Source of the DNA: Nereocystis luetkeana
Lineage: Eukaryota > Sar > Phaeophyceae > Laminariales > Laminariaceae
Reading direction: 5' to 3'
Length of the DNA: 64,000 nucleotides
NCBI GenBank assembly: GCA_031213475.1
Contig: JARUPZ010000021.1
Span: 4,688,438-4,752,437 of the forward strand
The position numbers and the translations under genes were made by a program. This document shows positions 1 to 64,000 of this stretch, piece by piece (the stretch's first letter is position 1; each line of letters begins with the position of its first letter). Under the pieces are notes generated by a model. The model ran no database searches. It was not told the DNA's origin and was given only the letters and a program-made list of their open reading frames with translations.

Positions 1-1121
1 AGCGAGAGAGGAAACCCTGTGAGTGCCAAACTGAACCTACAACGAACGCATACTGGGTTCAAGATGAGTGACAGGGGTTTAGACCTTAGACCAGCCTTCA
101 GAGTATTGTTGCCTGGGCTACTGTACTCACTACATACGACTTACAACGCAGGCGACAATAATAATTGAGTTAGGTTTATTATAGTTTCATTGGAGTGTTT
201 TCCCATCTTGTGTACCAAACTGCTGGCACGTTGTAGTGGTGGTGCTGCCACTTTCCAGCGTTGAAGCGTGCAATGGTTTGCGCCCTGCCCCTCCTATCGT
301 AGTTGTTGGAGCAGGTTGGAGCGTTTCCTGCCCCTCCTAGCTCTCCCATCGCCCATCTTGATTGCGGCACCGTACTATAGGCCCACCAATGAAAAAGGAC
401 GTTGGAGGACGTCAAGAAAATCGAAACAAGAAATCGTGCTCACCGGCGAGCGCTACACTACTGTAAATCATATTGTAGAACACGACAACGGTATGCGTTA
501 CGTGCTGTTCCCTAGGAATGCGTGATGATCGTGGTGGTGGAGGTCGGTGTTAGGGTTAAGGTTAGAGATCGGTTGGGAACAGCCAATCCGAACAGACAGC
601 CAACGAAGGGAACGGTTGCTACAGAGGTGCTTGCGCGAGCCATGTTTTTCTTCAAGGGGATGGCCGTCGCTGACTTGCACCAAAAATGACGTACAGTCAA
701 TCGTGGTCCCGATATAGCGGTACATACTGTGAAACGGCCTTGAACCCGCTATTCAGGGCACCCCCGCTAATCCGATATAATAGCGGACGACACCGCTATT
801 TGGGAGGCCTCAGAAATAGAGGGTGGCATCCGCTATATCGTGTGCTCACCGGCGAGCGCTACGCCCATGCTCAAGGTTTGTTCAAGGATGGTACCGTAGT
901 AAGGTGCTGCTGAGCCTTGCTCACTGTATGTGTTCCTGGTCCGCTCGCCCATGCTGTAGTCGAGCGGCCGCTGCTATTGTGGTGAGAGCTGAGCTCGTTG
1001 TGCGCTGCCGCTGTTGTGATGAGAACTCAACTCGTTATTTGTGGCGAGAGCTACTGTACCCCCGTGGAGCTAAGGTGTGCGGCACTGGATTGCTTGGCGA
1101 GACTTGAAATCGTTTGGGTAC
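1..1121. other. Gene-free stretch with a foldback element
   Basis: No coding exon could be supported here. The one clear structure is the foldback at 703-842. A short direct duplication, GCTCACCGGCGAGCGCTAC, occurs near 438-456 and again near 843-861. The short ORFs have no recognisable domain. Confidence 0.5.
703..842. repeat. Foldback element with CGATATAGCGG inverted ends
   Basis: The left end reads CGATATAGCGG and the right end CCGCTATATCG, its reverse complement. Further copies of the GATATA/TAGCGG words lie inside. This is a MITE-like inverted-repeat unit of about 140 bp. The family is unknown and there is only one copy in the window, so the superfamily cannot be assigned. Confidence 0.5.
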
Positions 1122-1220
1122 TTAAACCCTTTTAGAACCGCAGTCCCGTTCTGGGGACACACCCCTCAAATTTCAAGTAGTTTGTCCCCAAAACGGGACT
1201 ACGGTTCTGAAGGGGTTAAT
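1122..1220. mobile_element. MITE family A (piggyBac-like, TTAA ends), copy 1
   Basis: A near-perfect foldback of about 95 bp. The arms read AACCCTTTTAGAACCGCAG and its complement, meeting at a short centre around CAAATTTCAAG. The arms end next to TTAA or degenerate TTAA (TTAAA on the left, TTAAT on the right). CCCTTT-type termini with TTAA target sites are typical of piggyBac-superfamily elements; the assignment is inference. Confidence 0.8.
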
Positions 1221-2220
1221 AAAGAAGAAAGTCCAGTAGTCTATCGTATATATTTTGGAGACTGCTGATTGGCTGGAAAAAAAAGCTGGAGCAGTTTATT
1301 TGCCTCGAGTATAGCGTAAAGGGCGACAGACAGTCTGACACGTTCGGCTGTTTGCTTATCGAAGACCTGACTGAGTAGACTGTGGAATCGTCGCAGACTA
1401 CAGTCGGTAAAAGTCGGTTCGGACGGACAGAGCAGTCCCGAAAATTGAAAAATAGAGGTTGTGAGCGTTGTGTATTTCTCCGTTGTGCTGAGTCACATCA
1501 ACCATAGTCGAAAAAACAGCAAGATCAACAAAGTGAGCTAGGCCCACAGCAACTACCACCACCACCATCGCCGCCACAACTACTACTGTACTATTGTGCG
1601 ACGACTACTACATACATATCCACTGGTACTATTTATCATAGGGGCGAGGGCAACAAAACATCGCTGCACGACACTGCCCACCTCTCACTTTCAGAACATG
1701 AGGAAAACAAAATAGAACGTAGTGAGCAAGCAGCGCAGCAGCAGGCCTCTTGATTACCACTCTCAAAGCTCTCGCTTGGCACCACGACCCCACCCGGACC
1801 TGAGGCCTCCAAACTGATCGTGCTACAACTAACTAACTAACTAATAGCTAACCTTCTCGTCAACGCCAACACCCAGTTACCTAGCGAACAGGCACGGGAG
1901 GCAAGCCTGCTCCCGCCGCAACGCAGCAGTATTGTTACCATCACCATCTTCATCATTGCATCATCGTGCTGCTTCAATGAAAAAACACACACTAATATAT
2001 GCATGCTCCTCTTTTCACCACACCCTACGGGCACGCACAACGTCAACGCCCCCCCCCCCCCCAACAACTCCAAATCACCACGGACAGCGTCATCCCCCGT
2101 CCCGTCCAACCCAAATCTAGCGTCCTCTTATTTGTGAAGCCCCTTCCCTTCCATGCCAGCCACGCGCTGTCATCGACGTAAAACAGCTCCCCCAGGCGAT
2201 GCAACTGCGGTACCTCCCAT
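1221..2220. other. Intergenic sequence, no gene seen
   Basis: Mixed-composition sequence with short ORFs only. It contains a poly-C tract near 2050-2061 and a tetranucleotide AACT run near 1830-1842. Nothing here looks like an exon. Confidence 0.4.
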
Positions 2221-2402
2221 AAGTTTGGGTTATTCCCGGGTCGGGTCAACCCTCGCGGGCCGGGTCGGGTCGGATCACCCATAACCCGACCCCTACCCGA
2301 CGCGTGAGATGGGGAAGACTTCCCGGTCCGACCCGTCTCGACTCGACCCGAGAGATTTTGAAGACCTCCTGGCCCGTGAACAGGCCAGCAGACGACCCCC
2401 AC
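2221..2402. mobile_element. GGGTCGG-rich inverted-repeat element (family C), copy 1
   Basis: The segment starts with CGGGTCGGGTC words and finishes with CTGGCCCGTGAACAGGCC. Its ends are inverted relative to each other, and the interior alternates GGGTCGG with CCCGACCC. The same end pattern (CACGGGTCAGG and its complement) recurs at about 10741-10982 and 27775-28018, defining a MITE-like family with an expandable 5-bp repeat core. Confidence 0.55.
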
Positions 2403-2429
2403 GTTTAAACCCGACCTCGCACAACATCA

Positions 2430-2700
2430 GGAAGATCACGATCTAGGTCATCTGGACGATCTAGATCATCCAAAGCCCCATGTTTAATGCCGTTAAGAGA
2501 GGTTGTGCAAGAGCCGTGTCGTACCGATCCCATCCGGCATACGTGCGTGCCACCAACAGCCGGGTCAGCACACAGGCCCCTCCGACCTAGGCCCGTTCAG
2601 ATGAGACCGTACACACACCAGGGGTCTGGCTGTCCCGAAAGATATATAGTAGATCGCGAACTGGGGCTCTATCTCATCTGCCCGGTGTGTTAGTTACCCT
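2430..2700. repeat. GATCTAGATC-rich repeat (family D), degenerate copy
   Basis: Contains ATCTAGGTCATC and GATCTAGATCATC near 2440-2470, and ACACACCAGGGG/CCCGGTGTGT as a loose inverted pair near 2614 and 2680. The vocabulary matches the better copies at 26620-26815, 33690-33920, 36930-37190 and 61620-61850. This is a decayed member with fuzzy boundaries. Confidence 0.35.
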
Positions 2701-3004
2701 GACATCGCCTACATTAAAACCGGAACATGACAATAAATCGGGATCAGCAAAACGTCACGAGTGTTTGCTCAATACAACCGACGCCACCCTCTCCCACACC
2801 CTCCACCTTCGACCACCGCTAGAACAAAAAAAAGGAGCAGCTGAATAAAAAAGCAGAGCTATAAATAAAAAACACCGCTATAAATAAAAAAGGGGAACCA
2901 AAAATGTACCTGGTAGAATAGATAACTAATTACACTACAACGTGTCTGAAACTTTATATTTGCGCCACTGCCGCCGTCGACAGTGCCACCGCCCACACTA
3001 ACAT

Positions 3005-3085
3005 CGCAACTTTTTTTTTCGGAATACGCGTAGCACCGCAACTTTTTTTTTCGAACACGGCAACTTTTTTTTTCGGAATCCTTCG
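3005..3085. repeat. Triple short tandem repeat (CGCAACT9 TTCGGAA)
   Basis: Three imperfect units of about 25-40 bp, each with GCAAC followed by a T run and TTCGGAA. A small tandem array with no coding signal. Confidence 0.6.
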
Positions 3086-3524
3086 CCGATACAAGCGTCT
3101 AGACCGGGCGGGGGAAGGGGGGGGGGGGGTGATGACGCGGGCCAGGCGGCGTGGGGAGGGGGTTGGGGGGGCGGGTAGCGCCACGCTCACTGCTGAACGA
3201 AGTTCCAACAGCTTCCAACATCTGTCTAAGGCGTTGAGGCCCTTCCCCATCCCTCTCTTCTCTCTCCCCTCCCTTTTCTATGTTCACCTCTTTTCTCTTT
3301 CCCCCCTCTTTTCACGTTTTTCCCGCCGCTGTTCCTTTTCTTCCCTCTATGTCTATGTACACGTGTGAGTGTGACTTTTACTCCTCATCTGGTGCAACAC
3401 GCCAGCTGGCCCCGGGCGGAGCAAACGCCAAGCCGCCGACCACCCCCAACAAAACCACAAAACGCGCTTTCGCGTGCCTCATTCCTCTTTGCCGCTCGAC
3501 CCAGTCGAAACGTTTTTGTTCGGC

Positions 3525-3868
3525 AAGCAAAGCAATCAAGCAAAGCGAGCAAAAGCAAGCAAAGGCAAGCTCGCGCGAGAAAAAACGTGCAAAAACAAAC
3601 GGAAGCAAGCAAACGCAAGCAAAGCAAGCACAGCAAGCAAAGCAAGCAAAAGCAAGCAAAAGCAAGCAAAAGCAAGCAAAAGCAAGCAAAAGCAAGCAAA
3701 AGCAAGCAAACTCGCAGAAGCAAGCAAAAGCAAGCAAACTCGCAGAAGCAAGCAAAAGCAAGCAAAAGCAAGCAAAAGCAAGCAAACTCGCAGAAGCAAG
3801 CAAATTCGCAGCAGCAAGCAAACTCGCAGAAGCAAGCAAACTCGCAGAAGCAAGCAAAAGCAAGCCCA
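3525..3868. repeat. AAGCAAGCAA minisatellite
   Basis: About 340 bp built from a 10-bp unit (AGCAAGCAAA), interspersed with a longer variant unit carrying CTCGCAG. The repeat keeps several frames open for over 100 codons on both strands, giving K/Q/A/S-rich or Leu/Cys/Phe-rich translations. These are repeat artefacts, not genes. Confidence 0.85.
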
Positions 3869-4263
3869 CCACATACCCAGCAAAGCAAAACATACAGCCA
3901 TGGCATGCATAGACGCTGGCTGGACAGACAGCACATCACGGTACCTCCATCGCTAGCCGACGCACTTCAAAACAAAACAAAAAACATGCACACACAACGG
4001 CGACGGTGATTTTTTTTGGAGGCGGCCAAAAATGATCACACACCCGTCTCTGCCTTCGGCAACAAGATCCCCAGCCCGGCAACCTTTGGGTGAACCTTGC
4101 GGCCTAAGAACTACAAAAACATCGACGACTTTCTTAATTTTTCCCCGCTCGCCCGTCGTTAAAACGCCGAAATACAGATTCAGTCCCTACGAAAGGACGA
4201 TTCCGGAAGGGTGCAACGAAAAACTCCCTTAACTATTTTTTACTATCGCAATATCTAACACAC

Positions 4264-4402
4264 TAATTCCAAGTAGTTGTTTACCAAAAAAAAAATGTGG
4301 GCGGGTTCAGTTTTTTAAGAGGTTACAACCCTCGATTCCAAGTAGTTCGTTCCCATAAAAAGATGTGGGCGGGTTCAGTTTCTCAAGAGGTTACAACCCT
4401 CG
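4264..4402. repeat. Direct repeat, about 68 bp x 2
   Basis: Two consecutive units each contain ATTCCAAGTAGTT, then GATGTGGGCGGGTTCAGT or its A-rich variant, then AAGAGGTTACAACCCTCG. The AAGTAGTT start resembles the centre of MITE family A, so the array may descend from a MITE arm. Confidence 0.7.
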
Positions 4403-5050
4403 CCTCGCCCCTCACCCTCCTCTTATTTCCCCCCTCGCGTCGCTTTCTTAAGCGTCCCGCCTCCCCCAGCTGCGGATTGACCCACCCGCATCGCTGGTCA
4501 CTTTGTCGGCAGTACCAGGACACACGTTCACCGACAACCACCACCACGACCGTATCACAGTCAAAGACGCCAAAGGAGGACACCGGTTTTTTCGAGCGCA
4601 TTAAGGCCTTTTTTCGCCTCAAGACTCAAGACACGTGTTTTTGCCATTAATAGTTTAGAGGCGGATATTCAAGCAGGGGGGGGCGGGTCGAAACGCGGTT
4701 TTTCTCTTTCACGTACGAGTACCGTAACACACGCAGACACACGCACATCCCTTCGGACGTTTTTTTTTTTCTCCAAGCCGACGTTTCTCGAGAACGAGGA
4801 GGAGGGTGCACACATCGCCGAGCGATGATGGGAAAAGAGACCGACGACAGGTTTCCCAACACCGCTAATTCCGTGGTGTGTGCCCCCCCCCCCCCCCCGC
4901 CAAATCTCGGAGAAACTCGTCTCGGAAATCGCCTCAGGGGTTGCGTTATCTAATCACTCGCGTGAGATATGGGTTTACATCTTTAAGGGGGCGGTCAGCC
5001 AAAAGGGGTCACACGTCGAGCTCCCAGCCTCATTAGGGAGGCGGTCAGTC
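4403..5050. other. Intergenic sequence, no gene seen
   Basis: Contains short homopolymers (a C run near 4884-4898, a T run near 4760-4770). No splice-bounded coding exon could be identified on either strand. Confidence 0.35.
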
Positions 5051-5054
5051 AACG

Positions 5055-5175
5055 GAGGGGGGGGGGGGGGGGGGGGGGGGGCGTACTCATTTATTGCTTA
5101 CCTTACGTATTCATTTAGGCCATTGACCACGCACCCCTACGAGACGGAGCACCGTTCCTACTCCTAATAGAGGCA
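5055..5175. repeat. Poly-G-GTACTCATTT repeat (family F), copy 1
   Basis: A run of more than 20 G is followed by GCGTACTCATTTATTGC, then ATTGACCACGCACCCC and GAGACGGAGCA. The same order of words occurs at 33440-33560, so this is a dispersed repeat beginning at a G homopolymer. Confidence 0.6.
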
Positions 5176-5293
5176 TCACCTATAACAGCTGGGCGCGCTC
5201 ATTGCGTTGTTCCCATGTATATTACATAGAAACTTTCAGTCAGCGGGGGGGGGGGGAGTCAAACTACGGTATCCTACGTATATAGCATATTGG

Positions 5294-8200
5294 TTACAGG
5301 AAGTCCAGCATGAGGTCGAATGTTTGGTCGGACGCATTGCGGACGTCGGCGCTCCAGTGCCCACGATTGGCGCACAGCGCGGTGGTAACCAGGTTCATGA
5401 GGCGTCTGTCGGGCGCCAGGTAGACGACGAGCATGAACTCTGCTTGGACCAGGTAAGCTGCCTCCTGCGCCACCTGACCAAAACGAAAAACCCATCGGAG
5501 TGTCGAATCGGCAGAGGGGGTAGTTAGTACAACGGGAAATTCATCACTAGTCGGCCACAAACCGGCATTTCGCCCCAACACACTCGCTTCGATTTAAAGT
5601 TCAGGCTCCGCGCGACGCCATCTTGTGCATTCGGACACGAACAACTCTGGGTAGCAGGGTGCGTACAGCGTACAGTCTTGCCGTGTTTAAAAGGCTGTCG
5701 GTGTGTGCGTGCAGGTGTGCGCGCAAGCGGTAGTTAGATAACGACTACAACGACAGCGATGACAACGCACCAGCGAGGGAGACGGCAAAAACAGCAAAAA
5801 CAAGAGAAATAACTACACCCCAAAAACTAACAAACTCCCCCCCCACCCCCCACCTTCGTGTTGGAACTGTTGATACATTTAGCGAGCCGTCGGAACAGCA
5901 TGAGCGGGATGCGGGACCCAGGGCAGACCACCTCCAGGGGGGGCGCGGCGCAAGCAACCCCGGCGATTAGTCTCAGGTACGCCACCTCTCTCCTCGAACT
6001 CCCGGCCGGCCACGTCCCCAGCAGTCGCCGGAGCAGCAGCGCCGAGGCGGGGGGCCAAAGGTGACACAGGGTTGCTCCCGCCGCGGCGAGCGGCTGCAGC
6101 CGCTCCGGAGCGTCCGCGGTGGCCGCTGCCTCGCCTCCCGCCGCCGGCGCGCCGTGGCTGGCGTAAAGGTTACACAGCGATCGCGCCGCCTCTTTCAGGG
6201 CTAACGCCGGCCATTCGGCTTCCGCCGCCGGCTCGGCACCACTACCGTAGCCGACGCCTGCTGGTACTGGTGCTGCTGCGGCGGTCGCACCAGCAGCCGT
6301 GGTAGTGCTAGACCCGCTCCCATCCGCCTCCCCAAACAGTACTCCAGGCGATTGCGCTGCTGCCCCCCCCGACGACGCCGACGTCGCCACGGTCTTCGCG
6401 CTGGGTTCAGAAAACGGCGACGTAGAATCCGATTGTTCGGCCAGTCCGAACGCAGAGCCTTCGAGCGTGCCCGACTCCGTTCGCGCGGCCCATTCGCTCA
6501 ACGCCGCCTCCGTCTCTGGTCCACCCGCCGCTATCGCAGAGAGGGCGCTCTCCGCAGCCGCAGTAGCCGCAGCGGCAGCAGCAGCAGCAGCACTCCCACC
6601 ACCACCACCACCACCACCACCAATAGCTCCACTAGCGCCACCAGCAGCGGCGGGAAGCTGTCGCGAACCGGAGGAAGAGAAGCCTTCTTCATCCCCCTGC
6701 AGCGTAAACAAAGCACGAGCGGGTCCCGCCACCGCCGCTGCTGATGCCGGCGTCGGGATCCCTTGCATCCCTCGCCTCGATAACGGCAACGGCAACGGCG
6801 ACGACGATGGAGAAAACGAGTCCCATACTAGATCCTTACTCGCCATCCCGCGTCCCCAGACACTGTCGCTACCCTCACCCCCATCACCTCCACCACCTCC
6901 ACCCCCCCCATCCCCGACACCACCAACGCCGCCCCCCGCCATCAGGTCGAACTCACCAACCCCGCCCAGTTCGACCTCCCCCTCCGCCGGCTCTTCGAGG
7001 CTTCTCAGTCCCGTAGTCACCCACGCCGGGGACCACGTCGGTTCAGTCTCAGTCCCACCCAAGACTTCAGACGGAGGTGTCGGCGGGATCGGCGTTGCTG
7101 GTGCTGGCGTCGTGGGGGTTGGCAACCCGGCAAGGCTTGGCCATGACGGCGGGCGCCGCTCGGCCAACAATTCGGGCTCCCCGCCGGGAAAGCTTGGGCT
7201 ACTGCTGCTGCTGCTGCCACTGCTGCTCGCAGCACTGCCGCCGACCCCTCCTCCCTCCCCTCTTGCCCTAGGCGTCCCTACCATCCCCCTTCCGCCAGAG
7301 CTCCCGAATTCACCAGTTCGGTTGGAGAGAGACCCATCCCCACCTCCGCCGCTGCCTTCAGCGGTTCCACCGCCGCCGCCGCCACTCTCCTCGCCTCCCC
7401 CATCATCTGTGAAAATAGTTTTCGATTCGTTGACCGATGATTTTTCCGGCGTCGCACTAAGATTTTCACTGTCTGCGGCCGAGGCTAGCTGGGATTGGGG
7501 GGTTGGTGGCATTTTTTTGGGCGCTACCCCTGCAGCCGCCGCTGCCGCCGCCGCCGCCGCCGCCGCTGCTTCCGATGTCTCCAGCTCCGTCGCTGCCGAC
7601 AAGAGTGATGGTCGTGGTGGAGGTGGTGGTGGTGGTGGCGGTGATGGTTGTGGTGACAGACGCTTCTCACCAACATCGAACGCGCTATCGGGCAGCGATA
7701 TCTGTGGCGGTGCGTCACCAATATAATTATCCTCCTCGTGGTCGCCCTCTTCCATAGCTTCCTTCTCCAGCTGTTGTTGTTGGGAAACGACGGGGGTGGG
7801 TTCTCCGCCGTCCCAACCGCGGCTGCCGCCGCTCTCAAAGTTTCCGTTGTCGCGGCTACCGCTGAATGGGACTACGCAATCACTACCACCGCCAACGCTT
7901 TCTTGACCGCCGGCGAAGTTGCCGTCACTGCTGTCAGCGTTGTTGTTGTTGTTGTTGTCGTTGTTGTTGCTGCTGCTGCTGTTGCTTTCGTTGTAGTTGC
8001 CGCTATAGCCGTTGGCGGCGGATGGAGTGGCGGCCGCCCCGTCGAACCTCCCCCCATCCTCCGCCTCCTCCCCCTCCTGCTGCGCAGCGTCAAACGGAAC
8101 CATCCCCAAGAAAAATCTCGGAAAAGTCTCCAGGACAAACAGCAGCAGCTCCCCTAACGTCTGCGACTGGTCCCGTCCCGTCACTCGAACGCTTCCTCCT

Positions 8201-9544
8201 CCACCCCCGCCCCTGCCCCTCCCCCTCCCTCCTCTCCCGCCCACCCCTACCCCACCCCTCCCCCCTCTTCCGCCGGCGCCGCCTTTTTTTGAAACCTTTG
8301 TCCCATCCGCTACGGCCGCTGCAGCAGCCTCGGCTATGTCCACCCCTGCTTTTGCAGCCCAGTCTTCAAGCTCGCGGGCGCGCATGAGATGGTCGTGGGA
8401 TGCGTGCGCTAGGGCGCGGAGTGTGGGAAGCCGTAGATGGGCGCAGTTCTCGTAGACGGCCTGGTTCGATAATAAATTGATGGCAAAAAGGTTAATGGTA
8501 ATCCATGGATGAAAAATAGGATAATATCAATGCACTAAAGGCAATAGGTTCATGGTGATACATCTATGGTAATAGGTTTTAATGGTATTGTACTGATGGT
8601 GATACATTCATGGTAACAGGTTAACTGGCAATAAATTAACACGGCAATGGGAATGCATCGATAAGTAATAAATCAATGGCCATGTATTTGATGGTAACAC
8701 ATTAATGGCACCTGGTATTACACACCAAGACGGTTCACTCCTTTATTTTGGTGGAGCTATCGTAGACGGCCTGCCTCGGATACATCAATGGTAACATATC
8801 AATTGTCACATATTTACTGGAAACAATGGCACCACATTGATGGTGATACATGATTGAAAATGTATACTTCCCTGGGTATACATTACGGTAAAGGCGTACC
8901 ATGTATTTATGCATCAACGAGCGATCGGTGCAGGGAAGAGAGGGGGAGCAGGAGCGCATTGGTGGATGGATTGGGGGGGGCAGGGCATTATTGTATCGTA
9001 CCTGCGTCACTCGTCGGCAACCAGTCGTTTCCTTGGCTTTTTTTGGGTCGGGAGACGTTGCCGACGCCAAAAAAACAAAGCATGCGTCGGAATACCCCCC
9101 TACTATTAACCCTTTTAGGACCCCAGTCCCGTTTTGGGGACAAACTACTTACAGTTTGAGTACTTTGTCCCCGCATATGGGAGTGCGGTGCTAAAATGGT
9201 TATAATAGAGGCACTGCAACCGTCGACCTATCGGCCGTCAAAACGGTACCGACGGGCCTCCGACACAAAAAATACAAATAAAAATGAGTGCAGCGTTACA
9301 CCCCCCCCCCCCCCTTCTCCTCCTCCTTTTCACCCCCTTCCACCTTGATGATCATCAGGCGTGGGCTAGGCACCCTTGGGTCTTCGAAGCGCAGGTCCGT
9401 GACCAGCCGGAACACAGCGTTGCTGTCCACGTACTGGTGCAGAAGGTCGGCCCCGGCGGTGCTCCTACGACGAAGCATGCATGCAGCGAAAGGGATATTT
9501 AATTCAAGTTAATAATCATTTCAGTGCTGGAAAAAAAAACAACG

Positions 9545-9609
<65 letters not shown>

Positions 9610-12600
9610 CACTTATAAGTACGTAGCTTGTATCCCAAAAAACGTGGAACGTGGGGTCAAAAATTTGCTGTTTTTCCTGTGGTTGTGTTTTGGCTGTTTT
9701 GCATGCGCATGCGCAAGCGGGATTTTATTCTTGTTTTGTTTTTCCTTGGTCCCCCCCCCCCCCGCTTTTAACGCACACGGCCTACTGCGAGTATTGAGGC
9801 ATGCACACACGCACACCCTTTGATTCCTCAACCTCTCTACTGGGCGTGGCTGTGTTGTTTGTGATTTGGGGGCTGGAGAGGCGAAAGTGGACAACAACAA
9901 AAAGGTTTAAGCCCTAGTCAGGTATGCCTAGCCATTTTTCGCCCGAAATCAGATACACACTCCAAACAACTACAAAACACACGCCAAGAGCCCTGCTATT
10001 GGCCAGGCAGACATCGTACCTGATTTGGCTCGAACAAGCCAAGATAGACCGTAGACCTGGCTTTGTCTACTGTCTAGCTTTCAACTGATTTTTTGCCCAC
10101 TTTGAACCAATCAAAGAGGCCATACGTACTCTGTGTTTTTTCTGCGGTTGAACATACTGCGCAGAAAATCTGTACTCGTACGTACGTACCATGTATTTAT
10201 ACATACACACGTACGCAGATTTAACTTTTTTCTTCTTTGGGGTGTACCATGTGCTTCATTCAGTTAAGTTGTTGTGTTTTCTATGGTCACAGGAGTCATA
10301 CTACAGCACCATGGACACACGGCATTTCGTCTGCACCACCCCGCGTCCAGGTGGTCGCAGGTTTGGTACGTCGCGACAATTTCGTGCCGAGCAGGCGGTT
10401 CCGCGAGGATGGGCGAGGAGCTTCAAAGCTGTCAACGGGGGGGGGGGCGCCAGAATAAAAATACTCTCGGCGCTCCCGCCGTGGCGACACAAACGAAACC
10501 TGGTGACCCTCTGCAGGTCGAATTGGAGCCCGTGGTACTTATACTGTATCCTAAACAAAAAAAAAACAATTCAGATTATGGAGGCGACAAGTTCAATGTT
10601 TGGGCGCATTTTCTTTTGAAAGCATTTTCATGGACAAATCACCCCTCGTGGCGCGGATTATTTACTTGGTTTTAGTATGCACCTGATTTTGATCCAAATG
10701 GATCAAGTGCACCTGAGTTTAGCCACAGCCCAAAATAAACAGGACTCTTAACGGGTCGAGACCTGACCCGCGGGTCGGGTTCAGGAGGTTTTCAGATCTC
10801 ACGGGTCGGTTTGGTTCGGTTCGGTTCGGTTCGGTTCGGTTCGGTTCGGTTCGGTTCGGTTCGGTTCGGTTCGGTTCGGGTCGGGTCGTTTTCAAAATAC
10901 TACGGGTCGGGCCAGGTCACCCTCACCCTCACCCGACCCGATCTGATCCGCGAGGTTCGAGCTGACCCATGAGCAGCTCTTGAAAAAAACTACGGTGACA
11001 GCATCATCCGCACGACGCAGCCCGGGCACCCGGGGTGGGGATATTTACGCTCGTGCCCCAGATGCAACATGCCAGGAGTTCTACGACACGCCCTGTTCTC
11101 ATATCACACGTGGTATACCGTAATCCCGACCGACTACCGGGAAAAATCTCGGAATGAAAAGCAGTAAATGAGGAGCTTGTGTGAACCGCCAACCCACAAA
11201 ACCCCAGGCCTAGGTACTGGTGCCTCTATAGCCAGGAGACTGATTCCTCGTCCCGTCGGCAGCCAGGAACCCGGATCCGATCAGGATTTTTATGGGCGCG
11301 GCGATCGGCGGGCGAGTGACGTGTTGTCTCGGGTTCTTTCGACTCAACAGATCCCCAGTACCCACAGGAAAACAGGACAATTTGTGTGCACTGTCACCCC
11401 TACACACCCTAACGCCAACGTCTACCGCCCGAGAGGAAAGTTCTCGGGATGAAGCTGAAAAGAGGAGCTCGCGTGCGCTACATATATACCAAAAAAACGT
11501 TTTGTCGGAGAAGCTACCGTAGGCCGAGTCGTATAGAGTACAGCGACGAAAAAAGAAAAGAAGTGAAAGAGAAGACCAGGCAGTACGCAAGCACCACAGA
11601 ACGGCAGGCGCTGCTATACTCTGTACATGCTCTACAGCAGATCGTGTATGTTTCCGAGGATGTGGACCATTGTTGCAGTACCCAACGATGCTGCAGCAGT
11701 GGCAGCAACAGCAGCAGCAGCAGCAGCAGCAGCGCGAGCTGCCGCTGCCGCGCCCTCCGACGCACAAGTGCGCCGACCAATATGGTCGCCCCGTCGCCTC
11801 CCTTCCCTCACCTGCAAGCGAAATCCACCGCTTTAGAGCTGAAGAGGGTGAGGCTGATGCCCGTCTTGATCCAGGACTCGTCCACCTCCTCCTCCTCCCC
11901 CCCCCCCCCCCTCCTCCTCCTCTTCCTCGTCGTCCCAACCACCCCCGTATCGCTCTCGGGGGCCGCTCCTCACCTTACGCTTGCCAAACAGAGACTGGAA
12001 GATGGCGTGCACGATGGAGTCCCTGCTGAGCCTGTTGGGGGGGGCGGGGAGTTATATAAAGTTGCGAAGGCGGGCAGGATGGGGGGGGGAGAGAGGGAGG
12101 GGGGCCGTGAGGGGGGGGGGTGGGGGGGTGAGAGGGTAGCGGAGGGGGGAGTAGGAAGTTGGGGGTGAGGGGAGGTTATGCGAGACAGTATATATAATAT
12201 ATATATACATATATATAACAGTTACTAATAGCTGACTGATTTTCAGTCAGTGGTTGATGATACATTTGGTACCCCTTGTATATACGTACGTACTACGGCA
12301 TACTTCGTACATACCGGTACCTGGTAAAATAATAATACAGCATACCAACGCATATCCTGCAACTACAACGTTTTCGGGAGTGTAGTTGACTTGAAAGGCC
12401 GGGGGGTGCCGCAAGCTGAAGAGGGAGTACACAGCAGGCGCTTGTTCCTCGTACTAGCTACTCGTACGTACTCATCGAGCAAGAACGAAGAACACACTCG
12501 AAAAAAAAGAGCTCTTGAACTCTGAAGAGAAAAAAAAGTAGCCGCGGGGCAAGCAACCGGGCGAGCAAATACCGACCGGCCGAAACGAGTTCATAGATAC

Positions 12601-15600
12601 TGTAGTGCTACACGATGGCATTCCTGGGAAAGTATACTACGGCATATTATAGCAGTGTCTGGTGTATACAAAAAGTACACTGGTGTGCTCAAGTGAACTT
12701 CCAAGTATCTCTTCCAAAATAAAGTGAGCGCCGGTCCGAAGACCTCCGTGAGCGTAGCATGCCTGCCAAGCTAGTAAAACTGGGGTGGTGGTGGTGGCTG
12801 GATGACGGTGACGGTAACGACAACGGTTCAATCTAGGGCACGAAAATAAACAATAACAAGCATCGGAGAGACAAACGATAGGGGGAGGGGGGGGGGGTGT
12901 ACTCGATAGGAGAGATGTACTCGATCTCATGCATGGCCGTAGTCGTATGACCATAGGGGGAGGGGGGGGGAAATAACAACAAACAAAGAAAACCAAACCA
13001 AAACGAACCAAGCCACCGCAACCAGAGACAAACAAACTCGAAACCAAACCAAACCAAACCGAAGGCAAAATCACAACACCAAAAACACAAAAACCAGGCG
13101 AAGAGCCGAAATACCGAGTACACACGAAAACCACCACCCCTCCCGCGCAGGGAGGTCGGAAAACGCGGCGCAACAAACAAACCAATCACACTCAAACTTC
13201 CAGTGGAACCCCCCTCCCCCCGTGCTCCGTTCCGGCATTGCAGGAATGCGCGGGTCTATGGTCATAAGACTAAGGCGATGCATGATATCAATCATCACCC
13301 CGCCCCATGCGAAAAATCGACCACAAAAGTCATACGACTCCGGCCAAGCATCATAATAGAGTGTTGGCGACAGGGGTGAAAAAAAAACAACTTGACTTCC
13401 GCTAAAAAAAATGAATTTCCTTCTTTTCCTGATTTCGGTGTGTTTGCGAGTGAGGTAAATCAAATCCTGCAGGCGACGCCTCCGAAAATAAGAAGGGAAG
13501 GGGGGAGGTGAGGCAAACGCGGCAAACAAAAAAAAGAACGAAAAACAAAAAAAACAGCTTGGGAGTAGCAACGGCAGCCCAGCAACGTTTCGGCGGCAGA
13601 GTTGACAGCGGTGTCACCACTGCCATCCCACGACTGCAAGCAGCAGCACAGCAAGCAGCAGCTAGCAAGCGCTAGCCGCTGCTAGGGGCAGCTTGAGCAA
13701 CAAAAATAAACAGCGTCAGCACCAGCACCAGCAAGCACCAGCACCAACCAGTTTCCCTTTTGGATTGCCTGCTACTGCTGCTGCTGCTGCTGCTCCTGCT
13801 GCGCTCAGCCTACCCACGCCACAGCGCCGGCGGGCTCCGCTCCGCCGGCGTTGTCGTGGCCGCTGCTGCCGCTGCTGCTGCTGCTGCAGTTGCTGCAGCT
13901 GCAGTGTGGTGGAATCGGAATGATACACGAGCTGTCGCGCTCTGTGCAAGCACGACGAGTGCGAGTACGAGTGAGTGTGATTGCGAGTCCTTTTTTGGGA
14001 CGAAGCATCCTCCACGTCGTCACCAAGTGGGCGAAAGCGTGTACCGTACGTAGCAGCGGCGGCGGCCCGCTGGCACAATCCAACGCCGCTCGTGCGCGCT
14101 ATACTCAACCTACACCCCTCGAGCCTCTGTGCTCACAGCGGTTGTCGTGATGCGTACAGTAAGCAGCATGGTGGCATGGAAGATGCTCGGTGTTTGATCC
14201 TTCGAGATTTGAGATGAGGCGTTTCGCGTCGGGATAATGCTCGGTGCGTGTAGGCCAATAGAACAGAGAGCCAAAAGTTACCGCAACTTTTGATGAAATC
14301 CTGACTTCGCGTAAGTACTTTTTCGCGTTTTTTCAGAAATTTACCTCAAAAAGTTACCTCGGGAGAAATTTTGGAGAAGTAAAAGTGAAAAAAAACTAAA
14401 TCGCAACCACTCCAATGAGTACACCCCCCCCCCCCCCCCCACCCCCCCACCACAAACCAAATCACGACGAATACCTGCCAAAGTCCCCGTCCAACCCCCC
14501 CTCGAAACACGCGATATCTCCGCAAAAAAAAACGACCCCCCCCCCCCCCGCCCGCCATCGTTGGTGGGCAACCAATCGCCACGACCGCGCCGTTCTTGTT
14601 GATGCAGCACTGCCTCACACACCTACTCACACTCACACACCCACGCACACGCACACGCACCTCGGTGTTCCGGGTGGGGCTTTCCTGGGCGTAAGGCTCG
14701 GCAGCTTATCCTTAAACACGCTCTCGAACAGACTCGGGGGTGGTGGAGGCGTCGCCCTGTCCACTTCCTCCTCCTCTCCCCCAGCCCCGCCGGCCCCAGT
14801 GCCACCCCCAACCCCGGCTCCGGCTCCGGCGCCGCCTCCCCCCGCTGTCCGCGACGCTTGCCTCGCCCCTTGCAGCCCTCTCAAGCCGGGGCCTCTCTGC
14901 CCCGCCTTACCGCGTCGATCATTCGACGACATCCCGCCGCCGCCACCTCCCCCCCCGGAGGCCGGCGAGCTTAGCCTCCGGTGGAGCGGAGGGGGACTGC
15001 CCCGATAACTTCCGAGCCCACCACCGCCTCCGCCGCTGCTTCCCCCGCCACTCCCACTCCCGCACCTACCCCCGCCCCCACCCCCGCCTCCTCCGTTCCC
15101 GCCAGAGCCCGAGCGAGACAGACCTGGTGACCTTAGAGGAGTGCGTCGGCCCCGCAAATTTCCGCCGCTGTTGCCACTGCTGTTGCCGCTTTCACCGCCA
15201 CCGCCGCTGCTGCTCCGTGGCGTGGAGAGACCAGCGCCCTGCACTCTGCCGCTGCTGCTCCTATTGCTGCCGGCGCTAGTTTGCCGCTCCCCCCGAGTAG
15301 ACAAGGAGAAGGAGGCGGGGGAGTGGGGGGGTGGAAGGGCGGAAGAAAACGAGGAAGACGAGGAAGGAGGAACTGCCAGCGCATCGACAGCGGCGGCGGT
15401 GGCGGCGGCAGTGTCCATACCGTCTTCGTCGGCATCAATGGCGCTCCCTCCACCCGGTGCTGCTTCCGCCCCATCAGTCTCCAGGCGTCGCCGCGGCTTG
15501 TTCGGGGGCGGGGTCTGGACATCCTCAACAAAGCCGCCACCTTCAGTACCGCCACCATCACCGCCACCGTTACCACTACCGCCACCGCCAACGCCACCGT

Positions 15601-15943
15601 TCTCATTACCGTTTCCGCTATTTTTACCGCTGCTGTTACCGCCAGCACCGCCAGGGCTAAGCCTGACAGACTCGAGGGCATCGACAATCCCAAAACTATC
15701 AGCGTCGGTTCCAGAGGAGAGGTCCGAGCCACCACCGCCGCCACCGTCGGGGGTGCCGGGGATGATCCCGACGCCCCCGACGCCGTCGGCGAAAGCAAAA
15801 GAAAACGCCTCCTCCGGGTCGAGGTGAACGTCGGGGTGGCCGAAAGAGTTAGTCGAGCGAAGCCACCCTTTGAGGGTGGAGGGCTGTCTGTCAAGCGTGT
15901 CCCATCTAGCTTTCCGTCCACCCCGTTGCCGTCCCCATCGGTC
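5294..15943 (-). CDS. PP2A B56 (B') regulatory subunit-like protein, giant, 5 visible exons
   Basis: Visible exons in order of transcription: 15943-14661, 12031-11812, 9464-9344, 8460-5854 and 5473-5294 (stop TAA). Donor and acceptor phases agree at every junction except within exon 2. The family shows in the C-terminal exons: WPAGSSRREV matches WPKTHSPKEV of B56; LFRRLAKCINSS, split after SSNTK, continues as VAQEA (B56: LFRQLAKC..VAERA), then GHW. FEDPR in exon 3 matches the SEDPR segment, and exon 2 has SIVHAIFQSLF, an acidic run and SW, like B56. B56 subunits direct PP2A to substrates; human ones are about 500-600 aa. This one would be about 1470 aa because of a low-complexity N-terminus (exon 1) and an insertion of about 620 residues rich in G/S/A/E/N inside exon 4. 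The first HEAT helices and the start codon were not found, so the 5' end is open. Expression is untested. Confidence 0.75.
6219..8085 (-). other. Low-complexity insertion inside B56 fold
   Basis: Within exon 4 of the B56-like gene this segment encodes about 620 residues of Gly, Ser, Ala, Asn, Glu and Pro runs. It lies between FFLGMVPFDAA, which aligns with the GFALPLKEEHK region of B56, and EWPALALKEAARSLC. It is in frame with conserved sequence on both sides, so it is coding if the gene is real. The opposite strand is also open for 475 codons, an effect of the triplet runs. Confidence 0.65.
8465..8850. repeat. ATTGATGGTAACA minisatellite in B56 intron
   Basis: About 25 degenerate 12-16 bp units on the theme ATCAATGGTAA or TTCATGGTGATACA fill most of the intron upstream of exon 4. 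A second copy of the exon-4 3' splice site region (CGTAGACGGCCTG on the plus strand) lies inside it at 8760-8772; the authentic copy is at 8451-8463. Confidence 0.75.
9107..9204. mobile_element. MITE family A, copy 2
   Basis: Foldback with ATTAACCCTTTTAGGACC at the left, CAGTCCCGTTTTGGGGAC in the arm and a more diverged right arm ending GCTAAAATGGTTATAA. It sits in the intron between exons 3 and 4 of the B56-like gene. Confidence 0.75.
9547..9608. repeat. (CA)n microsatellite
   Basis: About 30 uninterrupted CA units. A shorter AC tract lies at about 16432-16455. No further function is visible. Confidence 0.95.
10741..10982. mobile_element. GGGTCGG-rich inverted-repeat element (family C), copy 2
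   Basis: The left end is ACTCTTAACGGGTCGAGACC and the right end GCTGACCCATGAGCAGCTCT, approximately inverted. The core holds about fourteen pure CGGTT pentamers at 10805-10878. It lies in the B56 intron between exons 2 and 3. Confidence 0.65.
11897..11911 (-). other. 15-base C/G homopolymer that breaks the B56 frame
   Basis: On the coding (minus) strand this is a 15-G run inside exon 2. Upstream of it the frame gives an acidic stretch (DDEEEEEE); downstream a different frame gives another acidic stretch (EEEEVDESW) that matches the acid-then-SW segment of B56. The exon is 220 nt, whereas phases on both sides call for 221 or 218. A one-base length error or polymorphism in the run is the simplest explanation. 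A short intron from 11973 to about 11882 is an alternative. Confidence 0.7.
12190..12885. other. Intronic sequence without identified exons
   Basis: AT-rich tract (TATATAATATATATAT) near 12190-12220, followed by unique sequence. No exon could be supported. If the B56 model is right this lies in the intron between exons 1 and 2. Confidence 0.35.
12886..12970. repeat. Poly-G-TGTACTCGAT repeat (family E), copy 1
   Basis: A G-rich run is followed by GTGTACTCGATAGG, GTACTCGATCTCATGCATGG and CGTAGTCGTATGACCATAGG, then a second G run. A close copy is at 43080-43165. Shorter related segments containing GTCTATGGTCA and ATGCATGA occur near 13250-13290 and 27520-27560. Confidence 0.65.
13690..14150. 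other. Low-complexity CAG/CTG-rich segment
   Basis: CAGCAC and CTGCTG runs keep several frames open on both strands (Q-, L- and A-rich). No splice-bounded exon with family similarity was recognised, so no gene is called. It lies in the B56 intron between exons 1 and 2. Confidence 0.4.
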
Positions 15944-16110
15944 CTGGAAGGGAGGGAGTTGCAAAGAGAGGGAGGGAGTTGCAAAGAGAGGGAGGGAGGG
16001 AGGGATGGCGGGGGAGGGATAGGGTGTGGGATGGGAGGGAGGGAGTTGCAAAGAGAGGGGGGGAAGGATGGCGGGGGAGGGATAGGGTGTGGGATGGGGA
16101 GGGAGGGAGG
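15944..16110. repeat. Tandem GGGAGTTGCAAAGAGAGG repeat at a 3' splice site
   Basis: Four or five imperfect copies of GGGAGTTGCAAAGAGAGG lie immediately upstream (in the minus-strand sense) of the acceptor of B56 exon 1 at 15943/15944. On the coding strand the unit reads CTCTTTGCAACTCCC, so the array amounts to an amplified pyrimidine tract. Confidence 0.75.
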
Positions 16111-16430
16111 AGGTAAACAAAATAAAATACGAAAGCGCCTTTGAGGCTACCTGGCGACAAGGGATGAGAAAAACGACGGCTACAACATCGGTCTCACCAC
16201 GCAACCCGGTGTTGCCGGGGCGGGAGATGAACCACTCAGTACAGGAACTAACTCTGCAAGCTGTGATATCGAAAACATACTTTTTCTCGAAGCCCGTATT
16301 TGCAAGCTTTCGCACAAGCGGGCCGGTAGTGCTGTACGATAGGTAAACAGCTGCGCTCGGATGGACCTTTCTGCATTCTATGAGTACGACATGATACACG
16401 AGTACACAAGACACACGAAAGATCGGAAAA

Positions 16431-16461
<31 letters not shown>

Positions 16462-16539
16462 AACTCGTGGAAAAAAATCGACAAAAACAAGTTTTTTCAC
16501 GGCGTAGCACCGAGCCGCGGTTGGAATTTTTCTATTTGC

Positions 16540-16880
16540 AGAAATCTATACATGGTGCGTGACGGTGTGATGCGGAGCGATTTTTTTTTCCAGTTTTTAT
16601 ACGGTGCGGTACAGTCCGTGAAAACCCGAAAATACCGCCACCGTAACTTACCCCCACCGTAGGAAATTGCTTGATTGTAAAGACCCTGGGCCAGCGGGGC
16701 GGTTCGGCGCAGATTTCTATTATCAGGATCGTACGGGGCGGTGCCGTCCGGATTTTCAGTCTTGATGATCCTACGGTGCGGTGCGGTTCAGTTGAAGGGA
16801 AAAATAATACGGTACCGTGCGGTTCGGAAAAAAAAACGCACCCAACCCCATCGCACCGTATTTAAAACCCGGACCGTGTG
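16540..16880. repeat. ACGGTGCGGT-rich inverted-repeat segment
   Basis: The words ACGGTGCGGT, CACCGTA and CGCACCGTATT recur in both orientations, and the segment opens and closes with inverted variants. It resembles family C in style but has a different core word. Boundaries and class are uncertain. Confidence 0.4.
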
Positions 16881-17068
16881 GAAACCCTTGGGCAAAAAAC
16901 TCGACAAAAAACTCTCTCATCATACGTGTGATATCTCACCTACCAATTCAACATGAAAAAAAAAAGGTTTTTACAACTGCAACAGTTCCAATGACCCAAC
17001 TTTTTAATTTCCAAGTAACCCGTCCCGCAAAAAATAGGGTGCAGCTCTGAAGGGGCTTCAAAACCAGT

Positions 17069-17196
17069 GTTACGTGGGACCATAGTAAATAGGACCAAAT
17101 GTTGTTATTTTAATAGTAAAAATAGGTGAAATATTTACCAGGTAGGTTTTTGTGAGTACGTACCGTAGGTCCTATTCAGTATGGTCCCCCGTATTA
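17069..17196. mobile_element. MITE family B (TA-flanked), copy 1
   Basis: The left arm is TTACGTGGGACCATAGTAAAT and the right arm TCCTATTCAGTATGGTCCCC, inverted to each other, with an AT-rich centre of about 80 bp. Better copies show TA duplications outside TTACGGGGGACC termini, which suggests a Tc1/mariner-type source. Confidence 0.7.
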
Positions 17197-17828
17197 GTAT
17201 CCACGTTTCATCCGATAGGGTATTTCCGGGTTGCTCCCGGGAATTTACAGTCAGTATCAATATTAATAGTAGTTTCAGGCCAGTTCTTACGCAGGGGGAA
17301 ACATGGATTGAAAAAGCTGGTTTCCGATCGGAGACAAAAATTGGCATTCTTATGAGGTTGAAAAAGCGCCTTTTCAATCCAAGATTTTTCGACTATGATT
17401 TCCAACTGGACCAGAAAGTCTCGGAGATTTTCGATCAAATTCGCCTAGTCGGATTCATGCATATGATAAGTTAGAAAGTCCTGCCGCATACTCGTACGAG
17501 TATCACACACCCACACAACAACACGACATACGACACGACCCCACACCACATCCGCGACGCTGGCGTGGCTGCTGCCACTTCTGCTGCTGCTCGCTGCGAG
17601 TCCGCGTGATACATCCATATTTACGCCCGTCAGCAGCACGTGACATCACCCGATGGCCGCAGGGCGCGGTATCGATGACATTTTGCCAACTGCTGCTGCG
17701 CTGGCAGTGGCTTCGGCGGCTCTCGAAGAAGTCCAGCGCCGCGATAGCTTCGACACACGAGATGGAGGAGAACGCCCCGCGTGTGAGGCTCACCCGGTGC
17801 TCGAGGAAGAAGCGAAACATCAGCATGC

Positions 17829-18026
17829 ATGTGTGATTGGGCGCAGGTGCTGGAGGATAAAGACCTCTCTGACCCCACGGACATTACGGCGAAGCAGTTT
17901 CGAACCGACTTCCGCCTGCCCTATCCTTTTTTCTCGGAGCAAGCCAAATCTATTGAAAGTCACTCCCTTACATCAAACGTCTCCAGAAAAGCACAAAAAC
18001 TGTACATTCGATCCGAGGGACGATAA
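17829..18026 (+). pseudogene. PIF/Harbinger-type transposase fragment
   Basis: The ORF begins CDWAQVLEDKDL and continues AKQFRTDFRLPYPFF. A W..xL..E.L followed by FRxxFRLPYPFF matches, from memory, the N-terminal part of the DDE_4 (Harbinger/HARBI1-like) transposases common in stramenopile genomes. It stops after about 65 codons, with no DDE catalytic region downstream in any frame. Another frame just upstream reads a basic RKKRN stretch that could be its shifted continuation. I read it as a dead fragment; the role of the original protein would be DNA cleavage and rejoining. Confidence 0.45.
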
Positions 18027-18430
18027 AAAGGGTAGCTATCAACAATCCAGTCGGAAAATATATATATACGATCGGAAACCGGCATTTTCAATCCTAGTTT
18101 CCGACTGCATAAGAATTGGCCGCAGTGGGAAAATCGTGGTCCGCAGGTTCGGAATGCTTTAATTATAATGCGACAGAGGCGCAGCCGTGTTTCTCGCCCA
18201 TTTGTTTTGGTTGGTTTGCGCTCGGGGTGGGGTCAGGGTTAAGGGTTAGGTGTTGGGTCTACGCCCGCATGTACCTTGATTCCACCAGGGAGTGCTTCCT
18301 AGCCTGCAAAAAATGAGCAGCCCGATCCCTCAAGTATGAAATATCCTACCGGGCAAAACGTGAATACAGGTACTTGTAGTCATCTCCAACTTAGGACAGC
18401 AGGAGCGGCTACTGGTCTATTTTATGCTGC

Positions 18431-18561
18431 TATGACGGGGGGCCATATTGAATACCAGGTAGAACCTACGGTACACACTAAAACCTACCAGGTATACATT
18501 TCCCTATTTTTACCAACAATATCGATATTTGGTCCTATTTACTCAGGTCCCCCGTAATACG
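18431..18561. mobile_element. MITE family B, copy 2
   Basis: The left arm is ACGGGGGGCCATATTGAATA and the right arm TCCTATTTACTCAGGTCCCC. The inner part has ACCAGGTATACATTTCCC, which is the uninterrupted form of the site broken by the 1.13-kb element at 60416. Confidence 0.75.
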
Positions 18562-18770
18562 AGGTAGAGATACTGGTAATATTTACCAGGTATCAAACTA
18601 TTGATAAGAAAACAACATCTGTGGGATCGAGGATTTGGTCGAAACTCATCTGTGCAAGCCGTGTGTGATACTTCGTGTATTTTCCTCCCTGTTTCATATA
18701 TCTTCGGATTCACAGCAGTAGTTTTTAGTCTGTCGCATGTAAAATAAATAAACTAACCAAGGACAGTCAG

Positions 18771-18880
18771 TATTACGGGGGACCAGAGTAAATAGGACCA
18801 AATATTGTGCGTAAAAATAGGTAAATATGTGGGTTTTTGTGTACATCATAGGTCCTATTATCTATGGTCCCCCGTAATAG
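18771..18880. mobile_element. MITE family B, copy 3
   Basis: A clear 110-bp copy. TA flanks TTACGGGGGACCAGAGTAAA on the left and the right arm ends TATGGTCCCCCGTAA followed by TA. The centre is AT-rich with no ORF. Confidence 0.85.
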
Positions 18881-20194
18881 TGTTCCTGGTACTATTTGGT
18901 TGCAAGTGATGAGGGATGGTATGCCACAGCTTATTACTATTAATGCTGTAATGGTACCGTTACCTTGCGTACTGGTATTATTTTTTCAAGTTTTTTTTTT
19001 CTTATCCCATTATCAATAATCATCTTCCCCCGTCTTTTTCTCTCTGCCTCTTGGTCGTACGTAGCCCAGATCCCAGGTCACGTACGTAGACGATCCGCGT
19101 CCCGTCTCTCCAAGCTTCAAGGCCGAAGCGGTGAAGCCTGTAGCGGTTATGTATACCAGTGTGTATTATCCGTAGCGCTGCCCACGGGAAACGCGGTGGA
19201 GGGGCGGCTAGGGTTGTTGTACCCTTGCTCAGGTCTATGGTACCTCGGGATGTATAGCAGCGGTAGTAGTAGTACATGAAACCTCGGGGCAAGAAAGGAG
19301 AGAGCTGGGGGAGGGGGGGGGGCGCGTTTTAAAAACGAAACTTTGCGGAGTGCTGGACAAAATCAAAATTGAGTACCTCGTACACCTGTTACCCTGTGTT
19401 GATGTACAAAATTCGGGAGAAATTCGAAAAGGCATCGCTGCGTAAAAATAGGATGTGCACTCGTGGTGCACGTTTATTTCTGTGCGAGCGGTTGATACGC
19501 TCGTCAATAGCTCTCTCTGCTCATTTGTCTCTTGTACTGCTATGAATTGCCACATACATACTGCTGCCGCAGCTCTTGTGCGTAGATAGTAAGCGCTTCT
19601 TCGAGGCCGAGCAAGAGACCCGGCGGAACAGCAGCACCCCCTCCTAGGCTGCGTGTAGCAGCTAGACTAAACCGCTCGCCAATCGCAGTCAGTCGCCGTT
19701 GAAGCTGTGGGCGCGTGCTGAGCTCCACGTAGAACCTAAAGTTCGAATACGTACATGTACCAGTAGTCTGTTCTAATCATGAGTGATTTCGGCGATAAAT
19801 ATCAGCTGCCACGCGGGCGAGAGGAGCTCGATTTGCGTGACACTCAGACGCCGCACCTGTTTCGTCTCCCGCTTCCTCATACAGGAGACATCCCTCAAGC
19901 GCTTGATTTTGCGCGAATTCTTCTGACCATCGCCATCCGCTGCTAACGGGGGAGCCATCCCGCTTGTCTGGTGTGGGCCATCAAACTTGATGAGGCGTTT
20001 AACAGACCTCGGTAGGCGTTTGTTGTTAGGGAGATTGGGATGAAAACACATACACTATGTCCGACAATTTAAGTAACGTTTTCAAACTAATACGAAAATA
20101 AAAAGTTACTTAAGTTTACGGACACAATGGTACCCAGCATCCGGCTGCTGATCCTAGATCGGTACCAGGTATACCATACCGGTAGATACGAACA

Positions 20195-20290
20195 TGCCAG
20201 GTGAGGTATCCCACGGCCCACACGTCGGCCGTTAAGGGTGTTAGGTGCAAGGGGTAAAGACCTTGAAGTCACCAAAGATGGTATACCTTC
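20195..20290 (-). pseudogene. Possible protein-kinase remnant
   Basis: On the minus strand one frame reads TADVWAVGYL, which resembles kinase subdomain IX (DxWxxG), and just before it another frame reads IFGDFKV, resembling the DFG region. The two are only about a dozen codons apart, are in different frames and have stops between. A decayed or deleted kinase copy is possible; chance resemblance cannot be excluded. Confidence 0.25.
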
Positions 20291-20537
20291 AACCTCCAGT
20301 CGCTTCTGCTGCTGCAACTGCTGTTGTTATTTGTGTTTGCCGTCCTTTCTCTTTTTCTCCTTCGTTGTTCGTTGTGTATTTCGATCTTGCAAAGAAGAGC
20401 AACCGTTATTATTTCGTGCGTCTACCAGGTACATAACTACTCCTGTTGTAGCTGTGTATCCCTGGGATCCAGCCGGACCGAGCCGGCGTACTGCAACGGA
20501 GCAAGCCCCACCGTAGGGCGCACACGAACAAAGAAAA

Positions 20538-23500
20538 ATGCCGGTCGACCCTCAAGCTTCGAGAATCAGCTTGCACATGGCGGCGATGAGCGGTGACGTG
20601 AAAGTTGTTCGTGCGTTGGTTCGGAATCCAGCTACAGACATCGAGGAGAAAGATCTGCTGGGCGACTCGGGCCTTCTCAAAGCCGCGCGCTACGGGCAGC
20701 TCCAGGTATACTATCGCCCAAAGGCCTAGCTCAACGATGAACTAAGCTAAGGGTATATTATAAGCTCAACAATTTAACTCAAAGGGCCTATTAAACGTAG
20801 AGTACACCCGCCGCCGCCGTCGTTTTCGCCCTCGCGTGGTTTGACTTCGATACTCGGTAGAGAGTTAATGTACTACTGACTGTGTGTACTGCTGTGGTGT
20901 GAAGGTGTCGTAGTACACACCTACTGCCGTACTGGGATCTTCGGGTCGTCGGTACCGTATACGGCCGTATGTTGACCTACCCGCTTCGTTCCCATACCCG
21001 GAGAAGCAGGGAGAATGTGTTTAGGGGAGCACTCGCAAGCGTTTCTATGAAAGGAACGTTTGAAGTGAGATTCAAACCCGTGTCCTCGACGACGTCAAAT
21101 GTGAAGGTGTTACCAACTGAGCTACCAGGTACCAGGGTATAGGGTTAAAAGATCGATCGATCACCCAGCCTAGGGTAGTCCTTGCAACATTTATTTAGCT
21201 TCATAGATCGAGCAGTTGGCACATGTGTCGGCTATGCATCGGTACACTTACAGTGACGAGCATATAAGTGTGATATAGTAAGGACAACAAACACTGCTGT
21301 ACTGTCTGGTGTCATGCATTCGTTGCAGCGGGAACAACATCCTCTAATTCTTGTCGGAGAGCTTTCCCCCAATTTTCGACATTTTTTTTCGCAATTTTTC
21401 AATCTTCCATATTTTCCTGTTTTGTTTTTCCAAATATTGGAATGTTAATATAACGAACTTGATATTTTTGGTTCTGGAGAATTTCACGAATAGTGACAGA
21501 ACGCCTCCGTATATTGAAACATATCTCCAATTATTTCCAAACTTTGGAAATTATGGAAAAAACGCTCTCCGATAAAGAATGAACCTAATACTCCAGCTTC
21601 TTCATGCTGTGCGCGGTGCACCGAAACATGGCGGGTTTTTTTTTTCTCGTCCATGAAGATTGACACCGCTTGTGGCACTTGCGCCCTCGACACTAAACAA
21701 GGTTGTGGAAGCGCTCCTCGAGGCCGGGGCAAACGTCAACGCGCAGGACAACAAAGGATGGACGTGTCTGCACACATCCATCGCGAACAACCGCGAGAAA
21801 ATCTTCTTCGCCGTGCTTGCTGGAACGCACCATTCGACGCCAACCGAAATTGAGGTTGGTCGCTCGTTTCTGGTGTGGGACCGATTCCGGCTGTGTTTGA
21901 TGGCCCAGATATTAATAGTAAAAGTGTAGGTTTGTGTGTATACATCAACGTTGTATAGCCAGTGCATCCGCGTGAAAGCTTGCGCATCAGCGTGGCGGCA
22001 TCGTCGATGTGCAGCCAATGCACCCGCGTGTAAGCTCGTGTATCGGCACGTAGCTTGGTATCATCGGCGTGCAGCTTGTATTTTCAGTGTGTGTATAGCC
22101 TGTGTATCCGCGTGTAGCAGCTGATGTCGGCAGTGGTGACATGAGACAGGCCAGAAGGAGAAAACGCTCGCGCTTTCCACGTATTGGCGAGCCTCTGCTA
22201 CAGGTAGACGTAATCCTCTTCGGACAGAATGGAATTAAATTTAACAAATCAAAAGCGAAGAACACATCGGCAATGGCCACTGCAAGTTAGTGCCCGAGCT
22301 ACACAGCAAGGGAGTCGTAAGGGCACCGGCGCACTATGCTCCTGTCCGTGCTGCTTGGCGCCCCCGCTGGTCCTAGATGGCTGACAACATCAAAGTTGCC
22401 GTAGTTTTCGTCACTGTCTCGGGTTGCCAGAAGGGTTAATACAACACAGCAGTATCACGGGGGACCATAGTAAATAGGAACCACGGTACACATATACACC
22501 TATATATTTCCCTCTTTTTACTAACAGTATTTGGTCACGTTTACTCTGGCCCCCCGTAGTAGTAGCCACTTCGCGTGTATATTCGTACCAGGTACGTTTT
22601 TTTATTCGTTAACGTTGATGGTACACTGCCCAGCGAACTAAACGGTGCAATGCATCCCTGTCTGGACGTTGTGCGGAATTCACGCCGGCAAGGGTTGTGT
22701 GTGTATCAGCTGAAACTGCTGTTGCTGTTGTTGTATGTGGCACCGACCGGCTGTTGGCGCTGGCATTGGCGTCACCCAAGGCGGCGTCACTTTCGTTGGC
22801 ATTTTTTTTTTACGGGCAGAGCAGCAACATCCAAACACCCTCCGGTACACCGTTTTCTATCGAATTGCCAATCGGGCAAGCAAACAACTTCCGAAATAGG
22901 GACCCTAGGAGGTTAACCCGCTTGCTGCTGTGAAATGCATTCCACACTTATTCCAAACAAGCTGCCCCCAAAAATGCGTCTGCAGCTCCAACGGAGTTAA
23001 CGCCATACGCTGTCCAGTGAAACAGAAATGCTGTAGATTCCTGTCTCTGGGAATATTGGAAAAAAATCACGCCGCCAGGGGTTGTGGGTACATACATCAG
23101 CTGAGAAGGTTGTTGTTGTAGGTGATACCCACCCGCCGTTCGCTAGAAACGCCTGAAAATTAGGCGGCATACTCAGCGCCGACCAAGTAGGCCATCAGGT
23201 TGTTATTTCTAACGAGAACAGCAGGTAGGTGCCACTTTAACCATTTCAGGACCGCAGTCCCGTTTTGGGGAAACTACTTCTAAATTGAATGGTTATTCCC
23301 CAAACGGGACTGCGGCCTTACAAGGGTTAAACGACACCAGCAACGGCTCAGCTGATGTAACCACAACCCTTGGCGGCATAATTCTTCAACATTGCCGGAG
23401 GTGGTCACCTACCAGGAATATCTCTCTGCACAAAACGCGTTATTTTCATCAACCCTAGGTGTTGAACCTAGCGTCCTGATTTCGGAAATTGCAGTACTTC

Positions 23501-26019
23501 GATTTGAGGTTACACAGAAAACGGTATACCTGGTGTGTTTCGATGCTGCTGCTGGGCCCGTAAAAATAGGTCGTCAATAAAATGTTACTTCACTTCGGAT
23601 GACGTCAAGCATCACCCAGACACCTTCCATCGATCCGAACGCCCCTTAACAGGTAGAGTTATGTTTTGACGAATCATATGACGGCATTCCCTCAATCCGA
23701 TCCTCATCGTCTGGTTTCTGGAGCTGTAGACGGGTACTTCCACCAGAGACGGGCCGCTTTACCCATCATCGTCGATAAAGGTTCTACCAATCAGAGCATC
23801 CTTTAGAAATAATTGAACAATCAGAACACGGTGCTCCCCCATTCCAACCCTCCTTTTCTGGTTTCTTGAATAATCGGGGGTGATTTCTGCCGGAGACGGG
23901 CCGCTTCATCCATCATAAAACTACATACTTAGATCACAACCCCTGAGCGTGCTCGGTTGGTGCATCCCTGGCCTCTCAGAGCTCCCACTTCCAAACCGCC
24001 TCCTTTCATTACTTGCCGGACCTTTCCAGCAGTTCTTTGTTTTCTCGGTCATTTCTTCCTTTTTTCTTCTTTCGTTTCGTGTGCGTGCGTGTTCTCCGAG
24101 CACGGCATCGCGGGAGGACCCGGCACCGTCGCGGGTGCCAGCGGGTGCTGACGGGTAGAGGGGGGGTTGCAAGGAGCGCGGTCGCCGCTTTCGTGCCTAG
24201 GCGTCGCGTGTGCCTCGAGACACGAGGGATGCATGAACGGGCTTTGTCTGGCTTCGATTAATGATTGTTGATAGAGTATGCACGAGTTTATAAAGGTCGT
24301 TCGGGAGGGAAAGATAATATTCAAGCGGTGCTTATTTTGGCGACCACGCTGAAGTTGAAAGAGGGAGGTGTGCAGTTTGAACACCAACGTTATCGAGCTG
24401 GCGAACGACGGCCACGGTGAGCACCGGGCTTCACGCGGGGCGGGCGACGGGGCTGATTGTGGCAGAGAGTGATAAAAGCTTTACCCGGACCGAATCGGTA
24501 GCGAGGTGGTCGCGAGAGGGGCGGGTGGCGTACGAGGCTGAGAGAGAAGATCTTCTGTGCGATTTGTTTCTTTCCTTCTTTTCGACCGGGTGTAAGGTGT
24601 TCCAATCAGGCAGAAAAATATTACACGAGAGGGGACGGGGATTTTTTTTCCTTTCCGAGTTTTCGGTTTCATTTCCATTGTTTTTACTGCTGTGCCGTGC
24701 TGTGCTTTCGCTTTCTTCGTACATACAGTACAGACATACCGTAGAGCATATCGAAAGAAGAAAATAAGTACGGAGAGTAGTACCCTACCTGGGGTGTATG
24801 TACGTACGTACGACATCCGCGACGCGAAGCGTATATGTGGCATCCAAGCTGACGTCGGAGCTGTTTTTTCCTGAAGCATGGCGGCGGGACTCTTGGCATT
24901 ATCAAGTCGCCGGTTTGCAATTACGATCCTTGAAAACACTAAACTCAATCGTGGACCTCTGTTTGCTTCGCATGATTTGATGCACTTTTTTTCCTTCCTG
25001 AGCGAGCGTAGCGGGCGGCGTAGGCCGCCCGCGGAGCGAAGCGCCTTGTATCCCGTAATTTTCACCAATCAGAACGATTTTTCAAATAATCGGTCAATCA
25101 CCAAAAAAATGGCGTTCCCCCAACCCTCCTTGTCTTTTTACGGAATTGTCGGCAGTTACTTCCACCGGAGACGGGCCGCGTTTTATCTCCAAAAGCCTAT
25201 ATGATCTACCAACCAGAACACCTTTTCGAAATTAATGGACCAATCACCAAACGGCGTTCCACCAATCCAACCCTCTTTTTCTGGGATTTATCGGGGTTGT
25301 TTCCACCGAAGACGGGCTCCATCCATCATAGGCCATAGTTTATACCAATCAAAGCACCCCCTGCATACCATTCGATCAATCAGATAAAGGCATTTCCCCA
25401 ATCTCCCAGTTCTGATTGGCGGTTGCATTATTTCTACCGGAGATGAGTCGCTTCATCCATCACATCCCATAGGTTCTACCAATCGGAACACCCCTTATTA
25501 TGTGCTGACCAATCAGTATACGGTGTTCTCCCAATCCAACCTTCCTTTCTGTTTTTTTTTCATTACCGGCAGTTACGTCCACCTAGACGGGCCACTTCAT
25601 CCATCATACCTACTGTAGTGGCCCATATAGGTCCTACCAACCAGAACGCCCCTTCTTAACAATTGACCAATCAGATAGCGGCGTTTCCTCAACCCACGGT
25701 GCTCCCCAAGTCCCTTTTGCTACTGGAAATGCAGGTCCCACATATCAATCAGAGCACCCCTTCAAAACAATTAACTAATCGGAGGACGGCGCTCCCCCAA
25801 TCCTCTACTGTCTTGCAGGCGGTTACTTCCACCGGAGATGGACCGCTTCATATGGCGGCGTACCACTGCCGCAGGTGGGCTGTAAAAGCCCTGCTGAGCC
25901 TCGGAGCCGATCGTTGCGCCTACAATGACGACGGCCGACGGCCCATCGAAGTGGCCAGACATGACGATATTCGTGATATGTTGTTGTGCGAGGGGGAACC
26001 CGGTCCGCGTTTGTTGTGA
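20538..26019 (+). CDS. Ankyrin-repeat protein, three exons, complete
   Basis: Exons 20538-20705, 21702-21854 and 25819-26019 are all phase 0 and join to 174 codons including TGA (173 aa). The start is the first ATG of the first repeat. Ankyrin units: residues about 10-40 (ISLHMAAMSGDVKVV), 44-75 (LLKAARYGQLQ joined across intron 1 to VVEALLEAGANVNAQD), 77-107 (GWTCLHTSIANN), 113-146 (DGPLHMAAYH..ALLSLGAD) and a half unit from 150 (GRRPIEVARHDD). Intron 1 falls inside the second repeat and the joined sequence restores a consensus unit, which is strong support. Ankyrin stacks bind other proteins; no other domain is present, so the partner and compartment are unknown. Intron 2 (21855-25818) is almost 4 kb of repeats. 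Confidence 0.8.
21066..21130 (-). repeat. tRNA-like sequence (degenerate)
   Basis: On the minus strand TAGCTCAGTTGG is a perfect A box, and a diverged B box (GGTTTGAATCT) follows about 50 nt later. The anticodon arm and acceptor stem do not pair. It is more likely a decayed tRNA or SINE head than a working tRNA. It lies in intron 1 of the ankyrin gene. Confidence 0.35.
22452..22562. mobile_element. MITE family B, copy 4
   Basis: The left arm is CACGGGGGACCATAGTAAAT and the right arm GGTCACGTTTACTCTGGCCC, with the typical ATTTCCCTCTTTTTACTAAC centre. It sits in intron 2 of the ankyrin gene. Confidence 0.75.
23237..23330. mobile_element. MITE family A, copy 3
   Basis: Bounded by TTAACCATTTCAGGACC and GGCCTTACAAGGGTTAA, with the TCCCGTTTTGGGG arm. 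TTAA flanks both sides. It sits in ankyrin intron 2. Confidence 0.8.
23590..25860 (+). repeat. Tandem array of decayed 3'-splice-site/exon-3 copies
   Basis: Units of about 140 bp carry ACCAATCAGAACACC, a C-rich GCGTTCCCCCAATCC part, and TTACTTCCACCGGAGACGGG followed by CCGCTTCATCC. The last words also form the 5' start of ankyrin exon 3, which reads TTACTTCCACCGGAGATGG. Copies of this boundary begin near 23736, 23881, 25155, 25295, 25431 and 25569, with the authentic one at 25819. A 1.13-kb element (23919-25048) is inserted in the array; removing it restores the 140-bp spacing. Confidence 0.8.
23919..25048 (+). mobile_element. 1.13-kb hairpin-ended element, copy 1
   Basis: Highly similar along its whole length to 60416-61551, in the same orientation. 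It starts AACTACATACTT and ends GAAGCGCCTTG. A perfect 9-bp stem with GTAG loop (25011-25032, GCGGGCGGC/GCCGCCCGC) lies 16 nt from the 3' end. No transposase is encoded, and no terminal inverted repeat or clear target duplication was found. A 3' subterminal hairpin without target duplication is Helitron-like, but the expected CTRR end is not met, so the class is unsettled. Confidence 0.7.
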
Positions 26020-26934
26020 TAACGTGACGAGGGAAGCGTGCGTAATGCAGTAAAAGTTTCGTCCGGGACAAGTGTCATTCGACGAGCGACGGGGGCTACG
26101 ACAAGTGTTGCGATTAGCCACTTCATCATAAGCCGGTTAGCGGAGACGAGGTCGAGATGCCACGAGGTCGCACCCATCTCGAGGCAGCCGCGAAACGCTC
26201 GCACCAGGAAACTCGACTAGCCGACTGCAGCGTCGAGGTCGCGAGGTATACCGGTCAGTACGAATCTGTAAAACAAAAACATCTACGTATAGCGTGACAC
26301 ATGGATGACCAGAGGAGGCGGGAGGGGGACTCCTGGCTGCTCCCTAATAGTGGTAATGTTTTTTTTGTCGATACTATATCGGCAGGCTTCCTCTAACGCC
26401 TACCCGTACCAGGCATTTGGTATGATACACAGCAGTACTATTGGTACTAATAGTGGCCGGAAATATTATGTACCAGTATACTTTACGGATACGTACTCGT
26501 CGTATAAGTCCGTGCATTTTTGAAAGCGAGGAGACCCACTTGCCCTCCCTTGCCCTGACGGGATAAGACGACTGAACATCTCAGAAAGTACCCCCCCCCC
26601 CCCTACCCGCTTCATGGACTAGACATTTCAGGGAATGTATACTCTTGATGCGGATGATCTAGCTCATGCTACCGGGTGGGAGGCCCCCAAAATCGGCAGA
26701 ATCTATGGCGTGCTTCCTGGATTAGATCTGTACTGTACAGATCTCGCACAGCACCATCTCATAAAGGCAGGTTAGGTTCCAGATGATCTACCTGATCTGT
26801 CTGGTGTGTGTAGTGGTTTGTGCGGAAATTAAGTCGGTGGTTGGGTGGGGTGCAGAGCTCCGAAAGCGAGGAGTATCTCATAACTAGGCCCCTCTACCCC
26901 TACCGTACTACTTGTCGTTTGCATCTGCTGCTGC

Positions 26935-26969
<35 letters not shown>

Positions 26970-27182
26970 GTTATGATGACGATGCCACCATCCTTTCCTC
27001 TTGGGCAGACCCACTTTCTTGCCCTTGCTCTGACTTGGTCAGACAACAATTGACCCCAAAACCCCCGCCCCCCCCCCCCCCGGGTTGGCGTCGGTTGGCA
27101 ACGAAGCTGTAAAATATGCCGCTCACTACGTGAGTTAGACAACCAGGGTACCGTCTTTTTGTCTGCTTTTTATGACGGTCGG
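26020..27182. other. Intergenic: repeats and a GAT microsatellite
   Basis: Contains a poly-C run near 26590-26602, a family D repeat at 26620-26815 and a GAT/ATG trinucleotide tract near 26934-26967. No exon was recognised. Confidence 0.45.
26620..26815. mobile_element. GATCTAGATC-rich repeat (family D), copy 2
   Basis: Shares GATCTAGCTCATG, CCGGGTGG, TTAGATCTGTACT, ACAGATC and TGATCTGTCTGGTGTGTG with the other members. The right end pairs loosely with the GCACACC ends seen in the best copy (36930-37190). Confidence 0.5.
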
Positions 27183-27333
27183 TCACAGCTGGCGATGGAG
27201 TTGGATTATTTGTGCGGGATGGAGGACTTTTACTTCGCACAAGTCGAATGATCGTATCACGTAGCGTTTATGGTAAGGCACCCACGAGGCAGCCACATAG
27301 TAGCCCCATTGCTGTCTCTGGAAGTGGCCAAAC
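27183..27333 (-). CDS. Tentative terminal exon, unknown protein
   Basis: A pyrimidine-rich acceptor (TTATTTTATTTTCAG) leads into 50 codons ending in TGA. The peptide begins FGHFQRQQWGYYVAASW and continues PYHKRYVIRSFD, with aromatic-rich, non-repetitive composition unlike the surrounding noise. No family was recognised. It starts with one base of a split codon. It could be the last exon of the repeat-rich gene upstream on the same strand (28599-35291), but an exon linking the phases was not found. Confidence 0.4.
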
Positions 27334-27774
27334 CTGAAAATAAAATAACTTATTGAAACTGTCATCCATATGCAAGTCCACCCCACAAGCGGTGAGAGGA
27401 TGCAGCTTATGCTTCATGCGACTTGCCGAACACCTCGCGGGGCTTCTCGCTTGGCGCAAGCAATGTCTACCTGGTCGAAACCCCGACGTGCTCCGTCCCG
27501 GCTTTGCAGAGACGCGAAGGTCTATGGTCAAATGCCGCTACGGCCATGCATGACATCAGTGCACCCGTACCCCCCCTCTCGTGCTTACAGGGTTTTGGTA
27601 AGCTCGAAATTCCTCGAGGAGGTGACGTCACGCAGCCGGGGGTGGCAGTTACGCGGCCGGTTTTCTCGGGATCTGGCCCACTTGCCCTTGCCCTCACGGG
27701 ATGACCAGACGTTGATTTCACCCCACCAGGTGCCCCGATCTTGTCGCGCTTTGCAGAGTTTCGCGGGGATCTCG

Positions 27775-28020
27775 AAATTCTCGGGGTTGTTCACGGGTCG
27801 GGCCAAATCTCGCGGGTCAGATCGAGTCAGGTCGAATAATAGTGACCTGACCCGACCCAATCCAACCCGTGAGAGTTTGAAAAATCTCCTTGACCCTACC
27901 CTACCCGACCCGACCCGACCCGACCCGACCCGACCCGACCCGACCCGACCCGACCCGAGCCGAACCGAACCGAATCGAGCTGTATTTATAAACTTCCTGA
28001 CCCGTGAAGAGCCCTGTAAT
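27775..28020. mobile_element. GGGTCGG-rich inverted-repeat element (family C), copy 3
   Basis: The left end is GTTCACGGGTCGGGCC and the right end CTGACCCGTGAAGAGCCCT, inverted to each other. The core is a CCCGA pentamer tract at 27905-27958. ORFs crossing it read RPDPT or GSGRV repeats and are artefacts. Confidence 0.7.
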
Positions 28021-28598
28021 TTTTCCATAGGGTGGTGCGTCAGCAAGCCGCTGGAGATAGTAGAGCGCGAGGGCCACCCGCAGCGCCTATCTTCCTATTC
28101 GACGACCGGACCCTATTAGGTTTTGACGACGCCGCGCCTTTGCTTTGTAGCCGCCGCTTGTGGGACACACCCGCTAAAATCGCCAGCAAAAACGCCTGCG
28201 TGGAAGGAGAGATACATGCCTATATATTAAAAAACACATGAAATGTATTAGTGCTTAAATAAACACGTTGGGTTGGGTTTAGTTGGAGTTGGGGTTGGGT
28301 AGGGGTCCAGAGCACAAGGGCGGGTGGGTGGATGACGGGTGGGTGGGGGTGGGAAGCGGGGGGACAAATACAAACGATTTTCCTCGGGTGGGGTTGCATT
28401 GGTCTCTATATCCTTCGGCTCCCACACACCATAACATCGACGTACTACCATTTACGTTAATGGAAGCTTCCGTCTACTTTCATGGAAACCTCCATATATT
28501 TCCATGGAAGTTTCCATTTAGTTCCACGGAAAGTATACGGAAGCTTCCACCACCGTCCATAAAAAAAGGTACGCCTCCTCTCTGGGTCATATTCTGAC

Positions 28599-31500
28599 CT
28601 GCGTGTTCTGTACTGCATGTTGACGAGGCGTCGGGCGTTGTACGGACACCCCCCTGCACGGTCGCGGGGGCGGCGAAAGCGTTGGCCCTTTCTTCGGCCC
28701 GGGAGGAGCGGCTTTTAGACCCCGTCGCGTCGTTCGACCGTGATTTTTCTTGCTCAGAAGGTACCTGCCCGGACGGTAAACACAAGAATGAAACAAAAAC
28801 ACGCCGAGTGCAGTCAGTCAGTGCAACAGGACACTTGTAGTTAAGAGCACGCGAGCTGTTAAAAATAGTTTTACACGGCTGCCTGAAATATAGGGCATGC
28901 TTTGATGCCTTCTTCTTTTGGGCTGGGTGACGCGTGCTACGGTAGGAATGGCACTTACTTTTTGCCTTATGAGGCTCTTTTCTAACGTAACCCCTTTTGA
29001 ACCGCAGTCCCGTTTTGGGGGCAAACTACTTGAAATTTGATTAGGTTTGTCCCCAAAACGGGACTGCATTTCTGAAAGGGTTAAGAAGCTCTATACTTAC
29101 TCAAAAACTGATTTTGAGAAAAAATAGAGATGCAGCCCGCTGAACATTCTCAAATCCTAGGTAAATCACCAGCACTCAAACTATTTTAAATGCCTAATGG
29201 TATTCCAACCAGAATGGGTTTTCAGGAGCCCGGTCACTCAGAAAACAGTTGACCAAAAAGTGTTACCTCAATCGAAGCACGCCTCCTAATTTTTTTAAGG
29301 CTGCTCACTTGGAGAGATCTCCATGCCTCACCCAAAACTGACTACGAGGGCAAGTGTGGGCTTGAGCCGATGGTCAATAATCCCCTGAACCAGAGGCTAA
29401 AACGAAAAACATTGTGCGAAACAAACGAGATGTAGACCGGGTGCATCGTTTCTCAGTTGAGGAACTCCCTCCGCCTGTCACAGATATTGCCTCGTAAGGC
29501 AAAAAACTGCAACCCCCCCCGTAGCACGCGTCGGGTGAAGAAGCCGGGGATCGGCGAAAGCCAGAGAGATCCGCCACATTCGACCGAAAAACTCCGAAAC
29601 TTGACTTTTGATATCACGAGCGAAATTCGATGTTTCTGATCTTGACTTGCGCCGAACAAAAATAGGGGACCCCTGTCGAAAATCTCTGTAAAAACACCCG
29701 ACCGACGGTGAACAAAAAAAAGAAAAAAAAAATCACCGTCCCACCACTAAAAAAAAAACGATGCTGCTGCCCATCCCCGTCGCACCCAACGCACACTAGT
29801 TGACGACAGTTTCAAATATCCCGCAGAGCGAGTTCCTGGCGACAGTTCGCGTTTTCTGTTTTTAGAGGCCTTCCCACAAGCGCACACAGTAGTTAACGAG
29901 TTTTCTAACATCCACCAATCCGGGTTATCATTTTCTTGGTGGAACATACATACAGCAGTACTCAGAACCAAGTATGGGGTTTCAACATAGCGAGACACAC
30001 GGTTTTGGGTCAATCGTGGGTTCTGGTCCCTACTACATTAGCCCCCCCCGCAATAGGTGGCGAGAGCTACGAGTCTACCCTAAGGAACAAGTACGTACGA
30101 GAGCCCGGCTGATATTCGGGGGGCAAAGTAAACCTGTTTGCCGGACAGACTATGCATCTGGCTGTCAAATATAGTAATCGGATGCTTCCCAATTGTACGT
30201 CCTTTACGGTCCGTACGCGTAAAGCTCAGCCTACGTCACCTGGAAAACGGTGTTGTTCCCAGTCCGTCCTCCTGCGAGGCTGTCAAGTACTCTTCGCTTC
30301 CCAGCGGTAGCTCCAACGGCAGCCTGCCTGCCACGGCACAGCACACCCGATCGGCAACGGCTTCCTGCGACGACTCTCTCGGGCACAGGTAGAAGCCAGC
30401 GCGTGTGAGGCGCAGGCTCTCGAACCCATCATCTTCATCACACCACACAACTTCTTGCTTCCGACCGTTTGCGGCCGTTTTTCGGTCGCAAATTCCACCA
30501 CCGCCGCCTCCACCACCACCACCACCACCACCACCACCCCCACCAACACCAACACCACCACCACTGCCGCCACCGCCACCGCCACCAACACCGACACCAA
30601 CACCATCGCCACCACCACTACCACCGCCACCAACACCAACACCGACACCAACACCATCGCCACCGCCACTACCACCACCACCATCACCACAACCACCACC
30701 GCGGCCACCACCACCAACACCACCGCCAATGCTGCCGCCACCGCTGCCACCGCGGCCACTGCCATGTGCACCGTCCCTCTTCCCACCGACCCAGGAGCAA
30801 GTAGAAACGGAAGTCTCGCCGAAAACAATATCTTGCTTCTTGCGCCACTTGCGCACGTTGGAGTCGAGCACTCCACCATCACCGACCCTGGACCGTGTCT
30901 CTCCCGCGACGCAGCGGCAATGAACCTGGCGAGAGGTTTGACGCGGCCGGTGACAACTATAGGTCCGACGCGTAGTGGTACGGTCCCATTCCGTGAGGTC
31001 GAGTGTGTCGCCGTCGCCGCGCGTGGTCTTGGTGCTGCTTCGTGTATTATTGTATCGATGCGGATCGCTTGTGGAGGCTGAACCGTGGCTCTTGTTGGGG
31101 GTCGTCGTCGTTCCTCGAAGAGGGCGAGGGCAGGCGAGCCGCGAGGCCTCGCAAGAAACGGTTGGAAGAACCGAGGTCTCGATGCTAGGTACGGGCCGCG
31201 GCATTGGTGGCGACAATTGCGTCGCGGCAGCAGCAGACGTCGCCAAAGCAAGCTCTAGGGAAGAGAAAAGCGTCTGTCGTTCTTTGTCGGACAATAACCC
31301 TTCGGCCTCTACTCCGGGTTCTTTGGCTCCTGCAGCACCTTCAGCTCCTTCAAACTCTTCACCCCATTCATATGTTTCAATTCCTTCGATTCGTTCGGAT
31401 CCTTCAGCTCCTGCAGATCCTTCAGCTACTACAGCAGTGATTTCCAATACTGCAGCTCCTTCAGCTCCTTCGGCTCCTGCAGCTGCTTCGACTCCTTCAT

Positions 31501-34500
31501 CTCCGGCAGATCCTACGGCTGCTACGGTTCTTTCGACCACCTCTGCTCCTTCGGCTCCTTCGGGTCCTTCGACTACTTCGTCTACTTTGTCTCTTTCGGC
31601 TCCTGCGCTTAGTACGCTTTCTAAGGCTCCTATCACTTGTACGGCTTCTTCGGATCCTTCGTTTCCCTCGAGCGCCTCGGATCCTGTAGCCCCTTCACCT
31701 CTTTCAGCTCCTTCATATTCTTCGACCATTTTGATTCCTATGGCTTTTACGGCTCGTACGACTCCTTCGGCTCGTACGACTCCTTCGGCTACTTCGGTTG
31801 GCACGGCTCCCTCTGCGAGCCCCACCACCAGTGGTGATTCCCGCGGCGAAGAGCCTACCTCGAAAGAAAATATAGGCGGAAACTCCCTGCCGTCACGACA
31901 AGACGATCGAAGGTAGCGTGGCTGACCGCCTCCTCCATCCGCAGTTGCATCCGCACTCCCTACCCCCCGAGAAGCCAACAATAGCTGCCGTTTACAAAGA
32001 TCACCCTCGTCACCACCGTCAAGCAGTACCCTCTCGGAAGATAAAAGTACCTTCCGTTTAAATGGATCAACTTTGTGATCGCATCCACCCGCCTCCGAAG
32101 ATAAAAGTAGCTTCCGCTTAAGTGGATCAACTTCGTGATCGCATCCACCCACCCCTCCTGGTGTCGTCTTGGTTCTTATCGTTGCGACACCTCCCGCCGC
32201 CGCCCGACGGTGGCATTGCGGAAGCGTTTTCATCTGCGTGGTCCAGTGAATACACCCACAATCTGCCGCTACCATTACTACGAACGGTGTAGCGACTCCA
32301 ACCGGATCATCAGCAGCATCAGCAGCATCATCATCAGCAGCAGGCCTTCGTTGGAAGACCCGCGCCCCGCCCTTTTCTTTCGCGTTCTCAGGAGTGCATC
32401 TCTGTATTACCCGACCCGTCCCGCCGCTTTCCCTTGCACGCGAAAGATCGAATTCCTGCTTTATCGTTCGATCTCCTTCTGCCGACGCCACCCCTGGGTA
32501 CGAACAAGCCGCGGTACCCTCCTTCTTCTCGTTCTCATCTTCCATTTCTGCGCGAGTTAGCTTCGAGAGCGGACGCGATGCTCCCTTCGGCCGCCCAGCG
32601 ATCGGTCCAGCCGAGCGCGGACGCTTGCCCCCCCCCCTACGAGCAGTAACCCTTCCGTAGCCCGCACACACACTCGTCGCACGTCCGGAGAGGTATACCA
32701 GCGGTGGGGGCGGCACTGGCGGTGGTGGCAGCGGCGGCGGCGGCGGCGGCCGCGGCGCGACCCTGCCCCGGAGCAAATGCTCGCGGAAGTACAGCAGGCC
32801 AGCCGACGCCGGTCTTCTCCTCCGGGCGGGGGCAGTCCCGGTTTCTCCGTGCCATTGCGAGGCGTTTCCCAGAAGCAGGCGTTTCCTGCGAAACCATGGT
32901 GCGTGTGCGTCGGAAAAGGGTGGTGTGGTTGGTGGGATGTACCGCTGTAGATGCTCTTGGGTTTGCTATAAGCCGACAAGGCTACGAGTATAGACTGCAA
33001 TATAGGCCAACACGAAGAGTAGCGTTCGACCGCTAACCCAGGTTTTTTTATCTGGTCATATATAGGCGTTAACTACCTTAGAACTGCATTGAAGTTTTTT
33101 TGGGGGGGGCACAAATGTGCTTGGAGTTTTAGAGTGGGGATCGTTTTTACAGAGGGATGTTTGTGGTAGGGGTTTCGTGAAAGCAGTTGATAAGTCGTTC
33201 TCGATCACGAGAAAAATTGTAGTAGCATTTTTCGTGTGGGCACAAAGGCTGCCGTAGCCATGACCTTCGCGTTCACCTGGTATTACAAAATGAACAATAA
33301 TGGCAAAATCGTACAGCAGCAAAATGTACAAATGTGGTACACGTTGAGAAACGAAGCGTGCGCGCGCGAACTCTGTTAAGGAAAGGGCCATGTTATACGG
33401 TAGAGGAGGGTCGTAGGGCGCACTGCTTCTCAAAGACGGGAGGCCGGGGGAGGGACGGGGGGGTGTACTCATTTGTTGCTTGCCTTGGTCGTTCGACCAT
33501 TGACCACGCATCCCTTTCGAGACGGAGCAAGGGGAGAGAGCTCCTTCATTGAGGCACTGCGCGACATGTTTTCACAACCTCGTATGTAGTCTACGTGCCC
33601 TGGCACTATTTTTCTTTGCAACACGCCTAACCCGTGGAATTGTTCCTCGGGCGGCGCCGCACAGTTCTTCCCACACCTCAGACAGAGATTGATCTAGATA
33701 ATCGATTCCTACTGCACGATCCAGATCCTTCAGAACAAACATGTGTATATATATTCCTGATCTGCGCGGTCTACTTAGCTCATGTTGCCGGGTGGTGGAA
33801 GGTGCATAACCTTCATGGTCTAGGACACGTTTCCTGGGTTGGATCTGTACTATACAGATCCTCTACAGCATCTCATCCCATCACGGCAGGTTAGGATCTC
33901 GATGATCTACAGTAGATCGTGATATTTCCCGCCGTTTTTTGGGAATCTTCCCAAAAACGGGTTCGGAGTGAGAGGTAGAGAGTTCCCCAGACTCATGCCA
34001 CGGTATACCATTTTCAGAACTCAGTATTATCTGACCGACTGAGCTTCGCGAGTGAGCAACTACCCGATGGTATGTTTTTTTTACTAGTGTAATTGCTTTA
34101 GGACTACCGCAGCGTGTAAACATATTGGTCGGGCTGCGCGAACGCACGTATTCGGGGAAAAAAATCAGGGGGATATATTGAGCTGCTCATGCGAGGAACT
34201 AGCTAAAAAATTAAGCCACCACCCCTACATGCCGCAGTATTGCTCTTCATGTAGGGAACTCGGGAAGAAAAATACGAGGTACACCCCCCCCCACCGTAGC
34301 ATGGGAATACATGCTCACTTGAAAGCCGCGAGGTCAGCGGGCAGCGCCAGCACTTCTCGAGAAGCCCGGGACGCATTCGCGGGGGCAGGGCCTTCCCCCG
34401 ATTCGAGCGGCTGCTGAGGCGGAAGCATCCGACCGCGTTGACCCAACACGCCTTCGCTTTCTTTGCAGACACGCGGCGGTGACCCCGATGGACCGACCGC

Positions 34501-35291
34501 ACAGTAGCTATCGATACCGTTATCGTCGTTACGCAGTCGAGCATGGCCGCGAGAATCCACCGAACCGGCGGGATCGTTATTGTTCCTGCGAAGTCGACCA
34601 TGATGAACATCTGACTCTGCCGTCCAGCCGGCGAGATCGTTGTCGCTGCTGCGAAATCGACCATGCCTGTGTGGCTCCACTGCCCAGCCGGCGCGATCGT
34701 TGTCGTTGCGATATGGACCATGATTACCATGTGACTCTGCTGTCCAGCCGAGATTTCCCCTCCCTCCCTGCTCTTCCAACCCCGAGGCGAAGTCGGAGGC
34801 TATGGTACGTTCAGTGAGGTACAATCCTTCGTTACTTGCATCGAGGTTTTCCCCTTCGGTGCTTGCCGCGAAGTCAACTCGATCCGAGCAGGAGCACTCG
34901 ACATTATCAGCTGCCCTCGAAACATCCCTTAATCGTTTCTCGTCGTTGTGAAAGGCCCGCGCTCGGGGGACTGCTAGTAATATATCTCGCTCCTGCTGCG
35001 GATAGACACCATCGGCCTTGGCTTCTTCTCCTCTTCTTGCAGTGGGATAGACATCATTATCTGCCTCCGCCTGTTTCTCTCTTGCAGTGGCTGGCCTCCT
35101 TGTTTGACCTCCACGCACGCCGCGGGGAAGAAAAGTTTGTGCGTTGCTTGCGATGCTGTTGCTGCTGCTGCTTTGGTGTTTGCTTCCAAGAACTGCGCTT
35201 GGTCCGACACAGCGACAGGCGGCCGTGTGTGGACGCTGCAGAATCCGAGTCGACGCCACTCGCAGGCTATCGTTGGGATTGATATCTCCTC
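28599..35291 (-). CDS. Repeat-rich hypothetical protein, large exons
   Basis: Proposed exons 35291-34319, 32885-30240 and 28764-28599; donor and acceptor phases are compatible in this order. Exon 1 holds four tandem units of about 21 aa on the theme GWTAESHGNHG..NDNDRA. Exon 2 is 881 codons: a Pro-rich start, three 19-aa units with CDHKVDPFKRK and LLSSE, a long E/G/A-rich stretch (EGAEGAE), a G-rich tract and a unique C-terminus (GFESLRLTRAGFYLC). The visible stop after exon 2 overlaps a good donor (TTCCAG/GTGACG), so the chain may continue. Exon 3 is open in two frames: the phase-compatible one is basic, the other Ser/Glu/Ala-rich. No known domain was recognised and the 5' end was not found. 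The opposite strand is also open for long stretches because of the repeats. Confidence 0.45.
28987..29084. mobile_element. MITE family A, copy 4
   Basis: Foldback with AACCCCTTTTGAACCGCAG and CTGAAAGGGTTAA ends around a CTTGAAATTTGA centre. The right TTAA is intact and the left one is TAA. Confidence 0.8.
29085..30239. other. Intron or intergenic sequence, no exon seen
   Basis: Contains short A-rich runs near 29716-29758 and a G/C run near 30040. No supported coding exon. Confidence 0.35.
30497..30765. repeat. CCACCG/CCACCA trinucleotide array
   Basis: About 270 bp of CCACCA, CCGCCA and CAACAC triplets. In the proposed exon on the minus strand it encodes a Gly/Val/Asp tract; on the plus strand it gives Pro/Thr or His runs. 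It is an unstable triplet array inside exon 2 of the repeat-rich gene. Confidence 0.75.
32035..32152. repeat. 57-bp tandem repeat, about 2-3 units
   Basis: Two good units each contain GAAGATAAAAGTA, CTTCCG and GTGATCGCATCCACC, with a third partial unit to the left. They encode the 19-aa CDHKVDPFKRK units of the minus-strand protein; the period is a multiple of three, as expected for a repeat tolerated in coding sequence. Confidence 0.75.
33440..33560. repeat. Poly-G-GTACTCATTT repeat (family F), copy 2
   Basis: A G run followed by TGTACTCATTTGTTGC, CCATTGACCACGCATCCC and GAGACGGAGCA matches the copy at 5055-5175. Confidence 0.6.
33690..33920. mobile_element. GATCTAGATC-rich repeat (family D), copy 3
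   Basis: Contains GATAATCGATTCC, CCTGATCTG, GGGTTGGATCTGTACT, CAGATCC and TGATCTACAGTAGATC in the same order as 36930-37190, so this is a homologous dispersed element of about 230 bp. Confidence 0.6.
34515..34755. repeat. Approx. 66-bp tandem repeat, 3-4 units
   Basis: Units carry CCAGCCGGCGAGATCGTTG and GACCATG at regular spacing. In the minus-strand exon they encode the tandem GWTAES..NDND units of about 21 aa. Confidence 0.75.
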
Positions 35292-35710
35292 CTGTGTGCC
35301 ATACACGCAACCGCGCACGCACGCACGCACGCACGCGCGCATTTCGAACGTTTTTTGTTCAACAAATAGTATTACTAAAAGTTGGTCGAAGCTTTCTAAA
35401 AAGAATGATGATTTGGTCGAAGCGGGCTTGCGCAGAACGCCTACCCACATGACGTATGCCCCGGCAAGGGTAGCCTTAAGGGGGTAGCACCTTCTTTATG
35501 TGAGACTTTTTTCACTTGAGGAGCTCTACGATATCAGTAAGTCACCGAAAAACTACCTCTTGAGGGGAAAAAGTACAATAGTCCCATAGCGGCTACGTGC
35601 GCAGGGTTTAGTACTAAGAATACTGAAAAGCACCCATACACACAATCGGGTTTCCGACGATAAGGCATGCATGCCTTATTGGGTAGCAACTCCTCGGTTG
35701 AGGAGTGTAT

Positions 35711-35919
35711 CAACCTTTTCAGGGCTGCAGTCCCGTTTTGGGGACAGACCACTCAAATTTCAAGTATTACGGGGGACCATAGTAAATAGGTCCAAATGTT
35801 GTCACTAAAAATGGGTAAGTATATAGTTTTTTGTTTGTACCGTAGGTCCTATTTACTATGGTCCCCCGTAATAGTTTGTCCTCCGAAACGGGACTGACTG
35901 CAGTCCCTAAAAAGGTTAC
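35711..35919. mobile_element. MITE family A, copy 5, interrupted by a family B MITE
   Basis: The left arm is AACCTTTTCAGGGCTGCAG and the right arm ACTGCAGTCCCTAAAAAGG. The centre is broken at CAAG/TTTGTCC by a complete family B element at 35767-35871. Confidence 0.85.
35767..35871. mobile_element. MITE family B, copy 5, nested in family A
   Basis: The termini TTACGGGGGACCATAG and CTATGGTCCCCCGTAA are perfectly inverted and flanked by TA on each side (35765-35766 and 35872-35873), a duplicated TA target. This copy defines the exact ends of family B. Confidence 0.9.
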
Positions 35920-36247
35920 AAGGGAGCAGTCCTATAAAAGAGCCACCCCTATACCGTACGTGGCCCGCGCCATTTGTACCAATAAAACGGTGTTCGTGAG
36001 TGAGAAACGGTATACCCTACGACTGTTATCCCTCTTTGGGGTTACGTACAGAGGGGCCAAAAAATGGAGTCGGAAAGAAGGTGGACGGTTTTGTAGCGTT
36101 GTCCACACGAAGCAGTAGCTGTACGACATGCATCTCGTTCAGCAAGAGGTTAGCTATGCGATTTCGATAAGCTTGTTGGGAGATTGCGCACTCTATAAAA
36201 AGCGGGACACCACTAGGAGAATTTACGTATCAATGGAATACTCGAAG

Positions 36248-36545
36248 GCAGCCGGCGTCCCCCCTGCGGCTCGGTAGGTTATCCTCGTCCCATCTGAAAA
36301 CACATTTTCGTGGGTTCAACTCTCACCAAATACTCAACCACGTGGGGACTTCTTCTTGCATAAAAATCGAGCAGCGAAAAGCGCGAACGTGAGTCATTAA
36401 TAGCAACATTCGATAAAAACCGACGAGTAGTGAGAATGCTGAACCCTATGTGCGATAAAACTGAAGACACGTGTACCGGGGGAGGAGAAGGGGCAACACC
36501 TACCTGTGACCACGGCGTGTTGTCCAGAAGCTGGAAAGTAAAACC
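36248..36545 (+). mobile_element. SINE family 2 (tRNA-derived), diverged copy
   Basis: Aligned by eye with 37917-38254: CAGCCGGCGTCCCC, a GTGGGTTCAACTCTCAC T-arm/B box, a body with AAAGCGCGA, ACGAGTAGTG and GTACCGGGGG, then CTGTGACCACGGCGTG. The poly-A tail is lost. Confidence 0.65.
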
Positions 36546-36929
36546 TCTTCTGCCTTCCGACTATATATCGTAGATATATGCTGTTCCCATATAAATCGAG
36601 TACCCCTCCGTAAATTAGCAGTATCTCTCATACCAGGTACGCCTCTCTGCCAGCCGTTTCCCAATTTCCGTTCCCCACATCATTTCATTTTAGCTACCAG
36701 TATAGTATATATCCTATTCCTCATCAACGTTCCATCCCCAGGTCATTCGCCGCATTCCTCCGGCTTCTTCCTCCCTTCCCCTAGCGGCGTGGTTATTGAG
36801 CCGGGAAGTAGAAGAGACGATACTGCAAAAAAGCCAAATAAGGTGCGTACCAGGCACACCTCGTTCGTCATGCTCTATCTATTTGTTAAAAGTACGCCAT
36901 AACTACCGAGCAAGCGAACACTAGGTTGC

Positions 36930-37190
36930 ACACCTCGGTTAGATAATCGATTCCCGCTACATGATCTAGATCAGGGCAGGAAGATTCCTGATCTGCAGGA
37001 TCTATCGCATGCTTTTGAGCGGGAGCCGTACAGTTTGCCCGATCTAGGACGACGTGTCTCCTGGGTTGGATCTATAACTAAACAGATCCTGCACGAAACA
37101 CCTCATAACGGCATGATAAATTACAAATGATCTACCTGTAGATGGTCTACAGTAGAAGCAGATCGTAATCTGTCTAACCTGTGCCATCAA
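36930..37190. mobile_element. GATCTAGATC-rich repeat (family D), best copy
   Basis: The ends GCACACCTCGGTTAGAT and ATCTGTCTAACCTGTGC are inverted repeats. The interior has ATGATCTAGATCA, CCTGATCTGCAGGATC and GGGTTGGATCTATA. This copy gives the clearest borders for the family: a DNA-transposon-like non-autonomous element of about 260 bp. Confidence 0.65.
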
Positions 37191-37419
37191 TAGGTCATGC
37201 TTTTGTGAGGCATACACCTTGAAACACTGAGCCAAGAAGCAGATTCTACACTTGTGGTATCGTTCGAGAGCTAAGTTTGCATACGTTCAACAGCAGTGGC
37301 TACATGGTGTTCCCAGCGGTCACAACCGAGCAAGCGGACAGCTACGTACTGACTGCCGGCTCGGTGGTTACAATGGTGTTCGTGTCTCTAAACATTGTTT
37401 TTCATCGTGTAGTACGCAC

Positions 37420-39361
37420 TTGGCCCTAAGCCGGCGACCAAGATCGCGATGTCCTTCGCTCTCACAAAATCCTGAGCCCCCTTCCGTCGAGGAGGTGGCG
37501 GACAGTGCAGGATAACCTGCGCCGAAAAAGGCGCCGATGCTGGGTCAGTCACTACCCTCTCTTTTCGGGCTTGAGAGGGAAGAAAAACATACCAGATATA
37601 CAACTCTGGACGGAGATTTAAGAACCGCTTGGTCTCCACATTAATATATCACCGCTTCTTACGTTTTCGTCCAGATTGTTGAAACTTCAGTGACTTATCT
37701 GGTACCTGGTACGTATTTACGTACGCACCAGTATTTATAGTTGATTTGAGACCTTACGAATTATTTTATTTTGTTTTATTTCTAGTACAGCAGTAAGTAC
37801 CAGTAGTATTGTGTGTACCTTTTCTTTTTCGAGTGTAATTATATGCCAGGAATAAATACGTTACGTACGTACTACCTTTTTTGTTTATTTAGTTTTCTTC
37901 TTGTTTTTCTTCATTTCAGCCGGCGTCCCCGGTGGCTTGGTAGGTGGTCCGCGTGCCTATCAAAATCCATTTCGTGGGTTCAAGTCTCACCGAGTGCATC
38001 CTCGTGGCTTTTTCTTGCAAAAAATAAATTGATTAGAGGAAAGCGCGAGAGCGTGAGGTAGCTACATTCGATGAAAAACGACGAGCAGTGGGAATGAATG
38101 CTGAAAGCGCGACAAAAACTGAAATTCGTACCGGGGGGGAGAAGGGATGTCACCTGTGACCACGGCTTGTCCAGAAGCTCGTTGAGGGTAAAACCTCCCA
38201 CGAGTAAACGCTGGCAAAAGTAAAAGTGCTATTGAAAAAAAAAAAAAAAAAAAACTACCTGGCTTGCTATTAATAGTGAGGGTATGTTGTGCCTGTCGTG
38301 TCGGACACGACCTTGCGTTGCTTACTCTTCTGACTGTTTTGCATTGTAGTATTTCTGATAATCAGATGTGTCATGGTTTTTTGGCCGCAGAGCTTGTGCC
38401 CCTCTAGGATGAAGAATCGGCACACTATTTTAGGTGTGCTGGGTGTCGACGAGCAGAAAGAACGGCGGGGTGATGTTTATCACCATGGATTTGTTCCTGA
38501 TACCTATATCATACTCGTACGAGTATTGGATGCGAGAACATCATCATTGTCCTCATCAAGACCGCATTTCTCGAGTTGTTTATTACCACCATGGATTTGT
38601 TCCTGATACCTATATCATACTCGCACGAGTATTGGATGCGAGAACATCATCATTGTCCTCATCAAGACCGCATTTATTTCTCGAGTTTTCTTTTTTAGGA
38701 CATAGGACTGCACTCAGGTTATGGAGACAAAACCCTTGGAATCAGAGTCAGATTCAGGTTTAGGTACATATTTGCAGTACCTACTGCAGTAGAAGACAGC
38801 AGGACGTCCTAAACGGGCCAATTATACCCGGTGATGTATGTACGGACGCTCAAGTTATGAGTAACTTTACATAAAGTAGAATATTTATGGTACACACTTT
38901 TGCCTACTACTACCAGGTACGAGGTACGTACATATCTATAACAGTACGTATCACTGCACCTGTTTGGGCGAGCGGAGACGCCTGACGGGAGTCCCGACAA
39001 CGCTTTCAATGGAGCTGAGTGACCCCATCTGGTCGATGCTGCTGTCAAAGGAAGCCCCCCCGCTGCCATCACCATCGCGATGATGATGATGCTGATGACG
39101 ATGCTGCTGCTGATGATGACGATGCTGCTGGCAATAATACTGGTGGTGTCCTCGAGAAGGACGGCAGCGGCAGAAAGTTTTGTCCTGATCATGGCGGCTG
39201 GTCCATGGTCTAATCGCAGCAGCCGCAGCAGCGGTAGCAGTAGTAGCAGTAGTGGTAGCGGTGTTAGCAGCAGCAGCGGTAGCAGTAGCAGTAGCAGTAG
39301 CTATCTTCTCGTCCCCTTGCGGGCGCGGTGGGCGACGAAGAATGGTGACACTGTCTAACAT
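37420..39361 (-). CDS. Tentative two-exon fragment, unknown protein
   Basis: Exon 39361-38960 is 134 codons. It begins ATG right after an AG (MLDSVTILRRPPRP), runs through A/T- and H/Q-rich stretches, and ends SLSSIESVVGTPVRRLRSP before donor CAG/GTGCAG. The next exon, 37516-37420, begins after a pyrimidine-rich region ending GGCGCAG and reads VILHCPPPPRRKGAQDFVRA then KDIAILVAGLGP; the phase (0) is compatible. No family was recognised. The SPxK-like, Ser/Arg-rich end of exon 1 suggests a disordered, possibly phosphorylated region; that is inference. The ATG could be internal if the AG is an acceptor. Confidence 0.35.
37917..38254 (+). mobile_element. SINE family 2 (tRNA-derived), copy with poly-A tail
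   Basis: The head contains GTGGGTTCAAGTCTCAC, a good T-arm (5-bp stem, 7-base loop TTCAAGT) and near-consensus B box. A body of about 230 bp follows, ending in a run of about 20 A at 38235-38254. The head matches a tRNA-derived SINE; the A box is degenerate. Confidence 0.75.
38477..38690. repeat. Direct repeat, about 109 bp x 2
   Basis: Two nearly identical units contain CCATGGATTTGTTCCTG, CCTATATCATACTCG and GAGAACATCATCATTG. They differ at a few positions, including CGTACGAG versus CGCACGAG. A recent local duplication. Confidence 0.9.
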
Positions 39362-41862
39362 CTATCGCGCTGTGAGCACAAATTGCTTTCACTAGTCTCG
39401 GTGCTGACGTACTGTTGCGGTACTCTCAGGCACCCCGGCGGAGGCCCGCACTCTCTTGGGGCGACTCGCACAATCGTGCAGTAATCGCTATCGGCCGGAA
39501 CGCGAACAATTCTTCACGAGACGGAAAAAGATCGAGAGACAAAACCCACAAGCCCACCCAGCGAACTCAATCAGTACATGAACACCCCACTCCTCCTGCG
39601 TTCGAAAATATATTCAGGGGGACACGACCACTATGTAGCCCAGCCCTCAAAGCACCGCGCCAGTGGGCATAAGGCTGGAGGTGCAAGAGGCAGGTAAGGC
39701 GGCACGGGACCAACTGCTGTGAGGTTCCTTCCTATATCCCAACCAAGACCGCCATGGACCGCCGTTCGGACCCCGGTGGTATAATGGCGATGATATGCAA
39801 GACGGTTTTGTTAGACGCGTCAAGGCATATTTTGTCCTTAACATGCGATCTTTAGTGCAAGGGAGCGGTCAGTCAAGAGGTCAAACCGCGATCTCTAACG
39901 TTTTTGTTACCACTCGCCGCTACGACCTACGAACAATAATTACGCCGCATGTTCAACCTCGCCGTATTTTGAGGGATCCGACTATCGGACTCTTCCGACT
40001 CCCGACTCTCGCCAGCACCGAGAAGGGCCATGGGGTGTGAGTGTAGCAAAGGATGGTATCCTGTGGTATATAGGGTGTTAAGGAACGGTTGCTGCGGTTT
40101 CGAGCTCATAGCAAATTGCGCGGCACATTGATTGTTCGATTTTTTTAGGCAAGGTACGATTACGCCGCATAATTTTACCTACAACCAATAGTTGCTTGGA
40201 TATGGTGCAGCCCCGCCCCGCGCCCCGCTCCACTACTAACAAAGCCGGGGTGAGTGGCAAGGAGAGCCTCTCTCAGACTCCGTGGAATACTGACACTGCA
40301 GGATAGGGTAGACTCTGCGCATACTACAGCAGTCCCTGTCAGCGAACCTGGCATTTTTTGGTTGTGGAAAAACTAAAAAAGTACGTCAGCTGTGAGTTCA
40401 ACCGATCGGCAGATCGATCGATACTCAACTTTGCAAGCTAAGCTGCGTGAACCGTTCGCGCGTTTTCCATTACCAGGTACCAGGTATGTCCCTAGCGATT
40501 GACTACTGTATTGTACTGGCCGGTGACTCCCCTGGATGCTACCAGGGTCGACGAGACGATAATACTTACAGCAAGCTCGACTTCCAATTGATGTCGGCCA
40601 GTACCATTTCGTACACTGAAACAGCAGATCGACACGCGAAGGTCGGGGTGCACAAGACAATCGAAAGTTGGTTTACAACAGTTTAAACGTGACAGGCACA
40701 CCCAACACACTGAAAAATGTTTGAAATACTCCCTGTAAATGTTGCAGCAGATCTTGACGTACCAGTACATGAGTACGTACGTGTTTGTTGGTGAGTCTCA
40801 CTATTATATCTTGGCCTTTTCTGCTCTTGATATATGAAAAACACAGTATGCATGCACACACACCTGTAAGGTTGCAGAGGGTGGCCCAACGACGCAGGAG
40901 GTGATGCTCGTGATTTCCGTAGACAGGCTAGCGAGTGGCGCATTTTGACCCTACAGCTCTTTGTTCCACCTCAGACGTCCTACCAGGCAATACAATCACT
41001 AGAGCTGCTCGCCCTGCACAGGGAAAAACGTGCTTCTCGATGAAACCAACTTTTAATGACCCGCGGTTATTTCTAGTACTACTAGGTGTCCAACCACGTG
41101 TGAACATCTTTTGTTCTTGAACAGAGCGTAGACGACGGACGGGATGATGGGTTCCACCGCCACATCCTCCCCGTAGTGCTCTTGATTGGTCACATCCCTC
41201 CGGTACTATGGGGTGTAGTATGGGGACACCCTCCGAAGGCTTTATTTGTATTGCTTTCAGTGGTTAGGAAAAAAAAGTGGAACGCTGATTGGCCTGTACT
41301 ATGGGGCTCCAGATAAAAGACCATGGGCGTGCCGCTGGATGGAATAAACACCCTACTATGGAATATGGGATATATTGGTGGTATGGTATATGGGGAAAGC
41401 ACCGTATGTGGTATGGTATGTGTTGGCGGTATATGGTACGGGAAAAATACGGCATGATGTGGTATGGTACGTTGGCGGTATGGTACGATGGTGCGGTGTC
41501 GTGGATATATTATATGGCTAAATTTGCTTGGTGGTATGGTATGTTTCAGTATATAAGGTCCGTAAGGGTCGAATACGTGGTACGAATATCATCTTTAACG
41601 ACCTTATATATATAGACCATTGGGAAGTGTTCGAAAATATAAGCGATGCGGGCAGACAGGCAGACAGGCAGATTATTTGCATTTACCGAAGCTGAGACTC
41701 AAACTGAGATTTTTTACGAACATTTTTTGGTCCCATTCACTATGGTCCCCCGTAATTTAGTTTTAAATGTATACTTAGTACACCAACGTTGGCCGTAGCA
41801 TGCAATGTTTACCGGTTGACACTGAATCAACTGCTGGGGACGCCTAGCAATAGTAAGTAGTA
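39362..41862. other. Intergenic sequence, no gene recognised
   Basis: Only short ORFs. Contains a TGGTATGG-rich low-complexity stretch (about 41340-41500), a lone right arm of family B (41720-41758) and scattered TACCAGGTA words. No exon with recognisable similarity. Confidence 0.4.
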
Positions 41863-42010
41863 GCGTGGGTAGAGGCGCAATTCAATGCAAGTCGACCAGG
41901 AGCAAGAAAGGGCCGAGAGGTCTTACCACGCTCAAAATGAAAGACCCGAACCGTTCGTAGCGGGGAGGAGGAAAAAGAGCTTGCTTTGTGACCTCGCATC
42001 TGAGGTAGGC
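41863..42010 (+). mobile_element. SINE family 1, old internal fragment
   Basis: GCGTGGGTAGAGGCGCAATTC, GCAAGTCGACCAGG, GTAGCGGGGAGGAGG and TGTGACCTCGCATCTGAGG follow in the same order as the body of the 58106-58444 SINE, with many substitutions. Head and tail are missing. Confidence 0.6.
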
Positions 42011-43079
42011 TTTCTCAACGCTACTGTAGGTCCTGCTGCGTTTTAGAGCTGAACTGTAAGCATACTTCAGTATAACCTCGGAAAATACTACCTGGCCTGG
42101 TATTGTACAGTACCAGGTAGGTGCAACCTTATTGTAGTGTGCATCAGATTCTCACGCGGAGCATACGGCTGGCTCCCAATCGGCAACATGAGCTATTTTT
42201 TTATTTTTTTTATTTTTTATTTGCCTTCTGACATGAGCTATTAATAGATTATACAGATCAGGACTCTTTACAACTTGCTGAATCGACGATCGATCTTGTT
42301 CGACGTATGAATGTATGTATGCACTCCTTCCTCGAACAAAAAAACAGCCTGTTGGTCAAGTCAGTAGCACATATATTTTTATTTCTTACTGGGTGTCCTG
42401 TACGAAATTCGGTGTAAAAAATGCACGGGGGGACGATACAACACGTACAGCAGAAAATAAAAAGATGCTCAGATGTACAGGTGAAATCATACCAAGAGAG
42501 CGTACACCAAGCAACCAGTATACGGAGCGAACACACTCCGCTATGATGTAAATCGTACCAAGAGTATAAGCGCCAAGAAGAGCTGACTATAGAGGGGGGG
42601 GGGTACCCATTGTTCTTCAGGCTTCTCGCAGAAGAATCTCTATGATACCTCTCTCTACCAAAATCCGATTGTGAGAAAACGAAAAATAATCGTACGCACC
42701 ACCCGATGGCCAGTCCCAAAGGCTATATTAATAGCAAGGCGCACCACAAATACCTGGTATAATTTCGTACGAGTAATACACGTGGGATTGCAATACAAGC
42801 GGGATTGCAATACTTCGTTATGTATCACGCAGATATACACCCAATAAAAGTGACATTGCAAGCGATTGCATACTTACCATGCTCGGCAGCTCCTCAGTCG
42901 AGGAGGGACAACACGTCAGGCAGAAAATGCTGGGCCCCAAACACCGCCTCTGCCGCACTGTAGAGACATGCTATACCGCACTGTAGAGGCATGACTCCCA
43001 AGAAAACCCGGTAAACGAGAGCAACACAAACTCTCGTCTGCGCGTCGTCGACTCTTGTCCCACAAGGCTTGTACCACAA
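42011..43079. other. Intergenic sequence, no gene recognised
   Basis: T-rich patch near 42195-42220 and a G run near 42593-42602. Short ORFs lack any domain. Confidence 0.35.
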
Positions 43080-43165
43080 GCCGGGGGGTGTACTCGATAT
43101 ATAAGAGAGACGTACTCGATCTCGTGCATGGCCGTAGTCGTATTGCCATAGACGGGGGGGGGGGC
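43080..43165. repeat. Poly-G-TGTACTCGAT repeat (family E), copy 2
   Basis: GGGGGGTGTACTCGATA, GTACTCGATCTCGTGCATGG, CGTAGTCGTATTGCCATAG and a terminal G run match 12886-12970 closely. Confidence 0.7.
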
Positions 43166-44735
43166 GCTTTCACGACGCGGCGACGAGTGTTCCGACGGCC
43201 CGCGCAGCAACCCTCCGCGCTGCACCGAACAATCACTCCACGCCAACAAGTAGATGATTTATGGACGTTTTTCAAGGTCCATACGCATCCAGTTGGTGTG
43301 CGATCACTACGCACGAGTATACTGATATATCTTGCTTCAAATTGTCTTCGAGGCGTGCGCAACTAAGCGATAAGAGTTCATTCCGGTCCGTTGTATACCG
43401 GATATGGATGCCATCAAGCAAAAGGAGCCGTGTTTGAACACAGAAATAAAAGGGTGTTATCGAAACACGTCGGTCGACAAGGACTCAAACGAGGCATACC
43501 CCCCAACGACTAACACTTATCCCAAAGACTACTACCTGTCCCAACGACAATTATACTTATCCCAATGACTACACGTACCACCAACCATTGGTAAGATGGT
43601 TATACTACGGCTACACTGCTAATACTACTCGGTACCAGTCTCACCGTAAATACTGGGGACATTTAGAAGACCGCAAGAGCTCCAAATATGCCTTGTATTC
43701 ACGAGCAGACTGATGAAAGCCATTCTCCGAGCTCCCTCCACTCTAGAGAAGAATCCCATCCCAGAAACACTATTATACCCCCCCCACCCCATGTATGCCA
43801 AAACCAACTACAGCATGACGCAAACGGAAACTTATCTCAAGGAACTCGAGTCAAGCACCGCCCATAGGTCGCTGAAGATGTTCGAACAAAACAACGATAC
43901 ATTTTACATGTTATGTATGCACAAGAACAAAGAACGCGCTAGTCCCCCCGCGCACCACCACCACCATTAAACACCGCCACCACCTCTATGCGAACTCCCC
44001 CCGCTCGACCAGACGCGCGTCTGCCGGGCTTTCGCTCGTCCCATTCACCTACCCGCACCACCACCGCGCTTTCGCTCGTCCCCGTGCGTGACCTAAACGC
44101 CCCCCTATTTTGGGGGAAATCGGCTACGACATATATCCCAGGGAAATAATGTGTATGTAACCTTGCGTGTTATGCGGGGTGGGTATACAAACTACAGCCC
44201 AACCCACGCCATAAAAAATGACAAAACACACCAAGGAAAAAAACAAACAAATGCCTTCTTGAGGAGGATAACATGGCAAGCTTCGAACACCTGCATACCG
44301 TACCGTACTGTACCGGTGGCGTCCGTTAGGGCTCACGATTCCTGCTCCGAATTAAAAAAACAAATCACGAAAACCAGAAAAAAAAAGCAAAAAAAAAACT
44401 TGGACATACACACCACCCGTCCGTCGCCGCGCTCTCCTCGCTTATTTCGCTACTTTGCTTGGGCTACGTTGCGCTGCGCACCCAACTGTTCTGCCCTGTG
44501 CCGTCTCGATGGCCGACCTCAATCGATCGATCAACGATGGCAGGGAATGGTCTGCCAGTTGGCTGATCGGTCTGGCAGGAAGCTTATCTGCCGCTGGTCT
44601 CAGCCGGTAGATACCCCCCCCCCCCGGTGCGAGCCTCGCGGCAGAGCGGAGCACGATTCGATCATCTATAGCCCGCGAGCGTCACACCATACCGATGAGT
44701 TTTGAGCCGCTCGCGTTGCTGCTGGGTCCTGCTAG
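43166..44735. other. Intergenic sequence, no gene recognised
   Basis: Contains short C runs (about 43778 and 44616-44627) and imperfect CCCAACGACTA-type words near 43500-43570. ORFs here, up to 184 codons near 44151, show no domain and low-complexity composition. Confidence 0.35.
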
Positions 44736-44737
44736 GC

Positions 44738-44995
44738 AGGTAGAGCACTGCCGACCCTGCACGTGCGCAGCCCTTGCGAGCGGCAACCCCCACCCTCCAC
44801 CCCGCCACAAAAAACGCCTGATCAATTCGCCACCTGCTCATAGAGACCGTTGGCGAACTACTGTTGACGAAGCAGAGCAGGGCCGACTACGAACGCTAGA
44901 TGGTGCTAGCGAGCGGCAACCTCTCCCCCACCCCGCGACAAAAAGGCCTCATCAATTCGCCACCATGCCCAAGAGATCGCTGACGAACGCCCGCT
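44738..44995. repeat. Direct repeat, about 140 bp x 2, overlapping an exon end
   Basis: GCGAGCGGCAACC, CACCCCGC.ACAAAAA, CCTGATCAATTCGCCACC (or its CCTCATC variant) and GAGATCGCTGACGAAC recur in two adjacent units. The right unit contains the end and stop codon of the tentative minus-strand exon 44952-45065; the left unit is a copy in what would be its 3' flank. Confidence 0.7.
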
Positions 44996-45065
44996 CGAAA
45001 GGAAGCATGGGCAGCACCTCTTCCCGCTGCATGCTAAGCATAAGCTTCGACATGAAAACGCGACC
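44952..45065 (-). CDS. Tentative terminal exon, unknown protein
   Basis: A strong acceptor (pyrimidine-rich, ending TTTTTGCAG) leads into 37 codons and TGA: GRVFMSKLMLSMQREEV, then PMLPFERAFVSDLL. The composition looks like a helical globular segment. An upstream exon ending near 45150 was considered (minus-strand KFFATLGCVKLI before a GTAATC donor) but its phase does not match. Family unknown. Confidence 0.35.
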   Translation of the reverse strand, partial: GRVFMSKLMLSMQREEVLPMLPFERAFVSDLLGMVAN

Positions 45066-45601
45066 CTGCAAAAACACAAACCAGGGGAAATCAAACAACA
45101 GCACGGAACACCGCGCACAAAAAAAGGTGACGGAAGGGAGAGGATTACCAATGAGTTTGACGCAGCCAAGCGTTGCAAAGAACTTTAGCCCTTCCGCAAA
45201 CCACAGAACCGCTCAGTCCCGAAAGAAGGAACCACTCAGCCTCGATATATGAGGACAGTATGTGCATTAATATTCAATCAAAATGGTGTTTAAATTTCTG
45301 AACATACTTTAGGCGGCGCCCAAGAAACTACAGATGTACGGGGGACCCTTTCGAGTTATTGCCTGCTTCGCGACGGGACCACGCCGTCCATCAACGCACA
45401 CAAGTTGGGACGGCAGTTGCCAACACCCTGTCGCTACGCCGAGTTCTTACTGCGTAACGAAAGCTAAACTCTTTTTCGTTTGTTTCATGACGTAATAGTC
45501 TACATTTTTGTCTGCAGTCATCATGAAAAACGCTTGCGACTATTAATAGAGTATGTACCAAGACCGTGCAATCGACCCCCCCCCACCCCCGTCCAGTCAA
45601 G

Positions 45602-48600
45602 TCAGTCCCTCCCTTTTTTGCCTGCTCTCGCCTTTTCTGTGGAAATGAGGTTGACCGACCACTCGAACGTCTCCGCCGAGGACACGAACGGCCTCAACGT
45701 CTGCTCCGCCTCCGCCTCGGCCTCCTTGCATAGCTGCATGGCGGCCTTCAGCTCCCTATTCGCAGCCTTGCCCTTCATTGCATCCCCCAGCAAGAAATTC
45801 CTCACGGCTGCGGCGCGCGAGCAAACCTGCACCAAAATCTTCGCGTCCTCGATGGCACCCACCGCAAAATCACGCACGCCCGCTAGATCCCCGTATAGGG
45901 CCGCGATCAAGCGCTGCTGGTCGTCGGAGCCCCCCTCGCTCGAGTGCTCGCAGGTCCCACAGCGACTATACCAACCTCCCAGCACGGTCGCGTCCGTCGA
46001 TCCCTCGGCTTTATTTGTGGGAGACGTCCTCTGCGCGCTGCCGTTACCGAACGCCATTCTGTTTGTGGCGCCGGTGGTGGTGGTGGTGGTGGTGGCGCCG
46101 ATGTCGCGGTCCGCCGCAAGGCCGCGAAGGTCTACACCCGAGGAGGCGTCCGGTCCTTGGGGGAACGGGAAAGTTGCTGCGTCGGTCTGGCTAGCCTGGG
46201 GGCGGAATTTCTTATTGGCTTCGTCCACACGACCCGGGAAATCGGTGCAGAGTCCGTCGACACCCATTTTCTGTGGCGGGACAGGACAAAGGCGAGAGAG
46301 GCAGCGGCGATAGAAGCAGCGGGACCGCGGGTGTCAGTCGGGCGCGCAGCTACTCGGGGGGGGGGGGGGGGGGGGGTGGTCGGTACTTGACCGTTCTCGT
46401 CTCTGCTTTCGAGGGCGTTTCTGTTCGCGCGAGTTGTTTGCCTTAGCAGGCCTGCCACATAGCGGTCAAAGCATTGCACATTTTCATCCCTTGATGTATC
46501 AGATGTACACGCACAACTGCATTGACGCTACTGTACACCACCACAATAGCTTCTCCAACATTCAACGGAAACAACATCGCCCACGCCATGACACTAGTTT
46601 TGTTTCGTTCTCCCACTGGAGAGACCCCGACATTAATCCTACAGGCTATAAATAGTTTGCTGCAGGCTGTGTTCTGCAATATTGAACAACATCGCTCGCG
46701 CTATAATTCACTCCGCTTTCCCTTCTACAGTAGACCCTAACATAGCTCGGCCTTTTACCACCATCTTTTTACCTCCAACTCCAATTACAACTCACCAACA
46801 GGCGTTCGTTTCACCCCCCCGCCACCACCACTCCCGCCCCCTTTAACGCTATTTTACACCACCAACTCCACACTCACCAAGAGGCGTTCCATGAAGTGGA
46901 GGCTGTTGACGGTCCACACCCAGACCTGAATGCCGCGCCTTTGGCAATCAGCGACAAGGTCTGGGCTAACATGGTCTTTGCCGGTGCTGAGGATATCCAC
47001 CTTGAGAGCCTTGAAATCGCGTGCGAGAGTGAGGGGCCCACCGTCCATGATGCACGCGGTGCGGAGCTTGGCCAGTTCGGGGATGGCCTGCCTGAAGGCG
47101 TTAACCTAGGGGTTTCAAGAGGAGGCGGCAATGGAGAAGGGGGGGGCAAAAAAGGAAGAGAAGGTTTACGCTGCTGTGAGAGGGAGTGATACATGGATGT
47201 TCGTTTTCACGCGGGAGGGAGCGGCCGAGTACGTTTCAGAACACACGCCGGGCAAAAACGCAGTTGGCGGCATTTTCAAAGTCGCATTCCGTGCACGATA
47301 TGCGTGAAAAAAACTCGTCGAGAAAAAAAAAAAAAACTGAATAAGCTGAAAAATATGAGGCTCTCACCTGCAAGAGGTCCAGCTGGCGGAAAGTCGCTAC
47401 GACAAGCCTGTCCGCCGTCCAGCCCCAGCGATTTACCGCTTGAATTACCGCGTGGAGAACCGGCCTAACTATCTCCGTGTGCTTCATGTCGATGTACAGA
47501 TGTACGCTAGACTCGGACAAAGCCTTCTCCTGTAGCATCTCCTCGAAAGTCGACACATTGTGCTTCAGCCTCTCGCGGGTCTGGGCGAGGGTAAGGTTTT
47601 CTATCCATTCGCCTGATCGCAAGGGGAGGCGGGTGACAAGAAGGGTAGAGGGGGAATACTACATGATGAAATATGTGGTGGAACTCGAGTTTAGAAGGTG
47701 TTATTCCAGCGTAGCAGTTGTTGAGCAAGATTTCTAGTTATACTTTCACTACAATGGCGTCCACGGCTGAGTCTACTTTCCCTAAAAAAAAAGCCTGGGT
47801 TTTCCGATCTACTCGCTCGGCCAATGGCGGGTGCGGGATCGCGCGGGGAAAAAAAAGGAGGCGGGGGGGGGGACAAAAAAACAAGAATAATAAACGATCA
47901 AAGAAGCCTGAGGTTTTGGAACCGTTTGCCTGGCCGCAGGGGGGGGGGGGGCGTGGGAGGGGGACCAAAAAGCGGGGGGAGGGGCAATTTTTTTTTATAA
48001 CAAGCTGTGAAATAAGTCTACCTACAGTACGGTTTTCGACCCATTCGCCTGGCCGCAGGAGGAGGGGGGGGTAAAAAACAAGCATAAAGAAAAAATGAGA
48101 AAAGAAAAACATCGGCCGCCGACGTACAACGCCAACTTGAAAAAAAAATCCCGACACTTGTATATCCGTGATCCAAAGTACTAGTGTTTTCCCCAAACAC
48201 ATAGTTGCAGTTTCTTGAAGGATTTTTTGCCGCTCGCCCAAGCCCGCAACTGAAGCATCGAGTGTGATTGTTTTGCCACCATGTTGACTACAGGTTGCAC
48301 TTTCGTGTCTACACGCTCAACTATTAATAATAGTACTGCAGAAGCTCTACACGATCTACACGACTACTTAAATCATAGTACAACAACCAAGTGACGTTCT
48401 AGAGACGGGTCTCTTACGGTGCGTCAAGGCGTGGTTTTGACATACATCCACATAATTATAGGGCACCATATGTCTTAATCATCAGAACCCAGGATGGACT
48501 CTAGAAACAAGCACTCCCCCAATGTTTACACACCAAACTTGGTAAAAGATTACTGTTGCATATGTCCGCCCGTAACGCTGCTGTGCTTGCAGTGTATGGG

Positions 48601-51600
48601 CGAGCTGTAAGGCGAAGAACCATCACGCCAGGGCAGTCTCCTGTATGTATAATACTAGACCGACAGCAGCAGAGAATCAGGTATGCAACAGACGCAGCAG
48701 CATGCCGATTTTGTATGCGCGCGTGCGAGCGAGTGCGTTTGTCGTCTGTGACGTGTGTTGTTTTGTCCCCTTTCCCCACTGAAAAGAAAATATCTCTTCC
48801 TTCCATACCTGTCTCTTCGATGAGGGGGTCGTGGTGGCAGATTACGACACCGTCTAGAGTTGTCAGGACGTCGAACTCGATCACATCCACGCCCAGCCTC
48901 ACGGCCTCGACGAAGGAGGGCATCGTGTTCCCTTCTATATGCCTGCGCCGGGAGAGGAGCAGACACACGAGGGCGGGAAGGCAGATAAGCAAGCAGGCGC
49001 CGGTGGGGGTTCACGGTTAATTCACTCAAGTACTTACGGCACTAGTACCACCGCGAAAAAATATCACACAATATTTCCAGCAGAGGTTTCCCGAAAAAAA
49101 ACGCCCGTGCGGTTCATATCGGGGGCACGGTTGGGGCAGGAAAAAAAAACTATCGCGCGGCGCGCCCAGAAAAAAAGGAAGCCCTCCCTCAGAGCTTTGT
49201 TTCGAGCTTCGGTCCAAAGGCAAAAGGCTGCAAAACCACAAAATGACAAAGCAAGCAGCCTCACCTTAGACCAACTACAAGAACACGGGGAAAAGAGGAG
49301 CCGTGACTTCTGGACTGTTCAACGACCTCCGAAGCCCAAAAATCAGAACCATCTATTTATGAGACGGGCGGTCATCGAAATATATTTGGATCTCAGCTCC
49401 AAGAGGGGGAAAATATCAGAGAATCCTCTCATCATCAGAACGGAGCCCACTTCCTAGCGGTCTCTCTTGCCTCCAGGAGCTGAGATTAAATTGAAGTTTG
49501 CTTACTACCACTACAGCAGCAATGCTACTGCCCATCTGACGAGTGTATTCGTCATAGACCAACTATTAATACTGGAAAAACACTAATAATATGGGAAAAA
49601 AATTGAGCCGTGATTTCTGGACTTTTCAGCTTTCTCCGAAGCCCAACAATCAAAACCATCTAACTGACTAGTATGGGACAGGAGGTCATCGATATATTGG
49701 GTCAGTTCCTAGAAGGGGCAAAAATCAGGGAATCCTCTCAGAACTGAGCCCAGTTCCTAGCGGTCTCTCGTGCCTCCAGGAACTAAGATTTACTTGCATT
49801 TTGTGTGCTACCACTACATCAGCAGTACTGTTGTCCATCTGCCGAGTGTATTCGTCATGCTACAGACAGCAGTATAACCACCTACAATAATAATATGGGA
49901 AAATATTAAGACGTGATTTCTGGACTATTCAGCGATCTCCGAAGCCCAAAAAATAGGGGTCATCTGATAAATAATATGGGGCATGAGGTCATCGATATTT
50001 CATATTTCTTGTCTCAGTTCCTTATAGGGGGCAAAAATCAGCGAATCCTCTCAGAAGTGAGAGCCCAATTCCTAGCGGTCTCTCGTGCCTCCACGAACTG
50101 AGATTTACTTGGGAGTCTGTGTGCTACCACTATACCAGCAGCAGCAGCAGTACTACTGCCCCTCAGCCGAGCACATTCGTCAACAACGCCAAAGGTTCAC
50201 GCCTACGGCGAGCTTTACCTATGGGCTACGGCGCTCGTGTAAGAGATCGCTTCTCCGTCATATGGAAGCGATAGCAGGGCAGCAGCAGCAGCAGCCACGG
50301 TAGTAGCGACAGCGATTCGACTCTGCCGGCGAAACTCAATCTGGACCTGGGGTGCCTAGGCCCTGCTCGCGGTCGCGCGGCGGCCGTTGGATTTGCTTCC
50401 TTTGACACAAACAAGACCAATCGACACAAACAAGACCAACCAATCCTCTAAAAAAACAGTCTCCAAAATCAGACGCCATAATAGTTGGTCCTAATTTATC
50501 ACGCATAGATTTCTGGAGCCTCGAAACTAAAAAGAAAATCGACAGAAGTCGCGGCAAGAAAAAACATGACAGTTGGTCTTACAGGTGACCGTTTTGGAAT
50601 ATTTTTTCCGAGTAGAAAATAGTATACCAGAGATGTATAATAGTGGAATTGGTCCAAACACCCCTTTTTATCGCAACCACGTAAAAGGATCGTTGATAAT
50701 CGACCACCCAATCGGTTGAACTCACTGCCGACGTTTTCGTAACAAACGTAATAAAAGCACATGTTAAAGGTGTGCGAATTATGATTGCCCTTGGTGTGGG
50801 TGGCTAGGAGCCAGGCGGCTGAATGAAGGACTATATTTTCTTTGTTTTCTTAACGTCCGGGACCAAGCAAGCCGCCAACGCAAACAAAAAAAAAACCCTG
50901 ACACTTCCGATGGTTGGCAGGTTTTGACATAATAAGCCGGGACACCGGGCTTTGGAGTCGAGGACATTTCGTCCATACCTCCCCCGACCCGTCGCAAATG
51001 GGATGCGTGGTTAACGGTCAAATTACCAAAGCAAGCAAAAAAAGCTACAAACACAAGAGTACGAGTATCATAGCAGTATTCGCAAGATAACTTACACGCG
51101 GGCACCATTTTCCAAACCGATTTTTTCTCCGAAATAAGGCAGGGGGGACGGGAGGGATACATAGCAGTTCGTAGGCGACAGCAGTTAATCTTCCACTTTG
51201 GCGAAGGCTCGCGGCTTATTGTGACGCCAACCTTGAGCAGATGCAATTTGATGCCATTACAGATTATATACCTGGTAGAAGTATTTAGAGGGCCGTTCCT
51301 CGCCGAGCGCAAATGTTTTTAGCTGCAAATTCGTAAGCTTCGAACTATCTTTTTGACTACAAAAATCTTACCCATATCGCTTCACTGCCTGTACGCTTCG
51401 CTGTACAACGAAAGTGATGGCTTTGGAAATCTCGCATGTTATACCGTAGATGATGTCGTCGAACAACATGTAAAGCAGATGTTATCATCACGCAGGGTGC
51501 ATGTACGAGCTGCACCCCCCGCATGTGCATCAAGGGAGCCGCACGAACCCAAGCACCGGGCCCACCTGGACCCAATCCTGCTGGCCGATTGCAGCACATT

Positions 51601-54600
51601 CAGGAAGTATACTGCTGTACCGTATGTATGTAATCTCCCCAGAGCTCCACAGCTGTCAGATTTTGTTCCCCTTTAAACCCGTAGTTCGCGCGATCGAAGT
51701 ATCCCATGCGGCTCGCGCCTTTAGGACTGCAGTCCCATTTTGGGGATAAACCACTCAAATGGTGACTAGTGTGTGCCCAAAACGGGACTGTAGCCCTAAA
51801 AGGGTCAAGATGAATTTCAACGAAATCCTCGATCTCACACCCAATGTATTTTTTTATTCAAGAATATCACACGAACGAGTGAAACGATACCTGGTATGCT
51901 ATGGATATGACATGTTACTAATTTCTGGTCTTGCTTGTGTTGTTATGTTATCGTACCCGGCACGCTGGCATGTCGCCCTGCTTGACCCATTAATTTGCGA
52001 CTATTTTTGTTTTTGGTCTTCCTCTGTCTCACACAGAATTAATATCTCTCCAGGACGGACACTGGATGTACTGATGAAGCTGTGGGTAGAAAGGACGATT
52101 TAATGTGGAGACAAAACACACACATGAAAATAACTATCGCCCGAGCTGCGAGGTCAAGGAAAACACGAGCGCGGGTGACACGTGATCCGGGCCTGCACGA
52201 AGATCCACCGAAAATTTACGTGCGTTTGCAACCGTTAATTTTGTTCCTTTTTCCAGCGTTCGACGGAAAGACCGAACAAAGGTGCTTCCGAAGATCGAAG
52301 ATCAGCCGAAGACACTTGGTAGATATGAACAAGACACAGACGAAACTATTAAAAAAAAATGTTTTCAATCAACCATACCATCCACACCAGCATCACAAGC
52401 AACTTTCCCCGATACTACGTACGCATTGTACGTTGCGTATCACTCATATCTTCGTACAGCAGGGTCATTAAGTATGATGCTCGTACGTACGTGCGCATTG
52501 TTTTGGTTGGTGCCCCTAAAAAAAGAGCACATTACACACACTATACAATACCATCAGTAATGGCACCAGTATAATGGTCAGGAGCAGGAGGTGTTCCAAC
52601 AACTCCAGGTTTGGGTCAGGCGGTCTTCAAAATCCTACGCGTCGAGTCGGGGTCGGGTTGAGCCCAACGCCCGGCAAGACTTCACGGATACTGAGCCCAT
52701 CGAAAAGTTGCGTATCACGCCTGTGCTACAAGTACGTAGTAAGCGCCGATTCCACGACTTTTCAAACGGCTCTTTTAGAAGACACATCCGATCGCTCGAG
52801 ACGTTGGACTTTTGACCGCCGCAATGGCCGAATACAAGGAACAAAACCTAAATATGTAGCCATGGATACGGGGCGACAACAAAGGCGCTACTCCTACATA
52901 CTCCATCCATTGCTGGCGGATATCACCAGCTACACCATTTAACCAGGGATGCGCTGGCTACCGGTCCCGGTTCCGCGCGATTTCTCGGTTCCGGGCTGCT
53001 TCTGTGTTGCATTTGCATTGCCCACGAAAAAATCGTGATATGGGCAATTCTGGAATTTGGTCAACGTGTGGAAGATCTCTCTACCTCTGATTTTTTCCTC
53101 GTAGGAACATTTCGTAAACTTGCCACAAACTCCAGCTGTATCGTCGATCCGACACGCATGTCTCCCTTTTTTTTTTTTTTTTTTTTTTTTTTTCTCATCC
53201 CATTCATTATCTTCGCACATCTTCTCTCTCTCCTTCCAACTCGTAACTCAGATCCGGGGTCACATAGCAGGCTCTTCTCCCCCCTTCCCGCTACGGTACG
53301 TGCCTTCATTTTTATCGCGAGAAGATTTCAGCCTTTTCTTCCCTCGTCGACTCGCATCGAATTGTGCCTACCCACGCTGCAAGGCGCTCTCAACAATTGA
53401 ATCCTTGCAAAGTACCAGATATTATTTAGTGGACTCACTTCAAGCAGTGCGACGAAGCGGCAGCAAATTCCATGTCTTCTAATGGGGCGATTCGATGATT
53501 ACATTTCCGCCCCGAATGGTACGACGGCACAGCAGTAATGGTCCCTCTGTGGTGCCTACAGGTATGCGTCAGCCAACAATACCGGCACTACAGGCTTACA
53601 GTAAGCGTAACCGGCACTACGCCCGCACACTGCCCGGATGGTTATAACCCCAATTGCTGTACACACAACTGCTCCCATTGCCCTTTCGCTACGAGTGCGT
53701 ACCTACCACGGACGGACCAGACAATGTCACATGACCTTATCAACAGTTTGAAATCAACAACTGTTTGCTGACAAGTTATCCGAGTAAAATTCCAAGGATG
53801 CAAGAGTTTGCCGAAGATAAAGCAAGGGACAAAAAGTCAGCTAAAACAATTTGCACTTCCTGCATGCAACAAATGTGTGCGTGGACAAGTGATGATACCG
53901 TCTTTCTCTTCTACCAATAATACCAGGAATACATCATGTACACACCCAAACCCGGAATGCCCACAATGCCCGATTTGAAAAACAACAAAAATAGGGCATT
54001 TCCATGACAGCAGTTCATGTACGAGGTACTTCAACAATATAAAAAAATCCTCAGGTGTGATGACATCCAGGATTTCGTCGGAACTTCTCTCAGCAAGCTG
54101 AGTGGAACACTTCGATCGACGGTGTCTTTTGCGGCTTGTATCAATTGCCTTGTAAACTGTATCCTACAGCAACAACAGCGACGAGCAGTTGAAGGAGGTG
54201 GCATCTATGGTTCAGCAGTAGTATTATTAATAAGACGTACGGACGTATCATACGTTGCTGTTGTACTTTCGAACTGCTGCAGAAGTTTGATATCCGCGTC
54301 TGCTCACCATTTCAAAGCCTCCAAGAATCGGCTGTAGGTACTGGCAGTATTTTTTCATTTTCTCCTTATTTTTGCCTGGTGATACTCGTAGTGCACCGTA
54401 CCTGGTATGTATCTGGTACCTATATCTGGTACCTATTTGCCGAGGTTTCACGGAGGTTTTGTGCTTGGCGTCTAAGACAGACCCTCGAACTCGAACCCCG
54501 ACTCCAAGCCAGTGTTCAGTGCTGGGCTGTCATGCTTGGCAAGACTCTACATAGTAGTAGCTTTATTCGGCCGGCTTGGATGTTGTGCTCGAAAAGACTC

Positions 54601-57191
54601 TCGAGGTTGATCCGGCCTGCTCCGGATCCCGGCATGCTATGGTTTGGAAAACTCTTATTACTATTAATAGTATAGATTTTGATTGAGCCGGGTATATACC
54701 CCTTTTAGGCAACGGAAGTGTATGAAGATTTACTACCAGCAGATGCCCGCGAGTACTGCTATTTCGGTCGCCAGTCGCCAGCCGCCAATCGCTTTATAAA
54801 AGAAAGAAAATGATGCCCGACACTACCGACAGACCCGAGACCTGGGCGCGTCTATAAACCGATACCAGGTATGTTCGAAATATAAGAATCGTATTACTAT
54901 TTATACAAATACTCCGACGATCCTTACATTCCTGGACAGTGGTGGTGCCTACGTGCCACAGGTATTCAAGATATACCAGGTACCAGGTACCTGGTACCTT
55001 GTTTGAGGCTGCCGTTTCATTATTCTTCAGAATACTATTTACGTCAACAAAGGATTTACCACCGGTTCCCATCTTTGAGGAAGTGCATTTGCTACTCGTA
55101 GTGCTCGGTTGGCTGGTGTACGGTGGAGATCAGAGAAGATACACCCTGTACATACGTACTGCTGTGTCGTATATTATGGTACCATAATACGGTAAGGTGT
55201 GTGATATGGCGATATGACACAAAGGGCAACACAAACAATTTCAGTCCGAATTCCTTGTTCTTCAACCTTGGAAAGTTGGAGCCTTGGGAATACTGCTGTA
55301 CCCGTGATGTAAAAACATGACCGTCACCACCGAGATATTTGTCAAATGTAGGGGAGAGCTTCATAAATCAACACCACCGCCACCAGCAAGAAGGGAGCAC
55401 AGCCGCGACAGTATTATAGCAGCTTACAGCAACACCCCCCCCCCTCCGTCTCTTTTTATCTCTCACCCAGCAGCACCCTTGTGCCCGATATTGAGCGCCT
55501 TCTCCCACTTGGAGCTGTGTAGGTCGCGCTTGGCTACGGGTTCTGCCCCGTTCAGCCTAGGGCTCGGCGCCAAGAGCGCCGTAGCCCGGACCTTATCCCT
55601 GGTGTGGTGGAGATCCACGGCCACGCGGCGGGCAACGCGGGACACGTGGCTCTCGGATGCCCACCTGATACATAGTAAATAGACGATCGTAGGAGCAGCA
55701 GCAGTAGCAGTAGAACGCAGCGGCGGCATGGCAGACAGCAGTAGGGTGTCGGATACTGCGCTCGAAGTGCGGGGACAAACCACTTGGAATTAGTGTTTAA
55801 AACATGTTTTCAAAAACTGTAAAACCAACACTTTTAGGGACGAAGCTACTTGTAATTATTTTGGTCTATTCTATTTTATGCAGTGGTTTTGGTTTTAGAG
55901 GTTCACATAAGCTTGCATTGCAACTTCATCCACACCCACACTTGATGCGATACGAAAACAAGTCGCTCGGGTGCTATTTCATTCCACACTTTCATACAAC
56001 GACTCTCGTGCCTCGAAAAATATCACACCGTAACGAGTCTTCCGTGGATATGATAAGACGAACATCGGTAACTTTCAACGTCACTGCCAAAAGAAAGTTC
56101 AACAAATATAAATGTGCCCGAGCAACACAGATGATCATAGATATTATATGAGATGATGGTAGATAGGATACGCGGGAAGCGGGGGTTCTTCTCCGGCTTT
56201 TTTGCTGCGGCCAAAGACCAGAGGGAGCAAGCATCAAGCCCGGGGAGCGAGACCTCCGGGGCGGGCGGAACGAAGGGGTGACTCAAATAGATGGGGGCCC
56301 GATACACCTAAAATACGAGGAGTAGAATATAGATATCTCTAAAAATTAAAGTGCACATTTATGTTCATATGTACACATATGGGTATATTTTTGTATTTGG
56401 CCGCTGTCGGGCTGCGGGACCCAATCAACACAAAAAACTTACCGAGAAATACAACAATCACACGCATACGAATAGACTGCTGTGACTCGTACTCGTACGC
56501 ACCACAACATATCGCTGTCTCAATCTAGAGCAGGGACACACGAGAGCCTCTAGAGGAGACGGGCCCGAGGCCGCATCTGGGCGAGGGGATGCATGTGGAT
56601 GGCTGGTCGCAACCGCAAGAACAGCATGCAGCAGCATGAAATATCATAAAAGTTGCGGAATTTGCCTCTAAAAAATAACATCAATGAAACACAGAGGGTG
56701 CTCGGTCCCGAGAGAGGAAAACGGTTGCGGACGAGCGAGTAGGGTACCCTCGTCCGCGAGCTGCGAAAAATGGCGCGGCCGGAGCTCCTGCACTTGCACC
56801 TCACCGATTCCTGCCACACAGCAGCAACATCTTTGCTGGACCAGTGCACCACGCCGACACTAGAAGCCCATGAACCAGCGCATGTTTTTTCAAGCCTCTG
56901 CTGGTCTGTTGTCATGCGTCGCATTACTTGTTTCGTCTCGAAAAACGACGATGCTGGATGACGTTGAACCAGTCAGTCATCAAACGTCGGAAAAAATCCT
57001 CACATAAAAAAAACACGAAATGTCACTCACATGGTCTTGGTAGAACTGGAGACGATGCGCCACTCCAGGAGGTCCTTCATACGCAGGAAGACCAAGACGG
57101 AGGACATGAGCTCCTCGGGGAGAGGCATGGCCATCGCACGCGCCGGCAATGGGTGGTCGTCAAGCTCTTGGTGGCAGCCAAGGTCAGTCAT
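45602..57191 (-). CDS. F-box-GDPD fusion protein, seven exons, 576 aa
   Basis: Exons: 57191-57031, 56895-56800, 55664-55467, 48942-48809, 47612-47368, 47105-46878 and 46270-45602 (TGA). Phases 2,2,2,1,0,0 agree at all six junctions; total 1731 nt. Residues about 24-60 form an F-box (LPEELMSSVLVFLRMKDLL..RIVSSSTK), the Skp1-binding motif of SCF ubiquitin ligases. Residues about 142-370 form a glycerophosphodiester phosphodiesterase barrel: IGHKG, EGNTMPSF, IEFDV, HHD, LYIDMKH, VWVWTVNS and GVDGLCTDFP. GDPDs hydrolyse glycerophosphodiesters to glycerol-3-phosphate and an alcohol. The remaining 200 residues are Gly/Thr-rich, then helical and charged. Two signature residues differ from the usual HRG..PENT: Lys for Arg and Gly for the metal-binding Glu. 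No signal peptide is seen, so a cytosolic or nuclear place fits the F-box. The weakest joins are exons 1-3; if they are wrong, the F-box exon belongs to a separate gene. Confidence 0.7.
47800..48062 (-). repeat. Decayed copies of GDPD exon-5 acceptor region
   Basis: On the minus strand three copies of the acceptor-plus-exon start lie upstream of the real one at 47612: GCGGCCAGGCGAATGGGTCG near 48050, GCGGCCAGGCAAACGG near 47930 and a weaker one near 47820. All are followed by GAAAACC-like words, as in the real exon (CAGGCGAATGGATAG, AAAACC). The spacing is about 110-120 bp. Confidence 0.7.
49263..50195. repeat. Approx. 310-bp satellite, three tandem units
   Basis: Each unit contains TTCTGGACT.TTCA, TCCGAAGCCCA, GGTCATCGA, AATCCTCTCA, CCTAGCGGTCTCTC, TGCCTCCA and CTACCACTA in the same order. 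Units start near 49263, 49565 and 49870 and diverge by substitutions and small indels. They lie in the 6.5-kb intron 3 of the F-box-GDPD gene and have no coding potential. Confidence 0.85.
51717..51808. mobile_element. MITE family A, copy 6
   Basis: TTTAGGACTGCAGTCCCATT and AACGGGACTGTAGCCCTAAA arms; the right end AGGGTCAA is a mutated GGGTTAA. Inside the large GDPD intron. Confidence 0.75.
53166..53405 (-). mobile_element. SINE family 1, 5'-truncated copy
   Basis: Reverse complement of the body and tail of 58106-58444: a T run at 53166-53192 (the poly-A tail), CATCTTCTCTCTCTCCTTCC and TCGCATCGAATTGTGCC, ending at CAATTGAATCC, where the match to the other copy begins. The tRNA head is absent, typical of truncated reverse transcription. 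Confidence 0.85.
55804..56151 (+). CDS. Small ORF with hydrophobic N-terminus, doubtful
   Basis: 115 codons starting MFSKTVKPTLLGTKLL, with a hydrophobic stretch (VIILVYSILCSGF) that could be a signal peptide or single membrane span, then a basic, His-rich tail. It lies antisense in intron 2 of the F-box-GDPD model, in AT-rich sequence. No homologue was recognised and no splice or regulatory support was seen; it may be a chance ORF. Confidence 0.15.
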   Translation: MFSKTVKPTLLGTKLLVIILVYSILCSGFGFRGSHKLALQLHPHPHLMRYENKSLGCYFIPHFHTTTLVPRKISHRNESSVDMIRRTSVTFNVTAKRKFNKYKCARATQMIIDII

Positions 57192-58105
57192 AAATACACC
57201 CAGTACCTGGCTGCTGCTGCTGTTGACTTGTTTCTGCTGCACAGACCCCGAAAAAAGAGAAATTAATAAATCTATCAAAGCGCCAGTGTACGACGAGTAG
57301 TAGTAGCAAGTGTGCTGGAGGGGGGCGGAGTTGCTGGTGGAAAAAAGTGGGCCGGTGGCTCTTTGTGGTTCCCTGCTCACTGCTGTGAGGGGCGGGGATC
57401 AATGTTGTAGTACGAGGGAGGGGAAACACCAGGAAGAACGCATCTGATTACGCACTTCGTCCATTCCCACTCAGAATCCTAGAAGAACGTGCACAGAATG
57501 AAATGTTACATTCGCCCGACGTACCCCCCGGTCTAAAATCCCCTTCATCCCTGGTTTTTCCCGCCTCTAAATCTTGACAAGATATTCATCAAGAATGTTG
57601 AAGGTTACTGACCCTCTCTAAACAAGCAAGAGATGAGGGACCTACAGGACGGCAACGATTCCGGGCGCGCTTTGGCGGCCGACACGGCCTACTCCAAGTG
57701 GGGAGCAGGTACGTCTGCTTCTGTATGGAAGGTTTCGCCGCGAGATCTGAGATCGCAGAAGTAAACAAAAAACGTCCGGGCATGGATGCCAAGAGAGGCA
57801 AAGCGCAGGTATGAGGGGTAGGAGGTAGAGCAGTACCTGGTACCAGTATACATTTTCGGGTGCAGCAGCTATTAATAGTACAAAAGTATGGTGCACCTGT
57901 TGCTGGCGTACAAACAGGGCTATGGTCGAGCTGGAACATAAACATACGAGACCAAGCGCTCAATATTTTAATTTATAATTTATGACACGCTTCAATCTGA
58001 AGCAAACGGGTGATGCATGACAGACCCAATGCCGCAGGGTCTGTTGCCCCAAGCAAGGCTCTTTTCTCCGGTCACAAAAATACATGCACCATCAGGATGT
58101 ATGCG
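57192..58105. other. Likely 5' flank of the F-box-GDPD gene
   Basis: Unique sequence with short ORFs only. The F-box exon has its first in-frame ATG at 57191, so promoter and 5' UTR should lie here, but no clear core-promoter motif was identified. Confidence 0.35.
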
Positions 58106-58444
58106 TCGCCCCGGTGGTTCAAGTGGTTAACCTCGAATTCTACTTGTTTGAGTCCTGGGTTCGAGCCCCAGGTGGGTCGGACTTTGACTATATTTGAAAA
58201 AATAAAAAAAGGATTCAATTGTTGAGAGCGCCTTGCAGCGTGGGTAGGCACAATTCGATGCGAGTCGACGAGGGAAGAAAAGGCTGAAATCTTCTCGCGA
58301 TAAAAATTGAAGGCACGTACCGTAGCGGGAAGGGGGGAGAAGAGCCTGCTATGCGACCCCGGATCTGAGTTACGAGTTGGAAGGAGAGAGAGAAGAAGAT
58401 GTGCGAAGATAATGAATTGGATGAGAAAAAAAAAAAAAAAAAAA
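58106..58444 (+). mobile_element. SINE family 1 (tRNA-derived), full-length copy
   Basis: The head has a consensus A box (TGGTTCAAGTGG) and B box (GGTTCGAGCCC) with a perfect T-arm (CTGGG TTCGAGC CCCAG). A body of about 230 bp follows and ends in about 20 A (58427-58445). Pol III internal promoter plus A tail is the standard SINE plan. Related copies are at 53166-53405 (minus) and 41863-42010. Confidence 0.85.
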
Positions 58445-58983
58445 ATGTGCACTTGATCCAGCAATGTTTTGTTTTCCGCCAACAAATACGAGTACGTGTA
58501 ATCGTATACCCTGGTAAATAATAATAGCGAAATGTGAACACTACAGTAGCAGTACACCGCTTTGGAGCAGAACGAATATACATTTTTTTTGTATGTACTT
58601 GTAGTCATGATGTGCATGTGTAGTGGGTAGTGGGGTACTCGTACCATAATACTGCTGGCTACTTACAGTACCAGGTATTAATAGGCATACCAGGTACCAG
58701 GTATGTGTTTTACGAAGTTGATATATTTACATGCCAGAGCAGTAGCCAGCCTACTGTCGTACAGGAGGCACGCTGCCTTGGTGAACGGCATCCATCATCA
58801 AATATGTCAGGAGTCAGGAGACAGCACTTTCACCCCCTGACAGCAACTTTGCCTTGGCGTGCCTTGACTTGACACCGAACTGATACGAAGTGTATGTAGA
58901 ATACTCGGCCCTGCACCCTTGACAGCGCACGTCTTGCCTCGCTTGGCTTATCTCCTGACACAATTGTCCACCATCCTGCCATC

Positions 58984-59158
58984 ATGGTCATCCTAACAGA
59001 TCACGCCGCCCGGGAGCGTGATGATCTTGCCGCAATGGCTGCTCCTACCACTGATGGCGACCACTGCGTGGATGTGGTGCAAGATCTAAGGAACAAGCTT
59101 CGAGCCGCCCAGAACCGCGAGAGAGACCTGCATCAACACCTCCTCTTCCACTTGCAAG
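58984..59158 (+). CDS. Tentative first exon of a coiled-coil protein
   Basis: An ATG opens 58 codons ending at donor CAAG/GTAGGC. The peptide is charged and helical: DHAARERDDLAAMA, then VVQDLRNKLRAAQNRERDLH and QHLLFHLQ, with heptad-like leucines. Downstream exons would need to start with two bases of a split codon; none was recognised before 64000, so the gene may continue past the window or be a relic. Confidence 0.4.
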
Positions 59159-59397
59159 GTAGGCGCGTGGACATCATGCGTTTGTGTGTGTATGATCCAC
59201 AATTAACCGTTATTTCCATACTAGTATGCAGTAGTGTTCCTCTACGAGTACAGTAGTGCCGATATGGGCCAGCCAACAATACCGGCACTATAGCGGCAGA
59301 CGGTACTACTCCGTACACTGCCACACTGGTTGATCCCACCTGTACCAAGCGACTTCACAGGCACTATAGCGGGCAACCGGCACTACAGAGATACCAC

Positions 59398-59514
59398 TAT
59401 CACGGGGGGCCATAGTTAATAGGACCTATGGCATACATAAAAACCTACCATGGTATATATTTAACCATTTTTGCTAACAATATTTGGTCCTATTAACTAT
59501 GGTCCCCCGTAACT
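59398..59514. mobile_element. MITE family B, copy 6
   Basis: The left arm is ATCACGGGGGGCCATAGTTA and the right arm CTATTAACTATGGTCCCCCG, with an ACCTACCATGGTATATATTT centre. TAT and GTA flank the ends. Confidence 0.8.
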
Positions 59515-60345
59515 GTACCCGCCGACATTCAGCACACCCAGTGTCCGTGCTGATTCTCCATACTAAACAGAGATACCAGGTACAAGCAATGTGGTCACGA
59601 AACTGTGACATAGAGACAATACTGGTGCACCGTAATGCAGTACTGGTAAGGAGAGTGGACAATGCGATGTGCCATGCCATCGTACTGGATACGACAAGCA
59701 CAACCTACACACCCCTGCAACGTAGTGAATAGTGAAAAAAGAGAGAAAAACGAAAGGCAAAGAAAAAGAGAGGGCGATAATGTAGTACATGATACCATCG
59801 TATAACAAGCATGACTATATTGTACACACACCCTGGAACGAATTTCGAAGGTGCAAACGCCAAGTGATGCGTCTATGGAAAGCAATCGTCGATGTCTTTC
59901 CAAAGCCGTCATTTTCAGTGCGTGTGCCCCCCCCTTGCTTTGAAAATAATCGGCTTGGGTATTCGTCCCAGACGGAGGGTATGCTATCTTGGATGCTATG
60001 TACCACTTTCTGTCCCGAATTATAGGGACCGTTTTCATACTAATATTGAATCTAAACGGTCGTTATATTTCGGTGCATAGTGGTACACGGTATCGCCCTC
60101 TTTTGGGACCCAACTATTAATACCACTATAGAGACCATAAGTGTCAAGCGAGGGTGCGCCGCAGCACGACTAGCATCGTGCGGCGTATATCTCGGAGATG
60201 TCCTTGCATCGTGGCTCGGGTACTCCCTCCTCCCCCCTACCTCCGACAGCAGCCCGGGCTGCTTTCGTGGGGCCAATGCTGTAACCGTCACTCTTTTTGG
60301 AGACTTTTTCACACCTCGGACACATCATCGGTTCCCGCTGATCTA

Positions 60346-61608
60346 CTATTACGGGGGACCATATTAAATACCTGGTAGGGCCTACGCTGAATACGAAAAC
60401 CTATACCAGGTATAGAACTACATACTTGGATCACAACCCCTGAGCGTGCTCCGTTGGTGCATCCCTGGCCTCTCAGAGCTCCCACTTCCAAACCGCCTCC
60501 TTTCATTACTTGCCGGACCTTTCCAGCAGTTCTTTGTTTTCTCGGTCCTTTCTTCCTCTTTTCTTCTTTCGTTTCGTGTGCGTTCGTGTTCTCCGAGCAC
60601 GGCATCGCGGGAGGACCCGGCACCGTCGCGGGTGTCAGCGGGTGCTGGCGGGTAGAGGGGGGGTTGCAAGGAGCGCGGTCGCCGCTTTCGTGCCTAGGCG
60701 TCGCGTGTGCCTCGAGACACGAGGGATGCATGAACGGGCTTTGTCTGGCTTCGATTTATGATTGTTGATAGAGTATGTACGAGTTATGAAGGTCGTTCGG
60801 GAGGGCAAGATAATATTCAAGCGGTGCTTATTTTTGCGACCACGCTGAAGTTGAAAGAGGGAGGTGTGCAGTTTGAATACCAACGTTATCGAGCTGGCGA
60901 ACGACGGCCACGGTGAGCACCGGGCTTCACGCGAGGCGGGCGACGGGGCTGATTGTGGCAGAGAGTGATAAAAGCTTTACCCGGACCGAATCGGTAGCGA
61001 GGTGGTCACGAGAGGGGCGGGCGGCGTACGAGGCTGAGAGAGAAGCTCTTCTGTACGATTTGTTTCTTTTCTTCTTTTCGACCGGGCTGCGGGTGTAAGG
61101 TGTTCCAATCAGGCAGAAAAATATTACACGAGAGGGGACGGGGATTTTTTTTCCTTTCCGAGTTTTCGGTTTCATTTTCATTGTTTTTGCTGCTGTACCG
61201 CGCTGTGCTTTCGCTTTCTTCGTACATACAGTACAGACATAGAGCATATCGAAAGAAGAAAATAAGTACAGACAGTATTAAATAGTACCCTACCTGGGGT
61301 ATGTACGTACGTACGACATCCGCGACGCGAAGCGTATATGTGGCATCCAAGCTGACGTCGGAGCTGTTTTTTCCTGAAGCATGGCGGCGGGACTCTTGGC
61401 ATTATCAAGTCGCCGGTTTGCAATTACGATCCTTGAAAAAACTAAACTCAATCGTGGACCTCTGTTCGCTTCGAATAATTTGATGTACTTTTTTTCCTTC
61501 CTGAGCGAGCGTAGCGGGCGGCGTAGGCCGCCCGCGGAGCGAAGCGCCTTGCATTTCCCTATTTTTACCAACAATATTTGGTCCTATTTACTATGGTCCC
61601 CCGTATTA
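60346..61608. mobile_element. MITE family B, copy 7, split by the 1.13-kb element
   Basis: The left half (60346-60415) runs from TATTACGGGGGACCATATTA to CCAGGTATA. The right half (61552-61608) resumes at CATTTCCCTATTTTTACC and ends ATGGTCCCCCGTATTA. Joined, the halves match the uninterrupted copy at 18431-18561 with no bases lost or gained at the junction. Confidence 0.85.
60416..61551 (+). mobile_element. 1.13-kb hairpin-ended element, copy 2
   Basis: Very similar to 23919-25048 over its whole length, with the same 9-bp hairpin (61514-61535) 16 nt from the 3' end. It is inserted in a family B MITE without a detectable target-site duplication. Short ORFs are shared by both copies (one starting MAAGLLALSSRRF), but none has a known domain. 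Confidence 0.75.
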
Positions 61609-61619
61609 CTGTAGATATT

Positions 61620-61850
61620 CCAAGGCAGATCCATCCCCGATGTTGCATGATCTACTGTAGCTCATACTGCCGAGTGAGGCCCGCATGATCTGCATCAGCT
61701 ACTGTGACACCTCTGTCCTGGGTTGGGTCTGTACTACTATGCATGTCTTGCATAACCTCTCACAGCGGCAGACGAGGGGCTAGATGATCTAGATCATGAA
61801 CTACTGCAGGGGATTTAGTTCATGATCTGTCCGAGGTGTGCACCTTTCGC
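61620..61850. mobile_element. GATCTAGATC-rich repeat (family D), copy 5
   Basis: TGCATGATCTAC, CTGGGTTGGGTCTGTACTAC, TAGATGATCTAGATCATG and GATCTGTCCGAGGTGTGC follow the family order. Confidence 0.6.
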
Positions 61851-61945
61851 TACCTCAGCAGCCCGGGCTGCTTTCGTGCGGCTGATGCTGCTATCGTCCC
61901 TTGCTGTTCGATACTTTTTTCCTAGGTCCAAAAAAAAAGGGTCCA

Positions 61946-62038
61946 CCCCATTAGGACTGCACTCTCGTTTGGGACACACCTTATTTGGAAACATAGTTAA
62001 ATCGGTGTGTCTGTGCACTGCAGCACTAAGAGGGTTAA
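61946..62038. mobile_element. MITE family A, copy 7 (diverged)
   Basis: ATTAGGACTGCACTCTCGTT and CTGCAGCACTAAGAGGGTTAA ends; the arms have drifted but the TTAA on the right is intact. Confidence 0.6.
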
Positions 62039-62269
62039 TGCCGTACGAAATCGAGCGCTTCTGTTTCGCGACAGGGGTGCGACCGTCTTTCAGAGCTCGA
62101 TTATTCCACGACGGGAAGGTTTCCCACGTCGAATAGGGTGGTTTTGGAGAAATGTATCGTGTCGAGAGTTTTCCGAAAAGGTGTTGTTCAACTTTTACTG
62201 CCCTCTCCGCTGTCGAGTATACGATCGCCGAGAAGCGGCTGTGTCGAAACCAAATCGCTTCAGTCCTAT

Positions 62270-62366
62270 TTAACCCCTCTAGAACCGCAATCCCGTTTTG
62301 GGGACAATCTACTTGAAATTTGAATAGGTTGCCCCCAAAACGGGGCTGTGGTTCTAAAAGGGTTAA
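62270..62366. mobile_element. MITE family A, copy 8
   Basis: TTAACCCCTCTAGAACCGCA and GTGGTTCTAAAAGGGTTAA ends around CTTGAAATTTGAATAGG; TTAA on both sides. One of the best copies. Confidence 0.9.
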
Positions 62367-62865
62367 GGTCCGACGTAGTTTTCTTCTAGTGTGGACGCTG
62401 TGGACGCACCGAATTCCACGATAAAATGTACTCGTATGATACCGTATACATATCGTACGTACCAGTAGACTCTGCCAACAATCTACTGCTGAAGTACTGC
62501 CATGCGATAGTCTAATGATGCACTGCCAACCTGCATATATACTGACAAACGTGTGGAGTAGCTCGCAAATTCCGCGAACAAACACACTCGATATAGTCTC
62601 GAACGTACTGCCATACATCCTGCGGTGTGCTGTGGTGCTGTGTGTCAACGACTATCACGGTGGCCACTATTAATATTATACAGGCCCAAAACGTAGAGAG
62701 AGAGGCTTCCCATTGATTTCTGAAGAATACAAATGTAGGATCGGTGGGAAGCCTATCATCACCGGCAAAAATTGCGCAGGCATCGTTTTTTATTCACGCA
62801 GTAGTTCCTGGTATACCTGCAGCGAAAGTGGATGATTTTTTCGGGCTTATTTTGAGCATATTACT

Positions 62866-63189
62866 ATGGGGCTCCGTGATTACACATCCGAGACACGAGA
62901 CGACGAGTGCACCTATTTCAATATTTCCATGCGGAGATGCGGAGCAAGGCGATGCGGGGAAAAACGAGTTTTGTACATAAATACGGAAGAATTGACCAAT
63001 CAGATGATTGTAGGCCACAAACTACAACAATTAAACAATTGGTGGTTGTTAATTGTAACAGCAGCAATAGCTGGCTTCACAGTTTATGGTTTTGCTTCTA
63101 TTTTTTGTGCCGCCTTGGGAGTTCTTCGCCTCTTAATTTTTGCCCCCGCCGACTTCTTTTACGCCACTAGTAATATTCAACCCGTTTAG
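62866..63189 (+). CDS. Small ORF with a predicted membrane segment, doubtful
   Basis: 107 codons. The second half is strongly hydrophobic (WWLLIVTAAIAGFTVYGF, then CAALGVLRLLIF) and could span a membrane once or twice; the first half is charged with several cysteines. It ends in the left arm of a family A MITE. No homologue recognised, and no splice or promoter evidence. Confidence 0.2.
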   Translation: MGLRDYTSETRDDECTYFNISMRRCGARRCGEKRVLYINTEELTNQMIVGHKLQQLNNWWLLIVTAAIAGFTVYGFASIFCAALGVLRLLIFAPADFFYATSNIQPV

Positions 63190-63262
63190 GACTGCACTCA
63201 CGTTGTGGGGATGCACCACTTGAATTTTGAGTCAGATTTACACGGCAGTACTTGAAGGGTGT
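63178..63262. mobile_element. MITE family A, copy 9 (degenerate)
   Basis: CAACCCGTTTAGGACTGCAC at the left and CTTGAAGGGTGTTAA at the right keep the family order, but the arms no longer pair well. Confidence 0.5.
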
Positions 63263-63626
63263 TAATGTTAATAGTCACTATTAATCTATTAATATTTATA
63301 TTTAATATATACACCTTCTATCTGGTATTCGGAGTGCTCTCCTTTTTTTGTGGTGCGCGCGGATTGTCCGCTATTTATAGTACTCATAGTAACAAACCCT
63401 CCCAACTCTCAACTATTGATATTTTTTGCAGGTTCATGGATTGTGAGTCTAATCTACGCTGTAACATTTTTACCAGCGGTTATTATATTTCCCTACGGAA
63501 CTACAAAGTAATATCGCACGTGAGTATTTGTACAAGTCAATGTGCCTAACATACAAGTTATTGTGTCATACAAATCATACAAGGCATACAAAGGGTCACA
63601 GATTCGGAGCTCTGTATTGTATTCTG

Positions 63627-63793
63627 TACTCTCGTGTTCTGCATGATATAGATGAGAACAACGGGAACATTATTTTTGGGGTGAAATGTTATTTTTTCCT
63701 AGAATCTACTCTATACTCTGCGTTCTGCATGATACAGATAAAAACGACGGGTACATTATCGGGGGTGAAATTATGTTTTTTTTCCTGGAATGG
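63627..63793. repeat. Direct repeat, about 84 bp x 2
   Basis: Two adjacent units share GTTCTGCATGATA.AGAT, AACGACGGGTACATTAT or its variant, and GGGGTGAAAT followed by a T run and CCT(A/G)GAAT. Confidence 0.75.
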
Positions 63794-64000
63794 TAACACC
63801 GACTACTCGGAAAAGGGGGGTGCATTGAGGGAAGCCGGGCAAAGTGACTATTGATAGTGATCAGAACGCACAACCGACCCAAAAACTATGCACCCTGCAC
63901 CCCCCTATGATTTTGACACCATAGTTATTCCCCCGATATACGCTACCAGGGTATGTGTTTGACAATAGTGGGTGCTGACGGAAGTTTTAGGCCAAAGGGA
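63794..64000. other. Window end, no gene seen
   Basis: Short unique sequence with a TACCAGGGTATG word; no exon recognised. Confidence 0.3.

Follow-up and report, generated by a model that had tools for sequence, protein, structure and literature searches.

Introduction

In other proteins, the F-box docks onto ubiquitin ligases. KDM2A/B, F-box DNA helicase 1 and Ect2-like combine an F-box with a second enzyme or signalling domain.

The motif of the GDPD family is defined, in the accessible part of PMC4926365, as HR...EN...ExD...HD. The same part gives Glu44, Asp46 and Glu111 as metal ligands of that paper's own enzyme and states that alanine at any of the three metal ligands inactivates the T. 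tengcongensis enzyme; Asp as a third ligand is not mentioned there.

We found no F-box/GDPD fusion in the titles and abstract openings retrieved with F-box and GDPD names, brown algae or Ectocarpus, a search of limited reach. The accessible part of PMC7663155 held nothing on a brown-algal F-box-like/GDPD protein. Both kinds of domain are known; their combination is new as far as this search reaches.

Gene structure

The gene described here lies on the minus strand of a 64,000-nt window, by which we mean the whole stretch of DNA that was analysed. The sequence-only reading had joined seven exons between 57191 and 45602 into one frame with an N-terminal F-box and a C-terminal GDPD barrel. We found GT-AG borders and compatible phases at all six junctions, and the seven exons do give a single frame of 576 aa. 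The fusion is real, but this initial exon model has to be amended, as it contains one exon too many and lacks the last one.

The initial exon 2 is absent in 7/7 N-terminally complete relatives: exon 1 joins the initial exon 3 directly. In each of these relatives the residues of exon 1 end with STKAM, VTM or TPM and are immediately followed by WASES or FASE. The rejected exon is a spurious decoy with acceptable borders, or at most a rare alternative. Since its 96 nt are a multiple of 3, frame and phase do not change when it is removed.

The 3' end of the initial model was also wrong, as its last exon overruns the donor. The true exon end is at 45632, where AAG is followed by GCGAGA, a GC donor. 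The intron that follows (45631-45066, minus strand) is GC-AG, and the next exon encodes GRVFMSKL...DLLGMVAN, which matches the C-terminus of the relatives. It is the counterpart of an extra tail, GREFM...DLLG, present in 7/7 of them. Three C-terminal fragments (P0009-P0011) have lysine-valine at the point of the GC donor, as would be expected if the donor in those species is GT and the fragments continue past it into the intron. The amended gene extends from 57191 to 44952 on the minus strand (12,240 bases), with seven exons and six introns, and encodes 572 aa (Table 1).

Table 1. Exons and protein modules of the amended gene, in window positions
Feature	Position	Strand	Content and basis
Exon 1	57031..57191	-	N-terminus and first two thirds of F-box-like module; GT donor; 7 relatives match
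Initial exon 2, rejected	56800..56895	-	Absent from 7/7 relatives
Exon 2 (initial exon 3)	55467..55664	-	Remainder of F-box-like module, linker, GDPD start with GHKGA motif
Exon 3	48809..48942	-	GDPD; EFD and HHD motifs
Exon 4	47368..47612	-	GDPD; DMKH at third metal ligand position
Exon 5	46878..47105	-	GDPD
Exon 6	45632..46270	-	GDPD end, variable linker, most of C-terminal helical domain; GC donor at end
Exon 7 (missed initially)	44952..45065	-	C-terminal end and stop codon; C-terminus of 7 relatives matches
F-box-like module	55622..57128	-	Residues 22-68; interrupted by intron 1 (57030-55665); sub-threshold matches and profile control
GDPD (PF03009)	46232..55483	-	Residues 115-335, across introns; 1e-31
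C-terminal helical domain	44955..45916	-	Residues 441-572, across intron 6; conserved in 7 relatives

Elsewhere in the window, a near-identical stretch of about 187 nt occurs in two inverted copies (53220-53406 and 58209-58396, 98-100%), one inside the 6.5-kb intron and the other upstream of exon 1. The pair is possibly a recent mobile element. The same intron holds a tandem array of 303-nt units in 2.7 copies (49298-50141). A long open frame on the minus strand (5830-8526) gave a weak match to B56, the protein phosphatase 2A regulatory subunit, below the cut-off (2.8e-4). Rfam families and tRNAs were not found within the 64,000 nt.

Relatives in brown algae

Our protein searches admitted as candidates only sequences that had 5-residue words in common with the query. 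The first scored 7,996 candidates and listed 19 proteins: eight family proteins, the three fragments and eight further, more remote GDPDs. The family proteins are P0003-P0006 from Ectocarpus, P0007 from Discosporangium, P0008 from Choristocarpus and the close relatives P0001 and P0002. Counts of N-termini refer to seven relatives and leave out P0006, which starts inside the GDPD, and the fragments. BLAST identity of the 572-aa protein was 76.4-79.2% to five close relatives and 43.3% to Discosporangium over 577 columns; the match to Choristocarpus came in two parts, one of 53.7% over 367 and one of 37.5% over 144. Given its closeness to Ectocarpus, P0001 and P0002, we take the source of the window to be a brown alga.

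With a six-member family profile, 11 of 7,995 candidates reached E 1e-8 or better, namely the eight family proteins and three short GDPDs. An N-terminal query (P0003 residues 22-112) listed five family proteins among 103 candidates; it missed Discosporangium and Choristocarpus and therefore has a short reach. The same layout was not found outside brown algae in these three word-based searches of limited reach. As judged by sequence, the protein is conserved across brown algae: the three named genera, Ectocarpus, Discosporangium and Choristocarpus, all belong to the Phaeophyceae.

The F-box-like exon and the GDPD were found in one protein in 7/7 N-terminally complete relatives. The expected domain order is present in other brown algae as a layout, but Pfam recognised an F-box in 0/8 whole proteins, and in the whole 576-aa protein of the initial model there was none either.

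GDPD domain

The proposed GDPD barrel was confirmed by PF03009, which matched the 576-aa protein with E 1.2e-31 and the amended protein with 111.3 bits, above the curated cut-off of 23.6. By homology, the GDPD assignment is unambiguous. NCBIfam gave GDPD matches only below its cut-off, for three relatives. Both AlphaFold models, of P0003 and P0007, show a good TIM barrel, and the structure matches cover model residues 111-354. The domain is identical to that of Discosporangium at 155/234 positions and to that of Choristocarpus at 152/232.

When compared to 2pz0, both catalytic histidines are kept (the positions of H17 and H59 are His), as are the metal ligand positions E44 and D46 and the position of K121. 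The position of E119, which we take to be the third metal ligand of 2pz0, reads D. In 8/8 family proteins ExD and HD are kept, HR reads HK and EN reads GN. The protein therefore falls outside the strict HR...EN...ExD...HD motif, but by its profile match and its fold it still belongs to the GDPD superfamily. The HK, GN and D changes may mean that activity is altered or lost.

F-box-like module

The N-terminal F-box that had been proposed was upheld as a conserved similarity above chance, but not as a Pfam F-box. Exon 1 alone matched the Pfam F-box with E 0.025 and the window N-terminus with 0.04, both below the curated cut-off. In bits, the window N-terminus scored 14.1 and 13.7, short of the cut-offs of 24.3 and 20.5 (PF00646, PF12937). 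When seven N-termini were searched alone (window and six relatives, without P0005), five matched F-box-like and four F-box, all below the curated cut-offs, with a best E of 0.023; one also matched an unrelated phage model (0.076). The initial N-terminus with its false exon retrieved nothing from the PDB at E 10. A profile of the N-termini gave cyclin F as the best PDB match, with E 0.75, followed by an unrelated chain with E 1.4.

We then used a profile built from five F-box sequences. Searched against the PDB, this profile finds 51 sequences, almost all of them named as F-box proteins, with KDM2A/B, F-box DNA helicase 1 and Ect2-like among them. The window N-terminus scored 14.2 bits, five close relatives 12.4-14.0, Discosporangium 10.2 and Choristocarpus 7.4. 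When the window N-terminus was shuffled 2000 times, no shuffle reached 14.2 bits (best 9.9), so by this profile test alone Choristocarpus lies within the chance range. None of 999 window ORFs of at least 40 aa reached that score either: the best (13.4, start 57398, minus strand) is the F-box exon's own frame, and the next scored 7.4. In hhalign, the two of 25 family-alignment slices that hold the whole stretch scored 22.6 and 21.4, and none of the remaining 23 exceeded 14.6, with a probability of an F-box match of only about 31%. Measured against shuffles, unrelated ORFs and slices with this five-sequence profile, the similarity of the window N-terminus exceeds chance. The match is confined to the first half of the F-box.

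The F-box-like region is identical to that of Discosporangium at 28/47 positions and to that of Choristocarpus at 26/47. In the AlphaFold model of P0003 (8 rows), residues 33-57 and 65-92 form two long helices and residues 1-62 are under pLDDT 50; in that of P0007 (6 rows), residues 1-102 are under 50. Confidence in an F-box fold is low in both models, in which each end was folded together with the barrel. On its sequence, the N-terminus is a constrained module that most resembles an F-box and fails curated membership.

C-terminal domain

Between the GDPD and the C-terminal helical domain there is a variable linker (about residues 341-440). The C-terminal domain was not recognised in the sequence-only reading. 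It has no Pfam match above the cut-off, and our analysis brings it out as a conserved domain without a Pfam name, identical at 54/131 positions to Discosporangium and at 50/131 to Choristocarpus. The AlphaFold helices are of moderate confidence in P0003, with 10-residue means mostly of 58-82, and mostly under 60 in P0007.

Discussion

We favour, with a probability of about 0.5, a metabolic enzyme that is tethered to SCF via the F-box-like module, where ubiquitination sets the level of the enzyme or of a partner. By sequence, one reading frame encodes three conserved modules: an F-box-like module that is degenerate, a TIM barrel of the GDPD type that retains its two histidines and most of its metal site, and, after the variable linker, a helical C-terminal domain. 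The barrel would bind, and probably hydrolyse, a small glycerophosphodiester or a lysophospholipid-type substrate. The F-box-like module, given its weak sequence similarity, might dock the protein on Skp1, and the C-terminal domain could be a regulator or a partner site. Ubiquitination would then set the level of the enzyme itself or of the partner bound through the C-terminal domain. If the module does bind Skp1, the protein would physically and directly connect the breakdown of phospholipids to SCF ubiquitin ligases.

One rival explanation is that an F-box gene and an adjoining GDPD gene were wrongly joined, and a 6.5-kb intron containing repeats (55466-48943, 6,524 bases) does sit within the gene. 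This longest intron, however, splits the GDPD's own motif GHKGAAGHIEGNT (GHKGAA/GHIEGNT), and the join across it is therefore secured by the GDPD itself. A separate start near 55664 had been named as the sign of a distinct F-box gene; instead, all seven N-terminally complete relatives extend upstream into the F-box-like exon and carry both parts. Moreover, the P0002 contig is only 2,557 bases long and carries its 576 aa as one unbroken frame, while the window gene spans 12,240 bases with six introns. It is apparently a spliced transcript, and it may instead be a retrocopy. We rejected separate genes on the seven relatives and the split motif and consider a wrong join very improbable. The claim that both parts belong to one protein thus holds in seven relatives, one of them apparently derived from a transcript.

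A serious rival, and the one with the best prospects among the alternatives, although we still hold it to be tentative, is that the N-terminus does not function as an F-box. In that case a lineage-specific helical segment, serving as a cap, a localiser or a dimer contact, would have been added to an ordinary cytosolic GDPD enzyme, with ubiquitin uninvolved. The sub-threshold match to only half of the F-box, the whole proteins without a Pfam F-box and the two long low-confidence helices drawn by AlphaFold speak for it. Against it, most N-termini match F-box families when searched alone, the similarity withstood the shuffle, ORF and slice controls, and conservation of the module is near that of the GDPD. 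Recruitment to SCF by a degenerate, sub-threshold F-box is a plausible proposal. A lipid-headgroup sensor on SCF seems unlikely to us. Its barrel would bind a glycerophosphodiester but hardly turn it over, if at all, and this binding would control whether a putative partner on the C-terminal domain is ubiquitinated. Such a sensor would fit the family-wide changes (HR to HK, EN to GN, and E to D where the third metal ligand lies), as well as the conserved C-terminal domain, whereas both catalytic histidines and the retained E44, D46 and K121 positions favour an enzyme. We are equally doubtful about the wider notion of a lipid-headgroup-responsive SCF receptor, whose barrel would bind or turn over a glycerophosphodiester and thereby control ubiquitination of a putative C-terminal-domain partner. 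If it were true, membrane lipid turnover would be tied to protein degradation in brown algae.

Compared with known F-box proteins (PF00646, PF12937; the nearest by profile is cyclin F, 9cb3), the brown-algal protein has in common the N-terminal pattern LPEEL..VL.FL..KDLLEWR.VS. Its module differs in scoring below the curated cut-offs and in its divergent second half, and the Pfam search of the brown-algal proteins found none of the WD40, LRR or Kelch repeats. With the GDPD family (PF03009), for example the T. tengcongensis GDPD (2pz0), it shares the TIM barrel, the ExD and HD motifs, the two catalytic histidines and two of the three metal ligands. In contrast to 2pz0, it has HK for HR, GN for EN and D for the third metal Glu, is shorter after the HD motif and carries extra N- and C-terminal modules. 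KDM2A/B, F-box DNA helicase 1 and Ect2-like resemble it in pairing an F-box with another functional domain, but in the brown-algal protein the F-box is sub-threshold and its partner is a predicted phospholipid-type phosphodiesterase.
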